Positions 1-64,000 of a stretch of DNA of 64,000 nt are shown here, piece by piece. The number at the start of each line of letters is the position of its first letter. The first letter of the stretch is position 1. The translations under genes and the position numbers were made by a program. The DNA is from an uncultured Clostridia bacterium. Its GTDB lineage: Bacteria > Bacillota > Clostridia > Christensenellales > Borkfalkiaceae. Below the pieces are notes generated by a model. That model had not been told where the DNA came from and ran no database searches. It was given only the letters and a program-made list of their open reading frames with translations. The DNA lies in the NCBI GenBank assembly GCA_944337235.1, contig CALVLK010000005.1, positions 36,984 through 100,983 on the forward strand, given 5' to 3'.

Positions 1-1136
1 TCCTTCTGATGCGCCAGATAGTTGGTGAGGATCTCGCGCAAGTTGAGCACCCGCGGCTCTGTGCCGTTCTCAATGAGGGCGAGCATGATGATGCCGTCAG
101 ACACCTGCAGGTTGGTATGTTTATACAGGGCGTTGAGCACGACCTGCGCATTCGCGTCGCGCTTGCAGTCGATGACGATGCGCATACCCTCTCTGCCCGA
201 TTCGTCGCGGATATCGGCGATGCCCTCGAGCCGCTTGTCCTTAACGAGGTCTGCGATCGTCTTGACGAGCAACGCTTTGTTGACCTGATAGGGGATCTCC
301 GTGACGACGATGCGGCTGCGCGCGTTTGCGCCCGCGCCGACCTCCTCGATCTCGCACTTGGAGCGGATGATGATATTCCCCTGCCCCGTGCGATATGCCT
401 TGCGGATGCCCCCTCTGCCCATGATGACGCCGCCCGTGGGGAAGTCGGGCGCGGGGATATAGTCCATGAGTTCATCTACGGTGATATCGGGGTTGTCGAT
501 GAGCGCCACCGTGCCGTCGATGACCTCCGCAAGGTTGTGGGGCGGGATGTTGGTCGCCATGCCCACGGCGATGCCGTCGGACCCGTTGACAAGCAGGTTC
601 GGATAGCGCGCGGGGAGCACGGCGGGCTCCATCTCGTTGCCGTCGAAGTTGGGGAAGAAATCCACCGTCTCCTTGTCGAGGTCGCGCAGCATTTCGGCGG
701 CGAGCTTGGAGAGCCGCGCCTCGGTATAACGCATGGCGGCGGCGCCGTCGCCGTCCACCGAGCCAAAGTTCCCGTGCCCGTCCACGAGCGGGAAGTTGAT
801 GGAGAAATCCTGCGCAAGGCGCACAAGCGCGTCATACACCGAGCTGTCGCCATGCGGGTGAAATTTACCCAGGACATCGCCGACGATACGCGCGCATTTG
901 CGGTAGTCTTTGTCGTTATACAGCCCCATCTCGTGCATGGAATACAGAATGCGGCGATGCACGGGCTTGAGCCCGTCGCGCACGTCGGGTATGGCGCGCG
1001 ATTTGTTGACCGCCATTGCATATGCGATGAAGGAACGCTTGAGCTCGTCGTCCACCTCGACGTCGAGAACTTTGGTCATTGCAAGCGTCTTTTTGAACTC
1101 CTCTGTCAGATCGGGGCTCGTATCTTTCTTTGCCAT
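1..1136 (-). CDS. gyrA: DNA gyrase subunit A (3' part cut by window edge)
   Basis: About 378 N-terminal residues of GyrA, the DNA breakage-reunion subunit of the gyrase A2B2 complex. The catalytic tyrosine is visible in AMRYTEARL (about residue 137). The quinolone-resistance region reads [10 protein letters not shown], with Ser98 and Asp102 at the positions equivalent to E. coli Ser83 and Asp87, i.e. the usual sensitive residues. The start ATG has a good AAGGAGC site 8 bases upstream. It lies 48 bases downstream of gyrB on the same strand and is probably co-transcribed. The C-terminal beta-pinwheel lies beyond the window. Confidence 0.97.
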
Positions 1137-1184
1137 GTTGTGCTCCTTGTTGAAATGTTCGTTGCGCGCACGGCGCAAATGCTG

Positions 1185-3411
<2,227 letters not shown>

Positions 3412-3440
3412 TTGACATTCGGCATTGACTGTGCTATCCT
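3412..3440 (+). promoter_or_regulatory. sigma-A type promoter of the 3469 lipoprotein gene
   Basis: TTGACA, 17 bases, then TATCCT preceded by TGC (extended -10). It lies 28 bases upstream of the ATG. Confidence 0.7.
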
Positions 3441-3468
3441 ATAGATATAAATTTATTCAGGAGGAACC

Positions 3469-4344
3469 ATGATGCCGAAGATATCTTTCGTGGGCGTGCT
3501 TGCCGCCCTTCTCGCCCTTTCAACGGTCGGCTTTTCCGCCTGCTCCCCGCAAGAGCTGCCCGAATCATCGCAATCGCAGACGCAGACGTCCCCCGAGTCA
3601 CCCCAGGCGCCTCAAACGCCTCAGACGCCCGACGAAAATGCCTCGGGCGTGATCATAGGGACCCCCATCGAGATCCCCGCCGAGAAGGAGCGCGAGATCA
3701 TTTTGGCATGGCTGGACGAATACCCCAAAGACGATCTCTCGGAGGACGATCTGTCCCTCGACGTGCGCGGCGTGTTCGGCGACACCTATGTATATTATCT
3801 GTGCGGGCCGTTCGGCGCATCGGACGTGATCACGAAGGCGCTTGTGGGCAACGTGCTGTTTGAATACCCCTCGTCGCTCACCCTCGACGTCTACTGTAAC
3901 GGCGATTTCTATTCCCTGGGAGCGGCATACGGGCAGGGACTGCTCGACCGCGACGATTTGCTTACGCTGCAAAAGAACTATAACAACGGCTGGTATTGGT
4001 CCATGTCGCAGACGATCAAAGGGGACTACGCCCGCGAGTACGACGATGTGAAGATCGAGGAGCTGTCGCTGCGCGTCTACTATCTGTGCGGTCTCAATGA
4101 TGCCGTGCTGTTCGTGGACGGCGGCGGCGACTACCCGGCCGTGGAAACGCAGCAGGAAGTGGACGGCGTATTATTTGAATACCCCACCGCGCAGCAGCTG
4201 CTGTACTACGGGGCATACAGCGAAGAGAAGGACAGCATGTTCTGCGACTTAAACACCGCCTTTGCGCGGGGCTTGCTGAATCATGCCAACCTGCTTGCCA
4301 TTCTCTCCAACTACGAAGACGGGGTGACGATCGCGATCCCCTGA
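3469..4344 (+). CDS. Predicted lipoprotein with YSLxxAYxxGLL motif
   Basis: A 291-residue exported protein of unknown function. It has a hydrophobic signal peptide ending in the lipobox GFSAC (Cys25), then a Pro/Gln/Ser-rich linker to about residue 60. Two related segments follow: YSLGAAYGQGLLDRDDLL (about 150-167) and a looser copy DLNTAFARGLLNHANLL near the C-terminus. The first matches a motif in the lipoproteins at 63269 and 63790, so the three probably share a domain. AGGAGG precedes the ATG by 5 bases. It lies alone on the plus strand, convergent with dusB. Confidence 0.75.
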   Translation: MMPKISFVGVLAALLALSTVGFSACSPQELPESSQSQTQTSPESPQAPQTPQTPDENASGVIIGTPIEIPAEKEREIILAWLDEYPKDDLSEDDLSLDVRGVFGDTYVYYLCGPFGASDVITKALVGNVLFEYPSSLTLDVYCNGDFYSLGAAYGQGLLDRDDLLTLQKNYNNGWYWSMSQTIKGDYAREYDDVKIEELSLRVYYLCGLNDAVLFVDGGGDYPAVETQQEVDGVLFEYPTAQQLLYYGAYSEEKDSMFCDLNTAFARGLLNHANLLAILSNYEDGVTIAIP

Positions 4345-4354
4345 CCGATCTGAC

Positions 4355-4397
4355 AAAAAACGGGGTCCTTCTCTCTGCGGAAGGACCCCGTTTTTTT
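4355..4397. terminator. Bidirectional intrinsic terminator
   Basis: AAAAAACGGGGTCCTT, 10-base loop, then AAGGACCCCGTTTTTTT. It sits between the converging lipoprotein gene and dusB and serves both strands. Confidence 0.9.
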
Positions 4398-4404
4398 ATG
4401 CGTT

Positions 4405-5343
4405 TTATTCTTCCTGAAAGATCTCCGCGGCGAGGGCGCGCAGCGCCTCGGGCGTGGTTACGGCAAACAGCCGCCGCCTGTACTCCGTCGCGCCGCGCAG
4501 CCCCTTGCAATAGAACGCCGCCATCTTGCGCATGAACACGACGGCAAAGCGCGGCCCGTAGAGGGAGAGCGTCCGCTCGAACTGTTCAAAAAACACCGTG
4601 CGCATGGAGGGCGCCTCACGCCCCGGGATATCGCAGAAGATCTGCGGACGGTAGAGCGCGGCACGGGCGATCATGACGCCGTCTGCCCCCGTGCGTTCAA
4701 GCATTTTATCCATGTCCGCCCTGTTCCACACGCCCCCGTTCGCGATGACGGGGATGCGCACCGCCCGCTTTGCCGCGGCGATCTGGTCATAGTCCGGCTC
4801 CCCCGCATAGATCATGTCGCGCGTTCTGCCGTGCACGGTGATCATGCAGGCGCCCGCATCCTCGCACATGCGGGCGATCCCGGCGGCGTTTTTATGCGCA
4901 CCGTCTACGCCGATGCGGATCTTCACGGAGATCCGCCTGCTCGTCTGCGCGCAGGCGGAGATGACGCGCGCCGCGAGCGGAAGATTTTCCAGAAGCGCGC
5001 TGCCGTCGCCGTTCTTGACGATCTTGGGCATGGGGCAGCCCATATTGATGTCGATCAGATCGTAGCCCGCGAGCGCCTCGCTCTCGCAGGCGGCGCGCAT
5101 GATGGCGGGGTCGCTGCCGAAGATCTGCGCCGCGCGGGGATGTTCCCCCTCGTGATAGAGCAGCAACTTCGTCTCTTCGCTGCCGTACATCAGCCCCTTG
5201 GCGCTCACCATCTCGGTAAACGTGAGCGCGGCGCCAAGCTCAGCGCATAGTTTGCGGAAGGGATAGTTGGTGTACCCCGCCAGGGGCGCCAGCAGCACGT
5301 TGCTGTGCAGGGGCAGCCCCGCGATCTCAAGCGCGTGTATCAT
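4405..5343 (-). CDS. dusB: tRNA-dihydrouridine synthase, DusB type
   Basis: A 312-residue FMN enzyme that reduces uridines in tRNA to dihydrouridine with NADPH. The barrel starts LLAPLAGYTNYPFR. The catalytic cysteine is Cys103 in DINMGCPMPK, followed by HGRTRDMIYAG, IANGGV and the phosphate-binding GADGVMIARAAL. Length and motifs are typical of DusB. Its start overlaps the end of the mazG-type gene by 17 bases, suggesting translational coupling in a spoVB-like/mazG/dusB operon. Confidence 0.93.
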   Translation of the reverse strand: MIHALEIAGLPLHSNVLLAPLAGYTNYPFRKLCAELGAALTFTEMVSAKGLMYGSEETKLLLYHEGEHPRAAQIFGSDPAIMRAACESEALAGYDLIDINMGCPMPKIVKNGDGSALLENLPLAARVISACAQTSRRISVKIRIGVDGAHKNAAGIARMCEDAGACMITVHGRTRDMIYAGEPDYDQIAAAKRAVRIPVIANGGVWNRADMDKMLERTGADGVMIARAALYRPQIFCDIPGREAPSMRTVFFEQFERTLSLYGPRFAVVFMRKMAAFYCKGLRGATEYRRRLFAVTTPEALRALAAEIFQEE

Positions 5344-6712
5344 CTTCCGCCCTCTGCATATAGGCCGCCCGCTCCTCGGGCGAGAGCGCGTTCACGTCCT
5401 TTCCGTCGGCGCGCACGCGCCCCTCAAACGCCGTATAGCGCGCCTGTACGGTCTTGACAAAGTCCAAAAGCGCCTGTTCGCAGTCGCCGCCCGCCTTATA
5501 GCCCAACAGAGCCGCCGTGTACAGGAAACGCCCGAGCGCGGCGGGGACGTCCTGCGCCGCAGAGAGCGCGTCGAGCGCAGCGCGCACCTCCTGCTCCGCC
5601 TCTTCCCGCGTGCGCTTCCAGCCCCCCTTTTCGCAGCGCTTGGCGATCTTCTGCGCGCGCAAAAGCGCGGGGAAAACCTCTGGCACGTCGTTGACGGCGT
5701 CGGAGAAGGTGTTCTGATGCTTTTCCGTCATCTTGTTCTTCTCCCAGACGGAGAGCGCCCCGTCCGCGCCCGCCGCGCTGTCCTGCCCGAATACGTGCGT
5801 GTGGCGGGAGATGAGCTTGTCACACAGCATGGTGAGCATGTCGCCCGTGGTAAAGTTGCCCGCGTCCTCCTCGATGAGCGTGTGGAAGAGCGCCTGCATG
5901 AGGACGTCGCCCGCCTCTTCGCAGATCTTGTCCGCATCCTTCAGATCGATGGCGTCGACAAGTTCATATGCCTCTTCGATGGCGTTGATGCGGATGGACT
6001 CGTGCGTCTGCACGCGGTCCCACGGGCAGCCGTCCGGCGCGCGCAGGCGGCGCAGCACGGCGACAACGTCGTCGAATGTAAACCGCTTCTTTTCAAGCAG
6101 ATCCTCGGCGGGGAGCACGAGCGCCGTATCGCCCGCATACCGCGCCTGCCTGTCCGCCTCGAAGAGGGGGATGGAGAGGAGCTTCCCCTCTGTAAAGAAG
6201 TATGCGGGGGCGTCGTCGCCGAACCGCTCGGCAAGGGCGAGCTTGATATCCCCCGCCAGCATGCGGTCGTCAAGGTCGTATACCACGAGAGGACGGGAGA
6301 GGGGCAGCCCCGCCGCCTCGTAGGCGGAGACCGCCGTATAGCCCCCGATCAGTCCCGCCGCCGCGGCTGCGGCGGCCGCCTTTCCGACACCCTCGATAAC
6401 TGCAACGCCGCCGCGCGCCATGAGAAGCCCCGCCGCGCGGTCCTCGCTCACGGCGCCCTCCACGCAGTAGCATACGTCGCCTGCGGCGGCGCGCTTTTTT
6501 ACCTCGGCGGCAAGGTTTTTTGCAAGCGTATCGAAATTTCTGCTGCGCTCGTAGATGAAGTCGAGCGTTTCATAGGCGATCCCCTCCTCTGTAAGCGTCT
6601 GAGCCGCAGGAGATTCGTTGCGTACCAATACGGTCTGCGCCGACCGCAGCGCCCGGCACGCGCGCAGGGAGAGATCTCCCCGCTGTGTTCCCAATCCGAT
6701 GATCGTGATCAT
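5327..6712 (-). CDS. mazG: Tetrapyrrole-methylase-like / MazG fusion (YabN type)
   Basis: A 461-residue two-domain protein. Residues 1 to about 205 resemble the SAM-dependent tetrapyrrole methylase fold (MITIIGLGTQRGD start, VCYCVEGAVSED). Residues from about 211 form a MazG nucleotide pyrophosphohydrolase with the GCPWD signature and metal-binding EEAYE (246-250) and EEAGDV. This is the YabN layout of B. subtilis, whose gene also follows a spoVB-like gene. The role is likely removal of non-canonical NTPs; the methylase half has no proven substrate. The start is MITIIGLG with a weak AGAGGG site; the 143 bases upstream overlap the previous gene. Confidence 0.9.
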   Translation of the reverse strand: MITIIGLGTQRGDLSLRACRALRSAQTVLVRNESPAAQTLTEEGIAYETLDFIYERSRNFDTLAKNLAAEVKKRAAAGDVCYCVEGAVSEDRAAGLLMARGGVAVIEGVGKAAAAAAAAGLIGGYTAVSAYEAAGLPLSRPLVVYDLDDRMLAGDIKLALAERFGDDAPAYFFTEGKLLSIPLFEADRQARYAGDTALVLPAEDLLEKKRFTFDDVVAVLRRLRAPDGCPWDRVQTHESIRINAIEEAYELVDAIDLKDADKICEEAGDVLMQALFHTLIEEDAGNFTTGDMLTMLCDKLISRHTHVFGQDSAAGADGALSVWEKNKMTEKHQNTFSDAVNDVPEVFPALLRAQKIAKRCEKGGWKRTREEAEQEVRAALDALSAAQDVPAALGRFLYTAALLGYKAGGDCEQALLDFVKTVQARYTAFEGRVRADGKDVNALSPEERAAYMQRAEDDTRA

Positions 6713-7994
6713 GACAAGCCCTCTTGTGTTTGCGTTTCTTGCCACAAGTATACACGAAATCCAGCAAAAAGGCAACCAGATAGCAGCCGTCAAGCGCAAT
6801 GACGGCGCCGCAGACGGAGCGCGCGGGCACGAGCAGCAGCTGCAATGCAAATTTCACCACGACCGCCGCGCACATGGCCGCCGCCGCACGGCGCGCCCGC
6901 CCCATGCCCGCAAGGCAGGAGGCGAGCGTCTCCACCCCCGCAAGCAATGCCGAGGAGATTGCCCCCGTGCGCAGCATGAGGATGAGCAGGGCGCGCTCCC
7001 CCTGCGCAAGCGACGGACAGAGCAGATCTGTCACAAGGGGCGCGAACAGCAGCAGCCCCAGCGCGCAGGGCGCCGCGAGCAGCATGGTGACGCCGAGCGC
7101 AAACATCGCATATTCCCGCCCCCTATGCTGCGGCCGTGCGCCGAGCATGGGGACGGCCGCCGTTGCCAGCCCGCTGCAGCCCGCGGCGGGGAGCCCGAGA
7201 ATGGTGAGCGCACTCCCCGCAAACAGCCCGTATGCCGCCACCGCGGCGCTCCCTCCCCCCAGAAGCCGCACGAGGACAAAGCTGTCTGCCAGCCCCGAAA
7301 GGGGCAACACGAGCGCCGACGCCATGACGGGCGAGACCTCCCGCCAGAGCCGCCCGCGCCGCAGCGGAAACGCAGGCAGTCGGGGGCAACGAAAGTATCC
7401 GGGCAGGAGCATGGCAAGGGTGACCGCCTCAGAGAGCGTGACGCTCAAGAGGGCGCGCACCGCGGCGTCGGCGGGGGACGCCGCGCCAGGCAGGAGCACA
7501 AGGCAGCCCAGCGTCTTGACGAGCTGCTCCATGACCTCGGAGAAGGCGGTGGGGAGCATCTCTCCCCTGCCCTGAAAGAACCCGCGCAGCAGCGAGAGGG
7601 GCACGACAAAGAGCAGCGCGGGCGCCAGCGCGCAAAAACAGGGCACGAGCGCGGGCATGGCATGCATGCGGCTGACGGGGAGAGACAACAGCGCCATTGC
7701 CAGGGCCGCGGCAACTGCGGCGGGCAGAAAGAGGGAGAACGCCGACCGCATGATGCCTGCCTCCCGCCCTGCACCCCGCCCCGCGATGAGGCGGGCGAGC
7801 GCCGCCGGGACCCCGGACGAGGTGAGCGCCAAAAGCAGCACAAAGGGCGGATAGGACAGCTGATACAGCCCCGCGCCATACCCGCCCAGCTCGGCGGCGA
7901 GCGCAAGGCGGTGCCAGATCCCGATCGCCTTGGCGACCAGCCCGCCCAATGAGAGGACCGCCGCATTTTTCAGAAATTTTTTCTGCCCCGTCAT
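6570..7994 (-). CDS. SpoVB/MurJ-like polysaccharide flippase
   Basis: A 474-residue polytopic membrane protein of the MATE-like polysaccharide biosynthesis superfamily. It starts QKKFLKNAAVLSLGGLVAK, the usual SpoVB-family opening, and contains many hydrophobic segments. Family members flip lipid-linked sugar precursors. The order spoVT / this gene / mazG parallels spoVT-yabM-yabN in B. subtilis. The frame stays open 143 bases into the mazG gene, adding a basic tail of about 45 residues. No clear ribosome site precedes the ATG at 7994, so the start is uncertain. Confidence 0.85.
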   Translation of the reverse strand: MTGQKKFLKNAAVLSLGGLVAKAIGIWHRLALAAELGGYGAGLYQLSYPPFVLLLALTSSGVPAALARLIAGRGAGREAGIMRSAFSLFLPAAVAAALAMALLSLPVSRMHAMPALVPCFCALAPALLFVVPLSLLRGFFQGRGEMLPTAFSEVMEQLVKTLGCLVLLPGAASPADAAVRALLSVTLSEAVTLAMLLPGYFRCPRLPAFPLRRGRLWREVSPVMASALVLPLSGLADSFVLVRLLGGGSAAVAAYGLFAGSALTILGLPAAGCSGLATAAVPMLGARPQHRGREYAMFALGVTMLLAAPCALGLLLFAPLVTDLLCPSLAQGERALLILMLRTGAISSALLAGVETLASCLAGMGRARRAAAAMCAAVVVKFALQLLLVPARSVCGAVIALDGCYLVAFLLDFVYTCGKKRKHKRACHDHDHRIGNTAGRSLPARVPGAAVGADRIGTQRISCGSDAYRGGDRL

Positions 7995-8093
7995 ATGTAC
8001 GATCGTGTGGGGAAAGCCGCGAGCATACTTTTGATCGGATTCGCATTGCTCCCTTACACGATACAAAAATTGCGGTACGCCCCTGCAAGCCGG

Positions 8094-8122
8094 TTGACTT
8101 TTTTGCCGCAACGTGCTATCAC
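8094..8122 (+). promoter_or_regulatory. Candidate promoter of the AEC-family transporter
   Basis: TTGACT, 17 bases, TATCAC with TGC just before the -10. The architecture matches the promoter at 3412. Confidence 0.5.
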
Positions 8123-8174
8123 ATTGCCCGGGGGGGATTTCCCCGACAAGATCTTACAAAAGACGGAAGAGAAT

Positions 8175-9155
8175 ATGCTCGACATCATTGTAAAAGTCCT
8201 GCTCATCATGCTTGTGCTGCTGGCGTTTGCGCTGCCCGGGTTCATTCTGCGCAAAAAAGAGCTGGTGCGCGCGGACAGCCTGTACTCCATCTCGAATATC
8301 CTGCTGTGCTTTGCCCAGCCCATGCTCATCATTCAGGCATTTGCCATCGACCCCATCGCCCCCAACAGAACTACCCTTCTGAACTTTCTATGGGTGTTCC
8401 TCTTCTCGCTTGCGGCGATTTTGATCGCCTTTGCCCTCTCGCGCCTGATCTTTCATTTTATGAAGGGAGAATCGCGCAGACGGCGCGACGTGCTCGTATT
8501 TATAGGGACCTTTTCAAATTGCAGCTTTGTGGGCATCCCCTTCATCTCCATGTTCACCGACGGCGACAGCGAGGCCATGATGTATATCACCATCTTCACG
8601 GCGGCGTTCAACCTGCTCCTGTGGACGCTCGGCGCCTATCTGATGACGCAGGACAAACGGCAGATCTCCCTCAAAAAGGCTTTCCTGAACCCATGCACCG
8701 TCGGAACGGTCATCGGGCTGGTGCTCTTTCTCTTCCCCCAAATCAACATCTTTGAAATGGAGAGCGTGGAGGAGCTGCGCCAGATCGTCACCTATGCGGG
8801 GAGCATGACGGCGCCCCTCTCCATGATCGTCGTGGGCGTGCGCGCCGCCGAACTCTCCCCCAAAGTTCTGTTCTGCGACCGCGGCATCTATCTTGCCGCC
8901 TTCGTGCGGCTTGTCCTCTCTGCCCTTGCCGCCTTTTTGATCATTCTGCCCTTCCGCCTTGCGGGCATGTTTGCGCAGTCGCCCTATGTGCTCCTTGCCC
9001 CCGTGATCGCCATGGCGATGCCGCCCGCGGCAAGCGTGGTCGCCTTTGCCGAAAAGCTGGACGGGGAGCGGGAACTCTCCGCCGCGGCATACATCACGGG
9101 AACGCTCCTCTCCGTCGTCACGCTGCCCGTCGCGATGACGCTGCTCTCGCTATAA
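8175..9155 (+). CDS. AEC-family (auxin efflux carrier-like) membrane transporter
   Basis: A 326-residue protein with about ten hydrophobic segments. Typical AEC features are the FVFIGTFSNCSFVGIPF-type motif in TM4-5 and a conserved C-terminal SAAAYITGTLLSVVTLP segment. Bacterial members export malate or other organic anions; the substrate cannot be read here. The start at MLDIIVKV has a GGAAGAGA site; a longer frame upstream lacks one. It is a plus-strand insertion that separates spoVT from the spoVB-like gene. Confidence 0.88.
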   Translation: MLDIIVKVLLIMLVLLAFALPGFILRKKELVRADSLYSISNILLCFAQPMLIIQAFAIDPIAPNRTTLLNFLWVFLFSLAAILIAFALSRLIFHFMKGESRRRRDVLVFIGTFSNCSFVGIPFISMFTDGDSEAMMYITIFTAAFNLLLWTLGAYLMTQDKRQISLKKAFLNPCTVGTVIGLVLFLFPQINIFEMESVEELRQIVTYAGSMTAPLSMIVVGVRAAELSPKVLFCDRGIYLAAFVRLVLSALAAFLIILPFRLAGMFAQSPYVLLAPVIAMAMPPAASVVAFAEKLDGERELSAAAYITGTLLSVVTLPVAMTLLSL

Positions 9156-9222
9156 CAAAGGCATATGGCATGAAATTCCCGATACGTATGGGCAAAATGC
9201 GCTCTTGCCGCAGCGCAGAGCC

Positions 9223-9768
9223 CTATTCGAACTGATTGGCGATGATGTCTGAGGTGAGGCGCGCAAGTTTGACGGCGTCCGCCTGCATGATCGCCCCTTC
9301 GTCGGTGGAAAGCAGCACGACCGCACCCAGGCAGTCGCCGCCTGCCACGACGGGTACGATGAGCTGCGCCGTGACCGTAAGCGGACTGTCGGAGGTGATG
9401 GGCAGGATGTCGCCGCCCTCCGCCTTGTTGGCAAGATAGCTCCTGCGCGAGAGCATGACCTCGCTCATCCGCTCGGAGACGGGCTTGCCCGTCAACAGCT
9501 TTTTGCCCTGCCCGCTCGCATGCAGCACGCCGTCGGTATCGCAGATGACGGCAAGATAGCCGCTCTGCTCGCTCAGCGATTTTGCCGTGCCGCGCGCAAA
9601 CTGTTCGATCGAGGCGATGGGTGAATACTTTTTGAGCATAAGCTCGTCGCGCTCGGTGAACAATTCGAGGGGGTCGCCCTCGCGGATGCGCAGCGTGCGC
9701 CGTATCTCCTTCGGGATCACGACGCGCCCAAGTTCGTCGATCCTTCTTACAATACCCGTTGCTTTCAT
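9223..9768 (-). CDS. spoVT: Stage V sporulation protein T (AbrB-type regulator with GAF domain)
   Basis: 181 residues, as in B. subtilis SpoVT (about 178). Residues 1-50 form an AbrB swapped-hairpin DNA-binding domain (KATGIVRRIDELGRVVIPKE, then RRTLRI). The rest is a GAF-like sensor. SpoVT tunes late forespore gene expression in sporulating Firmicutes. Ribosome site GGAGG lies 9-10 bases before the ATG and forms the 3' arm of a hairpin (9775-9809). A forespore-type promoter lies in the same element. Confidence 0.93.
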   Translation of the reverse strand: MKATGIVRRIDELGRVVIPKEIRRTLRIREGDPLELFTERDELMLKKYSPIASIEQFARGTAKSLSEQSGYLAVICDTDGVLHASGQGKKLLTGKPVSERMSEVMLSRRSYLANKAEGGDILPITSDSPLTVTAQLIVPVVAGGDCLGAVVLLSTDEGAIMQADAVKLARLTSDIIANQFE

Positions 9769-9774
9769 ATAAAA

Positions 9775-9809
9775 ACATCCTCCGTATATCGTCAATATGC
9801 GGAGGATGT
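9775..9809 (-). terminator. Hairpin with U-tract overlapping the spoVT ribosome-binding site
   Basis: Perfect 10-bp arms (ACATCCTCCG / CGGAGGATGT) followed on the minus strand by TTTTTAT and then the spoVT ATG. It reads as an intrinsic terminator for the aminotransferase/uvr operon. In a read-through RNA it would also hide the spoVT GGAGG. Confidence 0.65.
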
Positions 9810-9821
9810 AACTTTTTATAC
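9793..9821 (-). promoter_or_regulatory. Sigma-G-like promoter of spoVT
   Basis: GTATA, 17 bases, CATATTG on the minus strand. This matches the known forespore sigma-G pattern (GHATR / CATNHTA) except for the last base. The -10 lies in the loop of the 9775-9809 hairpin, so RNA started here would lack the 5' arm. Confidence 0.5.
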
Positions 9822-9864
9822 GGTTTTTGCGGAAATCGCCGCAGGCGGCGACAGGACGCCCCGC

Positions 9865-11049
9865 TCAGCGCCGGAAATATTCTTTGGCGAGCGCCGCAAA
9901 GGCAGGCAGGCTGCGCTCGATCGTCTCGCGCGAGACGCAATACGAGATGCGCACATACCCCTCCACACCGAAGCTGTCTGAGGGGACGAGCAGGAGCTCG
10001 TACCGCTTTGCGCGCTCACAAAATGCGGCAGCGTCGCCGCCCGGCGCGCGCATGAAGAGGTAGAACGCCCCCTCGGGCATGACGCAGGAGAACCCCGCCC
10101 GCGTCAGACCGGCATACAGGATATCGCGGTTGCCGCGGTAGACGGCGACGTCGCTCGATTTGCCGAGGTTTGCCGCGATCACGCGCTGGAAAAGCGCAGG
10201 CGCGCACACAAAGCCGTGGAATCTGCCCGCGCCGCACACGGCGGCAAACAGCTGCTCTGCATCTTTGCAGCGCGCGCTGACGGCGACATAGCCGATGCGC
10301 TCGCCCGGGAGAGAGAGCGACTTCGAGAAGGAGTAGCAGATGATGGTGTCGTCGTAAAAGTTGGCAACGTAGGGCACGTCGCAGTCATACACCAGCTCGC
10401 GGTAGGGCTCGTCGGAGATGAGGAAGACGGGCGCGCCGCGCTCTGCGCTCTTGCGCCGCAAGAGATCTGCCAGCGCGGAGAGCTCCTCCGCGGAATACAC
10501 CGCCCCCGACGGATTGTTGGGGGAGTTGATGACCACCGCCTTGGTCCTGGGGCCGATCGCCGCGTCGAGGGAGGCCATGTCGAGGTGGAAATCCTCCCCC
10601 GCATATGCCGTGCGCACGATCCCGCCCGCCGCGCGGATGAATACGGCGTACTCGGGGAAATAGGGCGCCACGACGACAAACTCGTCCCCCTCCTCGGCAA
10701 GCGCCGAGAAGGAGATGATGAGCGACGCCGCCGCCCCGCAGGTCATGTAGATGAGGTCGCTGCGCATGGGCGCACCGAATGTGCGGACAAGATAGTCCGC
10801 CACGGCGGAGCGCACCTCGGCAAGCCCCGCCGCCGAGGTATAGCCGTGCAGCTTTTCCGGCGGCATCTCGTCGATGAGCCGTTTCAGCTCCTGCGTGACG
10901 CTTTCGGGCGCGGGGACATTGGGGTTTCCGATGGAAAAATCGAACACATTCTCCCGCCCAATCTGCGCCGCACGTGCGTTGCCGTATTCAAAGATCTCGC
11001 GGATGACGGAGCGCTCTGAACCAAGTTTTATCATCTGTGCATTGTACAT
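9865..11049 (-). CDS. PLP-dependent aminotransferase, class I/II
   Basis: 394 residues of fold-type I. The opening FDFSIGNPNVPAP is typical of aspartate/alanine-like aminotransferases. INSPNNPSG is the substrate-carboxylate loop, SDEPYRELV the cofactor Asp/Tyr region, and Lys243 in SFSKSLSLPGER the PLP lysine. The substrate is not assignable. A start at 11094 would overlap the uvrA stop (ATGA). I prefer MYNAQM at 11049 because GGGAG lies 6 bases before it and family members start near here. It is the last gene of the uvrB operon, an unusual partner for repair genes. Confidence 0.88.
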   Translation of the reverse strand: MYNAQMIKLGSERSVIREIFEYGNARAAQIGRENVFDFSIGNPNVPAPESVTQELKRLIDEMPPEKLHGYTSAAGLAEVRSAVADYLVRTFGAPMRSDLIYMTCGAAASLIISFSALAEEGDEFVVVAPYFPEYAVFIRAAGGIVRTAYAGEDFHLDMASLDAAIGPRTKAVVINSPNNPSGAVYSAEELSALADLLRRKSAERGAPVFLISDEPYRELVYDCDVPYVANFYDDTIICYSFSKSLSLPGERIGYVAVSARCKDAEQLFAAVCGAGRFHGFVCAPALFQRVIAANLGKSSDVAVYRGNRDILYAGLTRAGFSCVMPEGAFYLFMRAPGGDAAAFCERAKRYELLLVPSDSFGVEGYVRISYCVSRETIERSLPAFAALAKEYFRR

Positions 11050-11090
11050 AGCTTCTCCCGTAAGCGACGCTTCGTTCGCTCTGCCAAAAT

Positions 11091-13916
11091 TCATTGCTTT
11101 GCGGGCAGCATCCGTTTGAGGAACTGCCCCGTATAGCTCCTGTCGCAGGCGGCGACCTCTTCGGGCGTGCCCGTCGTGACGATCGTGCCGCCGCCGTCGC
11201 CCCCCTCCGGGCCGAGATCGATGATGTAATCGGCGATCTTGACGACGTCGAGGTTATGTTCGATGACGAGCACGGTATTTCCCCCCTCGCGCAGGCGCAG
11301 GAGGATATGCACAAGCTTTTCCACGTCGTAGCTGTGCAGCCCCGTTGTCGGCTCGTCGAGGATATAGAACGTCTTGCCCGTGGAGCGGCGCGAAAGCTCG
11401 GTGGCAAGTTTTACGCGCTGCGCCTCGCCGCCCGAGAGCGTCGTAGAGCTCTGCCCCAGCTTGATATAGCCCAGCCCCACTTCGTTGAGGGTGCGGATCT
11501 TGTTGTAGATGGAGGGCACGGGGCGGAAAAATTCGCATGCCTCCTCCACCGTCATTTCGAGCACGTCTGAGATGGTCTTGCCCTTATAGTGCACCTCGAG
11601 CGTCTCGCGGTTGTAGCGCTTTCCGCCGCACACCTCGCACGGGACATACACATCGGGCAGGAAGTGCATCTCGATCTTCATGATGCCGTCGCCCGCGCAG
11701 TTTTCGCAGCGGCCGCCTGCAACGTTAAAGGAGAACCGCCCCGCCTTGAAGCCGAGTGCCTTGGCGTCGGGGGTGGCGGCGAACAGCTCGCGGATGGCGG
11801 TGAACACCCCCGTATAGGTGGCGGGGTTGGAGCGCGGCGTTCTGCCGATGGGGGACTGATCGATCGCAATGACCTTGTCGAAGTACTCGATCCCCTCCGC
11901 CTTGCCGCACTTGCCCGCGGGCAGGCGGGCGCCGCCCAGAGCATTCGAGAGCAGCGGCAGGATGACCTCGTTGACGAGAGAGGACTTGCCCGAGCCGCTC
12001 ACGCCCGTCACCGCCGTGACGAGCCCCACGGGGATCTCCGCCGTAATGCCCTTGAGGTTGTTCTGCCTGCAATCGTACACGCGCAGCCACCTGCCGTCGG
12101 GCGCCTTGCGCGCCGCGGGCACTTCGATGCGCCGCCGCCCCGCCAGAAAATCGCCCGTGATGGAACGGGGCTCCGCCTCGAGATCGGCAACGCTGCCGCA
12201 GGCAACGATCTCCCCGCCGTGCACGCCCGCAAGCGGACCGACGTCCACAAGATAATCCGCCGCGCGCATGGTGTCCTCGTCGTGTTCGACGACGATGAGC
12301 GTATTGCCCAGATCGCGCAGATCTTTCAGCGACGCGAGCAGCTTTTCGTTGTCGCGCTGGTGCAGCCCGATGCTCGGCTCGTCGAGGATATACAATACGC
12401 CCGAGAGCGCGCTGCCGATCTGTGTGGCAAGGCGGATGCGCTGGCTCTCGCCGCCCGAGAGGGTGGCGGCGCTGCGCGAAAGGGTGAGATAATCCAGCCC
12501 CACGCCCACCAGGAAGTTGATGCGGTTTTTGATCTCCTTTAAGATGACGTCGGCAATGGCGTGCTGCGTGGGCGTGAGCGCGAGCTCGTCCATAAAGCGA
12601 TAGAGCGCGGAGACGGGCATATCGCACACTTCGGCGATGTTCTTCCCGCCCACGGTGACGGCGAGCGCCTCCTTTTTCAGCCGCTTGCCGCCGCAGTCGG
12701 GGCAGGGACTGGTGCGCATATAGCGCTCGATGTCCCACTTGACCCCGTCCGAAGACGTCTGCGTGTACCGCCGCTGCAGGCTGTTGACAAAGCCCTCCCA
12801 GCTCATTTTATAGCTGCCCGCAAAGGAATGCGTATGGTAGCGCATGTCGATCTTCTCGCCGCCGTTGCCGTACATGATGATGTCGTAGGCGCGCTTGGGC
12901 AGATCCTTGACGGGCACGTCGAGCGAAAAGCCGTAATGCTCGGCAAGCGCCGTGATGTACATCATGTTGGTGGAATTGCTGTCGAGCATCCACCCGCCCG
13001 CATGGACTGCGCCCTCGCGCAGCGTCTTGGTCTTGTCCGGGCAGAGCAGGTCGGGATCTACCGCCTGCTGATACCCCAGCCCCGAGCAGGTGGGGCATGC
13101 CCCCCATACCGTATTGAAGGAGAAGAGGCGCGGCTCGATCTCCTCGATGGAGATGCCGCAGTCGGGGCAGGCATAGCGCGAGGAATACAGCGTCTCCGCG
13201 CCGTCCTGCTCGATGACGACAAGCCCGTCCGCGAGTCTGAGCGCCCCCTCCAGGCTGCCCGTCAGGCGGGAGAGGATGCCCTCCTTGACGACAAGGCGGT
13301 CGATGACCACACTGATGTTGTGCTTGATGTTCTTTTCCAGGCGGATCTCCTCCTGCAGGTCGTAGAGGATGCCGTCGATCTTGACGCGGCCGTAGCCGCT
13401 CTTGCGCCATGCAGCAAGCTCCTTGGCATATTCGCCCTTTCTGCCGCGCACGACGGGCGCCTCCACCAGGATGCGGCTGCCCGCGGGCAGCTCCATGACG
13501 CGGTCGGCGATCTCGTCCACCGTCTGGCGGCGGATCTCCCTGCCGCATTTGGGGCAGTGGGGGACGCCGACGCGCGCAAAGAGCAGGCGCAGATAGTCGT
13601 AGATCTCCGTCACCGTGCCGACGGTGGAGCGGGGGTTGTGCGAAGTCGTCTTCTGATCGATGGAGATGGCGGGCGAAAGCCCGTCGATGGACTCGACGTC
13701 CGGTTTTTCCATCATGCCCAAAAATTGCCGCGCGTAGGACGAGAGGCTCTCCATATAGCGGCGCTGCCCCTCGGCAAAGATGGTATCGAAGGCGAGCGTG
13801 CTCTTGCCCGAGCCGCTTACGCCCGTAAAGACGGTGAGCGTACCGCGCGGAATGTGTACGTCCACATTTTTTAAGTTATTTTCCTTTGCTCCTTTGACAA
13901 AGATCTCCTCTTTCAT
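11091..13916 (-). CDS. uvrA: Excinuclease ABC subunit A
   Basis: A 941-residue damage-recognition ATPase of nucleotide excision repair. It has two ABC modules with Walker A GVSGSGKSTLAFD and GVSGSGKSSLVNE, and two LSGGE signatures. Zinc-binding cysteines are in CPKCGREI...CPDCG and in the second module CENCAGDG...CEVCGG. The start MKEEIFVKG is chosen over a longer frame because the ATG overlaps the previous stop codon (ATGA), indicating coupling. It is transcribed after uvrB and the HAD-GNAT gene under an SOS-type promoter. Confidence 0.97.
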   Translation of the reverse strand: MKEEIFVKGAKENNLKNVDVHIPRGTLTVFTGVSGSGKSTLAFDTIFAEGQRRYMESLSSYARQFLGMMEKPDVESIDGLSPAISIDQKTTSHNPRSTVGTVTEIYDYLRLLFARVGVPHCPKCGREIRRQTVDEIADRVMELPAGSRILVEAPVVRGRKGEYAKELAAWRKSGYGRVKIDGILYDLQEEIRLEKNIKHNISVVIDRLVVKEGILSRLTGSLEGALRLADGLVVIEQDGAETLYSSRYACPDCGISIEEIEPRLFSFNTVWGACPTCSGLGYQQAVDPDLLCPDKTKTLREGAVHAGGWMLDSNSTNMMYITALAEHYGFSLDVPVKDLPKRAYDIIMYGNGGEKIDMRYHTHSFAGSYKMSWEGFVNSLQRRYTQTSSDGVKWDIERYMRTSPCPDCGGKRLKKEALAVTVGGKNIAEVCDMPVSALYRFMDELALTPTQHAIADVILKEIKNRINFLVGVGLDYLTLSRSAATLSGGESQRIRLATQIGSALSGVLYILDEPSIGLHQRDNEKLLASLKDLRDLGNTLIVVEHDEDTMRAADYLVDVGPLAGVHGGEIVACGSVADLEAEPRSITGDFLAGRRRIEVPAARKAPDGRWLRVYDCRQNNLKGITAEIPVGLVTAVTGVSGSGKSSLVNEVILPLLSNALGGARLPAGKCGKAEGIEYFDKVIAIDQSPIGRTPRSNPATYTGVFTAIRELFAATPDAKALGFKAGRFSFNVAGGRCENCAGDGIMKIEMHFLPDVYVPCEVCGGKRYNRETLEVHYKGKTISDVLEMTVEEACEFFRPVPSIYNKIRTLNEVGLGYIKLGQSSTTLSGGEAQRVKLATELSRRSTGKTFYILDEPTTGLHSYDVEKLVHILLRLREGGNTVLVIEHNLDVVKIADYIIDLGPEGGDGGGTIVTTGTPEEVAACDRSYTGQFLKRMLPAKQ

Positions 13917-15178
13917 ACCTTGATCCTGTACCAATCCTCATGACTGACTGTAAATTCAAACGCGCGCAGAAGGGAGGCAGCCTCCGCCTCGTGCGCCGCG
14001 ATGTAGGCGTATGCGCGTTCCGCACCCAGACGCCTGCCCTCGAGCAGCAGCTTTGCAAGCACACGGCTGCCCCAGTGGCTACGGCGATAGTCGGGGTGCA
14101 CGAACAGATCGAAGACGCCGAGCAGCCTGCCGTCGCGCACGCCCATGCCCACGGCGACGGGGACGTCCCCCGCAAACGCCGCCACATAGACGCAGGCGCC
14201 GCGGATGCGCGCAAACGAGCGCAACGTGCCCCGTTCCCCCGTGACCGTACGATAGCAGCGCACCCATTCGGAGAGGGAGAGGCATTCCGCCCCGCTCTCC
14301 GGCAGGTCGTAAATGGGGGCGGTCATGCAGCGCACGCCCTCCTCCATGGCATAGCCGCTGCGCGAGAGCACCTCGTCCAGCGCCCCGTCGAGGGGGGTGA
14401 GGTGAAAGCGCGTGGGCTTATTTTCGCTGCCGTAACACATCTCGCACATGAAGAGCTTGCCCGTAATCTCCATGCGCGAGGGCAAAAAGGCGCGCACGCT
14501 GTTGAGCGCGCGGCTGTCGCAGTCGTCGTAGCGCAGCGCCCAGCCGTCGTACAGCTCCTCCCGCCGCGGCGGGAGCGCGCGGGCGCATGCCTCCTCCGTC
14601 TCCAGAATGTGCGCGATGCGGCGCACCGCCCTGTCCGCCGACCGCCAGCCGTTGGCGCCGAAATATACCTCATCGGCGCGCACGCGGTTGTGTTTGCCAC
14701 CAAAGAGCACCGCCGCCACACCCCGCCGCTGTGCGTCGAGGCATTTATCGACGTTGTCGTCTACCAGTACGGCGATATCGTGCGCGGCACAGTATTCCCC
14801 CTTGTCTTCGACCTCGGCGACGATGCGGTCGTACGGGATGCCCCGCTTTTCCAGCCAGTCGCGGGAGATCTTTTCGGGATTGGGGAACCAGACGCGTTGG
14901 CGGGCAGTCAGAATGACGATCTCGTGCCCCGCCTGCCGCCATGCGGAAAGCGTCTCCGCAGCGCCCGGCCGTGCCGCTGCGTCGGTAAAAGCGACCAGGC
15001 CGCCCTCCTGCAAGAACTGCGTCACGTCGTCAAACGTCCAGTCGAGCACGTCGACAAAGGCGTTGGCGTGCTCGTCCTTGCACACAAAGGGAAGCTGCTT
15101 GCGCTGCACATACGCGCTCGCGTATTTGTATCGCTCGACGACATTGAGCGTATCGTCGATGTCAACGGCAATTCTCAT
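13913..15178 (-). CDS. HAD-type 5'-nucleotidase / GNAT acetyltransferase fusion
   Basis: 421 residues. Residues 1 to about 190 resemble the NT5C/deoxyribonucleotidase-like HAD group: AVDIDDTLN supplies the nucleophile and acid aspartates, IVILTARQ motif II, and VLVDDN motif IV. Residues from about 220 form a GNAT-like domain ending in FDLFVHPDYRRSHWGSRVL, an acetyl-CoA-binding pattern. The biochemical role is unknown. Ribosome site AGGAGAGG precedes the ATG. It sits between uvrB (32-base gap) and uvrA (4-base overlap), so it is expected to be SOS co-induced; clean-up of damaged nucleotides is a guess. Confidence 0.8.
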   Translation of the reverse strand: MRIAVDIDDTLNVVERYKYASAYVQRKQLPFVCKDEHANAFVDVLDWTFDDVTQFLQEGGLVAFTDAAARPGAAETLSAWRQAGHEIVILTARQRVWFPNPEKISRDWLEKRGIPYDRIVAEVEDKGEYCAAHDIAVLVDDNVDKCLDAQRRGVAAVLFGGKHNRVRADEVYFGANGWRSADRAVRRIAHILETEEACARALPPRREELYDGWALRYDDCDSRALNSVRAFLPSRMEITGKLFMCEMCYGSENKPTRFHLTPLDGALDEVLSRSGYAMEEGVRCMTAPIYDLPESGAECLSLSEWVRCYRTVTGERGTLRSFARIRGACVYVAAFAGDVPVAVGMGVRDGRLLGVFDLFVHPDYRRSHWGSRVLAKLLLEGRRLGAERAYAYIAAHEAEAASLLRAFEFTVSHEDWYRIKV

Positions 15179-15210
15179 CGTCCTCTCCTGTCTTTCTTTT
15201 GTATGCGCGC

Positions 15211-17172
15211 TCAGGAGCGCAGGCGGCGTTTGAGTTCGGCGATCGTCTCGCGGATCTCGATGGCGCGCTCAAAGTCGAGCTGTGCCGACGCCACCTTCAT
15301 GAGCGCCTTGAGCTTTTCGATCTCTTCGGGGATATCCTTATTTTTGATCTCGGCGGTGCGCGACGCCTTGCCCGTGATGCTGAGCGTGGAGGATACCTCC
15401 TTGATGACCGTCCTGGGCACGATGCCGTGCGCACGGTTGTATGCGTCCTGTACGGCGCGGCGGCGCTCCGTCTCGCCGATGGCGCGCTGCATGCTGCCCG
15501 TCATCTCATCTGCATACATGATCACCCTGCCCTCCGCATTGCGGGCGGCGCGCCCGATGGTCTGCACGAGCGAGGTCTCGCTGCGCAGAAAACCCTCCTT
15601 GTCCGCATCGAGAATGGCGACCAGGCGCACCTCGGGCAGGTCGAGCCCCTCGCGCAGCAGGTTGATGCCGCAGAGCACGTCGAACTCCCCCGAACGCAGC
15701 CCGTTGATGATGTCGATGCGCTCGAGCGTGTCGATATCCGAGTGCATATAGCGGACCTTGACGTTGTTCTCTTTGAGGTAATCGGTCAACGATTCCGCCA
15801 TACGTTTGGTCAAAGTTGTTACAAGGACCCTGCCCCCCTCCTTGACGACGGTGTTGATCTCGGAGAGGAGATCGTCGATCTGCCCCTTGGTGGGGCGCAC
15901 GCTGACGGGGGGATCGAGCAGACCCGTGGGGCGGATGAGCTGCTCCACGACCTGCCCCGCCTGTTCCAGTTCGTAGGGGGCGGGCGTGGCGGAGACGCAT
16001 ATGAGCTGCGGCACGCGCTCGTCGAACTCCTCGAAGGTGAGCGGGCGGTTGTCGTATGCCGAGCGCATACGGAACCCGTAGTTGACAAGGTTGGTCTTGC
16101 GGGCGAGATCGCCGTGATACATGGCGCGGATCTGCGGAATGGTCATGTGGCTCTCGTCGATGAACACGAGGAAATTTTTGGGGAAATAATCGAGCAGCGT
16201 AAACGACGGCTCGCCCGGGCTTCTGCCGTCGAAATAGCGCGAATAGTTCTCCACGCCCGAGCAATAGCCGATCTCGCGCAGCATTTCAAGGTCGTGTTCG
16301 GTGCGCTGGGAGAGGCGCTGCGCCTCGAGCAGTTTGCCCGCGTCCTCAAACGCCTTCACCTCGCCTTTCAGATCCTCTTCGATCATGGCGAGCGCGTGAT
16401 TTAATCGCTCCGTGCCCACGGCATAGTGGCTGGCGGGGAAGATGACGGCGTGTTTGAGCTGCGATATGACCTTGCCCGTGACGACGTCCTCCTCGCCGAG
16501 CGTATCGATCTCGTCGCCGAAAAATTCCACGCGGATGGCGACCTCCGAATTGGACGCGGGGAAGATCTCCACCACGTCGCCGCGCACGCGGAAGGTGGAG
16601 CGCTTAAAGTCGACGTCGTTGCGCGCATAGTGGATCTCGACGAGGCGGCGCAAGAGTTCATCGCGGTCGAGCTGCTGCCCGGGGCGCAGCGAAATGCCCA
16701 TGCGGAAGAACTCCTCGGGCGCACCCAGGCCATAGATGCAGGACACGGAAGAGACGACGATGACGTCGTCGCGCTCGCCCAGCGAACAGGTCGCGGCGTT
16801 GCGCAGCTTGTCGATCTCGTCGTTCATGGAGAGATCCTTTTCGATGTAGGTATCGGTGGAGGGAATGTAGCTCTCAGGCTGATAGTAGTCGTAGTATGAG
16901 ACGAAATATTCCACCCGATTCTCGGGGAAGAAGGCGCGGAACTCGTTGCAAAGCTGCGCCGCGAGCGTCTTGTTGTGCGCGATGACCAGGGTGGGACGGC
17001 CGACATTCTGTATGACGTTTGCCATCGTAAACGTCTTGCCGCTGCCCGTGACGCCGAGCAGGACCTGCGTACGAATGCCGTCTAAGATCCCCTCCGTAAG
17101 TTTTTGGATCGCCTGGGGCTGGTCGCCCGTGGGCGCGAACGGGGCATGCAGTTTGAACTCATGATGCTCCAT
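15211..17172 (-). CDS. uvrB: Excinuclease ABC subunit B
   Basis: A 653-residue helicase-like subunit that loads at lesions with UvrA and recruits UvrC. Walker A is [13 protein letters not shown]. The beta-hairpin tyrosine region [18 protein letters not shown] and the C-terminal UVR coiled coil ([17 protein letters not shown]) are all present. The start at MEHHEF is set by GGGAGGATGCC. It is the first gene of the uvrB / HAD-GNAT / uvrA / aminotransferase operon, with an SOS box over its transcription start. Confidence 0.97.
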
Positions 17173-17192
17173 GGCATCCTCCCATACAAAAA

Positions 17193-17214
17193 GATACAAA
17201 CATACGTTTGTATC
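17193..17214 (-). promoter_or_regulatory. LexA/DinR SOS box of the uvrB operon
   Basis: GATACAAAC-ATAC-GTTTGTATC, with 9-bp perfect arms. The core CAAACATACGTTTG matches the Gram-positive DinR consensus CGAACRNRYGTTYG at 13 of 14 positions. It begins directly after the -10 and covers the transcription start. Confidence 0.88.
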
Positions 17215-17243
17215 ATGTTACCCCTTTTTTCCGCAGATGTCAA
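17215..17243 (-). promoter_or_regulatory. Sigma-A promoter of the uvrB operon
   Basis: TTGACA, 17 bases, TAACAT on the minus strand, abutting the SOS box. Confidence 0.8.
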
Positions 17244-17256
17244 GGGAAAATGGCTT

Positions 17257-17592
17257 TCAGGAAAAAATAAGTTTGAGCAGCCACCCGACGAGAAAGGTGA
17301 CAACGGCGCTTGCGCCCGCGAGGAGCAGGCGGAACCATACCGTTCGGGTGCGCCGCCGCCTTTCGCGCGGATAGGCGAGCCCTTCCCGGGTGAAGTGGAT
17401 GACATAGGCGCGCTCCCCCTTGCGTTCGGACGGGGTATAGTCGAGAAACCCCTCCGCACCCAGGGCGTTCAGCTGATCGTCGAGGCCTTCGCGCAACGCG
17501 GGCTGCAGATCGGCGGGGGAGAGCAGAAAGCGTTCCCGCCCGCCCGAAAGGCGCAACAGCGCACGCATGAGGCTGCCGCGGGAGAGATTCAT
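17257..17592 (-). CDS. Small protein: winged-helix-like domain plus C-terminal membrane anchor
   Basis: 111 residues, family not recognised. A soluble part of about 75 residues (LSPADLQPALREGLDDQLN, FLDYT) looks like a small winged helix. It is followed by a basic stretch (RERRRRTRT) and one C-terminal hydrophobic segment (about 88-109) ending LLKLIFS. The ATG overlaps the stop of the 17589 gene (ATGA). The same layout occurs in that partner, so the two may form a membrane-attached pair. Confidence 0.65.
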   Translation of the reverse strand: MNLSRGSLMRALLRLSGGRERFLLSPADLQPALREGLDDQLNALGAEGFLDYTPSERKGERAYVIHFTREGLAYPRERRRRTRTVWFRLLLAGASAVVTFLVGWLLKLIFS

Positions 17593-17966
17593 GCGCCCCC
17601 CTTTCCGCCCCACAGCAACAGGAACAGCCCGAGGGCGAGCAGAGTGGCAAGAAACGCCCCCGAAAAGGCGGCCGCAAACAGGGCGGCGAGGCGGCGGCGT
17701 GCATTGCGGCGGGCACGCACGAAGGCGCGCGCCCTGTCCTCGGCATAATGCCTGCCCGGGGCAAGCAGCCTCAAACAGTACACCCCGTCCTCTGCATATC
17801 TGACGTCGATATATCCCTGCGCATGCAGCCGCGACATGAGCGCCGCGAGCGGCTCGTGCAGTGCCGCGGAGGCGTGCAGAAGCTCCGCCTCTTCGATGAT
17901 CTGATATCCGTCGCCGCATATGGTATTCAACGCGCGCAAGAGCGCGCCCGTATCTCCCTCCGCCAT
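17589..17966 (-). CDS. Small protein: winged-helix-like domain plus C-terminal membrane segment
   Basis: 125 residues, function unknown. The N-terminal 75 residues (LLRALNTICG, YIDVRYAEDGVYCL) resemble a winged-helix domain. They are followed by an Arg-rich linker (RARAFVRARRNARRR) and a hydrophobic helix (about 93-118). Ribosome site GGAGAGG. Coupled to the next gene by a 4-base overlap and lying between glnS and uvrB; orientation and gap suggest a separate two-gene unit. Confidence 0.65.
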   Translation of the reverse strand: MAEGDTGALLRALNTICGDGYQIIEEAELLHASAALHEPLAALMSRLHAQGYIDVRYAEDGVYCLRLLAPGRHYAEDRARAFVRARRNARRRLAALFAAAFSGAFLATLLALGLFLLLWGGKGGA

Positions 17967-18012
17967 ACACCTCTCCGCTTTGCAGTATGTGTACGGGCGG
18001 AAAAAGTTTGCG

Positions 18013-19638
18013 TTATCTGTTGTAATTGTCTTTGAGCGAGACGATCTCCGAAAGGCAGAGCTTGTCCCCCTCGCGGCAGGTCTTGTAATAGCCCGTGCGC
18101 ATGAGCTGGAAGGCAGTCCCCTCCTCCACCTCGAAAAGATAGGGCTCTGCCTTGCCCATAAAGATGCGCTCGCTCTCGCGGTTCATGCGCTCGGAAAAGT
18201 CCTGCCCCGCATAATCTGCGTCGCGCAGAAGGGGGCCGTACTGTTTGATGACGGCGTCGACGCAGCAGGCGGCGTTCACCCACTGGATGACGCCCTTCGC
18301 CTTGACGCCGCTCGTATCGGCGCCGCTGCGCGAGTCGGGCAGATAGGTGGCGCGCACTTCGACCACGTTGCCCTGCTCGTCGGTGATCGCCTCGTCGCAG
18401 CGCACGATATAGGCATTTTTCAGGCGGACGTAGCCGCCGATCTTGCCGCGGTAGTATTTGGGGGGCGGATCGAGCGAGAAGTCCGAGCGCTCGATGTACA
18501 GCTCCCTGCCAAAGGTCACCTTGCGGGTCCCGGCGTCCTCCACCGTCTGATTGATGTCAAAATCCACTTCCTCGCTGCCCTCGTAGTTGGTGATGACAAG
18601 GCGGATGGGATCGACGATCGCCATGGCGCGGGGGGCGCGGACGTTCAGCCAGTCGCGCACGACGGCGTCGAAATAGCTGATCTCGCACTCGGAATTGGCC
18701 TTGGAGACGCCGATCCTTGCGCAGAAGTCGCGGATGGCGCCGGCGGGGATGCCGCGGTTGCGCAGCCCGGTGAGCGTGGGCATGCGGGGGTCGTCCCAGC
18801 CGTGGACGGAGCCGTCCTCGACGAGCTTTTTCAGGTAGCGCTTGCTCATGACGAGGTTGGTCACGCTCAGCCGCGCAAACTCGATCTGGCGGGGCTTGGG
18901 CGAAAACCCGAGCGAGATGCCCACCCAGTCGTAGAGGGGGCGATGGTCTTCAAACTCGAGCGTGCACAGCGAATGGGTCACGCCCTGCAGATAGTCGCAG
19001 ATGGGATGCGCATAGTCGTACATGGGGTAGATGCACCACTTGTCCCCCGTGCGGTGATGCGAGGCGTGCAGAATGCGGTAGATGACGGGGTCGCGCATGT
19101 TCACGTTGGGCGAACTCATGTCGATCTTGGCGCGCAGGCAGCGTTCGCCGTCGGCATATTTGCCGTCGCGCATCTCGCGGAAGAGGCGCAGATTTTCCTC
19201 CGGCGTGCGGTTGCGGTAGGGGCTCTCCTGCCCCGGCTCGGTGAGAGTACCGCGGGTGAGGCGGATTTCCTCTGCCGAAAGGTCGCACACGAACGCCTTG
19301 CCCTCGCGGATGAGGCGCTCGGCATAGTCATAGATGATATCGAAGAAGTCCGAGGCATACACCTCCTTCTCCCAATGGTAGCCCAGCCAGCGGATATCGG
19401 CGCGGATGGCGTCGACAAATTCCGTCTTTTCCTTGGAGGGGTTGGTGTCGTCGAAGAAAAGATTGCACTTGCCGTGATATTTTTCCGCCGTGCCGAAGTT
19501 GACGAACATGCTCTTGGCGTGCCCGATGTGCAGATATCCGTTCGGTTCGGGCGGAAAGCGCGTCTGGATCGCCGTGACCCTGCCCGCGGCGAGGTCGTCG
19601 TCGATGATCTGTTCGATGAAATTTGATGCTTCTGCCAT
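18013..19638 (-). CDS. glnS: Glutamine-tRNA ligase
   Basis: A 541-residue class I synthetase that charges tRNA-Gln directly. The HIGH motif is in PPEPNGYLHIGHAKS and the KMSKS equivalent is VMSKR. The C-terminal anticodon-binding beta-barrels are present. Many Firmicutes use the GatCAB transamidation route instead; its presence here is consistent with the patchy distribution of GlnRS in Clostridia. Ribosome site AAGGAG. An extended -10 (TGCTATACT) lies at about 19720-19730 with a poor -35. Confidence 0.95.
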   Translation of the reverse strand: MAEASNFIEQIIDDDLAAGRVTAIQTRFPPEPNGYLHIGHAKSMFVNFGTAEKYHGKCNLFFDDTNPSKEKTEFVDAIRADIRWLGYHWEKEVYASDFFDIIYDYAERLIREGKAFVCDLSAEEIRLTRGTLTEPGQESPYRNRTPEENLRLFREMRDGKYADGERCLRAKIDMSSPNVNMRDPVIYRILHASHHRTGDKWCIYPMYDYAHPICDYLQGVTHSLCTLEFEDHRPLYDWVGISLGFSPKPRQIEFARLSVTNLVMSKRYLKKLVEDGSVHGWDDPRMPTLTGLRNRGIPAGAIRDFCARIGVSKANSECEISYFDAVVRDWLNVRAPRAMAIVDPIRLVITNYEGSEEVDFDINQTVEDAGTRKVTFGRELYIERSDFSLDPPPKYYRGKIGGYVRLKNAYIVRCDEAITDEQGNVVEVRATYLPDSRSGADTSGVKAKGVIQWVNAACCVDAVIKQYGPLLRDADYAGQDFSERMNRESERIFMGKAEPYLFEVEEGTAFQLMRTGYYKTCREGDKLCLSEIVSLKDNYNR

Positions 19639-19827
19639 ATCCTTTCACTCCTTGTCTGCGCGGGGGCGCCGCGCGTTCCCCCGCCTGCGCCCGCAGGGCG
19701 GCTGCATTCATTTGGCATATAGTATAGCATAATTGCGAAAAAAATGGTACTCTTTCGCACGGGGTTTTGCAAAAAACGCCCTCTTTTTTGCGCTTGCGCG
19801 CGAATTACCTGACGAACGCAATGCTTT

Positions 19828-19902
19828 TTACCGCACGAGCTCTCCTTCGGGCAGGTTCGACTCTTTGGTCACGACCTTTACGGCAATTTCTTTTACGATC
19901 AT
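19828..19902 (-). pseudogene. Remnant of a SPL-like radical SAM gene (5' end only)
   Basis: A 24-codon frame, MIVKEIAVKVVTKESNLPEG, that resembles the start of COG1533/SPL-type radical SAM proteins (MIVKEI.VK...TKSNLP). It stops before the expected cysteine cluster. A GGAAGAAGGAA ribosome site remains. Interpreted as the stump of a deleted gene; the assignment rests on remembered family similarity over a short stretch. Confidence 0.45.
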
Positions 19903-20090
19903 TTCCTTCTTCCAAAACGGATCTGTCTGTCGAGGTCGGGATGATATTGCGTCCGTCCTGAGGATAATATACTGCCGATTGCGGCTGTGGTCCCATGTGG
20001 GCGCCCTGTTGCCCGCCGCCAAAATTCTTTTAATGGCCTCAAAATCGACCTTGCCATTCTTCTGTAATTTACCGCCTCAAAGAATTCCAT
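19903..20090 (-). pseudogene. Nitroreductase-family gene remnant, frameshifted
   Basis: It opens with MEFFEAVNYRR, overlapping the MFS stop by 14 bases, then needs a frameshift to continue as NGKVDFEAIKRILAAGNRAP and TWDHSRNRQYIILR. That pattern is typical of FMN nitroreductase N-termini. The rest of the domain (about 130 residues) is missing. It is a decayed gene from the same operon as the MFS transporter. Confidence 0.55.
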
Positions 20091-21267
20091 TGTCTGATTC
20101 TCCTGTTTTTTCCAGGTTGTTTTTCTTTGCCACGCGGAAGGTCAGTTCCGTCATGGTTATCATCAGAACCACAAATACGGCGAGATATATGGGCATGATC
20201 TCAAAGCCGAGCAATCTTCCGAGCAGCCCGAACAGCGGCGGAATGAAGGTGGTGCCCACATAGGCGCTTGCCATCTGTATGCCGATGATCGAGCCTGAAT
20301 TTTCCGCGCCGAAATTTTTCGGAGTGGAATGAATGATACAGGGATATATGGGCGCACAGCCGAACCCGATTACGACAAAACCTATCATGGCAACGACCGC
20401 GGGTGCGGGAATCAACAGCGTGACGATTCCGCAGGTGAGAATGACCGTTCCGATGATAATCATTTTTCTGTCGCCGAGCTTGTCCGTAATAAACCCGCTT
20501 AAAAATCTTCCCACCGTCATCCCGATATAAAAGAGGGAGGCGAGCTGCGCCGCCTGCTCTGCCGATACTCCTTTTACCGCAACAAAATAGGTGCTCGCCC
20601 AATTCATGGCCGTGGCTTCAGCGGCGCAGTAGGCAAAAAAGCCGATCAGAAGGAACGGAACGCCCCTTATTTTCAATGCGCCAAGCAGCCCGAAATGTTT
20701 TTGCGGCGTTATCTCTGCCCTTTTATTGACCTTCCATACCGGCAGCGTGACAAGGAGCAGAAGCGCAATGCCCAGCTGGATATAGCCGACGATCCGATAT
20801 CCGTCGTGCCATGTTGAGTTTGTCAGCGCATAGCTCATAACGAACGGGCTTACAATGGTGCCAACGCCCCAAAGACAGTGCAGCCAGCTCATGTGTCTGG
20901 CTTTGTAATGGAGCGCGACATAGTTGTTTAACGCGGCATCGACCGCGCCCGCCCCCAGTCCGTACGGAACGGCGAAGACAATGAGCATCCAGAATTTGGT
21001 CGCAAACGAAAAACCGAACAGGGCAACCGCAGTCAACAGCACGCTTACAACAGTTACGATCCGCGTGCCGAATTTTTGCGTAAGCTTGTCGGATATAAAA
21101 CTTGAAACGATCGTGCCAACCGATATCACCATGGATACGATGCCCATATATGACACCGGCACATTCAGATCGGTATGTATCGTAGGCCAGCCCGAACCGA
21201 GCAGCGAATCGGGCAGGCCGAGACTGATAAATGCGAGGTATATGAGTGCGAGTAAAAGCGAATACAT
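20077..21267 (-). CDS. MFS transporter
   Basis: 396 residues with twelve predicted membrane segments. It carries the MFS loop 2-3 motif in SDKLTQKFGTR and the loop 8-9 copy TDKLGDRK. The best comparison is the FucP/sugar-type MFS group, but the substrate is unknown. Ribosome site GGAGGAAAGG. It is the only intact gene in a low-GC island flanked by a broken marR upstream and broken enzyme genes downstream, so it may have lost its regulator and pathway. Confidence 0.85.
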   Translation of the reverse strand: MYSLLLALIYLAFISLGLPDSLLGSGWPTIHTDLNVPVSYMGIVSMVISVGTIVSSFISDKLTQKFGTRIVTVVSVLLTAVALFGFSFATKFWMLIVFAVPYGLGAGAVDAALNNYVALHYKARHMSWLHCLWGVGTIVSPFVMSYALTNSTWHDGYRIVGYIQLGIALLLLVTLPVWKVNKRAEITPQKHFGLLGALKIRGVPFLLIGFFAYCAAEATAMNWASTYFVAVKGVSAEQAAQLASLFYIGMTVGRFLSGFITDKLGDRKMIIIGTVILTCGIVTLLIPAPAVVAMIGFVVIGFGCAPIYPCIIHSTPKNFGAENSGSIIGIQMASAYVGTTFIPPLFGLLGRLLGFEIMPIYLAVFVVLMITMTELTFRVAKKNNLEKTGESDNGIL

Positions 21268-21290
21268 GGTCCTTTCCTCCGTTTTGCAAA

Positions 21291-21690
21291 TCAGGCAAGG
21301 TGCGAAAATTGCCTTTCCATATTTTCGGTCAGCCTTGCAGTGAGATCGATAAGTTCGGTCAGCTTTTCAAGTCCGAGTTCCGCCATTGCAAGGTTTTCCG
21401 CTTCGGCGGCGGGAGGGATAATGGATGCGGCATATTCTTTTCCAGCTTTGGTCAAGCGGATACGCTTGTTGCGTCTGTCTTCGGCAACTTCTTCCAAAAT
21501 TACATAGCCCTTCTTCCGGAATCTGGCAACCAGAGAATATCCAGAATGAACAGCTCGTTCGTCGTCAGATTTTGCTGCCTTGCGCATCTGTGATAATCGG
21601 CGTATTGCCTGTCGCGCGATCTGCAATAGGCGTTCACAAGCTCGTTGATCCTGCCCTCCGCAATATCATCCTCCGGTATTGCTCCAATAT
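21291..21690 (-). pseudogene. MarR-family regulator, inactivated by internal deletion and frameshift
   Basis: Two frames carry the pieces. The N-terminal frame reads EGRINELVNAYCRSRDRQYA to FILDILW. After a frame change it resumes FRKKGYVILEEVAEDRRNKR, the MarR wing, and runs to a stop at 21291. The recognition-helix region expected between ILW and FRKKGY is missing (roughly 30 codons), so no DNA-binding protein can be made. A strong promoter is still present. Confidence 0.75.
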
Positions 21691-21697
21691 CATACGA

Positions 21698-21726
21698 ATT
21701 ATAGCATGCCGTCCCTGTATTTGCAA
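21698..21726 (-). promoter_or_regulatory. Promoter of the marR-MFS unit
   Basis: TTGCAA, 17 bases, TATAAT with TGC before the -10. Confidence 0.75.
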
Positions 21727-21829
21727 CTGATTGATAGGGCGGAGGTTATCCAATCAAAATGAAACTTCGATATCCTCCTCTGTGTAGCTGCAATTTTTAG
21801 CGCGAAAGGTATTTTCTTTGCAATATCGA

Positions 21830-21859
21830 TTGACAAACGGGCGCTAAAACGGCTATACT
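21830..21859 (+). promoter_or_regulatory. Promoter of glyQS
   Basis: TTGACA, 18 bases, TATACT, 64 bases before the glyQS ATG. Confidence 0.8.
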
Positions 21860-21923
21860 ATTTAGCGTTATCGCAACAAATTCGATAAAAAATCGCCGCA
21901 TTCTGCGGCTTTTGGGAGCAAAT

Positions 21924-23300
21924 ATGGCAAAGAGAGCGGTCACGATGGACAAGCTGGTGGCGCTGTGCAAGAACCGGGGGATCATCTTCCCCGGGAGCGA
22001 GATCTACGGCGGCATGGGCAACACCTGGGACTACGGCCCCGTGGGCGTAGAGATCAAAAACAACATCAAGCGCGCCTGGTGGAAGCGCTTTGTGCAGGAG
22101 AGCGAAAACAGCTACGGCGTCGACGCTGCCATCCTGATGAATTCGCGCGTGTGGGAGGCAAGCGGGCACACCACTTCCTTCAACGACCCCAAGATGGACT
22201 GCAAGGAGTGCAAGAGCCGCCACCGCGCCGACACGCTGATCGAGGCGCACAGCAAGGGCAAGGTCAACCCCGATACCATGACCAATGAAGAGATGGAGGC
22301 GTACATCAACGAACACCACGTCTGCTGCCCCATCTGCGGCAAGTTCAACTGGACGGGGATCCGCACCTTCAACCTCATGTTCGAGACCTCGCGCGGGGTG
22401 ACGGACGAAAATCAGAGCAAGATCTACCTCCGCCCCGAGACGGCGCAGGGCGAATTTGTCAACTTTCTCAATGTGCAGCGCTCCACGCGCGCCAAGGTGC
22501 CCTTTGGCATCGCGCAGATCGGCAAGGCATTCCGCAACGAGATCACGCCCGGGAACTTCATCTTCCGCACCATCGAATTTGAACAGATGGAGCATCAGTG
22601 GTTCTGCAAGGAGGGCACCGACCTCGACTATTATGCCGAATACAAACAGCGCGCATGGCAATTTTTGGTCGACCTCGGCTTTGACGAGGCGCACCTGCGC
22701 TTCCACGACCACGACAAACTTGCCCACTACGCCCGCGCCGCCTGCGATATTCAATATGAATACCCCATGGGCTGGAGCGAGCTCAACGGCATTCACAACC
22801 GCACCGACTACGACCTGAGCCGGCATCAGGAATATTCGGGCAAGAGCCTGACCTATGTCGATCCCGTCAGCGGGGAGCGCTATATTCCCTACGTCATCGA
22901 GTACTCCATCGGCGCAGACAGGCTGATGCTTGCCGTGCTCTCCGAAGCGTACGATGAAGAGACGCTGGAAAACGGCGAAACGCGCGTGGTGTTGCACCTG
23001 CACCCCGCCCTTGCCGCCTATAAGGCAGCCGTTCTGCCGTTGCAGAAGAATCTTGCCCCGCAGGCAAAGGAGATCCTTGCAACGCTCAAAAAGATACTTC
23101 CCGTCACCTATGACGAGGCGGGCTCCATCGGCAAGCGCTACCGCCGCCAGGACGAGATCGGCACCCCCTTCTGCATCACGGTGGACTTTGACACCCTGCA
23201 GGACGGCACGGTAACCGTGCGCGAGCGCGACAGCATGCAGCAGATCCGCCTGCCCGCCGCCGAGCTTTCCGCCTATCTGCTGGAAAAGACGGCATTCTGA
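21924..23300 (+). CDS. glyQS: Glycine-tRNA ligase, single-chain (alpha2) type
   Basis: A 458-residue class II synthetase of the eukaryote/archaea-like dimeric form. Class II motifs include IYLRPETAQGEF and FRNEITPGNFIFRTIEFEQME. A zinc-binding-like insertion carries CKECKSRH and CCPICG. The C-terminal domain (VVLHLHPALAAYKAAVLP) binds the anticodon. GGGAGC lies before the ATG at 21924; an upstream in-frame ATG four codons earlier is less likely. Confidence 0.96.
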   Translation: MAKRAVTMDKLVALCKNRGIIFPGSEIYGGMGNTWDYGPVGVEIKNNIKRAWWKRFVQESENSYGVDAAILMNSRVWEASGHTTSFNDPKMDCKECKSRHRADTLIEAHSKGKVNPDTMTNEEMEAYINEHHVCCPICGKFNWTGIRTFNLMFETSRGVTDENQSKIYLRPETAQGEFVNFLNVQRSTRAKVPFGIAQIGKAFRNEITPGNFIFRTIEFEQMEHQWFCKEGTDLDYYAEYKQRAWQFLVDLGFDEAHLRFHDHDKLAHYARAACDIQYEYPMGWSELNGIHNRTDYDLSRHQEYSGKSLTYVDPVSGERYIPYVIEYSIGADRLMLAVLSEAYDEETLENGETRVVLHLHPALAAYKAAVLPLQKNLAPQAKEILATLKKILPVTYDEAGSIGKRYRRQDEIGTPFCITVDFDTLQDGTVTVRERDSMQQIRLPAAELSAYLLEKTAF

Positions 23301-23313
23301 TCAAAATAATTTG

Positions 23314-23341
23314 AAGGGACCGCCGCAGCGGTCCCTTTTTT
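23314..23341 (+). terminator. Terminator of glyQS
   Basis: AAGGGACCGC, CGCA loop, GCGGTCCCTT and a T run. Confidence 0.9.
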
Positions 23342-23532
23342 GTGCCTTGATATGAAATGGCGCCCTGCGCCGCCTATACAAAGCAACAATCCCTCAGATT
23401 TGCTTCGGGCACCATTCTCGCGCGGTAGAACCCGCGCTCGGTCGGGAAATTTCTCGTACCATGAGAAATTTCCAAGCTCGCAAGCAGCGAAAGCCACACC
23501 GTGGCTTTCGCAGAAGATGCTTGCTCGCCCCT
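23342..23532. repeat. Non-coding cluster of three stem-loops
   Basis: Three strong dyads in tandem. GCGCGG/CCGCGC lies near 23420-23437; GGAAATTTCTC/GAGAAATTTCC at 23445-23473 has a 7-base loop; GCGAAAGCCAC/GTGGCTTTCGC at 23487-23511 is nested in GCAAGC/GCTTGC (23480-23524). None has a clean T-run on either strand. It lies 3' of both glyQS and the LRR gene at 23533. Confidence 0.6.
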
Positions 23533-23645
23533 TTATTCCTCAGATTCCTTACTCCAGATGGTAATATTTCCGTTGGCGTCGTAGTGCCAATAGTTGCCAA
23601 GGTAGGCGGTGCCGTCCTCGTTGAGCGCAGGCTCGCCTTCGGAGT
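23533..23645. repeat. Direct repeat, copy 1 (3' end of LRR gene)
   Basis: About 113 bases, nearly identical to 25267-25379 (two differences seen by eye). It encodes the shared C-terminal cap of the two LRR proteins. Confidence 0.85.
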
Positions 23646-25236
23646 AGTAATATCGCGACCGGCTCAGCAGACCATAGTTATCCTCGTCGATCGCGATCTC
23701 GTTCCACTGCGCCTCGGATCCGCCATAATATACTGCTTCAACCCCGGTACTATATCTGCCAATTACAGCGTCGCCGATCTCCTTTACCGAGGCAGGGATA
23801 TAGAGCTCCGTAAGGCGGGTTCTATATAGCGCTTGTGCCCCAAGGACCTCCAGCCCGTCGGGCAGGGCGATCGACTGAAACGGACAGTAACCAAATCCCC
23901 AAGCTTCGATCACCTTCAGCCCCGCCGGCAATGTGACCTCCGTCAATTCACACTCGAAGAAAGCCATTTCCCCGATCTCTGTGACAGAATCCGGAATGTC
24001 GATCGCCTCCAATGCAGTACAGGTATGGAACATTGAATCGGGGATCGTTTCGATCCCCTCCGGCAGAACGACCTCCGTCAGCGAGGAACAGCAGAAAAAG
24101 ATATATCCACCCAAAAGCTTTGCGTCCTGCGGAAGCGTCACCGAAACAAGCTGCTCGTTCGCATAAAAGGCGCCGCCCGCAATATACCGGTAGCGATCGG
24201 GTACGACCAATTCTGTATCGTCACCATAATAGGCATAGAGCAGCCCCTCACACAATTCGACGTAGTCGCCCTGCTCCGCCATAAGATCGGCAAGCCACCC
24301 GGTCTCATCAAATACCTTCCAGCCCATCTGCTCCGGAATGCCCAGGAATTCGACCTCTTTGAGCTCTGTACAGTTACAAAAGGCGTATTCTCCGATCGCG
24401 GAGATGCTCGCCGGGAGCACAAGGGGGCTGTTCAGGCTTCGACAGTCAGTGAACGCCGTGCAGCCGATCACCTCGAGGCTGGCGGGAAGGGCAACTGTGG
24501 TCAAATTGATGCATCGGTTAAAGCAAGCCTCTTCGAGCACGATCACAGAATCGGGAATGACCACCTCTTCCAGGGCAATACAGCAGGCAAAGGCGCTCGA
24601 GCCGATCTCCTCCAGCTGCGCCGGCAGCCGAACGCTTGTGGTGACCGTGTTGCAATATGCGCCCGTTTCTATGTTTTCAAAAAGCGTATCTATACAAAAG
24701 GCATAGTCTGCAATGCGCTTTACGGGCAGGCCGTTGTATTCGTCGGGGATCACCACCCGCCCCTCCAGCCCGGAAAAGCCGCTGTACTTGCCGCCCCGGC
24801 GCGACACCTCGTAGCCGCTGCCGTCGTCGAGCAGGGTATAGGAGAGGGCGGCGGTGGGCGTCTCGCCCAGGTAGGTAAACTCTGCCCACGCCGAGGCGGC
24901 ATAGCTGTCGTTCCCCTCGGCGCGCACGCGCGCCTCCACCGTGACCGTCATATCCCAGTCTGCCACCTCGAAATCGAGAAAGCGCGTCTGAAGCTGATCG
25001 CCGTTGACCTCAAGCGTGTACAATTCGGCATTTTCAACCTCGTCCCATAGGAGAACGCCGTCTTCCATGCGGAAATTTTCAGGAGAGGAGAGCTGTTGTT
25101 GCACCGGCGTATTTTCTATCGGCGCAGGCGGCTCTTCGGCAGGCTCTGCACACCCCGCCGCAACACCAAGGCACGCCGCCCCCACCGCCGCAAGCAGGAG
25201 GATTCCGATAATACGTCCTTTTTTTAAATGTCTCAT
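23533..25236 (-). CDS. BspA-type leucine-rich-repeat lipoprotein
   Basis: 567 residues. The signal peptide has lipobox GVAAGC (Cys29). Residues about 50-140 look like a fibronectin III-like fold (FRMEDGVLLWDEVENAELY). From about 155 there are LRR_5 (BspA) repeats of the type IPDSVTEIGEMAFFECELTE. The C-terminal cap ends GNYWHYDANGNITIWSKESEE in part. BspA-type proteins are cell-surface adhesins or binding proteins. The downstream tandem paralogue at 25267 has the same C-terminus. Ribosome site AAGGAGAGG. Confidence 0.85.
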   Translation of the reverse strand: MRHLKKGRIIGILLLAAVGAACLGVAAGCAEPAEEPPAPIENTPVQQQLSSPENFRMEDGVLLWDEVENAELYTLEVNGDQLQTRFLDFEVADWDMTVTVEARVRAEGNDSYAASAWAEFTYLGETPTAALSYTLLDDGSGYEVSRRGGKYSGFSGLEGRVVIPDEYNGLPVKRIADYAFCIDTLFENIETGAYCNTVTTSVRLPAQLEEIGSSAFACCIALEEVVIPDSVIVLEEACFNRCINLTTVALPASLEVIGCTAFTDCRSLNSPLVLPASISAIGEYAFCNCTELKEVEFLGIPEQMGWKVFDETGWLADLMAEQGDYVELCEGLLYAYYGDDTELVVPDRYRYIAGGAFYANEQLVSVTLPQDAKLLGGYIFFCCSSLTEVVLPEGIETIPDSMFHTCTALEAIDIPDSVTEIGEMAFFECELTEVTLPAGLKVIEAWGFGYCPFQSIALPDGLEVLGAQALYRTRLTELYIPASVKEIGDAVIGRYSTGVEAVYYGGSEAQWNEIAIDEDNYGLLSRSRYYYSEGEPALNEDGTAYLGNYWHYDANGNITIWSKESEE

Positions 25237-25266
25237 AATGCCTCTCCTTCTTTTGAAAAAATGATC

Positions 25267-25379
25267 TTATTCCTCAGATTCCTTACTCCAGATGGTAATA
25301 TTTCCGTTGGCGTCGTAGTGCCAATAGTTGCCGAGGTAGGCGGTGCCGTCTTCGTTGAGCGCAGGCTCGCCTTCGCAAT
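25267..25379. repeat. Direct repeat, copy 2 (3' end of LRR gene)
   Basis: Partner of 23533-23645. The high DNA identity, much above the rest of the two genes, suggests recent duplication or gene conversion. Confidence 0.85.
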
Positions 25380-27135
25380 AGTAATATACCGTGGCGGTGC
25401 AGAGCACATAGTGGGCCATTTTGCCCGGGCGAAGATTGAGGGCTTCCCACTGTGCTTCCGTGCCGCCGTAATATACTGTAATTGCACTCGGCCCATAGCT
25501 GAAGGGCGTAGTGCCAATTTCCGTAACAGAAGCGGGAATATATACACTACGGATCGCGGTTTTATAAAATGCGTTATTCCCAATTTCTACAAGCGTATCG
25601 GGCAAATCGATCTCGTTCAGTGCGGAACAAAGGATAAAAGCACAAACACCGATCTCCGTCAGCCCTTCAGGAAAAATAACACTCTCCAAAGCCGAGCAAT
25701 TCGAAAAGGTTTGTGCGGGTACAACTTTCATGTCAGCGGGCAGCCGTACCCTGCGCAGGGCAGTACAGCCCGAGAATACATTGCGCCCCATCTCGATTCC
25801 ATCGTCTATATACACCTCTGTAAGCCGATATTTTGCAGCCTGCTCGTTATCATATACAGCGAAGGCGTAATCGACAATATATTCAATGGGCGCAGCAATG
25901 TGCAATTTATAGTTTTCAGGCGCTACCCCCTTGTACCCATATAATATTTTGTTGTTTATTACGATCAGCCCGTCATCCAGATCATTATACCAGGCGGTTC
26001 GGCTAAACACCCCACCGCCCAACTTTTCCAAACCGGACGAAAAGGTGATATCCTTCAGCAATCTGCATGCATCAAAAGCGGCTTCGCCAATTTGCGTAAC
26101 GCTGTCCGGAATGATGATCTCTGTAAACTGGTTGCCAATGACAAGGCATGTGTCTGCGTCATAGCAATAACATTGCGAATTAAATGCGCGGTATTCTATG
26201 CGCTCAAGGCCTTCGGGCAACGCGATCTCCTCCAGTGCGCATCTTAAAAAACATTGCGACGGGATCGATTTTAGGCCCTGCGGCAGCGTGACGCGGCGCA
26301 GATGCGTACAATCTGCAAATGCTCCCTCGCCAATAACGGTAACGCTGTCCGGAATGACGACTTCTTCTATGCGCACCATGGCAGAGAACGCGCGCTCGCC
26401 GATGCGCTCTAACTGCGCGGGCAGTTCAATGCCCGTGGTGATCGTATTACAGAGATATTCCGTACATGCATTGGGGAAATTTGCTACTCCGTCCTGAATT
26501 TCGGTATTGTAAAATGCAAAGTCGGCGATCTCCTTTACGGGCAACCCCCTGAAAGTGTCGGGCAGGTCGACAAAGCCCTCCATATTGCCCATCTCCTCTG
26601 CTACCCCACCCGAAAGGGAGTAACCGGAACCATCTTCGAGCAAGGTATAGTGAAATCCCCGCTCATCATACGAAAGAGCAATTGTCTCTGCGGGATCTTT
26701 TGCAGGCTCTTCCTCGGCGTCGACGCGACTCGGCATGATCCAAACAAAGGAATATTCCGTCCATTCAGAGTCTGTATAGGCGACACCATCGCCGCGCGCA
26801 AGCAGTTCAAGGGAGTAAAGTCCCGTTTCCGCCAGAAGAGAAAGATCAAAAGAGTTGGATTCAACATCATAACTGTCGTATTCAAAAAATAAAAGATATC
26901 CGCTCGCATGCTCCACCTCGTCCCAGACGAGGGCGCCATCTTCTTTGCGAAGGTTTTTCGGCGTTTCAAGTTGGATCAGCCCCTGCGCCTCGTTCGTGAT
27001 CGGTTTGCTTTCCGCCTCCGGCGGAACAGCCTCTTCGCATGCCGCCGTCATACAGGAACCTGCGACCAGCATTGCCGCAAGCAGAAGGGTGACCAAGCGC
27101 GGCATATTTATTTTTTTTGATCTATAACGCAACAT
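25267..27135 (-). CDS. BspA-type leucine-rich-repeat lipoprotein (tandem paralogue)
   Basis: 622 residues with the same layout as the 23533 gene. Signal peptide with cysteine at CMTAAC (Cys33), an Fn3-like domain (LRKEDGALVWDEVEHASGY), about ten LRR_5 repeats (IPDSVTQIGEAAFDACRLLK) and the shared cap (YYGGTEAQW, then YWHYDANGNITIW). An in-frame ATG at codon 11 is an alternative start. GGGAGGAGC lies 6 bases before the first ATG. The pair lies 30 bases apart and is probably co-transcribed. Confidence 0.85.
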   Translation of the reverse strand: MLRYRSKKINMPRLVTLLLAAMLVAGSCMTAACEEAVPPEAESKPITNEAQGLIQLETPKNLRKEDGALVWDEVEHASGYLLFFEYDSYDVESNSFDLSLLAETGLYSLELLARGDGVAYTDSEWTEYSFVWIMPSRVDAEEEPAKDPAETIALSYDERGFHYTLLEDGSGYSLSGGVAEEMGNMEGFVDLPDTFRGLPVKEIADFAFYNTEIQDGVANFPNACTEYLCNTITTGIELPAQLERIGERAFSAMVRIEEVVIPDSVTVIGEGAFADCTHLRRVTLPQGLKSIPSQCFLRCALEEIALPEGLERIEYRAFNSQCYCYDADTCLVIGNQFTEIIIPDSVTQIGEAAFDACRLLKDITFSSGLEKLGGGVFSRTAWYNDLDDGLIVINNKILYGYKGVAPENYKLHIAAPIEYIVDYAFAVYDNEQAAKYRLTEVYIDDGIEMGRNVFSGCTALRRVRLPADMKVVPAQTFSNCSALESVIFPEGLTEIGVCAFILCSALNEIDLPDTLVEIGNNAFYKTAIRSVYIPASVTEIGTTPFSYGPSAITVYYGGTEAQWEALNLRPGKMAHYVLCTATVYYYCEGEPALNEDGTAYLGNYWHYDANGNITIWSKESEE

Positions 27136-27149
27136 GCATGCTCCTCCCG

Positions 27150-28298
27150 TTATAAGCTATAGAGAATTCCCAATAATTCAAGCAGGGCAGTATCTTCTTC
27201 GCAGTCATAATCGCCGCATACCTCCTCTTCTGTATAGACAGAAAGTCCGCTGTCAGAAAAAGTATAGGGTTCCGCCTCCAGAAGATAGACGGGAAAGTTC
27301 TCCTCCCCTATGGTTTCTTGAGCGGGATCTAAAAAGTTGTAGAACGGCGAGGATAAATGATTAAACCCGATTGCAACCCTTGCCGAGGAGTCTAAGACAT
27401 CGGCATAAGTAGACATGGAAACCCAACTTTCGTTCAAATTGTTATGATCGAGTAAATTGGTGTATAAATCTGAAGTCTCTCGCGTCCAAAGCTTTGTATT
27501 TGCCCCCATGAGCGCATCTATGATCTCTTCATACGTAATCGTGTCATAGTCTGCAGCATCTTGATCAAAGAGATATGGTTTGATCGACTCTAAGAAAATG
27601 CGGAAGAAGGGGTACCTTGCGCAGAGCTCTAAAGCATCTGCAAAATAGCAGTTCAGGGGCACAAGGTTCTCGTCGAAAAAGAACCACAGATCTTCGGGAT
27701 AGACAAATTCCGGCTCTTCGGTAGCCGTTTCACTTTCGCTGTCTTCGGCAGGAATATTATTGGAGAAAAAATTCTGCAGCGAAGCGCCCATAAAGTTTTT
27801 CAGCCTGATATAATCGTCCTGAACAAAATAGTCCACTTTGGACATAAAGGATTGACTGCTGAACTCTGAAAGGGGCGTACCCGACACAAAAATGGTCGTG
27901 CAATTCTGATTGCTCAACTTGGTAAAGAGCGTGGTCAGGTCGTTGGGGTCGGGTTTGAAAGATTTGATATCGATAACCACAATACAGTTGTTTCCAAATC
28001 CGTTGAAGTAATTACTGTTGACCAATTCCGTAAAATCATGCTCTGAATCTGTTTCGGTCAGATACTGATGATCATATACATAGCCATATCCATTTTGTTC
28101 AACCCCCTCCATTTCCTCGAAGGTCATTAGGGGGTAATAGTCGCTGAAATAGTACAGTGTATTGTCTTCGCCGTTGTACTCGGAAGACAGTGCCGAAGCC
28201 TTTTGGGCGGGCGCAGCCCCAAAGGACAGTACGATCGCGATCAGCATAATCAGCGCTGCCGCGATACCCAAGCGTGCTCTTGCGGTTCCCTTCATCAT
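27150..28298 (-). CDS. Exported protein of unknown function
   Basis: 382 residues, family not recognised. A classical signal peptide (basic ARAR, hydrophobic core, AQKASA cleavage-like site near residue 35) precedes an acidic, Asn/Tyr/Phe-rich mature part. A segment NNCIVVIDIKSFKP followed by TLFTKLSNQNCTTIFVSGTP looks like an alternating beta/alpha fold. The start at 28298 has AAGGAG 5 bases upstream; a second ATG follows directly. It lies 14 bases upstream of the LRR pair and so may head their operon, behind its own promoter and a 5' hairpin. Confidence 0.7.
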   Translation of the reverse strand: MMKGTARARLGIAAALIMLIAIVLSFGAAPAQKASALSSEYNGEDNTLYYFSDYYPLMTFEEMEGVEQNGYGYVYDHQYLTETDSEHDFTELVNSNYFNGFGNNCIVVIDIKSFKPDPNDLTTLFTKLSNQNCTTIFVSGTPLSEFSSQSFMSKVDYFVQDDYIRLKNFMGASLQNFFSNNIPAEDSESETATEEPEFVYPEDLWFFFDENLVPLNCYFADALELCARYPFFRIFLESIKPYLFDQDAADYDTITYEEIIDALMGANTKLWTRETSDLYTNLLDHNNLNESWVSMSTYADVLDSSARVAIGFNHLSSPFYNFLDPAQETIGEENFPVYLLEAEPYTFSDSGLSVYTEEEVCGDYDCEEDTALLELLGILYSL

Positions 28299-28313
28299 CA
28301 ATTCTCCTTTTTT

Positions 28314-28336
28314 GGTTGTGGCTAAAAGCCACAACC
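28314..28336 (-). promoter_or_regulatory. 5' leader hairpin before the 27150 gene
   Basis: GGTTGTGGCT-TTT-AGCCACAACC, 10-bp perfect arms. It sits between the promoter and AAAAAAGGAG. It could be an operator or an mRNA-stabilising hairpin. Confidence 0.6.
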
Positions 28337-28349
28337 AAGTTATATTTTT

Positions 28350-28378
28350 ATCCTATCACAAATCTTTGTACATGTCAA
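28350..28378 (-). promoter_or_regulatory. Promoter of the 27150 / LRR operon
   Basis: TTGACA, 17 bases, TAGGAT on the minus strand. Confidence 0.7.
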
Positions 28379-28761
28379 CAGATTTCTGCCATTTTTTTTT
28401 GATTTTTTGCTTTTCATTTTTGCAACAATATTTCCTTTTATGACAAATATTATGCGTAACTATTCATAAAGTGTGACATATCGGCTTGAAATTCGTCAGA
28501 TCAACGTTTTTTTTGTATTTATTTGCATAAAATATATCGCGATAAAATTACAAGCATCATTGTTCTGAACGCAAGAAACAAGAATTTTTTATTTGCTAAA
28601 CGCAAACCTTTCCTATAATATGCACAAGAAAGCGCATATATTCAACTTGCAAAGGCAATGCTGTTTTTTGTCGGGCGAAAAGACCCTGCCGCGCATATAC
28701 TCCGCGGCAGCGCAGCGGCGGCCATTGTCATAAAAAGATATGATATTCTGCCGCAAAAACA
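28379..28761. other. AT-rich divergent intergenic region
   Basis: About 380 bases, clearly richer in A+T than the surroundings, with no credible gene. The only structure seen is a hairpin CTGCCGCG/CGCGGCAG at 28686-28710 and a TATAAT at about 28614 without a good -35. Confidence 0.5.
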
Positions 28762-28790
28762 TTGACAACGCATGAACAAGGTTCTATAAT
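28762..28790 (+). promoter_or_regulatory. Consensus promoter of the glycosyltransferase gene
   Basis: TTGACA, 17 bases, TATAAT: a perfect sigma-A promoter. The ATG is 34 bases downstream of the -10. Confidence 0.9.
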
Positions 28791-28824
28791 AGAACAGGAA
28801 GCGGAACTCCGCTGTGGAGCAACT

Positions 28825-30207
28825 ATGTCGGTTATCTGGCTGATCCTGATCTTATACGGCGCGCTGAGCGTGCTGTTTGCCATTCTATACATCCCCAAGC
28901 TGATGCAGACGCTGTGGGCGTTTTACCGCATCCCGAAAAAGCCCGTCACAAAGAAGCGGCGCATCTCCGTCGTCATCCCCGCGCGGGGGGAAAGCCGCGT
29001 GATCGGCGATCTTTTGCACTCGCTCGCCGTACAGGATTACGACCGCGCGCTGTTTGCGGTCAATATCATTGTAAAGGACACGGACGACCCCACCGTCGAC
29101 ATTGCGACGAAGGCAGGGGCGCGGGTGTTCGTCGTGCCAGACCAGGACTGCAAGGGCGCGGCGCTGGACGGATACTTCCACGCCATTACCGAGGAAGAGC
29201 GCGACTCGTTTGCCGCATTCGTCATCGTCGACGCCGACGCGGTGCTCTCGCCCGACTATCTGAGCGAGCTGAACAACGCGCTGGAATATGACAAGCAGAT
29301 CGTCGTCACGCGCAAGCGCGTAAAAAATTATTTGGGCGACAGAAAGGCGCGCTCGATGTTCTGCACCTGCTCCTCGCTCAACTATCCCGTGTTGGACGAC
29401 CTCGGCAATATCTTCCGCACGGAGAAGGGGCTGCCGCTCAACCTGTGCGGGCAGGGGCTGATGGTGCGCACGGACGTCATCCGCACGATCGGCGGGTGGC
29501 CGTACCGCACCCTCACCGAGGACTACGAGATGAAGAAGGACGGCATCGTGCGCGGCTTTACCATGATGTACTACCCCTATGCCGTGATCTACACGGAGGA
29601 GGTCATCCGCCACAAGGACTGCTGGTCGCGCCGCATGCGCTGGGTGATCGGGTATTCTCAGAGCGACAAGAAGTACAACAAGCTGATCCGCGAAAAATTC
29701 AAGCGGGAGCGCCCCTCCTTTCTGCTCTGGTACGAAACATTCTTTTCACTTGCGCCCATCATCGGGTTTATCGTGACGACCATTGTGACGGCGCTCGCGG
29801 GCGCGGGGCTGAGCATCGCCTATGCCGTTATAGGCAGCCCGCTGTGGCTAAACGCGCTGCTGCTCCTCACCCTGATGCCCCTTGGCATCATGTACCTTTT
29901 GGAGCTTATCTACTGCCTGATCACTATGATCTGCTACCGCGACGCCCTTGCCGGGCTGAGCGCGGGCGAATGGCTTGCAGCCTGGCTGTTTTCGCCCATC
30001 TTCATGTTCGAGTACTTCCCCATCTTCATTCAGGGGCAGATCTGCATTGCGTCCAAGCGCAAGGTGGGCTGGCAGCATACGGCGCGCGTCGAATATAAAA
30101 ACGGCGCCATTCTGCTGGGCAGCAGGTATCTGGAGCGGCTGCGCCGCTACACGCAGAGACAGCGCGACAAGTATCTCGCCAAAAAACAGAACCGGCAAAA
30201 AAAATGA
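28825..30207 (+). CDS. Membrane glycosyltransferase, family 2 (processive type)
   Basis: 460 residues. One N-terminal membrane helix, then a GT-A catalytic domain with SVVIPARGE, the DAD metal site in IVDADAVLS, acceptor-site TEDYEM, and RRMRW. The last resembles the Q/RxxRW motif of processive synthases such as cellulose/hyaluronan synthase. Three or four C-terminal membrane helices follow. It likely makes or elongates a surface polysaccharide or glycolipid; the product is not readable. The start at MSVIWL has GGAGC; an upstream frame would begin inside the promoter. Confidence 0.85.
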   Translation: MSVIWLILILYGALSVLFAILYIPKLMQTLWAFYRIPKKPVTKKRRISVVIPARGESRVIGDLLHSLAVQDYDRALFAVNIIVKDTDDPTVDIATKAGARVFVVPDQDCKGAALDGYFHAITEEERDSFAAFVIVDADAVLSPDYLSELNNALEYDKQIVVTRKRVKNYLGDRKARSMFCTCSSLNYPVLDDLGNIFRTEKGLPLNLCGQGLMVRTDVIRTIGGWPYRTLTEDYEMKKDGIVRGFTMMYYPYAVIYTEEVIRHKDCWSRRMRWVIGYSQSDKKYNKLIREKFKRERPSFLLWYETFFSLAPIIGFIVTTIVTALAGAGLSIAYAVIGSPLWLNALLLLTLMPLGIMYLLELIYCLITMICYRDALAGLSAGEWLAAWLFSPIFMFEYFPIFIQGQICIASKRKVGWQHTARVEYKNGAILLGSRYLERLRRYTQRQRDKYLAKKQNRQKK

Positions 30208-30217
30208 CTGTAAATAC

Positions 30218-30254
30218 AAATCCCCGTCCGCCGATCGGCGGACGGGGATTTTAC
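30218..30254. terminator. Bidirectional terminator, perfect palindrome
   Basis: AAATCCCCGTCCGCC-GATC-GGCGGACGGGGATTTT, between the convergent glycosyltransferase and plsC genes. Confidence 0.9.
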
Positions 30255-30263
30255 TATGTTGCA

Positions 30264-31079
30264 TTACTCTTTTGCGCTCTTTTCGCCGCGTACGGCGGGA
30301 AGGTAGACGAGCGGCCTGGAATAGACGCGCTCGTAACAGTCCTGCCAGGCACGCTCGGCGGCGAGGCGCATGCGCTCCATCACCTGCCGGCGCGGCCCCT
30401 CTTCGGGGTAGACGGCGGGAAGAATGTGGATGCGCAGTTTGCGGATATGCCCGCGGCGACTGAGATCGAAGGTGCAGAACAGGGGCAGCACGGGCACGCC
30501 ATAGCGCACGGCGTAGTGGAAGGCGCCGTCCTTCATGGGGCGCGGCTTGGAATAGTTGATCCACATGGCCTGCTCTGCGTAGAAATTGATGATCTTGCCC
30601 GCTTCGAGCAGCCGCTGCATCTCGGCATTCAGGTTGCGCAGCGCCGCCAGATTGGGGGAAAAGGGCAACACCCCGCCGGCACGCAATACTGCGCCCACAA
30701 TGCCGCGCTTGTTGTTCCCGGGCGCGACGGTATGATAGGAGCGGTAATGCCCCACCGCCGCCCGCACGAACAGCGTATCGAGAAAGGAAAAATGGTTGGT
30801 GACGCAGATCGCGCCGCGCCCTTTGAGCGGCTTGAGATTTTCCTTCCCCTCGACGCGCGCACCGTAGGCGATACGAAGCAGGAGCGGCCCCGCCGCGGCG
30901 AGAATAGTGCGGATCGCCGCCGCGCCAATCTTGTGAAGTTTGCCGCCGCGGTAATCGTAGTTCTCGTCCGGCACGCTCCAGTTGTCGCCGAACGGGATAT
31001 AGTCAAAATCAAACCGACGATGCGCCTCGAGGACGTCGTGTATGCCCTCTCGGCGCGCTCTTTTGCTTCTTTTTTGCAT
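30264..31079 (-). CDS. plsC: 1-acyl-glycerol-3-phosphate acyltransferase (PlsC family)
   Basis: 271 residues. The catalytic NHX4D motif is NHFSFLD. The substrate-phosphate region reads FYAEQAMW, in the place of the usual FPEGTRS, so specificity may differ from classical PlsC. It is a membrane-associated enzyme of phospholipid synthesis or of lipid-anchor acylation. The start MQKRSKRARR is placed at 31079, with GAGGG 8 bases upstream; the ATG at 31085 is too close to that site. Confidence 0.85.
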   Translation of the reverse strand: MQKRSKRARREGIHDVLEAHRRFDFDYIPFGDNWSVPDENYDYRGGKLHKIGAAAIRTILAAAGPLLLRIAYGARVEGKENLKPLKGRGAICVTNHFSFLDTLFVRAAVGHYRSYHTVAPGNNKRGIVGAVLRAGGVLPFSPNLAALRNLNAEMQRLLEAGKIINFYAEQAMWINYSKPRPMKDGAFHYAVRYGVPVLPLFCTFDLSRRGHIRKLRIHILPAVYPEEGPRRQVMERMRLAAERAWQDCYERVYSRPLVYLPAVRGEKSAKE

Positions 31080-31101
31080 TTGCATCGCCCTCACAATAAA
31101 T

Positions 31102-31130
31102 ATTGTATCGCAATTTGTGGCGTTTGTCAA
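31102..31130 (-). promoter_or_regulatory. Promoter of plsC
   Basis: TTGACA, 17 bases, TACAAT. Confidence 0.85.
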
Positions 31131-31171
31131 TGCAAAGAAGCAAAATGTCATATCAATTTGTGACGAATCTT

Positions 31172-31855
31172 TCAGCCATGCCGCGGCGCGGGAGCTGCAT
31201 ACAGGTCAAACTCGCCGTCGATATCGAACGTGGCGTTCGCGTCGAACGCGGCGAGCTTGGAGATGGATACCTCATACGCCGTCATGGTGACCGTCTCCGT
31301 CTCGGAGAGCCGCTTCTGATATTCCCTGCTCTGGATCCTGCCCGAGAGCGCGATGCGGTCGCCCACCTTTAGGTTCTGCACAAAGCGGGCGTTTCTGCCC
31401 CAGGCGATGCAGGGGATGTAGTCTGACTTGTTATAGGCGCGGTTGACCGCGACAAGCAGATCGGCGATCTCGCGGTTGAAGGGGGTAGTGCGGTAGACGG
31501 GCGGCTTGCACAGGTACCCCGACAGCACGATACTGTTCGGATTGCGCGACGGCGCGCTGTCGACGATCTCGCGCACGAACACCGTGAGCATGAGCCGCGA
31601 TCTGCCGTTTTCCAGCTTGTTGTAGCTGCGGAATTGCCCCAGGGCGCAGATGGTGCTGCCCACGCGCAGATCGTTTTCATGGATCAGCCGCTCTGAAATG
31701 GTGACGGGCAGCATATCTGCCTGGCCGGAGAGCCGCATGACCCTGACGAAAAGTTCGTAAAATCCCTCGCCGTACACCTCGTGCGAAAAGGTCGCCTCGG
31801 TCGCGATTTCACCCATGAAGTACACTCTGTTGTTCTTTTCTGTGTTGTAATCCAT
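31172..31855 (-). CDS. SSB-like protein with two OB-fold domains
   Basis: 227 residues. Two OB-like segments follow each other. The first runs from about 10 to 100 (NRVYFMGEIATEATFSHEVY). The second, from about 110 to 205, is the better SSB match (IVLSGYLCKPPVYRTTPFNR, then YIPCIAWGRNARF and GDRIALSGRIQSREY). It lacks the acidic DDDIPF-type tail that recruits partners to replicative SSB. It is therefore probably an accessory single-stranded-DNA binder rather than the main SSB. It lies 43 bases downstream of the pdaB-like gene. Confidence 0.8.
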   Translation of the reverse strand: MDYNTEKNNRVYFMGEIATEATFSHEVYGEGFYELFVRVMRLSGQADMLPVTISERLIHENDLRVGSTICALGQFRSYNKLENGRSRLMLTVFVREIVDSAPSRNPNSIVLSGYLCKPPVYRTTPFNREIADLLVAVNRAYNKSDYIPCIAWGRNARFVQNLKVGDRIALSGRIQSREYQKRLSETETVTMTAYEVSISKLAAFDANATFDIDGEFDLYAAPAPRHG

Positions 31856-31898
31856 ATCGTAAACGTACCTCCGTCAAGTATTTCCGCGTAAAGGGCAG

Positions 31899-32663
31899 CT
31901 ATGTGGCAAGAAGCTGCCTGCCTGTGGGATCGATGGTGTAATTCTCACGGTAGATAAGTTCGCCGACGGGCACAAAAGTGAAGCCCCGCGCAAGCAGACT
32001 GTCAAGAAGAATGGGCAACGCCTCCGCCGTATGCAGCCCGTTGTTGTGGCACAGGATGATAGAGCCGCTCTTGACGCGCGGCAGCACGCGATCTGCGATC
32101 TCGGCGGCGGAGAGATCCTTCCAGTCGAGGGAGTCTACATCCCACTGAATGGCATACATGCCGAGCGACTGCGCGGTGTCGATGACGGTATCGTCGTAGT
32201 CGCCGTAGGGGGGACGGAAGAGGGTGACGGCCTTGCCCGTGATCTGCGTGATCGCCTGGGCAGAGCTCTTCAGCTCGCCGCGGATCTCCTCTTCGGACTG
32301 TTTGCTCATATACGAATGCGTTGCGCTGTGCGTGCCGAGTTCCATGCCCGCGGCGTCGATGCTGCGCACGCAGTCGGGATATTTCTCCGTCCAGAACTGC
32401 ACGGCAAAGAAGGTCGCGCGCACGCCGCGCTGCGAAAGCGTATCGAGCAGCGACTGCGTATATTCCGTGCCCCAGGCGCAGTCGAAGGTGATGGCTATGG
32501 CGTTATCCTCCCGCCCCACCGAATAGATGGGCAGCGAGCGCCGTCCGCTCCAATATACCTCCTGCGCCTGCGCGCTCCCGGCGGCAAACGCCGCAAGCAC
32601 GACGGCGGCGATCATGACAACCGCCAACAGCAGCACCCTGAGCCTGAGCACGACCACCTTCAT
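31899..32663 (-). CDS. pdaB: Polysaccharide deacetylase, PdaB/NodB family
   Basis: 254 residues. An N-terminal signal/anchor helix (about 7-33) precedes a NodB domain: motif 1 ITFDCAWG (Asp-Cys in place of Asp-Asp, as in PdaB proteins), motif 2 ELGTHSATHSYM with the metal histidines, motif 3 RPPYGDYD, motif 4 WDVDSLDW and motif 5 IILCHNN. PdaB-type enzymes act on spore cortex peptidoglycan. Whether this gene is sporulation-specific is inferred only from the family. Ribosome site GAGGG/AAGGG. Confidence 0.88.
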   Translation of the reverse strand: MKVVVLRLRVLLLAVVMIAAVVLAAFAAGSAQAQEVYWSGRRSLPIYSVGREDNAIAITFDCAWGTEYTQSLLDTLSQRGVRATFFAVQFWTEKYPDCVRSIDAAGMELGTHSATHSYMSKQSEEEIRGELKSSAQAITQITGKAVTLFRPPYGDYDDTVIDTAQSLGMYAIQWDVDSLDWKDLSAAEIADRVLPRVKSGSIILCHNNGLHTAEALPILLDSLLARGFTFVPVGELIYRENYTIDPTGRQLLAT

Positions 32664-32809
32664 TCCCTTAACCCTCTATATGTTATCATATCCGCATGGG
32701 AGAAAATCGAAGAATTTTTCGCTTTCGCGTCTGATTTTGTCGATTTATCCTGTCCGCCGCGGATATTCTATTCATATGCCCGTCCCACCGCAACTATGCC
32801 CGCCGCAGC

Positions 32810-32841
32810 AAAAAAAGGACGCCTGCCGCATGCAAGCGCCC
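32810..32841 (-). terminator. Terminator of the 32896 lipoprotein gene
   Basis: On the minus strand GGGCGCTTGC, ATGCG loop, GCAGGCGTCC (two G-U pairs), then TTTTTTT. Confidence 0.8.
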
Positions 32842-32895
32842 TTCGCGATACTATTTTAAATTTTGCCATGAAAAATTTTTAACGGATCAGCTCAG

Positions 32896-34098
32896 TTATA
32901 CCCATTGCCAGGACCAGGCCGTGGGAACCCCGTCTACATAGTGCCAGAAATTACCGATCTCCGTCGGCTGTGTTTCGCTGTAAAAAAAGACCTTAGAATC
33001 AATATCATCCTCGACGCAGGAGACACTGTTCCATTGTGCACTATTTCCGCAATAAAAGATCTTTTCCAATGCGTCGCAGCCAGAAAAAGCGCTCATTCCG
33101 ATCTCTTGCAGGGATGCGGGCATGACAATGGACTCCATAGCGGTGCAATTTTCGAAAGCTTGCGCATAGACATACTGTATCCCCTCCGGCAATGCAATGC
33201 TGCGCAAATTCCGGCAACCATAGAACGCCGCTCCGGCAATTGCTATTACAGATCGTCCAAGATGAGTCGGGGCCACTGTCATTTGCGACGCAGTTCGATC
33301 CAGCGGGCTAAAGACAGAACAATTTCCATCCCGCCGAATATAATAGAGCATAAGCTCATTGGTGACGTCTGCCGATTCTGTGCCAATCGTGCCCGCCTTA
33401 ATAATGCTGCCATCTCGATACAACAACAAAAGCTCGTTTTGCAGGTTGATAGCAAACCCCTGAATGGTATTCTGCCCCACCTGTGTCTGAAGTCCGTCGA
33501 TCTGTCCAAAGGAAAGCGTTGTCCCTGTTGTATCGGAGATAAACAGCTCACCATCTCCAACCAAAACATGAAGAATGGTGCGCAATTCTGCCTCCGCTTC
33601 TATGGGAAGATCCACACGTACTTCACCGACATCCGCAGAGATTCCATCTGCCTTTGCCTTAAGCCTTCCGATCCCATTGATATATAGATCGGTAAAAGTT
33701 GTATTATCTAAATTGCTTAAAAACTGCGCCAAAGTATATGCATGACCCAGCGCGACCGATCGTTCATAAATTTCATCGATCGAATAGAACAGCGCGACAT
33801 CGATCGTTTCGGTATCGGGTTCCTCATCCGGCGTTTCGATTTCAGAATCACCGTTCTGCGAAATCCCACACCGCAGACAGACGCCGTTTTGCCAGTTATG
33901 CCCCAAGGGCTCCGTCTCTATATAGTTCTTTTGACCGCATTCTGCGCATGTCTGCTCGATGACGCCTCGTCCCTCACATGACGGCTCCACAATCGTGTAA
34001 TTGAGAAAATCATGAACGTGTTGCGGCTCTGTTGTACAGCCGCATAGGGCTATGAGCGCAGCAATTCCGCATGACAGTATCCCGAGAAGCTTTTTCAT
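32896..34098 (-). CDS. Lipoprotein with zinc-ribbon-like module and LRR_5 repeats
   Basis: 400 residues. Lipobox ALCGC (Cys21). A His/Cys module at about 26-76 (HVHDF, C-E-G-R-G, CAECGQ, PLGHNW, CLRCG) is shared with the 34520 protein. A middle region of unknown fold follows. Two or three BspA repeats (LGRSVIAIAGAAFYGCRNLR, MPASLQEIGMSAFSGCDALE) lead to a C-terminal cap (IFYCGNSAQWNSV, NFWHYVDG) related to that of the tandem LRR proteins. It is divergent from the XRE gene. Ribosome site GGAGG. Confidence 0.8.
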   Translation of the reverse strand: MKKLLGILSCGIAALIALCGCTTEPQHVHDFLNYTIVEPSCEGRGVIEQTCAECGQKNYIETEPLGHNWQNGVCLRCGISQNGDSEIETPDEEPDTETIDVALFYSIDEIYERSVALGHAYTLAQFLSNLDNTTFTDLYINGIGRLKAKADGISADVGEVRVDLPIEAEAELRTILHVLVGDGELFISDTTGTTLSFGQIDGLQTQVGQNTIQGFAINLQNELLLLYRDGSIIKAGTIGTESADVTNELMLYYIRRDGNCSVFSPLDRTASQMTVAPTHLGRSVIAIAGAAFYGCRNLRSIALPEGIQYVYAQAFENCTAMESIVMPASLQEIGMSAFSGCDALEKIFYCGNSAQWNSVSCVEDDIDSKVFFYSETQPTEIGNFWHYVDGVPTAWSWQWV

Positions 34099-34113
34099 AT
34101 GATCCTCCATAAT

Positions 34114-34129
34114 TAGCCCCAAGGGGCTA
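34114..34129. promoter_or_regulatory. Leader palindrome TAGCCCC-AA-GGGGCTA
   Basis: A 7-bp perfect dyad between the -10 and the GGAGG of the 32896 gene. It is placed like the hairpin at 28314-28336. Candidate operator for the divergent XRE regulator, or an mRNA hairpin. Confidence 0.5.
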
Positions 34130-34138
34130 TTTTTCTGC

Positions 34139-34167
34139 ATTATACTCCTATGGTGCTAAAATGTCGA
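34139..34167 (-). promoter_or_regulatory. Promoter of the 32896 lipoprotein gene
   Basis: TCGACA, 17 bases, TATAAT on the minus strand. Confidence 0.75.
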
Positions 34168-34198
34168 CGGTTTATCTCTATCTGGAGGGTCGTTGAAG

Positions 34199-34411
34199 AT
34201 GCAAATTCTGGTGAAAGAGCGTATTCGGGAGCTGATGAAGGAGAACGGTCTGAATCAGGTCCGCCTTGCGGAAGAGGCGGGAATGAAGCAGAATACCATC
34301 AGCGCATGGCTTTTGGGCAAGAAGGAGCCGTGCATTCAAAGCCTTTGGCTGCTTGCCGATTATTTTCATGTGTCGATCGACTATTTGGTCGGAAGAACAG
34401 ATATTGAGTAA
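34199..34411 (+). CDS. XRE-family helix-turn-helix regulator (small)
   Basis: A 70-residue Cro/C1-type domain with nothing else attached: RIRELMKENGLNQVRLAEEA (helices 1-2), the recognition region MKQNTISAWLLGKKEP, then LADYFHVSIDYLVGR. The ATG at 34199 is 10 bases after GGAGG; a TTG two codons earlier is also possible. It is divergent from the LRR/zinc-ribbon lipoprotein, with a palindrome in the shared gap, so local control is plausible. It has no phage or conjugative neighbours. Confidence 0.88.
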   Translation: MQILVKERIRELMKENGLNQVRLAEEAGMKQNTISAWLLGKKEPCIQSLWLLADYFHVSIDYLVGRTDIE

Positions 34412-34430
34412 ATTTTTCAAACCAAAAGAA

Positions 34431-34465
34431 GCGCTTCCGTTGCCCCTGTGTGGCAACGGAAGCGC
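34431..34465 (-). terminator. Hairpin terminator of the 34520 gene
   Basis: GCGCTTCCGTTGCC, 7-base loop, GGCAACGGAAGCGC. Only the minus strand has a T-rich tail (TTCTTTTGG). It may also block read-through from the XRE gene. Confidence 0.7.
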
Positions 34466-34519
34466 CGATCAATATTGTAGATCTGTATCAGTGGGTCCTG
34501 CTAAATTCCCCAAGCAATT

Positions 34520-35731
34520 TTAAGCGATCCTGATTTCCGAAACAGAAATGACGTTCATGGTGACGTCTTCCATAGAGAGTGCCGTCTCGTAGACGCCGTC
34601 CGGCACCTTGATGTAACGCTGTATGGGCGTGCCGCCGCCGATCGCCGTGGAGATGAGGATATAGCCCAGCCAATGATACTCCCACGTGATCGTGAAACTG
34701 ACGGGCGACGCATCGCTGCCCCAATCCGAACCCGTGCTCGTGCCCGAATAGTAAACTTCCCAATCGGTCGCGGCATTCAAAAACTCTTCTGTGGATGCAA
34801 AATTGTATTCGACCGCATCGCTACCCCACGGATGAAGCGACCAGCCGCAGTTATTCCATGCTGTGTCTGCACCCATGACCCAGGTATCCTGACGGGCAAG
34901 GAAGAGATTTTCGTCTTGCCTGATCCCAAGAAACGGCGTATCCCATGTATCGGTGCCCGTCGTATAGGCGGTGCCGCTGATGGAGATGAACTGTCCCTTT
35001 TCGATGCTGCCGTACGTCATATAGTTGCTGCCGTCGGATGCCATACAAGCCCGCGCATCCGCGCTGATCACAGGTGTCGTCCCCCAGGCCGTGACAGAGA
35101 TGCTGTCCTCAAGCGCCCACGTTCCGCGCTGCACGCCGTCAATGGAACAGGTGCAGACGCCGTCAACGGGATCCCCCCAGGCGTGATCGAGCGTAACGTA
35201 ATATGATGTACTGCACTGCACGCCGTATGCGCTGCCCTGCACAGTGATCGGGTACGCCCCGCGTGCCGCGTCATAATTCCCCGCGGCGATCGCTGCGAAT
35301 GCTGCGTCCATCGACTCGGCGTCGACTGAGATCTCCTCTGCCGTCAATGCGCGCGTTTCTCCTGCGGCGCCGTCCGTTTCAAAATGTCCGATGACGCGGA
35401 AAGAGTCGCCCGTCGTGAACGCTGCGTCCGCCTCTGTAAACTCTGTCTTTTGCCCCTCGACCGTGATAGAGCGCAACGTCATCATGCCGCCGCTTTCCGT
35501 TCGCCCGCAGCGCATGCAGACGCCGTCTTCCCAGTCATGCCCCAGGGGCGGAACTTCCTCGGTGACAATTTCACCGCATTCCGAACAGACACGCTCAACA
35601 GTTCCCCCTTCCTCACACGTCGGCTCTTCGATATAGCTGTCGGAAAAACTGTGAACATGCCCCCCGTTACAGCCGCAAAGCGCCATGGTAAGCGCGAGAC
35701 AGCAGGACAACAATGCTAATCTTTTTTTCAT
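34520..35731 (-). CDS. Lipoprotein with zinc-ribbon-like module, unknown C-terminal region
   Basis: 403 residues. Lipobox ALCGC (Cys21). The same His/Cys module as the 32896 protein (HVHSF, C-E-E-G-G, CSECGE, PLGHDW, CMRCG) occupies about 24-75. The rest is different: an Ig-like segment (MMTLRSITVEGQKTEF) and a Trp/Gly-rich beta-type region (GQFISISGTAYTTGTDTW, TFTITWEYHWLGYILIS) that could be a carbohydrate-binding fold. Function unknown. Ribosome site GGGAGG. Confidence 0.72.
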   Translation of the reverse strand: MKKRLALLSCCLALTMALCGCNGGHVHSFSDSYIEEPTCEEGGTVERVCSECGEIVTEEVPPLGHDWEDGVCMRCGRTESGGMMTLRSITVEGQKTEFTEADAAFTTGDSFRVIGHFETDGAAGETRALTAEEISVDAESMDAAFAAIAAGNYDAARGAYPITVQGSAYGVQCSTSYYVTLDHAWGDPVDGVCTCSIDGVQRGTWALEDSISVTAWGTTPVISADARACMASDGSNYMTYGSIEKGQFISISGTAYTTGTDTWDTPFLGIRQDENLFLARQDTWVMGADTAWNNCGWSLHPWGSDAVEYNFASTEEFLNAATDWEVYYSGTSTGSDWGSDASPVSFTITWEYHWLGYILISTAIGGGTPIQRYIKVPDGVYETALSMEDVTMNVISVSEIRIA

Positions 35732-35874
35732 ATTGACCTCCCGATCGGCCCGATAGGACGATGTATCTACATCATACTCCGCTTGCACGAAATTGTCAAT
35801 ACCTTATTCCAAATTTTTTGTTTTACCAAAATATATTTCGCCACCTTATAAGCGCCCGCTTCTCCGCAATACAG

Positions 35875-35899
35875 AAAAACCCGCCCGAAGGCGGTTTTT
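35875..35899 (-). terminator. Terminator of comF
   Basis: AACCGCC-TTCG-GGCGGGTTTTT on the minus strand. The comF stop codon lies in its 5' arm. Confidence 0.8.
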
Positions 35900-36668
35900 A
35901 TTTGCGCTTGTCGGGCGCGGGCGGTTTGCCGAAGGGGTTCTTGCGCGCGACGCTTGTGATCGTGATAAGATACACGTTTTGCGCGCCCGCGCGCAGCAGC
36001 ACGGTGGCAAGCTCGCTGCCCGTAGCGCCCGTGGTCAGCGTGTCGTCTGCGATGAGAATGTTTCTGTCGCGCACTCCCTTGCGGTCGTGAACATGAAAGC
36101 AGCCGCGCAGATTCTCCTCCCGCTCGCGGCGGCTGAGCGTCTTCTGCTCCTGCGTGTCGCGCGGTTTATCGACGGGCTGAATGAAGGGCAGGCCGCTACG
36201 CTCGGCGAGGGCGCGTGCAAAGAGCTCGGACTGATTGTACCCCCGACGGCGACGGGCGCGCTTGGTCATCGGCACGCACGTGATGCAATCCGCCATGGGA
36301 AACTCCTCCTGGACAAGGGGCAGAGCGAGCTCTGCGCAGGTATATGCCAGATATTTTGCGCCGTTCTTGAACTGATGCACAAGCTGTGCGGCGCGCCCCT
36401 CATGCAGCAATACCGAACGCGCCTTGGCAACGGCGAGCGGCTTTTGCTTGCATTCGAGGCAGGTGCCCGGCTCGCGCACCTTTCTGCCGCAAAAGGGGCA
36501 GACGATCCCGTCGTTTTTGGGCAGACTCTCCCTGCACGACGCGCAGACGCGCTCGTTGGCGAACACCTCGCGGTCGCAGAGGTCGCAGGTAAAATTGTGC
36601 GTTACGTCGTACGAGCGGAGGGCGGCGCGCAGCCGCTCTGCCCAGCCTCTGAGATCGGGTTTTTTCAT
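35898..36668 (-). CDS. comF: ComF-family phosphoribosyltransferase-like protein
   Basis: 256 residues. N-terminal zinc fingers: CDLCDREV...CASC and CPFCGRK...CLEC. A PRTase-like domain has the PRPP loop NILIADDTLTTGATGSE and ComF-typical RRRGYNQSELFARALA. ComF/GntX proteins take part in DNA uptake or DNA metabolism. No clear ribosome site precedes the ATG. It follows the acidic zinc-ribbon gene by 58 bases. Confidence 0.9.
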   Translation of the reverse strand: MKKPDLRGWAERLRAALRSYDVTHNFTCDLCDREVFANERVCASCRESLPKNDGIVCPFCGRKVREPGTCLECKQKPLAVAKARSVLLHEGRAAQLVHQFKNGAKYLAYTCAELALPLVQEEFPMADCITCVPMTKRARRRRGYNQSELFARALAERSGLPFIQPVDKPRDTQEQKTLSRREREENLRGCFHVHDRKGVRDRNILIADDTLTTGATGSELATVLLRAGAQNVYLITITSVARKNPFGKPPAPDKRK

Positions 36669-36726
36669 GGGTAGAAAAGCACGGGCGGACAGTCGCCGCT
36701 GCCCGCCCGCAGAAGGGCGATAAGGA

Positions 36727-37209
36727 TCAGAAATCGTCCTCGTCGTCCTCGTCATCGTCGTCATCGTCGCCGAGCGAATAGATCTCGTCGCCCGTGACAT
36801 AGTCGAGGTCGTCCTCGTCGTCCATGGGCGTGACTTCCTCCTCTTCCTCCTCTTCCAGCTCGTCTTCGAACTCGCCTTCAAGCGCTTCGTCCAGCTCACT
36901 CGTATCCTCGACGGCCTCGTCGTCATCGAGGTATTCGCGCCACTCGTCGTCATCTTCGTCGTCGGTGGGTTCGTCCTCGAGCTCCATCTTCTTGCGGCAT
37001 TCCTCGCACATCTTTTCGCCTGCGCGCATCATATTTTCACCGCAGACCGGGCAGAGTTCGGTGGGAAGCTCGGCAGCCTCCTCCTCTTCGATCTCCTCTG
37101 CGTCCGTGCGGATGCCCTTCATCTCTTTCATGCAGACGTCGCAATACTCCTGCTTTTCCGCATCGATATAGTTCAATTCGCAACGCGGGCATTTGATATA
37201 GCGGACCAT
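36727..37209 (-). CDS. Zinc-ribbon protein with highly acidic C-terminus
   Basis: 160 residues, family not recognised. Two Cys4-type fingers: CPRCELNY...CDVCMKE (about 7-27) and CPVCGEN...CEECRKK (about 53-73). From about residue 78 almost every residue is Asp or Glu, ending DDDDDEDDEDDF. It could bind a basic partner such as a nucleoid or ribosomal protein. Perfect GGGAGG ribosome site. It sits directly upstream of comF and is probably co-transcribed. Confidence 0.75.
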   Translation of the reverse strand: MVRYIKCPRCELNYIDAEKQEYCDVCMKEMKGIRTDAEEIEEEEAAELPTELCPVCGENMMRAGEKMCEECRKKMELEDEPTDDEDDDEWREYLDDDEAVEDTSELDEALEGEFEDELEEEEEEEVTPMDDEDDLDYVTGDEIYSLGDDDDDDEDDEDDF

Positions 37210-37407
37210 AGTTTCCTCCCTGTTTAGCCGATTCGGCACCGCCGATATGCAAACGGCTTGTAAATTATATTCGTTCTCATGGAATTTGTAAACTGTTTTG
37301 CCCCGCCTTTTGCAAAAAAACTGTCTTGCAGAGAAATTTTTTTGGCGCAGGGCAGAAATTTTGTCGCACACACCGCCATGCCGCCCCAAAAATTCGCCGA
37401 TAACAGA

Positions 37408-37434
37408 AAAGGGACCCCTTTCGGGATCCCCTCT
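37408..37434 (-). terminator. Terminator of the 37444 gene
   Basis: GGGGATCCC-GAAA-GGGGTCCC with one bulged G, then TTTT on the minus strand. Confidence 0.7.
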
Positions 37435-37443
37435 TGGTTTCGT

Positions 37444-39813
37444 TTATTCACCGTCCGGCGTCTCGTCGGAAGCGGGTGCTTCGGTCTCCTCGGAAGCAGG
37501 TGTCTCGTCGGAAGCGGTCGCTTCAGCCTCCTCAGCGGGCTCTTCTTCGGAAGCAGGTGCTTCGTTCTCTTCAGCCCCGGCGTTCTCGCCCTCGTGCTCG
37601 ATCGCCATATCCGAGTAGACGTCGACATCTCTGTCGTCCGTCGTGTCGACGTAGAGCAGCTCGCTCTCGTCGCGCTGCAGGCGGCGCTTGCGGGCGCGCA
37701 GTACCAGGAATACCGCCACGCCGATGCCGATCACGACGACGGCGCAGCCGACGCCGATCAGCCACCATGCCCAGGTGGGAAGGCCCTCGTCCTCCTCCGT
37801 GACGGAGTAGTAACGCAGGAAGGTCTGCCAATAGCTTTCAAGCGCCTCGTGATCGCTGTCGTTCATCTCGCCGATGCGCGTCACGAAATAGGAATAGGTG
37901 CGATAGGAGTCCCCGTTTTCGTCGACAAACTCCGCCGCGTCGCCCGTCCCCTCGACATAGGCGCGGAACAGCTCCTGCTCGTCCTCGCCGTAGAGGTGGG
38001 TGTTCTGCCTGCCGTTTTCCACAGCGAAGGCGATGTTCTTGGCAAACAGCGTGCTGTCGTATTCCACATAGCCGTCCGCATTCAGCGTATAATCCTCGCT
38101 GTTGTAGTAGAACTGTGCGTCCTTGCCCATGTAGAAGTAATATTCAATCGCATTGGAGAGGTTTGCAAAATCGTCGTCGTCAAGCTGCGCCAGGTAGCCG
38201 TCATCGCCCACGATCTCTTCATAGCGCTCGTTGCGGTCTGCGAGATCGGCATTGTTCATGAGCGCGCCGTCCGCATCCGTGAGCGGAATGCAGGAGATAT
38301 AGTTGTACGACGTTTCGCTGTACGCCCGGGTATCGGCAAAGAACACATAGCCGTCCACCACTTCGTAATTGTACCAGTCGCTCGCGTGCTCCGCATCGAA
38401 CAGCGTCACGGGGCGATAGGGCTTGTTTTCGTCGTAATTGAGCAGCTTGTAGTCCTCTTCCGTTCCGTTGTACACGGCGCGGGCGATGGTGTTGCCCGTG
38501 GTGCCAGCCATCGTATAATAGACGTAGTCGTATGTGTTATCGGAGCTGTTGTCGAGGTACATCAGCGTCGCACCGCTGACGTCGCGCGCCACAAGCAGCG
38601 TATCCGCCACGCCCGTTCCGTCGTCGCGGACATCCGCACGGAAGAGATTGGAACCGTCAATATACAGATAGTGATGCGTGTCGTTTTCGATATAGAAGAG
38701 TGCGGAAGTGCTTGCGTATGTCGTATTCTGTGCGACTGCATCAAGCGAAGCGTTGCCCGAAATAGAGTTCCAGCCGCTGCCGAGGTTGCTCTCGCCGAGG
38801 TAGTACAGCCAGCCCGTCTCCCCCGTCGTGCTCGTTGCGGCAAGATCGGTCCGGGTGAAGTAGATGCCGTCGTTGGCATATGCCTGCAGCGTGTAGGCGT
38901 AACCCGCATAGGAGGCGGGCGTTACCCCCTCGGTGAGGTCGTGCGTGAACTGCGTGGGCGAATCCTGATAGAGGGCGCCGATGCCGTCGAGCACGATCGT
39001 TCCGAGGTTGGTGTACGGCGCTACGCCGTCGTTTGCCTCGAGATATTCCTCGCTGTAGGTGTATTCGTAGGGCGCCTCGGTCACGTCTGCGCGCACGCTG
39101 TAGATCTGATTGTAGCTGCGCTCGAGCGCGCCGTCGTTGTCGATGTCCACGGTGACGCCCATGGTGTAATAGATCGTGGGGTTGGTCTTGTCGGTGCTGT
39201 CGAGCACATACTCGCCGACGTCCGCCGCGAGCAGCGTATCCGCCCCCGTCTCGACGTTGTAAGAGTGAATGTCCGATCCGGAGATATATACGAGATAGAC
39301 GCCGTTCTCCGTTTCGACATAGCGGTAGATCGTGGCGTTGTCCTCGACGTTGAAATAGTCGCGGATATCAGAGCCGTCCAGCCGCGCGCTCTTGAAGCTG
39401 AGGTAGGTATTTTCGATCTCGCCGGAGGTGCTCCTGACGTTGTTGGGCGTTGCATAATACACTCTTTCGCCGTACAGGAAAATACCTGCGGTATAGTCGG
39501 CGGCGACCATGAGCGAAGGAATGACGGTCTCTGCCGTGTTGTTCCCCAGCGCGAGATCACTCTTGGCGATGCGCATCAGCGCGCCCTTGACGGGCGTACC
39601 GTAGGTGTTGTCGGAGGTGTACGTATCGACGCCGTTGATGAAATAGAAGTAATTTCCCTTCTCTACGACAAATCCGCCGTTTGAACTTACCTCGCCCGAA
39701 ATATCCCCCGAGAGCGGAGTGAACGAAGTGGTGCAGGCGGGCAGCGCAAACACGCTCACCGACAATGCGGCAGCCGCCAGTAAAGTCAATAATTTCTTGG
39801 GCATTTTACGCAT
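37444..39813 (-). CDS. Large lipoprotein, beta-propeller-like, with C-terminal membrane helix
   Basis: 789 residues. Lipobox VFALPAC (Cys27). A long extracellular part of repeated beta-rich segments (NYFYFING, DGIYFTRTD, HHYLYIDGSNLFRAD, GYVFFADT) resembles DUF5050-type propeller repeats. A single membrane helix (WAWWLIGVGCAVVVIGIGVA) is followed by a basic stop-transfer and a cytoplasmic tail with Glu/Ala/Pro/Ser repeats (PASEEEP type). Two-end membrane attachment is unusual for a lipoprotein. Start at 39813 with AAGGGA; a second ATG three codons later is possible. Confidence 0.75.
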   Translation of the reverse strand: MRKMPKKLLTLLAAAALSVSVFALPACTTSFTPLSGDISGEVSSNGGFVVEKGNYFYFINGVDTYTSDNTYGTPVKGALMRIAKSDLALGNNTAETVIPSLMVAADYTAGIFLYGERVYYATPNNVRSTSGEIENTYLSFKSARLDGSDIRDYFNVEDNATIYRYVETENGVYLVYISGSDIHSYNVETGADTLLAADVGEYVLDSTDKTNPTIYYTMGVTVDIDNDGALERSYNQIYSVRADVTEAPYEYTYSEEYLEANDGVAPYTNLGTIVLDGIGALYQDSPTQFTHDLTEGVTPASYAGYAYTLQAYANDGIYFTRTDLAATSTTGETGWLYYLGESNLGSGWNSISGNASLDAVAQNTTYASTSALFYIENDTHHYLYIDGSNLFRADVRDDGTGVADTLLVARDVSGATLMYLDNSSDNTYDYVYYTMAGTTGNTIARAVYNGTEEDYKLLNYDENKPYRPVTLFDAEHASDWYNYEVVDGYVFFADTRAYSETSYNYISCIPLTDADGALMNNADLADRNERYEEIVGDDGYLAQLDDDDFANLSNAIEYYFYMGKDAQFYYNSEDYTLNADGYVEYDSTLFAKNIAFAVENGRQNTHLYGEDEQELFRAYVEGTGDAAEFVDENGDSYRTYSYFVTRIGEMNDSDHEALESYWQTFLRYYSVTEEDEGLPTWAWWLIGVGCAVVVIGIGVAVFLVLRARKRRLQRDESELLYVDTTDDRDVDVYSDMAIEHEGENAGAEENEAPASEEEPAEEAEATASDETPASEETEAPASDETPDGE

Positions 39814-39893
39814 AAGATATTTCCCTTCATCTGAAATGAACGTGCGCGGCACCCGTACGGATGCAGACACGCCGTTCTAACGATACGCTATCA

Positions 39894-39922
39894 ATTATAT
39901 ACTAAATCATGGGTTTTGGCAA
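39894..39922 (-). promoter_or_regulatory. Promoter of the 37444 lipoprotein gene
   Basis: TTGCCA, 17 bases, TATAAT. The -35 lies in the centre of the 39908-39935 palindrome. Confidence 0.75.
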
Positions 39923-39935
39923 TCAAAAACCCATG
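39908..39935. promoter_or_regulatory. Operator-like palindrome over the -35
   Basis: CATGGGTTTT and AAAACCCATG separated by 8 bases, centred on the -35 of the 37444 promoter. Confidence 0.55.
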
Positions 39936-39982
39936 AAGAAGTGACTTTTCTTTGAGAAAATTTGCATCCGGAGAGGCAATCT

Positions 39983-40186
39983 ATGGAAAAATTCGGCATT
40001 TTTGAACTGCTCGACGCCCTGAGCGCACTCACGGCGCCCGGCGCGCGGGAACAGGAGGAAAAACAGCCCGATCCCGCGCCGCAGCCCGCACCTGCACCCG
40101 CACCCGCGCCCAACGCCAACCGCGACGCGCTCGACGCCTTCCTGCGCCGCCACGAGGATATCCGGCGGCGCACCGACGGGCGGTAA
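39983..40186 (+). CDS. Small protein with Pro-Ala repeat linker
   Basis: 67 residues, function unknown. An N-terminal hydrophobic helix (EKFGIFELLDALSALTA), then a PAPAPAPAP-type linker, then a basic helix (ALDAFLRRHEDIRRR). GGAGAGG precedes the ATG by 6 bases. It ends 3 bases from the convergent esterase stop. The helix-linker-helix layout suggests a small adaptor or bridging peptide. Confidence 0.6.
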   Translation: MEKFGIFELLDALSALTAPGAREQEEKQPDPAPQPAPAPAPAPNANRDALDAFLRRHEDIRRRTDGR

Positions 40187-40189
40187 GGA

Positions 40190-41029
40190 TCAGACGTCTG
40201 AGACGGCAAACCCGCGCGCACGCAGCCAGTTTACGGCAAGCGGCACCCAGACGGCAAGGTGCGAAATGCCGGCAAGCCGCTCCGCGCGGTCCGTTTCGGC
40301 GCTGACCACGCTCACCCCGTGCCAGCCGCGCTCGAAGATGTGCAGCTCGAACGGCACGCCCGCGCGGCGGTATGCGCCCGCGAGCAGCATGGAGTTTTCC
40401 ACCGCGACGGCGTTGTCCTCGCCCGTGTGCCAGATGAAGGCGGGGGCGCTGTTGCGGTCGACGCAGCGCTCCAGGCTGAGCGCCTCCCGCAGCGTGCGGT
40501 CTCTGCCCGAGATCTCCTGCATGGACTCCTCGTTGGCGATGCCGTCCTGCGCCGTCACGACGGGGTAGGAGAGAATGACGGCGTCGGGAAAATTTTTGCC
40601 CTCGCCCAGCCGTTCGCGGATGAGCGCCTCGCCGCAGTGCACGGCGAGCATGCCGCAGAGATGCCCGCCCGCGGAAAATCCGATCGCCGCCACGCGGTCG
40701 GGATCGGCGCCGTACTCCTCGGCATGCGCGCGGATATAGCGCATCGCCATCGCCCCTTCCAGAAGCGGCACGGGGTACGCCGTCTTGACGGTGTATTCAA
40801 GCACGAACGCAACAAACCCCATGGACAGGAAGCGCAGCGCCACGGGCTCTTTTTCGCGCTCGGACGTCATCTGATAGCCGCCGCCCGGCAGAATGAGAAT
40901 GGCGGGGCGGCGCTTGGGGTCAAGATCCCCCCTCAGCTGCGGCGCATAGATCCGCAGCGTTCCCGCATGCCCCTTGGGTGCGGCGCAGGCGGGGAATGAT
41001 TCGTACAGGTCAATTTCGCGATAGAACAT
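40190..41029 (-). CDS. Alpha/beta hydrolase, acetylesterase-like
   Basis: 279 residues. ILPGGGYQ is the oxyanion-hole region. The nucleophile is Ser in GFSAGGH. The likely acid is Asp in HTGEDNAV and the likely histidine is in RGWHGVS. The pattern fits acetyl-xylan / carbohydrate esterase-type hydrolases (Axe/BD-FAE group). No signal peptide, so it acts inside the cell. Ribosome site GGGAGG. Substrate inferred from the family only. Confidence 0.82.
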   Translation of the reverse strand: MFYREIDLYESFPACAAPKGHAGTLRIYAPQLRGDLDPKRRPAILILPGGGYQMTSEREKEPVALRFLSMGFVAFVLEYTVKTAYPVPLLEGAMAMRYIRAHAEEYGADPDRVAAIGFSAGGHLCGMLAVHCGEALIRERLGEGKNFPDAVILSYPVVTAQDGIANEESMQEISGRDRTLREALSLERCVDRNSAPAFIWHTGEDNAVAVENSMLLAGAYRRAGVPFELHIFERGWHGVSVVSAETDRAERLAGISHLAVWVPLAVNWLRARGFAVSDV

Positions 41030-41051
41030 ATTGTTTCCTCCCGGTTGAAAT

Positions 41052-41087
41052 AAAACCCCGGCTGCATGCGCGGCCGGGGGATTTTTT
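41052..41087. terminator. Terminator of rplM-rpsI
   Basis: CCCCGGC/GCCGGGG stem with a TTTTATTT tail on the minus strand and a T run on the plus strand. Confidence 0.85.
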
Positions 41088-41088
41088 G

Positions 41089-41502
41089 TTATCTCTTGGA
41101 GAACTGAGGCGCTCTGCGTGCTTTTTTGAGACCGTATTTCTTTCTCTCTTTCACGCGCGGATCCCTGGTGAGGAAGCCTGCCTTCTTGAGTGCGGGGCGC
41201 GTTTCGGGCTCAGACACGAGCAGTGCCCGCGCAATGCCCAGGCGGATCGCACCTGCCTGACCGGTATGCCCGCCGCCGATGACGTTGACGAACACATCGT
41301 ACTTGTTCTCGGCGCCGACTTCCTTGAGCGGCTGATAGATGACGTATTGATCGGTGCCCATGGGGAAATAATCCTCAAGCGAGCGATCGTTGACGATGAT
41401 GGTGCCGGTGCCCGAAGGTACGAGACGAACGCGGGCGATCGCTTTCTTTCTGCGGCCGGTACCCCAATACTGCAATTTCTTCTTCAATGCTACTTTCGCC
41501 AT
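41089..41502 (-). CDS. rpsI: 30S ribosomal protein S9 (uS9)
   Basis: 137 residues. [14 protein letters not shown] near the N-terminus, [19 protein letters not shown] in the middle and the conserved basic tail ending QFSKR that reaches the P-site tRNA. Ribosome site GAGG. It lies 13 bases after rplM, the usual pairing. Confidence 0.98.
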
Positions 41503-41515
41503 GTTCTTACCTCAC

Positions 41516-41947
41516 TCAGAAAAGTTTCAGCTCTTCGGGCTGCTGTGCTGCGTGGTTGTGCTCTGCTCCCTTAAAGACCTTGAGCTTTTTGATCATCTGT
41601 CTGCCGAGGGAATTCTTCGGAAGCATGCCCCTGACCGCTTCGTAGACGGCAAGATCGCTCTTTTCCGCCATGAGCTTTCCGTAAGAGGTCTCTTTCAGCC
41701 CCCCGATATACCCGGTGTGATAGCGGTAAAATTTATCTTCGAGCTTTTTGCCCGTAAGAACGACCTTATCCGTATTGATGACAATGACATAATCGCCTGT
41801 ATCGACGTTGGGGGTGAAGGTGGGTTTGTTCTTCCCGCGCAGGATCGCCGCGACTTTGGAAGCGAGCCTTCCCAGAGGGATACCCGCACCATCGACAACG
41901 TACCACTTTCTCTCAACCGTCTGAGCATTTGCCATATAGGTTTTCAT
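41516..41947 (-). CDS. rplM: 50S ribosomal protein L13 (uL13)
   Basis: 143 residues with [30 protein letters not shown] and a typical [11 protein letters not shown] segment. Ribosome site AAGGAG. First gene of the rplM-rpsI operon, with an 80-base structured leader. Confidence 0.98.
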
Positions 41948-42029
41948 ATTTGTGTACTCCTTCCATACTTGCCTGATGATATGCTGATCGTTGCCGAAAG
42001 GTTGAACGGAGCCCTGTGGAACGATTTAC
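41948..42029 (-). promoter_or_regulatory. Putative L13-type autoregulatory leader
   Basis: The 5' UTR contains a closing stem ATCGTT/AACGAT (42020-42025 with 41987-41992) around a GC-rich internal hairpin. L13 leaders with feedback by L13 are known in Firmicutes. Assigned by position and stem, not by a model search. Confidence 0.45.
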
Positions 42030-42035
42030 CCCTTC

Positions 42036-42064
42036 ATTATAGGCGAACATTTTTGTTCCGTCAA
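42036..42064 (-). promoter_or_regulatory. Promoter of rplM-rpsI
   Basis: TTGACG, 17 bases, TATAAT on the minus strand. Confidence 0.88.
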
Positions 42065-42146
42065 GCTGTTTTGAGTTGAGATTTTAAGATTTTTTTCCGA
42101 AATCCTAAAAATTTTTCCCCGTTTTTTCGCCCCCGCACGCCCTTTT

Positions 42147-42710
42147 TCAGCCGATGGGGTCAAGTTTTTTTACGACGCGCGCAGGATTGCCCACGGCGAC
42201 GCTGTCAGAAGGGATGTCGTGCACGACCACGCTGCCCCCGCCGATGACGACGTTGCTGCCGATCGTCACGCCCGGCATCACCTTTACGCCGCCGCCGAAC
42301 CAGACCTCGCTGCCCACCGTGATGGGCCGCCCCACCTCTACCCCCGCGGCGCGCAGCTTGGCATCAAGGGGATGGTTGACGGAATAAAACCCGCACTGCG
42401 GCGCGATGAACACATTGTCGCCGAAGGTGATGGGCGCGCAATCCAGAAAGACGCAGTCGTAATTGGCAAAGAAGTTGTCGCCCGCGTGCATATTGAAGCC
42501 GTAGTCGATGCGGACGTTCTTTTCCACGACGGGATTTTTGCCGAGCGAGCCGAACAGCTCGCGCAGGATGCGCGTGCGGCGCTCCGTCTCTCGGCGCCCC
42601 GTCTCGTTGTATTCGTCGCACAGCTCCACGGCGCGCACGTGCGCGGCGAACACCTCGGGGTCGGAATAATCGTACAGCATTCCCGCCTTCATCTTCTCTA
42701 ATTCTGTCAT
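42147..42710 (-). CDS. maa: Maltose/galactoside O-acetyltransferase-type enzyme
   Basis: 187 residues. An N-terminal Mac domain (MKAGMLYDYSDPE) precedes a left-handed beta-helix of hexapeptide repeats (VWFGGGVKVMPGVTIGSNVV, IGGGSVVVHDIP). The catalytic histidine is in SVNHP. It transfers acetyl from acetyl-CoA to a sugar hydroxyl. GGAGAAG ribosome site. It is 70 bases downstream of alaS and may be the last gene of the T-box operon. Confidence 0.9.
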   Translation of the reverse strand: MTELEKMKAGMLYDYSDPEVFAAHVRAVELCDEYNETGRRETERRTRILRELFGSLGKNPVVEKNVRIDYGFNMHAGDNFFANYDCVFLDCAPITFGDNVFIAPQCGFYSVNHPLDAKLRAAGVEVGRPITVGSEVWFGGGVKVMPGVTIGSNVVIGGGSVVVHDIPSDSVAVGNPARVVKKLDPIG

Positions 42711-42780
42711 TGGTATCTTCTCCGTATGATATGCCCCCGGCGGCGGCTTTTTTCTTTATGCTCCGCGCCGCGGGAAATTT

Positions 42781-44601
42781 TTACTCCAGGACCGCCTTGA
42801 TCCTTCTGACGCCCGCCGAGGAGGACTGTTCCTTGACGATCTTAAAATGCCCCAGCTCGCCCGTGCGCGCAACGTGGGGGCCGCCGCACATCTCCTTGGA
42901 GAAGTCGCCGATGGAATAGGTCTTGACGACGTCGCCGTATTGGCTGTCGAACACGCCGACGAAGTGCTCCGCGCGTGCCTCGTCGAGGCTCATCTCGCGA
43001 TAGACGACGGGGATATCCTCGGCGATCTTTTCGTTGACGAGCGCTTCGACGGCTTTGATCTCCTCGGGGGTCATGGCACGCTCGAAATTGAAGTCGAAGC
43101 GCATGCGCTCGTCGTTGATGTTGCTGCCCTTCTGGTTGCAGTCGGGCGAGAGCACCTGTTTGAGCGCGGCGTTGAGCAGGTGCGTCGCCGTATGGTATCT
43201 GGTCGCCATCTGCGAATGGCTCTCCAGTCCGCCCTTGGCCTCGCCCGCATGCACGTCGCCGCGGCTCTTCTCCTGATGCTCTTTGAACGCTGCGTCAAAT
43301 CCCGCGCGGTCGACGCTCAGGCCGCGCTCCGCCGCCATCTCCTCGGTCAGCTCGAGCGGGAAACCGTATGTGTCGTACAGGCGGAACGCCTGCTTCCCGC
43401 CGATGCAGGTCTCGGGTACGAACGCGGGGTCCTTCTCCTTCATGAATGTGTTCTTGCGGGCGATGCCGTTGACGCATTTTTCAAACTCCGTCATGCCCTT
43501 TTCGAGCATGGTCTCGAAGCGTGCCGCCTCCTTGCCGATCTCCTCGAGGATATACGCCTTCTTTTCGATGAGAAGGGGATATGCCTCGCCGTACACCTCG
43601 TCGATGAACACCTCTGCGACGGCGCGCATGGAGGACGCCGGCTCGATGCCCAGCTGGCGGCAATAGCGGATGGCGCGGCGCATCAGGCGGCGCAAAATGT
43701 ATCCCGCGCCCGTATTGGAGGGCAGGATGCCGTTGACATCTCCGATGAGCATGACCGTCGTACGCGTATGATCGGCGATAATGCGCATTGCCCTGCGCAC
43801 GCCCTCCTCCGCGTCATACGCCCTGCCCGTGAGCGCCTCGAGCTTTGCGATTGCCCCCGAGAAGAGGTCGGTCTTGTAGCCGTCGTGCAGCCCGTTCAGA
43901 AAGAGCAGCATGCGGTCCAGCCCGAACCCTGTGTCGACGTTTTTGTGTTCGAGCGGCTCGTACCCCGTCTCCGTCTTGCGGTACTGCATGTAGACGTCGT
44001 TGCCGATCTCGACGTAATCGTCGGGGAATACGGACGCCTCCGCCGCGGGATCGATGGGGTAGAACCACTCGTTATCCGGCCCGCAGGGGGTGCCGACGGT
44101 GCCCTCGAGCTCCCACCAGTTGTCCGACTTGGGCAGGTAGAAGATATGCTCGGGGCGGATGCCGAGCGCCGCAAGCAGCCCCGCCGTCTCCTCGTCGCGG
44201 GGGGCGCTCTCGTTGCCCTCGAATACGGTGGAGCAGAGCTTGTCCTTATCGAGGCCGAACACCTCTGTCAGGAGCTCGAACGTCCAGGCGGTCTTTTCCT
44301 TCTTGAAATAGTCGCCCAGCGACCAGTTGCCCATCATCTCGAAGAAGGTGAAGTGCGAGGCATCGCCCACGCTTTCAATGTCCACCGTGCGCACGCAGCC
44401 CTGCACGTTGCACAGCCGCTTCTTGCCCGAGGGGTGCGGGGCGCCCAAGAGATAGGGCATGAGCGGCTGCATGCCCGCCACGTTGAACATGACCCCCGTG
44501 GAGCCGTCGCCGATGAGCGACACCGCGCCGATATCGAGATGCCCTTTGCTCTCGTAGAAGGAGAGCCATTTTTGTCTGAGTTCTTTGGATGTAATCTTCA
44601 T
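42781..44601 (-). CDS. alaS: Alanine-tRNA ligase, short form lacking the C-terminal domain
   Basis: 606 residues against about 870 for common bacterial AlaRS. The catalytic core (HTFFEMMGNWSLGDYFK-type motif, GPDNEWF, NVDTGFGLDRM) and the editing domain (HTATH; CGGPHVARTGELG) are complete. The chain ends right after the editing domain (SSAGVRRIKAVLE), and the DHHA1/C-Ala region is absent. There is no remnant in the 70 bases downstream, so it looks like a natural short form. It follows cysS by 28 bases under a Cys T-box. It may be a second AlaRS. Confidence 0.9.
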   Translation of the reverse strand: MKITSKELRQKWLSFYESKGHLDIGAVSLIGDGSTGVMFNVAGMQPLMPYLLGAPHPSGKKRLCNVQGCVRTVDIESVGDASHFTFFEMMGNWSLGDYFKKEKTAWTFELLTEVFGLDKDKLCSTVFEGNESAPRDEETAGLLAALGIRPEHIFYLPKSDNWWELEGTVGTPCGPDNEWFYPIDPAAEASVFPDDYVEIGNDVYMQYRKTETGYEPLEHKNVDTGFGLDRMLLFLNGLHDGYKTDLFSGAIAKLEALTGRAYDAEEGVRRAMRIIADHTRTTVMLIGDVNGILPSNTGAGYILRRLMRRAIRYCRQLGIEPASSMRAVAEVFIDEVYGEAYPLLIEKKAYILEEIGKEAARFETMLEKGMTEFEKCVNGIARKNTFMKEKDPAFVPETCIGGKQAFRLYDTYGFPLELTEEMAAERGLSVDRAGFDAAFKEHQEKSRGDVHAGEAKGGLESHSQMATRYHTATHLLNAALKQVLSPDCNQKGSNINDERMRFDFNFERAMTPEEIKAVEALVNEKIAEDIPVVYREMSLDEARAEHFVGVFDSQYGDVVKTYSIGDFSKEMCGGPHVARTGELGHFKIVKEQSSSAGVRRIKAVLE

Positions 44602-44629
44602 GATAATTTCTCCCGTTTTGTCCGAGTTC

Positions 44630-46021
44630 CTATATTTTTTCCAGCGTATAGCCCTCTTTGCTGTCCTTTACGGCATAGCCCATGCCCTTGAGTGTTTCGC
44701 GCAGCTCGTCTGACTTCGCCCAGTCCTTCGCCGCACGGGCGGCACGGCGCTCCTCTGCGACGGCACGCACTTCCTCGGGAATGTCCTCGTCCGCATTTTT
44801 ATCGTACGTCGCAAGATATTCGTGCGCGTCGCGCTTGAAGATGCCGAGCAGCGCATACGTCTTTCTGATCTGATTGGTCATGCGCCGCGCCCCGGGATCG
44901 TTTGCCTCGATGCGGCGGGCGACCTCTTTGAAGTAGCCGAACAGGTCGGAGAGGGCGAGCGCGGTATTGAAGTCGTCGCTCATCGCCTCGTCAAAGCGGC
45001 GGTCGATCTGCTCTTCGCCCCCCTCCTCGGCGGGGAACATCTCCTCGGCGCGGGCGATCAGGCGGTAGAAGCGCACGAGGTGCGCCTCGGCGTCGGGGAA
45101 GAGATTGTCTGTAATGTTGATGTCGCCGCGGTATCCGTAGGAAAGCAGCGCAAACTTGATCGCCTCGTTGGAATATTTTGCAAGGAGATCTTCCAGCAGC
45201 AGGCTGTTGCCCAGCGATTTGCTCATCTTCTGCCCGTTCACCTTGATCAGCCCGTTGTGCGTCCAGTATTTGGCGAACTGTTTGCCCGTGAGCGACTCCG
45301 TCTGCGCGATCTCGTTCTCGTGATGCGGGAAGATGAGGTCTCTGCCGCCGCCGTGGATGTCGATCTGATCGCCGAAGGCGACGCGATTCATCGCCGAGCA
45401 CTCGATGTGCCAGCCCGGCCTGCCCTTGCCCCAGGGGGAATCCCAGGAGATCTCGCCCTCCTTCGCCGCCTTCCACAGCGCAAAGTCATAGGGGTGGCGC
45501 TTGCAGTCGTCATTTTCCACGCGCACGCCGTCGAGCGAATCCTCCTTGTCTCTGCCCGAGAGCTGCCCGTAGGCGGGGAAGGTATCCACATCGAAGTACA
45601 CGTCGCCGTTGTCGGCGGCATAGGCATGTCCGCTCGCCACGAGCCGGCTGACAAAATCGATGATGGCGCCCATGTTCTCCGTCGCCTTCAGCCAGAGCGT
45701 CGGGTCGTCGATGTCCATTTTTCGCATAACGTCGTTGATTTTTTCGATCATCATGGCGGCATATCGGTCTGCGGGGATGCCCGTCTCCTTCGCGCGCGCG
45801 ATGATCTTGTCGTCGACGTCGGTATAGTTGCGGGCATACGTCACCGCATAGCCCTGCTTTTCGAGAAATTTGCGAAAGATATCGTAGAGCAGCGCCTGAA
45901 AGCCATGCCCCACATGCGCCTCGCCCGACACGGTGATGCCGCAGGCGTACATCTTCACCTTGCCCGCCTCGAGCGGGACAAACGTCTCTTTTCTTCTCGT
46001 CAGCGAATTGTAAATTTTCAT
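44630..46021 (-). CDS. cysS: Cysteine-tRNA ligase
   Basis: 463-residue class I synthetase. KMSKS is in [10 protein letters not shown] and zinc ligands are in GWHIECSAM and HHENEIAQ. The usual CGPTVYDxxHIGHAR start is altered to [16 protein letters not shown], retaining HxGH but replacing the Pro, Tyr and AR positions. The DALR-type C-terminal helical domain is present. It follows cysE by 26 bases. Confidence 0.95.
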
Positions 46022-46047
46022 ATCTGTTCTTCCCTTCGGGCGGCGCT

Positions 46048-46752
46048 CTATGCGTCCCCCTGCGTCTGATCCTCCGCGCTTTCTGCGGAAACGACCGCTT
46101 TTTTATGTAACGCTGTGTCAAATTCGTGACGCAGCGTCTGCAACTCCTCTTCCAGCTCGAACACGCGCTCGCGCAGGAAACACACCTCGCTCAGAATCGG
46201 ATCGCCCTTTTCGGGCAGAAGATCCTGCTTCTGTCCGCAGATACGCACGACCCGCCCGGGCACGCCCACCACGGTGGCATGCGGCGGGACCTCCTTCAGG
46301 ACGACCGCCCCCGCGCCGATCTTGGCGCCCTCGCCCACTGTAAAGCCGCCCAGGACCTTTGCGCCGCTCGAGATGGTGGCGTTGCGCCGTATCGTCGGGT
46401 GCCGCTTGCCCACCTGCTTGCCCGTGCCGCCCAAAGTGACGCCCTGGTAGATGACGACGCCCTCCTCCACCTCTGCCGTCTCGCCGATGACGACGCCCGC
46501 GCCGTGATCGATGAACACGCCGGGTGCGATCTTGGCGGCGGGGTGGATCTCGATGCCGGTCAGAAATTTGGCAAACTGCGACGCCATGCGCGCCAGCAGT
46601 TTGAGGTGCATGCGGTACAGGCGATTGGCAAAGCGATGCCACGAGAGCGCATGCACGCCCGAATAGGTCAGCCAGATCTCGAACTTGTTGCGTGCGGCGG
46701 GGTCGTTCGCCTTCGCCGCGGCGATATCCTTTCTCAGTCTTGCAAAAAACAT
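46048..46752 (-). CDS. cysE: Serine O-acetyltransferase
   Basis: 234 residues; makes O-acetylserine, the substrate for cysteine synthase. The SATase N-terminal helices are followed by a left-handed beta-helix with GIEIHPAAKIAPGVFIDHGA, GVTLGGTGK and KIGAGAVVLKEVPP. A C-terminal extension (LRERVFELEEELQTLR) looks like a coiled coil. First gene of the cysE-cysS-alaS operon behind a T-box. Confidence 0.95.
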   Translation of the reverse strand: MFFARLRKDIAAAKANDPAARNKFEIWLTYSGVHALSWHRFANRLYRMHLKLLARMASQFAKFLTGIEIHPAAKIAPGVFIDHGAGVVIGETAEVEEGVVIYQGVTLGGTGKQVGKRHPTIRRNATISSGAKVLGGFTVGEGAKIGAGAVVLKEVPPHATVVGVPGRVVRICGQKQDLLPEKGDPILSEVCFLRERVFELEEELQTLRHEFDTALHKKAVVSAESAEDQTQGDA

Positions 46753-46770
46753 AGCACCCCCAAAAGAGAC

Positions 46771-47027
46771 AAAAGGACGCCCCTTATTCTCATAAAGGCG
46801 TCCTTGGTTACGCGGTTCCACTCTACTTCGGGAATGCCCTGCCCTGCGGGCGGCATCCCCCTCTTATGCCCGATAACGGCGGGCAGCCGCGGACATTGCT
46901 CCGGCCTCAGGCGGAAGGGGCGCACCTTCACCGTCTGCCGCAGAGGCGCTTTCAGCCGCGACGCCCTTCTCTTTTCTGCGGTAAAAAACGGATACTCTTC
47001 CCTTTCCTCGGCAATCGTATTTTTGTT
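46771..47027 (-). promoter_or_regulatory. T-box riboswitch, probably tRNA-Cys
   Basis: The T-box sequence AGAGTGGAACCGCG is at 46811-46824. The following terminator is GGACGCC/GGCGTCC with TTTT (46771-46803). Stem III-like GCCGTTATCGGGC and the stem I GAAGAGTA bulge are also visible. A TGC Cys codon at 46922-46924 is a candidate specifier, in line with the cysE-cysS genes it precedes. Uncharged tRNA-Cys would favour antitermination. Confidence 0.9.
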
Positions 47028-47033
47028 TTTTGT

Positions 47034-47063
47034 ATTGTAGCATAGCGAAGTCGGCGCTGTCAA
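47034..47063 (-). promoter_or_regulatory. Promoter of the T-box cys operon
   Basis: TTGACA, 18 bases, TACAAT with TGC before the -10. Confidence 0.85.
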
Positions 47064-47079
47064 GCGATTTTGCGCCCTA

Positions 47080-47703
47080 TCAGCACCCCTCTTTGATGCA
47101 CATGCCCGTAATGGCATACTCGCGCAGACATTCATTGCGCAGCACGGGCGAATAGACGCGCTGCCGCAGCAGAAAATCCACGACGACGTCGCGTACGTTC
47201 TTGCGGTCGAGCGCAAAGCCGCGCGCATCGAGCAGCAGCTCTGCGTCCTGAACGCTCATGCGGCATACGAGCGCAAGGGCGAGAATCGTGCCCTTTTCGG
47301 GATAATACTGCCCCTTGACGATTCCCTTCCACACCTCGGGCTGCAGCGAAAGTTTCTGCCCCGCGCTCTCCGCCGTTTCGCTGCAGCGGGCAAGGACCTG
47401 GGGCAGAAGGTGCGCAAAACTGTCCCGCCGGAAGCGATCTCTGAATCGGCGAAAGGGGGAGACCGGCGCAAAGCTGAAGGAAAACCATGTATCCGCCAGC
47501 CCGCGTTTGAGCGCGGCAAGCACGCCCTCCGGATCGGACTGATGGCAGATGAGCATGACGCTTTCCGGCCGCTGCACCATGTTGCCGTCTTTGCCCAGGA
47601 CGATGCGATCGGGCGCCTTATACCCCTCGACCGCGCCAAGATGGGTGAAGTCGGAATAATTTTCCATGAAAAACTCGTCGAGCGCGCGAATGTGCTGCTG
47701 CAT
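47080..47703 (-). CDS. Unknown protein downstream of parB, HTH-like C-terminal half
   Basis: 207 residues, family not recognised with confidence. Residues about 118-200 (PEVWKGIVKGQYYPEKGTIL, then ALVCRMSVQDAELLLDARGF, FLLRQRVYSPVLRNECL) follow a helix pattern seen in XRE-like domains of Firmicutes (pS...tilalal.L....a..LL..aGy.L). The N-terminal 110 residues are mixed alpha/beta with no motif. It starts 8 bases after the parB stop, so it belongs to the ftsH-parA-parB operon. Confidence 0.65.
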   Translation of the reverse strand: MQQHIRALDEFFMENYSDFTHLGAVEGYKAPDRIVLGKDGNMVQRPESVMLICHQSDPEGVLAALKRGLADTWFSFSFAPVSPFRRFRDRFRRDSFAHLLPQVLARCSETAESAGQKLSLQPEVWKGIVKGQYYPEKGTILALALVCRMSVQDAELLLDARGFALDRKNVRDVVVDFLLRQRVYSPVLRNECLREYAITGMCIKEGC

Positions 47704-47711
47704 GGCCCGCC

Positions 47712-48602
47712 TCACTCCTCGCGGCCGATGATGTCGAGGATCTCCGAAAGGCGATCGAGATCGTCGCGCGAATAGTAATCGATATAGATGCGGCCCTTCT
47801 TGTCCGTGCCGATGAGCGAGACCTTGGTGTGGAACGTCTCGCGCATACGTTCGACGAGGTGCGAAAGCTCGGCGCTCATCTGCGTCGTCTTCTGCTCCTT
47901 TTCGCGGGAGAGGACCTCGGGCGGGTTGAGCCACTGCTTCACCGCACGCTCCGTCTCGCGCACCGACCAGCCCTCTTTGACACACTTCTCCGCAAGCGCG
48001 CCCTGCGCCTCTTGCGGAACGGGCACAAACGCGCGCGCATGGCCGGAGGTGAGCTTGCCCTCCCGCACGAGCGAGATGACCTCCTCCGAAAGCGTGAGCA
48101 GGCGCAGCGTATTGGCGATCGCCGGGCGCGATTTGCCCAGGCGCTCGGCAAGCACCTCCTGCGTGAGGTGAAATTCCTCCATCAGCTTCTTCATGCCGTA
48201 CGCGGCTTCAATGGGGTTGAGATCCTCGCGCTGCAGATTTTCGATGAGCGAGACCTCCTGGATCTCGCGCTCGTCATATTCCTTGACGACGGCGGGAATG
48301 GTCGTAAGCCCCGCCTCTTTGGCGGCGCGGTAACGGCGCTCGCCCGCGATGATCATAAAGCTCCCGTCGGGATTGCGGTTGACGACGATGGGAGAGATGA
48401 CGCCGTGCTCGCGGATGGACTGCGTCAGATCGCGCAGCGCGCCCTCCTCGAACACCTTGCGCGGCTGATCGGGATTGGGAAAGATGTCGTCGAGCGGAAG
48501 TTCGCTCACGCCGTGTACGGCGGAGCCGTCCTGCGCGTTCTCGTACGCCTCTTCCGTGTCGCTGAACAGGGCGGAAAGCCCTCTGCCTAAACCTTTCGCC
48601 AT
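47712..48602 (-). CDS. parB: Chromosome partitioning protein ParB (Spo0J)
   Basis: 296 residues. An N-terminal ParA-stimulating tail (KGLGRGLSALF), a CTP-binding ParB core (IIAGERRYRAAKEAG, LIENLQREDLNPIE), a DNA-binding HTH (LTQEVLAERLGKSRPAIANT) and a C-terminal dimer domain. It binds parS, loads SMC and works with ParA. Two parS sites lie at 51561 and 51604, 3 kb away. It follows parA by 3 bases. Confidence 0.97.
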   Translation of the reverse strand: MAKGLGRGLSALFSDTEEAYENAQDGSAVHGVSELPLDDIFPNPDQPRKVFEEGALRDLTQSIREHGVISPIVVNRNPDGSFMIIAGERRYRAAKEAGLTTIPAVVKEYDEREIQEVSLIENLQREDLNPIEAAYGMKKLMEEFHLTQEVLAERLGKSRPAIANTLRLLTLSEEVISLVREGKLTSGHARAFVPVPQEAQGALAEKCVKEGWSVRETERAVKQWLNPPEVLSREKEQKTTQMSAELSHLVERMRETFHTKVSLIGTDKKGRIYIDYYSRDDLDRLSEILDIIGREE

Positions 48603-48605
48603 ATT

Positions 48606-49382
<777 letters not shown>

Positions 49383-49388
49383 ATACTA

Positions 49389-51356
49389 TCACCCGTTCTT
49401 CTTATTCTCTCCGCTCTCTTCCGCAGCGGCAGGCGTTCCCTTATTCTCGTGGAAGGGATCGTCGGGCGCCGCCTTGTCGTGTTCTTCCATATACTTGAGC
49501 ACATCCTGCCAGCTTGCGCCCTTCATGAGCATATCGACCTCTTCGGTATAGATGGTCTCCCGCTCGACGAGCACGCGCGCCATGTTGTCGAGGACGGGTC
49601 TGTGTTCAGTGAGAAGTTCGCGGGCACGGTCGTATGCCTCGGTGATGATGCGCTTGACCTCGCTGTCGATGACAGCGGCAGTCTCCTCGCTGTACGTTGT
49701 GCGCTCTTCAAAGTCGCGGCCCAGGAATACGGGACCGTCGCTCGAATAGGCAATGGGCCCGAGTTTTTCGCTCATGCCCCACTCTGTGACCATCTTCCTT
49801 GCGATCTGCGTCGCGCGGGAGATATCGCTTGTTGCGCCGGCGCAGAAATCGTGGATGACGATCTCCTCCGCAACACGCCCGCCTAGCAGGATACAGAGCT
49901 CGCCCTTGAGCTGTTTGACCGTATCTCTGCGGTTGTCGGTGTTGGGGCGGGAGAGCGTGTACCCTGCCGCCGCGCCGCGCGGGATGATCGAAACCTCCTG
50001 CACGTTCTCCTCGCTCGAGCAGAGCTTGGTCAGAATGGCATGCCCCGATTCGTGATAGGCCGTGTTCTTCTTGTCTGCCTCGGTCACGACGCGGCTCTTC
50101 TTCTGCGGCCCCATGATGACCTTGTTGATGCCCTCATAAAGCTCGAGATTGCCGATGAGGTGCTTCCCGGCACGCGCCGCAAGGATCGCCGCCTCGTTCA
50201 AAAGATTTGCAAGGTCTGCGCCCGAGAAGCCGCTCGTCATGCGGGCGATTGTTTTGAAATTAACATCCGGAGCGAGCGGCTTATTTCTTGCATGCACCTT
50301 CAGGATCTGTTCACGGCCCTTAACATCAGGCATGTTGACATAGATCTGTCTGTCGAATCTGCCCGGACGAAGCAGAGCATCGTCCAGGATATCGGCACGG
50401 TTGGTCGCCGCCATCACGATGACCCCTTCGTTTGTCTCAAAACCGTCCATCTGAACGAGGATCTGGTTGAGGGTCTGTTCCCGCTCATCATGTCCACCGC
50501 CCAGGCCCGCTCCACGCTGACGGCCGACGGCATCGATCTCGTCGATAAAAATAATGCAGGGCTGATTGCGTTTTGCCAGGTCAAACAGGTCACGCACACG
50601 CGAGGCACCCACACCGACATACATCTCAACGAAGTCGGAGCCGCTGACCGAGAAGAAGGGAACCCCTGCCTCCCCCGCGACCGCCTTGGCAAAGAGGGTC
50701 TTACCCGTTCCGGGAGGGCCGACGAGCAGCACGCCCTTGGGAATCTTCGCCCCGAGATCGGCAAACTTCTTCGGGGTCTTTAAGAACTCAACAACCTCGG
50801 CAAGTTCTTCTTTCTCCTCTTCGGCCCCGGCGACGTCGGAAAATCTAACTTTAATATTCGTAGATACCCTCGCCTTGGTCTTGCCGAAGTTCATCACCTT
50901 GCCGCCACCGCCTGCCGTTGCACGCATCACCATGATGATCGCAACGATGCCGATCGCAAGCATGCCGAAGTAAAGAATGTTGCTCCACCCCGCCCCCGCA
51001 TTGGGATTGGTATAGTCGTAATCTTCCAGCGAGCCGTTCGCCATCCATTCGTCCACAACGATGGTCTGAAGGGCTTCTGCATCGTACAGGCTTACGAAGT
51101 TTGCCCAACAGGAATAGTTGGTGTCGTTTACTTCGTTGTAGCCATAGACGATGTATCCGTCAATGACGACCTTCTTGATCGTACCCGTTCTGCCTTCTTC
51201 CGTGGTCGCATCTTCATCGCCGAGGATCCGCTCCTGAAACTCTGCAGCAGAGATCTGCCTGCTGTTTCTGCTGATCGTCGTCATCATGAAATATATTCCA
51301 ACTGCGAGCACACCAACCAGAATGAATGCGATCACAAACTTGACTGTCTTACTCAA
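49389..51356 (-). CDS. ftsH: ATP-dependent zinc metalloprotease FtsH
   Basis: 655 residues. Two membrane helices (about 7-25 and 127-145), AAA module with Walker A GPPGTGKT (213-220), arginine finger region RPGRFDR, and protease zinc site HESGH (435-439). Membrane quality-control protease. The start codon is TTG, supported by AAAAGGAG about 8 bases upstream; no ATG lies nearby in frame. Confidence 0.97.
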
Positions 51357-51411
51357 TGCTGTCTCCTTTTAGATTTTCTCACACACTCATTGTGTGCGGT
51401 TTGCGAATGAT

Positions 51412-51440
51412 ATTGTATCATATTGCAGAAGGATTTGCAA
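51412..51440 (-). promoter_or_regulatory. Promoter of ftsH-parA-parB
   Basis: TTGCAA, 17 bases, TACAAT with TGA before the -10. A small hairpin CACACA-CTCAT-TGTGTG lies in the leader. Confidence 0.8.
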
Positions 51441-51560
51441 GCATTTATGGGAAATTCTCCCTACTTTTCAAAAATTACACCCACTTTTCGTCTTTGCATT
51501 GGTTTTTATAGGAAAACAGCAGCGTTTTCTTACTGCACCACACCCTTTTTGCTTCAAAAG

Positions 51561-51576
51561 TGTTTCATGTGAAACA
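51561..51576. promoter_or_regulatory. parS site (one deviation)
   Basis: TGTTTCATGTGAAACA; one base from the palindromic parS consensus TGTTTCACGTGAAACA. Confidence 0.85.
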
Positions 51577-51603
51577 CACAGAGGATTTTCCCGCAAAAAA
51601 CGG

Positions 51604-51619
51604 TGTTCCACGTGAAACA
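51604..51619. promoter_or_regulatory. parS site (exact consensus)
   Basis: TGTTCCACGTGAAACA, identical to the well-known B. subtilis parS 16-mer. It is 27 bases from the first site. Confidence 0.95.
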
Positions 51620-51627
51620 TTGTACGC

Positions 51628-51657
51628 AAAAAGGCATCCGCAGTGCGGATGCCTTTT
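51628..51657. terminator. Terminator of cvpA
   Basis: AAAGGCATCCGC-AGT-GCGGATGCCTTT with U-tract on both strands. Confidence 0.88.
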
Positions 51658-51679
51658 ATGATGTGATGAAATTGTACTG

Positions 51680-52441
51680 TCAGACAACAAGCCCCTCTGT
51701 GAGATCGAAAAACCACTGTCCGGACACGGCGTAGCTTGTGGCTGCAACAAACCAATCAGATACAAATATCTTGCCAATGATCGGGCTGGATGCAATGTAG
51801 CTGTGCAACGACTCGAACGGAAGATACTGGCAGATGAGAAGCAAAACAAAGAGCACAAGTACCGCTTCCAACAGTCCGAAGATCCCGCCGAGCAGACGAT
51901 TGACGATGCGAAGCGGCGAAAATTTTTCGATGAGCTCGGTCGAGATACGCGAAAGCAGCCAAAAGCCCAGGCGAACAAGCACAAACAACAACACAAAGGA
52001 AATCAAAACTGAAATCCAGTTTGCAAGAGAAGCACCGAGCATTTGCGCCACTGTCGTTCCTGCGGAAATAACTGCGCCGTCTGAAAAATTCAGATCAATG
52101 ATGAGCCTGGAGAAAAATCCGACCCCGAGCGACGAAAGCGTGTCGCTCAGCTCCGCCCCCGTAATATCGGAAGCAAGGGCGTTAAAGTATGGCTCTTTAT
52201 CGGCAAATCCGTTCGCAATGCCGTTTGCGATCGCGGAAGTCATGCCAAAGGCACTCTCCAAAAAGTTTCTGAACGAAACGCAGAAGAAAACTGCAAAGAT
52301 GATGGAAAAAACTGTGCCGGCAATTTTACAGACCGACTTGATGAAGCCCTGATTGGATCCGAGTGCAATGCCGCAAATCAAAATTGCAAGGGCGATCACA
52401 TCAAGAATCCATGCGCTTGAAGCAAGCAAAGATGTTTGCAT
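51680..52441 (-). CDS. cvpA: CvpA-family membrane protein
   Basis: 253 residues with four membrane segments: about 9-50, then a 70-residue loop, then 135-160 and 178-205. ILDVIALAILICGIALGSNQG at the N-terminus and RIVNRLLGGIFGLLEAVLVL in the second half are typical of CvpA/colicin V production proteins. Cellular role in Firmicutes unknown. Ribosome site AGGAGG. Confidence 0.85.
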   Translation of the reverse strand: MQTSLLASSAWILDVIALAILICGIALGSNQGFIKSVCKIAGTVFSIIFAVFFCVSFRNFLESAFGMTSAIANGIANGFADKEPYFNALASDITGAELSDTLSSLGVGFFSRLIIDLNFSDGAVISAGTTVAQMLGASLANWISVLISFVLLFVLVRLGFWLLSRISTELIEKFSPLRIVNRLLGGIFGLLEAVLVLFVLLLICQYLPFESLHSYIASSPIIGKIFVSDWFVAATSYAVSGQWFFDLTEGLVV

Positions 52442-52486
52442 AATATCCTCCTAATTGAATTTGGGATCCTCGCCCTGTGTACTCCA

Positions 52487-52515
52487 ATTATACCACATTT
52501 TTCCGTTTTTGTCCC
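52487..52515 (-). promoter_or_regulatory. Promoter of cvpA
   Basis: GGGACA, 17 bases, TATAAT on the minus strand. Confidence 0.65.
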
Positions 52516-52532
52516 TGATTTTTAGAAGAAAA

Positions 52533-52562
52533 GAATAAAGTGTTACATTTTCGGAAATAATA
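52533..52562 (+). promoter_or_regulatory. Sigma-F-like promoter of yyaC
   Basis: GAATA, 15 bases, GGAAATAATA. The -10 fits the GGNNANAHTR forespore pattern fully and the -35 matches GYATA at 4 of 5. It lies 21 bases before the yyaC ATG. Confidence 0.5.
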
Positions 52563-52583
52563 CGGCGGACAAGAGGGGGGACC

Positions 52584-53150
52584 ATGGAATATTGTTTTCA
52601 TAGCTGCAATACGATTGCAAGAGAGGGACTGACAGCCGTACTGAAACGATTTTTGCCGCAGGGGCAAATGCCCGTTGTCGTATGTATCGGGAGCGATCTG
52701 GTCGCGGGCGACAGCCTGGGCCCTTTGACGGGTACGATGCTCTGCCGCAAAGCGCAACAGAACAGATGTTTTATATATGGTACGCTTCACACACCGATCA
52801 CGGCAAAGGAGGCAAACTATATGCCGGACTTTTTGCAAAAGACACATCCGCACATTCCCGTGATCGCGATCGACGCTGCCGTGGGGCCGCGCGAGGAGAT
52901 CGGACTGATCAAAATCAGCAATACGCCGCTCATGCCAGGCGCAGGCGCAAACAAAAAATTAAAACCGATCGGTCAGATCTCTATCTTAGGCATCGTCGCA
53001 GAAAAGACGGCGTTCTCCATTACAAAACTAAATTACACGCGGCTGAACACGATCTATCATATGGCGGAGCTCATTACAACAGGCATTTTACAATTTCTTG
53101 ATTATAAACAAATGTTCGTATTTGATACTCGCTCCATATCAAATAAATGA
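52584..53150 (+). CDS. yyaC: YyaC-family (DUF1256) sporulation-associated protein
   Basis: 188 residues. The fold is that of GPR-like/HybD phosphorylase-protease proteins: VVVCIGSDLVAGDSLGPLTG and VIAIDAAVGPREEIG carry the two aspartates of the family, and GQISILGIVA follows. B. subtilis yyaC also lies beside parAB near the origin and is forespore-expressed. GAGGGGGG ribosome site. Divergent from cvpA. Confidence 0.9.
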   Translation: MEYCFHSCNTIAREGLTAVLKRFLPQGQMPVVVCIGSDLVAGDSLGPLTGTMLCRKAQQNRCFIYGTLHTPITAKEANYMPDFLQKTHPHIPVIAIDAAVGPREEIGLIKISNTPLMPGAGANKKLKPIGQISILGIVAEKTAFSITKLNYTRLNTIYHMAELITTGILQFLDYKQMFVFDTRSISNK

Positions 53151-53217
53151 ACATGGTTTGCGAAAAAATGTTAATTTCAAACAAAAATAAAACAGGGTGT
53201 AAAATGTCTGCAAAAAT

Positions 53218-53246
53218 TTGACGAATGGAGAAAAATAGGATAAAAT
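53218..53246 (+). promoter_or_regulatory. Promoter of the 53274 small gene
   Basis: TTGACG, 17 bases, TAAAAT. Confidence 0.8.
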
Positions 53247-53273
53247 ATAAAAAAACAAAAGGAGTAAAAGATT

Positions 53274-53498
53274 ATGATCAAGAAGACCAAGACCAAGGTT
53301 TTTGATACCGATACCGCATCCGTCCTCAAAAAGGCGACCTACGGAGAATTCGGCGATCCCGCCGGCTATGAGGAAACGCTGTACCAGACCCCCGAAGGCG
53401 ACTATTTCATGTACACGAACGGCGGTCCAGAATCCCCTTACAAGGGCGAAAAGATCGCGTCCGTCTGCAAGGCAAAGGCGCTTGAGATGCTCAAATAA
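53274..53498 (+). CDS. Small conserved-looking protein
   Basis: 74 residues, function unknown. The middle (YEETLYQTPEGDYFMYTNGG) is a compact beta-type motif that I recall from small clostridial proteins of unknown role. Basic N-terminus (MIKKTKTKVF). AAAGGAG ribosome site, own promoter and own terminator make it a well-delimited single gene. Confidence 0.8.
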   Translation: MIKKTKTKVFDTDTASVLKKATYGEFGDPAGYEETLYQTPEGDYFMYTNGGPESPYKGEKIASVCKAKALEMLK

Positions 53499-53514
53499 CG
53501 GCAAGAACATTACT

Positions 53515-53545
53515 CCCCGGGAAAGTTCCCGGGGATATTTTATAC
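53515..53545 (+). terminator. Terminator of the 53274 gene
   Basis: CCCCGGGAA-AG-TTCCCGGGG, then ATATTTTAT. Confidence 0.8.
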
Positions 53546-53591
53546 GCAAATATACATCTTTGCCGCGTACATTCCGCCGGCAGGAGAGGAG

Positions 53592-53630
53592 AAAAAGAGG
53601 AGGGCTTATTTTATCAGGCCTTCCTCTTTT
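53592..53630. terminator. Terminator of the rpmH-to-jag operon
   Basis: AAAAGAGGA...TCCTCTTTT with inner GGC/GCC pairs. T-tails on both strands. Confidence 0.75.
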
Positions 53631-53647
53631 GCAGATCTTATTATAAA

Positions 53648-54547
53648 TTATTCGTCCTTCTGTTCCTGGGTGGTCTCACCGTCGGCATTTTCGTCGCGCG
53701 AGTTCCCGAGATAGGTGCCGAAGAAGCCGGAAAAGCTTCCCTTCTTATAGCCGCTCTGCGTTCTTCCGAGCGTCGTTCCCGAGCTCTGCGGCGTACTCTC
53801 CTTGGGCAGTTCGCGCTTGGGGTAGATCTTTCTGCCGTCGCGGTCATAGCCATTGTTGTCCGTTCTTCTTTCGCGGTAGCGATCCTTTCCGCCCCGTCCG
53901 CCGCGGTTCCTGTCGAACGTACGCATATTCTTTGGAATGATGACGACGAATCTTGCCGGCTCTTTTCCCTCGCTCTTGGTGGTGACGTTTTCATCGTCAA
54001 CGAGTGCGGCATGGATGATGCGGCGCTCGTACGGGTTCATCGGTTCAAGGCGTACGCGCTTTCCAAGCCGGACTGCCTTTGCCGCCATCTTTGCGGCGAC
54101 GCGTCTGAGCGTCTCCTCCCGCTCTTCACGGTAATTCCCGCAATCGACGACCACACGCTTGTAGTCCGTTCTGCCCGTATTGGCAACGGCGCCGGCGAGG
54201 ATCTGAACGGCGTCGATAAATTCGCCGCGGCGCCCGATCACGCTCTTTGCCGAGGCGGTCGTCAGCTCAATGACGATGCGCTCGCCCTCTTCGGTGAGCG
54301 TCACGACGACATCCTGCCCGACGCGTTCGAACAATCCCTCGAGAAAGCGCACGGCGCGCTCCCCGTCTGTCAGCCGCTCCACGCGCTTGATCGATACCTG
54401 TGCGGGCGCGGCGCCGATCCCGAACAGTCCGCCCTTCTTCCCTTCGTCAAGCACAACGATCTCGGCGTCCTCGCGGTTGAGCCCCATTTCGGCAAGGCCC
54501 GCAGCGATCGCCTCCTCTGCTGTTTTTCCTGTAAAAACTTTTTCCAT
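53648..54547 (-). CDS. jag: Jag / KhpB RNA-binding protein
   Basis: 299 residues. Jag_N domain (1-50, FTGKTAEEAIAAGLAEMG), KH domain (about 75-145, SAKSVIGRRGEFIDAVQ), R3H domain (about 148-212, MNPYERRIIHAAL). A long basic, Gly/Arg/Tyr-rich tail with GFFGTYLGNS near the end is longer than in most Jag proteins. It binds RNA and partners the YidC/SpoIIIJ insertase, encoded just upstream. Confidence 0.95.
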   Translation of the reverse strand: MEKVFTGKTAEEAIAAGLAEMGLNREDAEIVVLDEGKKGGLFGIGAAPAQVSIKRVERLTDGERAVRFLEGLFERVGQDVVVTLTEEGERIVIELTTASAKSVIGRRGEFIDAVQILAGAVANTGRTDYKRVVVDCGNYREEREETLRRVAAKMAAKAVRLGKRVRLEPMNPYERRIIHAALVDDENVTTKSEGKEPARFVVIIPKNMRTFDRNRGGRGGKDRYRERRTDNNGYDRDGRKIYPKRELPKESTPQSSGTTLGRTQSGYKKGSFSGFFGTYLGNSRDENADGETTQEQKDE

Positions 54548-54568
54548 AACCGTTCTCCTATTGAGAAA

Positions 54569-56008
54569 TTACTTTCCGCCCTTTTTGTTTTTATTTTTCT
54601 TTTCTTCTTTATTTTTCTCCATCCAGTCGTAGGTGCGCGTGTACTTGGCGCGGATCGCCTCCTCCTCGCGTTTGTTGAAGATCCTGCCCAAAACAAGATT
54701 CGAGATGAGCGTAACAAGAATGGATATGATGCTACTCACGGCAATATAGATGGAGAATGCCGCCGTCCACATGAAGCCCGTAATGGCATAGATGAGCGGC
54801 ATGATGATGAGCATCATCTTCTGCATCCTGTTGCCCTGTCCGTCGACGGTGGAATACTGGTTGCTCTCCTTCGAGCTCTTCATCGCAATGAACTGCGAAA
54901 GCACCATAAGTCCGATCGTGAGCACGATCATGATATAGTAGCCGTTCGGCGTCTCCTTCTCCTCCTGCAGGTGCGCCGTGAGAAGGTCATACTCGCTCTG
55001 CGAGAACACCTCTGTAATGCTGCGCTCCTCTTCTCCCCAGGCGTCCATGCGGATACCGTCGGAGAAGGACTGCGTAAATGCGGAATATTCCTGAATCGGG
55101 TGGGCATAGGAGACGTCCGGATACCACACGTTTTTGATCCAGAGGAAGCTGGGGCTGTTCTCCGAACGGAAGTGATTTGCAGCGGCCTCCGCCCCCAACT
55201 CCTCGAAATAGCTGCGGCAGGCGTCTCCGACCGATTCGCCCGCAGCGACATATTCGTCGAGCGCTGCCTTCAGCGCCGCATCCTGCTGATTATAATACAT
55301 CTTATCGACGTCGATGCGGTATTCCCGCGTCACCGTCGTGTCGTCGAGCGAATAGCTGTAATAGATATAGGCGTCTTCGCGCGCCGAGCGCACCTCCATG
55401 CGCGTGGCGCTTCCGCTGACCGTCACGGTATAGGTGATATCGCCGATGACATGGGGCTCGGAATAGTCCCAGTCGATGACGGGCCGCCCGTCGTCTGCAG
55501 CGCCTTCGCGGTCGAGGCGGTACTCCTGGCCGTTCACCGAGCCGTCGACGGTATATTTCATGACGGCGGCATTGTAGGCGTGCGCCATCCCCTCGTACAT
55601 TTCGAGGTTGGCATACTGCGAATAGCTCTGAAACGCCGCAACGGCGACAAAAAGTATAACGATCGAGATGATCATGGGAAGGCAGGCGCCCAACATGCCG
55701 GCACCGTTCTTCTTCTGGATCTCCATCATCTTCTGGTTGTACATCTTGCTGTCGTTGCGGTACTGCTGCTGCAGGCGCTCCATCTCTTCCTTGCGTTCGC
55801 GCATCATCAGCGTCTGCTTGCGCATCTTAAAGCGCTGATAGACGTCGAACGGGGTCGTGATCGCCTTGAGAATGAGCGTAAAGACAATGACGCCGACACC
55901 AACGATGCCGACTCCCTCTACGATGACTTTGACAAATTGTCCCAGCCAGTTGAGGTCGATATAGAACCCCTCCTGCAGGAATTGAAAAATGACCGATGTC
56001 GCGTTCAT
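54569..56008 (-). CDS. yidC: Membrane protein insertase YidC/SpoIIIJ with large extracellular insertion
   Basis: 479 residues against about 250-280 for usual Firmicute YidC. TM1 (VGVGVIVFTLILKAI), the cytoplasmic coiled-coil hairpin (MRERKEEMERLQQQYRNDSK) and TM2 (MIISIVILFVAVAAF) are normal. About 220 residues then follow before TM3 (IMIVLTIGLMVLSQF), in the loop that faces outside. The TM1 arginine needed in SpoIIIJ seems to be Lys here (LKAITTP). ATG at 56008 has no clear ribosome site; a TTG lies two codons upstream. Confidence 0.92.
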   Translation of the reverse strand: MNATSVIFQFLQEGFYIDLNWLGQFVKVIVEGVGIVGVGVIVFTLILKAITTPFDVYQRFKMRKQTLMMRERKEEMERLQQQYRNDSKMYNQKMMEIQKKNGAGMLGACLPMIISIVILFVAVAAFQSYSQYANLEMYEGMAHAYNAAVMKYTVDGSVNGQEYRLDREGAADDGRPVIDWDYSEPHVIGDITYTVTVSGSATRMEVRSAREDAYIYYSYSLDDTTVTREYRIDVDKMYYNQQDAALKAALDEYVAAGESVGDACRSYFEELGAEAAANHFRSENSPSFLWIKNVWYPDVSYAHPIQEYSAFTQSFSDGIRMDAWGEEERSITEVFSQSEYDLLTAHLQEEKETPNGYYIMIVLTIGLMVLSQFIAMKSSKESNQYSTVDGQGNRMQKMMLIIMPLIYAITGFMWTAAFSIYIAVSSIISILVTLISNLVLGRIFNKREEEAIRAKYTRTYDWMEKNKEEKKNKNKKGGK

Positions 56009-56029
56009 AGGCAAATTTGTTTGGCGCGG

Positions 56030-56311
56030 CTATAAGAGCCACTTCTTTTTATATGGAAGCTCGGGCGCGGGGTCGATCCCGCCCTTCGAAAGGGGATTGC
56101 ACCGCAGAATGCGCCATGCCCCGAGCAAAATGCCGATCACTGCCCCGAAGTTGTTGATACACCGCTTGGTATATTCCGAACAGGTCGGCTGATACAGACA
56201 GGTGTGACGGGAGAGATGCCTCTGATAAAAACAGATCATCCTGATGCACAGCCCCTTGATATAGGGGCGGAATACCCATTTTCTGAGCAGCTGACAATTG
56301 TCGCGCAGCAC
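56030..56311 (-). CDS. yidD: YidD-family membrane-insertion accessory protein
   Basis: The core is unmistakable: FYQRHLSRHTCLYQPTCSEYT, then ILRCNPLSKGGIDPAP. The start is unclear: GTG at 56311 (93 residues, ACGGGA upstream) is used here. TTG at 56332 overlaps the rnpA stop, and ATG at 56239 would give 69 residues, closer to the family norm. It lies between rnpA and yidC as in most bacteria. Confidence 0.85.
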   Translation of the reverse strand: MLRDNCQLLRKWVFRPYIKGLCIRMICFYQRHLSRHTCLYQPTCSEYTKRCINNFGAVIGILLGAWRILRCNPLSKGGIDPAPELPYKKKWLL

Positions 56312-56321
56312 GCGTTTCCCG

Positions 56322-56645
56322 TCAATTTGCAAGCAGGTGTTCCCGCTTTGCAATTTTTTCGATGTCCCGTACAAAGGCATGATAGGAATACTCCTCTGCC
56401 TGTCTTGGAATGAGAAGGTAACAGCCTGTAACAAGCATCTGCGCGCGCGCAGAAAATGCCGCCCGCAGCAGTCGCTTGATGCGGTTGCGCTGAACGCTCT
56501 TGCCGTATTTTTTTCCCACACACACCGCCATGCGGATGTGATCGGCGGGGATATATACAAAGGTGAGCACACTTCCGTGCGCCCGCTTGCCCTGTTTGAA
56601 GACGGCAGAGATCTCCTTTCTCTTTTTTAGGCGCTTATAGATCAT
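56322..56645 (-). CDS. rnpA: Ribonuclease P protein component
   Basis: 107 residues. FKQGKRAHGSVLTFVYIP and the RNR motif in KKYGKSVQRNRIKRLLR are diagnostic. It binds RNase P RNA for tRNA 5' maturation. The ATG starts 8 bases after the rpmH stop, so reinitiation is likely. Confidence 0.95.
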   Translation of the reverse strand: MIYKRLKKRKEISAVFKQGKRAHGSVLTFVYIPADHIRMAVCVGKKYGKSVQRNRIKRLLRAAFSARAQMLVTGCYLLIPRQAEEYSYHAFVRDIEKIAKREHLLAN

Positions 56646-56652
56646 CCCTCGC

Positions 56653-56787
56653 TCATGCAGAGAGATGCTTTCTGCCCTTGTTTCTCCTTCTCTTCAGAAC
56701 CTTTCTGCCGCCCGCGCTCTGCATTCTCTTGCGGAAGCCGTGCACCTTGCTTCTCTGTCTCTTCTTGGGTTGATAAGTTCTCTTCAT
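56653..56787 (-). CDS. rpmH: 50S ribosomal protein L34 (bL34)
   Basis: 44 residues read directly from the sequence: [18 protein letters not shown], then [19 protein letters not shown] and the end GRKHLSA. Length and sequence are canonical. GGAGAATT ribosome site. First gene of the rpmH-rnpA-yidD-yidC-jag operon. Confidence 0.98.
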
Positions 56788-56817
56788 AACCTATAATTCT
56801 CCGAATGTTTTTGTTTG

Positions 56818-56846
56818 ATTATAGAAAATTTCCGCGCTTTCGTCAA
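56818..56846 (-). promoter_or_regulatory. Promoter of the rpmH operon
   Basis: TTGACG, 17 bases, TATAAT, just after the dnaN stop. Confidence 0.88.
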
Positions 56847-56853
56847 GCGATTC

Positions 56854-57948
56854 TTACGCGTTTCTGACGGGTAAAATCAAATACAGGCTGTCTTTCTCGC
56901 GCTCATTTTGTACAATAAAGGGGGAATACGGGCCGTTCAGGTCTATTTCTACGCGCTCCTCCTCGAGCGCGCCCAGTGCGTCGAGCAGATATTTTGCGTT
57001 CATCGATATGGTGAGGTCGCGCCCCGTATGTTCCACGGTAAAACTTTCCGATACGTTGCCTGCCTCCGACACAGAGGAGACGTTCATTCCGTCGCCCGTC
57101 AGCGTGATCGTGATGAGGTTGTTCTTGTCTCCACGGATGAGGATGGCGGCCCGCTGCACGCTCTTGATCAGTTCCTCGCGCGAAAGGATCACCCTGGTTT
57201 CAAACGTCTTTGAAATGACGCTCTCCTTGCGGATGAAGTCGCCCTGATACAGGCGGGAGAGAATGGTCTTCCCCTCCGTCTCCGCGCGCATCATGCCCCC
57301 TTCCGTATAGATGGTGAGCTTCTCTTCGTCGTCACTCAAAGAGCGGGCGATCTCGTTGAGCGTGCGCGCCGGACAGATGATGTTCATCTCGCCCGTCTTT
57401 GAAACGATCTCTTCGCTCGCAAGCGCCAGGCGGTAGCCGTCAAGCGCCGTCATCTCCAGCTTGTCCTTCCATTCGAGCAGGCAGCCCTTCAGAATGGGGC
57501 GGGAATCGTCCTGCGCACAGCAGAACACCGTTTTGGCGACGCCGCGCTTGAATGCCTTCTTGTCGATGACAAAGCTGTTTTCCGAGATATCGAGGTTGAT
57601 CTTGGGGAATGCCTCCGCACTCATCGTCTGAATGCGTGTGCCCGAATCGGCGTATCTGATCTCCATGCCGCCCTCCACCGTCTCAAGCGTGAGCTCGCAG
57701 TCGGTCAGTTTGCCGATAAAGTCTGCAAACAGTTTCCCGGGAACGCAGATCTCGCCCTCCTCGAACACTTCGGCACTGATCTGATTGCGGATGGTCAGCT
57801 CGCCGTCCGTCGCAAGCAGCGTCACGACGTCGTTGCCCGCCGAAAGTTTGATGCACTCCATGACGGGCATCGTAGTCCGCACCGCGCATGCCTTGCTCGC
57901 CTTTACGACCGCATCCGAAAGTGTAAGTCCGTCGCAGATGAATTTCAT
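56854..57948 (-). CDS. dnaN: DNA polymerase III beta subunit (sliding clamp)
   Basis: 364 residues in three clamp domains. FICDGLTLSDAVVKASKACA opens domain 1, EMTALDGYRLALA lies in domain 2, and the C-terminal DSLYLILPVRNA carries the usual last strand. It usually follows dnaA; here dnaN is the first gene left of the candidate origin and dnaA is missing. AAGGGGG ribosome site. Confidence 0.97.
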   Translation of the reverse strand: MKFICDGLTLSDAVVKASKACAVRTTMPVMECIKLSAGNDVVTLLATDGELTIRNQISAEVFEEGEICVPGKLFADFIGKLTDCELTLETVEGGMEIRYADSGTRIQTMSAEAFPKINLDISENSFVIDKKAFKRGVAKTVFCCAQDDSRPILKGCLLEWKDKLEMTALDGYRLALASEEIVSKTGEMNIICPARTLNEIARSLSDDEEKLTIYTEGGMMRAETEGKTILSRLYQGDFIRKESVISKTFETRVILSREELIKSVQRAAILIRGDKNNLITITLTGDGMNVSSVSEAGNVSESFTVEHTGRDLTISMNAKYLLDALGALEEERVEIDLNGPYSPFIVQNEREKDSLYLILPVRNA

Positions 57949-57997
57949 AATGTACAGCCCCCTTCTTGTTATGATGGTAATATAAAATAAGAATATT

Positions 57998-58036
57998 TAA
58001 TAATAGTAATAATAGGCGGTGTAGAAATGTGGAATT
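57998..58036 (-). other. DnaA-trios, GC cluster and DnaA-box-like sites (unwinding element)
   Basis: Read on the minus strand: AATTCCACA and ATTTCTACA, then CCGCC, then CTATTATTACTATTATTA. The complement of the last part is six perfect 3'-(G/A)AT trios. The order box-box-GC-trio is that described for the B. subtilis basal unwinding system. Confidence 0.7.
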
Positions 58037-58053
58037 TTCCGCTTGTCCCCTAT

Positions 58054-58082
58054 ATTATACCCCATAAGAGGGAAAAAAGCAA
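58054..58082 (-). promoter_or_regulatory. Candidate promoter of dnaN
   Basis: TTGCTT, 17 bases, TATAAT. Transcripts would cross the DnaA-trio element. Confidence 0.7.
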
Positions 58083-58296
58083 ACAATTTCCGGCTTTTTC
58101 GGGCAGGAACCTCGCAAAAGCAAGGTGGAGAGGGGGCGGGAATTCGCGTGGAAATCTTTTTACAGGGGGTGGAAAGAGGAAAGCATTCCACGGGGCGGAA
58201 GGGGGATATTTTCAATGACAAAGTCAACAGGAAAAGATATGCGCATTTATTCCAAAATCTTCGGATTAAACAGGAAAATTCTACAGAGAAACTGAC

Positions 58297-58320
58297 ATTG
58301 TGGAAAACCTCTTCCACAAT
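58297..58320. repeat. Inverted pair of DnaA-box-like motifs
   Basis: ATTGTGGAA-AACCTC-TTCCACAAT, 9-bp perfect arms. The minus-strand 9-mer TTTTCCACA fits TTWTNCACA. Confidence 0.65.
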
Positions 58321-58369
58321 TTTACAGCCGCATTTGGAAAAGCAATCTGTAAAATTTCGTGCGGGAGCA

Positions 58370-58398
58370 TTGAAATCAGGGGAAGGATATGATATAAT
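58370..58398 (+). promoter_or_regulatory. Promoter of rsmG
   Basis: TTGAAA, 17 bases, TATAAT. The -10 ends 6 bases before the rsmG ATG, so the message would be leaderless. Confidence 0.8.
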
Positions 58399-58404
58399 GT
58401 TCCC

Positions 58405-59094
58405 ATGAAGCAGATCGATCTGAAAGAGAGTATGGAAAAATTGCAGGCAAACGCGCAGGCCTTTGCCCGCTTTCGTGCGCTTCTTCTGGAATATAACGCA
58501 AAGTTCAACCTTACCGCGATCACGGGCGAAGAGGAAGTGACGTATAAACACTTTTTGGACAGCGTCGCCGGCGAAGGGTGGTTCAAAGAGGGGGCAAAGG
58601 TGTGCGAGATCGGCTCGGGCGCGGGGTTCCCCTCCATTCCGCTTAAGATCGTGCGCCCCGATCTCTCGTTTACGCTCATCGAGAGCAGGGAGAAGAAGTG
58701 CAGCTTTCTGCGCATTGCGGCGGAAGAGCTTGCGCTCTCCGATATCACAGTGCTCTGCACGCGCGCCGAAGAGGGAGCGCGCCGCGCCGATCTGCGCGAA
58801 AAGTTCGACGTCGTGTGCGCCCGCGCCGTTGCGGAGATGAACACGCTTGCAGAATATTGCCTGCCCTTTGTGCGCGTGGGCGGGTATATGATCGCCTATA
58901 AGGGCAAGGCGGAGGGGGAGCTGCAGCGGGCAAAGCGCGCCATTGCGCTGCTTGGCGGCGAAACGGAGGAGGCGGTATCCTATTCCCTTCCCAAAGGATA
59001 CGGCGAACGTATGCTCATTGCCGTAAAAAAGGTGAAGAGAACGCCCGAAAAATATCCGCGCGGGCAGGGAAAAGAGCGAGGTGATCCGCTTTGA
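58405..59094 (+). CDS. rsmG: 16S rRNA (guanine527-N7)-methyltransferase
   Basis: 229 residues. An N-terminal helical part is followed by a Rossmann SAM domain: CEIGSGAGFPSIPLKIV (motif I), TLIESREKKCSFL and VVCARAVAEMNTLAEYCLP. Modifies G527 of 16S rRNA. No ribosome site; the start ATG is at the expected transcription start. First rightward gene after oriC. Its stop overlaps the next start. Confidence 0.96.
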   Translation: MKQIDLKESMEKLQANAQAFARFRALLLEYNAKFNLTAITGEEEVTYKHFLDSVAGEGWFKEGAKVCEIGSGAGFPSIPLKIVRPDLSFTLIESREKKCSFLRIAAEELALSDITVLCTRAEEGARRADLREKFDVVCARAVAEMNTLAEYCLPFVRVGGYMIAYKGKAEGELQRAKRAIALLGGETEEAVSYSLPKGYGERMLIAVKKVKRTPEKYPRGQGKERGDPL

Positions 59095-59597
59095 CCGGGG
59101 AGAGAGGACCGACCGCCTGCGCGCTGACGGGGCACAGGGACCTTCCCGCCGCATTCGATCGCGAGGCGCTCAGATATGAGCTGCAGCAGCTCATCCGTGC
59201 GGGGGTGAATACCTTCTTCTGCGGCATGGCGCGCGGGTTCGATTACGAGGCGCTCGTCTCGCTCGTCTCGCTGAAGGAGCGCTATCCTATCCGCATTGTC
59301 GCCTGCCCCGCATACCGCGGCATGGTCTGGCGGCATCCGCTTAGCATCCGCGATCGCTATCTTGCGCTGCAGGCCGCCTGCGACGAGGAGGATGTGCGCT
59401 TTGAGGCGTACACCTATGGCTGTTACCATGCGCGGGATAGGCTGATCGTCGACCGTGCAGATATGCTGTTTGCCTACTGCCTGCGCAATACGGGCGGCAC
59501 GGCGTACACCGTGCGCTATGCGATGGAGCAGAACAAAGTGCTCAAATTCTTCGGCGCCCTGTCCGACGTGCCCGAGGAGTTTCGTTTGAATTGTTAA
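59091..59597 (+). CDS. SLOG-fold protein, YpsA/DUF1273-like
   Basis: 168 residues. ALTGHRDLP at the N-terminus and FFCGMARGFDYEA form the nucleotide-binding loops typical of the SLOG/DprA-like group. RLIVDRADMLFAY and GGTAYTVRYAM follow. Members bind nucleotide derivatives; the role is unknown. The start codon is TTG, with AGGTGAT upstream and a 4-base overlap with the rsmG stop, so it is translationally coupled. Confidence 0.8.
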   Translation: MTGERGPTACALTGHRDLPAAFDREALRYELQQLIRAGVNTFFCGMARGFDYEALVSLVSLKERYPIRIVACPAYRGMVWRHPLSIRDRYLALQAACDEEDVRFEAYTYGCYHARDRLIVDRADMLFAYCLRNTGGTAYTVRYAMEQNKVLKFFGALSDVPEEFRLNC

Positions 59598-59614
59598 AGC
59601 AGCGTTGATATTAT
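59586..59614 (+). promoter_or_regulatory. Promoter of the nfeD-flotillin unit
   Basis: TTGAAT, 17 bases, TATTAT, overlapping the end of the SLOG gene. Confidence 0.6.
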
Positions 59615-59659
59615 ATATAGCGGTATCACTTGCCGCGAAAATCAAGGAGGAATTTTATC

Positions 59660-60277
59660 ATGTTGGAATGGTACGCGTCGCTGAGCGTGCTCGAGGAGGT
59701 CTTTTTCTGGATCGCTGTAGTCGCGTCGCTTGCACTCGTCGTACAGCTCATCCTGCTGCTCGTCTCCTTCGGCGGAGGCGGCCTTGGCGATACCGATCTC
59801 GATCTGGACGGCGATATCGGCACGGACAGCGGGCTTGCGCTCTTTTCCGTCAAGAGCATCACGGCGTTCTTTGCGCTGGGCGGCTGGTGCGGCTTTGCCG
59901 CGGCGGGTTTTCTGCCCGGGAACAACTGGGCGCCCATCCTCATCTTTTTTGTGACGGGCGCGCTTGCGCTGCTTGCCGTGGCGTTCGCGCTGCGCGGCAT
60001 CTCTAAGCTGCAATGCGCGGGCAATGTAGACAATGCAAAACTCGAGGGCATGATTGCGACCGTGTATGTGTCCATACCCGGGGCGCGCTCGGGGCGCGGA
60101 AAGGTCACGCTCACCGCCCAGGGCAGGTATATGGAGCTTGACGCCGTCACCGACGAGCCCGAGCGCATCGCCGTGGACGAACAGGTCACGATCCTGTCGT
60201 ACAGCGACGATTTTGCCGTCGTCGGCCGCAAACAATCATTTCAGGAACATCCGCATACCGCGGAAAATAATGGATAA
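59660..60277 (+). CDS. NfeD-like membrane protein (flotillin partner)
   Basis: 205 residues. Three or four membrane segments (about 14-36, 66-84, 90-112) are followed by a C-terminal OB-like domain (MIATVYVSIPGARSGRGKVT, VDEQVTILSY). This is the YuaF/NfeD1b-type short NfeD, which pairs with SPFH proteins. AAGGAGG ribosome site. The flotillin gene follows by 12 bases. Confidence 0.85.
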   Translation: MLEWYASLSVLEEVFFWIAVVASLALVVQLILLLVSFGGGGLGDTDLDLDGDIGTDSGLALFSVKSITAFFALGGWCGFAAAGFLPGNNWAPILIFFVTGALALLAVAFALRGISKLQCAGNVDNAKLEGMIATVYVSIPGARSGRGKVTLTAQGRYMELDAVTDEPERIAVDEQVTILSYSDDFAVVGRKQSFQEHPHTAENNG

Positions 60278-60289
60278 GGAGAGAAAAAT

Positions 60290-61681
60290 ATGACCCCTGC
60301 AGTTGTAGCAATCATTGTCGTTGTCGTACTCATTGCATTGCTCATACTCATTACGATCGCCGTGCGGTACAAGACCTGCCCGCCCGACAAGATCATGATC
60401 ATCTACGGTAAGATCAACCCCAACCCCGACGGCACATACCGTTCGGCAAAGTGTATCCACGGCGGTGCGGCGTTCGTTCTGCCCTTCTTTCAGAAATATA
60501 CTTTCATGGATCTGACCCCGCTTTCTATCTCGGTCGATCTCAAAAGCGCGCTGAGCAAGCAGAACATCCGCATCGACGTCCCCTGTATCTTCACGGTGGG
60601 CATCTCCACCGACACGGGCATCATGCAGAACGCTGCGGAGCGGCTGAGGATGCTCACCCTTGCGCAGATCTCCGATCTCGCACGCGACATCATCTTCGGT
60701 CAGCTGCGTCTTGTCATCGCCACGATGAACATCGAAGAGATCAACGCCGACCGCGATAAATTTCTCGACGCGATCTCGCGCAATGTCGAAGGCGAGTTGA
60801 AGAAAGTGGGTCTTCGGCTCATCAACGTGAACGTGACGGATATCTCCGATGAATCCGGCTATATCATTGCGCTGGGCAAAGAGGCGGCGGCAAAGGCGAT
60901 CAACGATGCAAAGATCTCCGTCGCCGAAGAGGACAAGAAGGGCTCGATCGGTGAAGCAAATGCCAAAATGGAGCAGCGCATTCAGGTCGCCAAGGCAGAG
61001 TCCGCCGCCATCGACGGCGAAAACCAGGCCAAGGCAGAGATCGCCCGCTCGCAGGCAATGCTGCGCGAGAAGGAGGCGGAGGCATTGAAGCTCGCCGTCA
61101 CGGCAGAGAAGGTGCAGGCGGCGCAGGCGCTCGAAGAGAGCTATGCCGCCGAAGAGAAGGCGGAAGTTTCGCGTGCCGCAAGAGAGAAGGCCACCAAAGA
61201 GGCAGACGTCATCGTCGCCGCCGACATCGAAAAGCGCAAGCTCGAGATCGAGGCAGAGGCGGTCGCCGAACAGATTCGCCGCAAGGCACAGGGCGAGGCA
61301 GACGCGATCTTCGCCAAAATGGACGCCGAGGCGCGCGGTCTGCGCGAAAAGCTCACCAAACAGGCAGAAGGTATGGACGCGCTCGTCAGGAGCGCTGGCA
61401 CCTCCGACGAGGCGGTGCGCCTGCTCATTGCCGACAAGCTCGAAACCATCGTCGCCGAACAGGTCAAGGCGATCTCCGGCGTCAAGATCGACAAGGTCAC
61501 CGTATGGGACGGCGGAAACAATGCCGACGGCAAGAGCTCGACGGCAAACTTCCTCTCCGGGCTGCTCAAATCCCTTCCTCCGCTCGAGGATCTCTATCAG
61601 ATGGCGGGGCTCTCCCTGCCCAAGATCGTCTCGCCGCAAAAGGCAGAGGAGACCGAGGCGTCTTCCGGCGAGGAGGCATAA
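60290..61681 (+). CDS. floT: Flotillin-like SPFH-domain protein
   Basis: 463 residues. An N-terminal membrane hairpin (VVAIIVVVVLIALLILI), SPFH domain (about 25-190), then a long Ala/Glu-rich coiled coil (about 200-370) with EA-type repeats, and a C-terminal helix plus a tail ending SSGEEA. Flotillins scaffold membrane microdomains. AAGGAG ribosome site. Paired with the NfeD gene as in yuaF-floT of B. subtilis. Confidence 0.9.
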   Translation: MTPAVVAIIVVVVLIALLILITIAVRYKTCPPDKIMIIYGKINPNPDGTYRSAKCIHGGAAFVLPFFQKYTFMDLTPLSISVDLKSALSKQNIRIDVPCIFTVGISTDTGIMQNAAERLRMLTLAQISDLARDIIFGQLRLVIATMNIEEINADRDKFLDAISRNVEGELKKVGLRLINVNVTDISDESGYIIALGKEAAAKAINDAKISVAEEDKKGSIGEANAKMEQRIQVAKAESAAIDGENQAKAEIARSQAMLREKEAEALKLAVTAEKVQAAQALEESYAAEEKAEVSRAAREKATKEADVIVAADIEKRKLEIEAEAVAEQIRRKAQGEADAIFAKMDAEARGLREKLTKQAEGMDALVRSAGTSDEAVRLLIADKLETIVAEQVKAISGVKIDKVTVWDGGNNADGKSSTANFLSGLLKSLPPLEDLYQMAGLSLPKIVSPQKAEETEASSGEEA

Positions 61682-61696
61682 CAATCCGTTTTTTTG

Positions 61697-61723
61697 GCGG
61701 GAGCGCAATGCTCCCGCTTTTTT
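61697..61723 (+). terminator. Terminator of the nfeD-flotillin operon
   Basis: GCGGGAGC-GCAAT-GCTCCCGC and TTTTTT. Confidence 0.9.
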
Positions 61724-61758
61724 ATATATAAAATTTTTATTGAAATTTCGTTTTGCTA

Positions 61759-61786
61759 TTGACAGTCAGGGGGAGAGTAGTATAAT
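61759..61786 (+). promoter_or_regulatory. Promoter of the leader peptide / 61909 lipoprotein unit
   Basis: TTGACA, 16 bases, TATAAT. The transcript begins about 35 bases before the leader ORF. Confidence 0.85.
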
Positions 61787-61830
61787 ATAGTTATCAAGAG
61801 GGGCCGCTGCAAAGAAAAGGGGAAAATCCA

Positions 61831-61905
61831 ATGGAGAACGGATCGGGCACAACAGAACCGCATGTTTTGTTGTGCCCTTTTGTAAAAATGGTTTTTTGGG
61901 GGTGA
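61831..61905 (+). CDS. Short upstream ORF (24-residue leader peptide)
   Basis: ATG with AAGGGGA 9 bases upstream; begins MENGSGTTEPHVLLCPF and ends MVFWG. Its stop TGA lies inside the GGGGGTGA ribosome site of the lipoprotein gene, 3 bases before that ATG. A terminator-like hairpin (61845-61881) is inside the frame, so ribosome movement could decide whether it forms. No run of one amino acid marks an obvious signal. Confidence 0.5.
   Translation: MENGSGTTEPHVLLCPFVKMVFWG
61845..61881 (+). terminator. Attenuator-like hairpin inside the leader ORF
   Basis: GGGCACAACA, 13-base loop, TGTTGTGCCC, TTTT. It sits between promoter and lipoprotein gene, so full termination would silence the gene. Confidence 0.65.
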
Positions 61906-61908
61906 AAT

Positions 61909-62583
61909 ATGCAAACGATCACTAAATTTTTTACCTGCGTCGTCGCGGCGGCAGCATTGGTGTCCGTGGGGCTGAATAACGGTTGCACGGCAAGCATGTA
62001 TTCAGAGGAGCAGCACATACAAAGGATTAGGGAGCGTGCCGAGGAGCGATTTCTGGGCGAGGAGAGCGAGTACACGGGATTAGAGGTATATCCTGTCTAC
62101 AACGAGCAGGATGAACTCAAGTATGCTCTCATAGAATTGGAGTCGCAGGGATTCACCTATGTGTATATCAGCGACAGCGAAACCCCGTGGTCGAGTATGT
62201 ATTCAACGAGCTCACATGGGTCAGAGAGCTGGATGCCCTATCGCGTGAAAGACGGGCTGGTAGAGAACATAGAAGATGCAGAGGGCAACCTGATTACCCA
62301 GGCCATAAACCGGGCGTATTATCGTGATGAAAATGGAGATGTGATCATCTATCATCAAAGTCACTTTAAGGCGGCGGGGATCGAAAATGAACGCCGATAT
62401 CTGTTATTGATCGAGCCGACGGTGGATCTGGGATATACAAGCGGCCTGATCCCCGCAGTAAAACGCGGAGAACAGTATCTCGATCTGGTGGACGGTACAT
62501 TGATCGACTATACGCCGGGCATGTCGGCGCCGTATGCAATTGCAGATATTGCATTTATCAATAATTCGGGTTTTGATTTATAA
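61909..62583 (+). CDS. Exported, probably lipid-anchored protein of unknown function
   Basis: 224 residues. Hydrophobic signal peptide ending LNNGC (Cys26); the lipobox is weak because Asn is at -3 and -2. The mature part is acidic with EEQHIQRIRERAEERFLGEE, then alternating strands (YVYISDSE, RRYLLLIEPTVDLGY). Family not recognised. Expression is probably set by the leader ORF and attenuator. Confidence 0.7.
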   Translation: MQTITKFFTCVVAAAALVSVGLNNGCTASMYSEEQHIQRIRERAEERFLGEESEYTGLEVYPVYNEQDELKYALIELESQGFTYVYISDSETPWSSMYSTSSHGSESWMPYRVKDGLVENIEDAEGNLITQAINRAYYRDENGDVIIYHQSHFKAAGIENERRYLLLIEPTVDLGYTSGLIPAVKRGEQYLDLVDGTLIDYTPGMSAPYAIADIAFINNSGFDL

Positions 62584-62652
62584 GAAGAGCGTGCCCGTCA
62601 AAATGAAGTAAAAGGGAGATTTGTACCGTTTTATATATGGAGGGAAAATAAG

Positions 62653-63207
62653 ATGAAAAAAATTATTCCAATGTTTTTGTTTGTTGTGGCGCTGTGTGCG
62701 GCTCTGTCGGCATGCAGTTCTGTCAATGAGCTTGGACTTCGTGAAGCAAACGACGGCGACATGATCTCGTTCGATTTGTGGGGAAATACGGGCAATATCT
62801 CTACCGTCGAGGTCAACAAGATCACTCTGACGGGGGAAGACGGCTCAGAGTTTGTCTGTTCTGTTCGTTCGGGCGACGTGCAAGAAGAGGGGCAATTTTT
62901 GTTGGATACGCATACAGGCGGCACGACCGTGACCGTACCGAGCGGGTCAACGATTTATTGGTCCTGCCGCAATTATGATGAGGGCGGCATGAGCGTTGCG
63001 CGGGGGGAACAGATCTGGCTTGAATTCATCAATCAAAAAAACTCTCATATTGTCGGCTATGCCGTTGTCAGAGTAGATAAGATCGCAGAATATCACTACG
63101 AGCCGACGATCGTCAGGGCGGTGACCTTCCCGCAGGTGGACGGGGCATATCAGTCGGTCACCATGGAACAGGTCGCTCGGCTGATCGGCAGCGCCGTGGA
63201 AGAATAA
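62653..63207 (+). CDS. Predicted lipoprotein
   Basis: 184 residues. Lipobox ALSAC (Cys21). A beta-rich mature part (VEVNKITLTGEDGSEFVCSV, GTTVTVPSGSTIYWSC) suggests an Ig-like or jelly-roll fold. Function unknown. GGAGGG ribosome site. Third in a row of small exported proteins. Confidence 0.75.
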   Translation: MKKIIPMFLFVVALCAALSACSSVNELGLREANDGDMISFDLWGNTGNISTVEVNKITLTGEDGSEFVCSVRSGDVQEEGQFLLDTHTGGTTVTVPSGSTIYWSCRNYDEGGMSVARGEQIWLEFINQKNSHIVGYAVVRVDKIAEYHYEPTIVRAVTFPQVDGAYQSVTMEQVARLIGSAVEE

Positions 63208-63268
63208 GCAAGGCAGCATATCTTTTTTGTATATGTCGCAGCAAAGGCGATCAATCGGGAGAGTAATC

Positions 63269-63787
63269 ATGAAAAAGGCAATCAGAAAATCATTTATCTT
63301 AATGGCGGGGGTAATGTTATGTTGCGGAATGGCGGGGTGCACGCCGGAACAGCGATATTCCGTGTCGGTCGGGCACTTTTATTCCCTGGAAGAGGCGTAT
63401 GAAAACGGCTGGCTGACGCAGGACGATCTGAACAATATCGCGTATTATTATCATACGCGCCACGGAGAGACGGAGCACGTCGACGAGTCGTTTGCGCCAA
63501 CCCCCAAAACGCCCGAGACTTTGAGCGAAGACACACAAAACAAGATCAAACGGACGTATCTGGATGAAGTGGCAATGGCGCCCGACGGGACGTTTGACCA
63601 GATTGAGATCCGTCAGTATTATGGCACATACAATGGGTGCGTTGTGGTCGGCATGCAATCAGACTATGTTCTGATTGATCCGTTATTGTATCCGGAGCAT
63701 ACGATCGGCGAAGTGGTTTTTTATGATTATGTTCCGTCGGCAATCGACGTTTGGCGCGGGGCAGAAAACAATGAAACGGGAGAGTAA
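63269..63787 (+). CDS. Predicted lipoprotein with YSLEEAYENG motif
   Basis: 172 residues. Lipobox GMAGC (Cys24). Directly after the signal comes YSLEEAYENGWLTQDDLN, a two-helix module, followed by IAYYYHTRHGE. The C-terminal half (YYGTYNGCVVVGMQSDYV) is beta-type. The next gene is a paralogue with the same signal peptide and module. GGGAGAG ribosome site; the start MKKAIRKS is preferred over an upstream ATG for that reason. Confidence 0.75.
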   Translation: MKKAIRKSFILMAGVMLCCGMAGCTPEQRYSVSVGHFYSLEEAYENGWLTQDDLNNIAYYYHTRHGETEHVDESFAPTPKTPETLSEDTQNKIKRTYLDEVAMAPDGTFDQIEIRQYYGTYNGCVVVGMQSDYVLIDPLLYPEHTIGEVVFYDYVPSAIDVWRGAENNETGE

Positions 63788-63789
63788 TT

Positions 63790-64000
63790 ATGAAAAAGGC
63801 AATCAAAAATTTATCTATTGTATTTTCGGCAATCGCGCTTTGCTGCGGAATGGCTGGGTGTGCGCCGCGGGCGTCCGGTACGTTTTATTCGTTGAAAGAG
63901 GCATACGAGGCGGGTTATCTGAAGTATGACGATGTTATGAGCATCGCCTATTATCAAAACGGCGGAAGGCACCATAACGAATCGGTCATGGACGAGGACT
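63790..64000 (+). CDS. Predicted lipoprotein, paralogue of 63269 (3' end outside window)
   Basis: 70 residues visible. Signal peptide with GMAGC (Cys24) and YSLKEAYEAGYLKYDDVM, nearly the same module as the preceding gene. The DNA around the two starts is almost identical, including GGGAGAGTAAT; in this copy that stretch also contains the stop of the previous gene. The start is 3 bases after that stop. Confidence 0.75.
   Translation, partial: MKKAIKNLSIVFSAIALCCGMAGCAPRASGTFYSLKEAYEAGYLKYDDVMSIAYYQNGGRHHNESVMDED

Follow-up and report, generated by a model that had tools for sequence, protein, structure and literature searches.

A Probable Chromosomal Origin Linked to dnaN and Remote from dnaA in a Family of Clostridia

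RESULTS

Genes and sequence elements around the dnaN-rsmG gap

The window, a stretch of 64,000 nucleotides from an uncultured Clostridia bacterium, forms the end of contig C5 (bases 36984 to 100983) in a draft genome of 1,405,006 bases that is distributed over 27 contigs and is 89% complete. Within it, a 456-base intergenic region separates dnaN from rsmG, the two genes pointing outward from the gap, as an earlier note on this DNA had described (Table 1). The same note placed rpmH, rnpA, yidC, jag, and parAB with parS nearby, and all of these are present. The first four, of which rpmH, rnpA, and yidC carry names that we presume from their sequences, lie on the dnaN side, as do parA, parB, and two parS-like sites, against 0.20 matches expected when up to three mismatches are allowed to what we take to be the parS consensus. 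The claim that gyrBA is also close did not hold: gyrB lies at 1185-3188, about 55 kb from the putative origin, and gyrA was not found among the subset of window open reading frames tested. Two genes located 24 to 33 kb from the putative origin (25267-27135 and 32896-34140) contain BspA-type leucine-rich repeats. An Rfam scan of the window gave no matches.

The 66 bases between dnaN and rpmH had been read as the slot that dnaA vacated. The spacing is real, but it is not the former place of dnaA, since dnaN and rpmH are transcribed in tandem. In the usual layout, rpmH and dnaA are divergent; here, dnaN and the putative origin upstream of it come ahead of rpmH, with rsmG on the other side of that origin.

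TABLE 1 Features at the dnaN-rsmG locus and second origin-like cassettes in congeners (window positions unless a contig or locus is given)
Feature	Position	Strand	Basis
parB	47712..48602	-	domain search
parA	48606..49382	-	domain search
Two parS-like sites (51561, 51604), 6.4 kb from the putative origin	51561..51619	.	1 mismatch each
jag (Jag_N, KH, R3H)	53648..54547	-	domain search
yidC	54569..56014	-	presumed name
rnpA	56322..56645	-	presumed name
rpmH, 66 bases downstream of and in tandem with dnaN	56653..56787	-	presumed name
dnaN (DNA polymerase III beta clamp)	56854..57948	-	TIGR00663, Pfam
Probable oriC, dnaN-rsmG intergenic region	57949..58404	.	skew minimum, unique box plus four-trio pattern, kept neighborhood
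AT-rich stretch beside the trios on the dnaN side, probable unwinding element	57970..57997	.	sequence; putative function
Six perfect DnaA-trios TAATAATAGTAATAATAG (5'-TAR on the + strand)	57998..58015	+	sequence
GC cluster GCGG	58016..58019	.	sequence
Weak DnaA box TGTAGAAAT, trio-proximal member of a tandem pair	58020..58028	-	sequence; tandem pairs in relatives
DnaA box TGTGGAATT, 12 bases from the trios	58028..58036	-	sequence
Three degenerate box-like sites: CGTGGAAAT (58147), GGTGGAAAG (58168), TTCCACG (58186)	58147..58192	.	weak; putative function
Inverted pair of DnaA boxes: TGTGGAAAA (58299-58307), TCTTCCACA (58310-58318)	58299..58318	.	sequence
rsmG/gidB, first gene of the other replication arm	58405..59094	+	domain search
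YpsA-like SLOG protein gene, adjoining rsmG in most relatives	59091..59597	+	Pfam, locus comparison
Second cassette, G217:C26	L163:2530-2980		boxes plus trio module
Second cassette, G338 (L187)	C76:13608-14067		91% identical to G217 copy
Second cassette, G354 (L188)	C15:18133-18542		74-76% identical to G217 copy

The gap contains the ordered elements that had been reported for it, with box-like 9-mers, a GC cluster, and six perfect trios readable directly at 57998-58036 and a further box, at 58299, in an inverted pair. The boxes on the trio side are present but degenerate: TGTGGAATT differs from the E. coli consensus TTATCCACA at three of nine positions, although its hexamer, TGTGGA, is intact, and it shares one overlapping base with TGTAGAAAT. 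Tandem pairs resembling TGTGGAAAT/TGTGGAYAA occupy the trio-proximal box position in several relatives, and better copies of the box, TGTGGACAA or TGTGGATAA, are found at the same spot in several. Only one 9-mer in the window's own gap, that at 58299, comes within one mismatch of the E. coli consensus, and the 456 bases hold 3 TGTGGA cores, compared to 25 in the entire 64 kb.

The order and polarity of these elements are those of the basal unwinding system described in PMC8287927, which consists of boxes, a spacer, and trios, with spacer lengths peaking at 10 to 13. The window shares with it the box pair, a spacer of 12 to the TGTGGA box, and six correctly oriented trios, the module calling for a minimum of three no farther than 16 bases from a DnaA box. 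Except where a species motif is supplied, that system's default rule allows at most two box mismatches (PMC8287927); the window's box, with three mismatches from the E. coli motif, would be acceptable only with a lineage-specific motif.

Sequence evidence for a probable origin in the gap

Cumulative GC skew over the whole 100,983-base contig C5 reaches its minimum at C5:94948 (window position 57965), 17 bases outside dnaN and within the distance of about 1 kb from 58 kb that the earlier note had set, with only about 5.6 kb of the contig available on the rsmG side. Six trios beside a box-like hexamer arose in 0 of 3,000 dinucleotide shuffles of the gap, and a scan of the 64-kb window for three or more trios no farther than 16 bases from a TGTGGA-like hexamer (at most one mismatch) identified one place, 57998. 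The more demanding pattern CCACAN{2,16}YTAYTAYTAYTA, which requires a box and four perfect trios, occurs at one place in the 1.4-Mb draft genome, the gap itself, and its reversed control occurs nowhere. Because the draft is 89% complete, a second site is possible in the missing sequence. Judged by these sequence features, positions 57949-58404 very probably constitute the site at which copying of the chromosome starts.

The remote dnaA locus

One copy of dnaA was found in the draft genome, at C3:104700-106046, which agrees with the expectation that it would reside at a distant locus. It is divergent from recF across 143 bases and is followed by mnmG (both neighbors being named presumptively), and the encoded protein is intact, with its N-terminal, ATPase, and helix-turn-helix (DNA-binding) domains. 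The recF-dnaA gap of this genome contains 0 DnaA boxes, and the three-trio scan detected no module in the 20 kb around dnaA, such that the second trio-bearing region next to dnaA that would have told against the earlier note was not found. The skew of the 119-kb contig C3 does not turn at dnaA; it is not smooth, dipping near 45 kb, rising to 65 kb, and then falling again, with none of these changes at dnaA. The arrangement is that of a dnaN-linked origin with a remote dnaA, oriC lying beside dnaN and dnaA being separate. It is not the bipartite layout of Firmicutes, in which dnaA sits between two box clusters next to dnaN, since dnaA is on another contig and its upstream gap is devoid of boxes.

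Conservation in the family

The family was sampled with 121 genomes from 18 genera. A Bac_DnaA match is present in all 121 (only a weak, DnaA-like match in G018 and G087 and two full matches in G023) and dnaN is present in 117, and among the 116 genomes in which both genes were placed, there is not one in which they are adjacent. They occupy different contigs in 100 of these genomes and the same contig, at distances of 5.2 to 288 kb, in 16. Contig breaks fail to explain this separation because the gene facing dnaN from the other side of the gap is rsmG, not dnaA, in each of 40 family loci sampled, all of which keep the order rsmG<-gap->dnaN-rpmH-rnpA-yidC-jag; the YpsA-like gene sits between in three of them (L034 to L036), and the gap of one (L041) extends to 1.3 kb. 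The divergent recF-dnaA pair followed by mnmG recurs in 20 of 20 further family loci and in six genomes of genus g7, where the pair is 5 to 11 kb away, beyond jag and beside mnmG. Given that 0 of 116 genomes have the genes adjacent, their separation is an old trait of the family. The proposal that the initiator gene is gone while its target site and dnaN stayed is right about the remote dnaA and the trio module at dnaN, but the trait is family-wide, and this genome did not acquire it through a recent relocation.

Skew in two congeners with both genes on one contig points to the same place. In G027, the minimum over the whole of contig C7 is at 178357, 91 bases from the dnaN start (178448), with dnaA 143 kb away at 35029; in G075, the minimum over the first 200 of the 295 kb of contig C1 is at 12546, 12 bases from the dnaN start (12534), with dnaA 163 kb away at 175502. 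Neither genome has a skew turn at dnaA.

The box-and-trio pattern matched in 25 of 41 genomes of the genus, the window's genome included (6 for the reversed control), and every one of the 25 has a match between dnaN and rsmG, a placement made from coordinates in 5 and by gene search in 20. The exact four-trio pattern is absent from the other 16. DnaA boxes number 110 in 41 dnaN-rsmG gaps (5.8 expected) and 2 in 27 recF-dnaA gaps (1.0 expected). Of the 40 family loci, a strict trio scan gave 24 with the module in the 1.2 kb upstream of dnaN, 23 of them in the same polarity, against 1 match elsewhere in 434 kb. It detected no module upstream of dnaN in 16 loci, whose gaps have 11 to 33% G+C and whose boxes may have drifted. 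Upstream of dnaA, the strict scan found a module in 0 of 28 loci (20 from the family and 8 from the order), with 1 match elsewhere in 251 kb.

Outside g7, dnaA is aimed toward the dnaN-linked gap in each of the 10 sampled family genomes that carry both genes on one contig (G003, G013, G014, G027, G030, G031, G044, G046, G075, and G095). If that gap is the origin, dnaA is head-on to replication in these 10 genomes and codirectional with it in the six g7 genomes.

Order, class, and a possible origin of the layout

Among genomes of the class outside the order, dnaA is directly upstream of dnaN in 75 of the 79 with both genes placed (6 of 85 were unplaced, and 2 of the 75, G278 and G320, were assigned on gene fragments). 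The two genes are on different contigs in four Clostridia from outside the order, G266, G300, and G326 of family f48 and G309 of family f75; with three of the four coming from one family, another separation event is possible. In the order outside the family, the genes are adjacent in 50 of 88 genomes and nonadjacent in 38, of which 14 have them on the same contig and 24 only on different contigs, where contig breaks could be part of the explanation; 8 more genomes were left unassigned. On a DnaN tree of 50 rows, which were chosen to include many displaced cases and in which genes on different contigs count as displaced, the adjacency label requires seven changes, at least five of them forced by well-supported branches, with no direction of change implied.

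The layout of G147, of family f28, offers a possible starting point: recF is divergent from dnaA, which is followed by dnaN-rpmH-rnpA-yidC-jag. From a layout of this kind, removal of the recF-dnaA pair from upstream of dnaN and arrival of rsmG at the origin would yield the arrangement of the family.

The strict scan, which is too insensitive to decide many families of the order, recovered the module upstream of dnaN in 8 of 21 order loci scored as having a displaced dnaA (the polarity being the usual one in 7), against 3 matches elsewhere in 270 kb, and in 4 of the 11 whose dnaA is adjacent, against 1 match elsewhere in 144 kb. In G128, the skew minimum over 100 kb is 219 bases from the dnaN start, and dnaA is 38 kb away; in G154, a local minimum in the first 120 kb of a 3.97-Mb contig is 1.4 kb from the dnaN start, and dnaA is 47 kb away. 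The minima of G165 (3.2 kb from the dnaN start) and G145 (0.8 kb) come from contigs of 34 kb and 16 kb, which are too short for use. In family f32, the skew of G211 (L102; C2:200001-320000) is still falling past dnaN over 120 kb, the scan gives no trio module upstream of dnaN in that locus, and the sole trio match in the family (G193) has the wrong polarity; there, dnaN itself does not seem to lie at the origin. Given the insensitivity of the scan and this counterexample, we do not claim that the module stayed with dnaN in every case. Over evolution, the unwinding site tends to stay coupled to dnaN as one unit, and the piece that moved would be dnaA (together with recF in the family), with at least one exception in the order.

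Two to four boxes lie within 300 bases upstream of dnaA in 4 of 16 displaced order loci (G175, G165, G128, and G132). Of 10 order relatives that have the genes adjacent and the upstream sequence complete, 8 show no boxes in the 400 bases upstream of dnaA (an 11th, L090, has only 44 upstream bases and was left out). The idea that the move cost dnaA its autoregulation was considered and dropped, these eight relatives already lacking upstream boxes.

A second origin-like cassette in three congeners

In G217, which encodes one full DnaA, two origin-like regions share an orientation and are separated by 9.2 kb; each contains five or six boxes and a trio module. A search of 103 genomes of the genus with the second copy as query, which scored few candidates per genome and may miss diverged copies, returned some similarity in 17 and most of the length in three, G217, G338, and G354. 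The first copy in G338, recognized by similarity, would be on the same contig about 8 kb away; in G354, only the second copy was located. The second cassette, which comprises five or six DnaA boxes and a trio module, is flanked in all three congeners by a small-protein gene and a gene for a 339-residue protein that matches no Pfam family. The same gene pair occurs without an intervening box or trio module in G247 and G350, where about 170 and 300 bases, respectively, separate the two genes. At the G247 junction, which was inspected by eye, both flanks are present and the cassette is missing, and this sequence would fit a clean gain or loss. Misassembly is unlikely because the cassette appears in three separate assemblies.

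DISCUSSION

We hold with high confidence that the dnaN-rsmG gap is a chromosomal origin that works without an adjacent initiator gene, DnaA being supplied from the distant recF-dnaA-mnmG locus. In such a system, DnaA would diffuse to the gap and bind the tandem boxes at 58020-58036, aided by the remaining boxes, among them the inverted pair at 58299. It would be guided over the GC cluster onto the trio strand, the AT-rich stretch would be opened toward dnaN, and two forks would depart in opposite directions, with ParB at the parS sites presumably handling segregation.

The strongest competitor, which we still regard as improbable, is that the gap is merely the unwinding half of a bipartite origin whose second box cluster lies elsewhere, on the pattern of B. 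subtilis and C. difficile, which have one half on either side of dnaA. Opening in vitro of the C. difficile origin is reported to have required both halves (PMC7561715), and the second box-and-trio cassette in three congeners, about 8 to 9 kb from the first in two of them, could be seen in this light. The window's genome, however, has no second place for the trio pattern and no box in its recF-dnaA gap, and box-free regions upstream of dnaA in 8 of the 10 adjacent-gene relatives from the order suggest that a single-part origin may be ancestral. That the gap is a mere DnaA-regulated promoter region between dnaN and rsmG, with the true origin at dnaA, is very unlikely: promoters also carry DnaA boxes, and dnaA marks the origin in most Clostridia, but in this genome and in G027 and G075 the skew shows no turn at dnaA, trio modules are missing from the 20-kb stretches of these three that bear dnaA (L002, L064, and L081) as well as from upstream of dnaA in 28 other loci, and box numbers in the recF-dnaA gaps of the family are near chance. 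Fragmented or chimeric metagenome assembly has a negligible chance of accounting for the separation, for although these are draft genomes and the 100 with genes on different contigs are ambiguous alone, the 16 with both genes on one contig never have them adjacent and both neighborhoods recur throughout the sampled loci.

An origin beside dnaN with dnaA elsewhere is already known from cyanobacteria. The oriC of Synechococcus elongatus PCC 7942 is described as lying near dnaN at the skew shift, cyanobacterial genomes encoding dnaA and dnaN separately (PMC7198777); dnaN is listed beside the predicted oriC in 55 of 68 cyanobacterial species (PMC4674748), and the S. elongatus unwinding module is reported to be functional in vitro (PMC8287927). 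Our case shares with these the position of oriC beside dnaN and the separate dnaA but belongs to another phylum, has rpmH-rnpA-yidC-jag and rsmG as neighbors along with a recurring recF-dnaA-mnmG locus, and comes from a class in which dnaA next to dnaN is the norm. The likeness appears to be one of layout, and we make no claim of common descent.

The layout described for Clostridia is rnpA-rpmH-dnaA-dnaN with a bipartite origin, and DnaA-dependent opening in C. difficile is placed in the dnaA-dnaN gap (PMC7561715). Like oriC2 of Clostridioides difficile and Bacillus subtilis, the dnaN-rsmG gap has boxes and trios upstream of dnaN; unlike oriC2, it has no adjacent dnaA or oriC1 half, and dnaN is followed in tandem by rpmH, without the rpmH-dnaA divergence. 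The putative double origins catalogued in PMC4403523 include cases beside duplicated dnaA clusters, parB, or hemE, and they resemble the three congeners in that a second origin-like region is present, on one contig with the first in two; the extra copy in the congeners differs in being an isolated cassette flanked by two genes that are not known to act in replication. The open-access literature searched held no report on this lineage, its matches being general or on other lineages (Nostoc and phytoplasmas). New here are the lineage, the unwinding site often staying with dnaN when dnaA leaves, and the second complete origin-like cassette in three congeners.

As a tentative generalization, the unwinding site in this order may tend to pass on with dnaN, leaving dnaA free to depart several times, and the origin may be a self-contained, copyable cassette, of which a second complete version exists without a replication gene in three congeners; two start sites or a DnaA sink could result. 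Ori-Finder 2022 is described as taking dnaA as its default principal indicator gene, adjusted by the lineage that the user enters (PMC10225481), and such a default would be misleading for this family and for parts of the order around it. The position, promoter, and orientation of the initiator gene are uncoupled from the origin in this lineage, which makes it a natural test of the need for a nearby initiator gene. Should the second cassette prove active, it would bear on whether one bacterial chromosome can use two origins.
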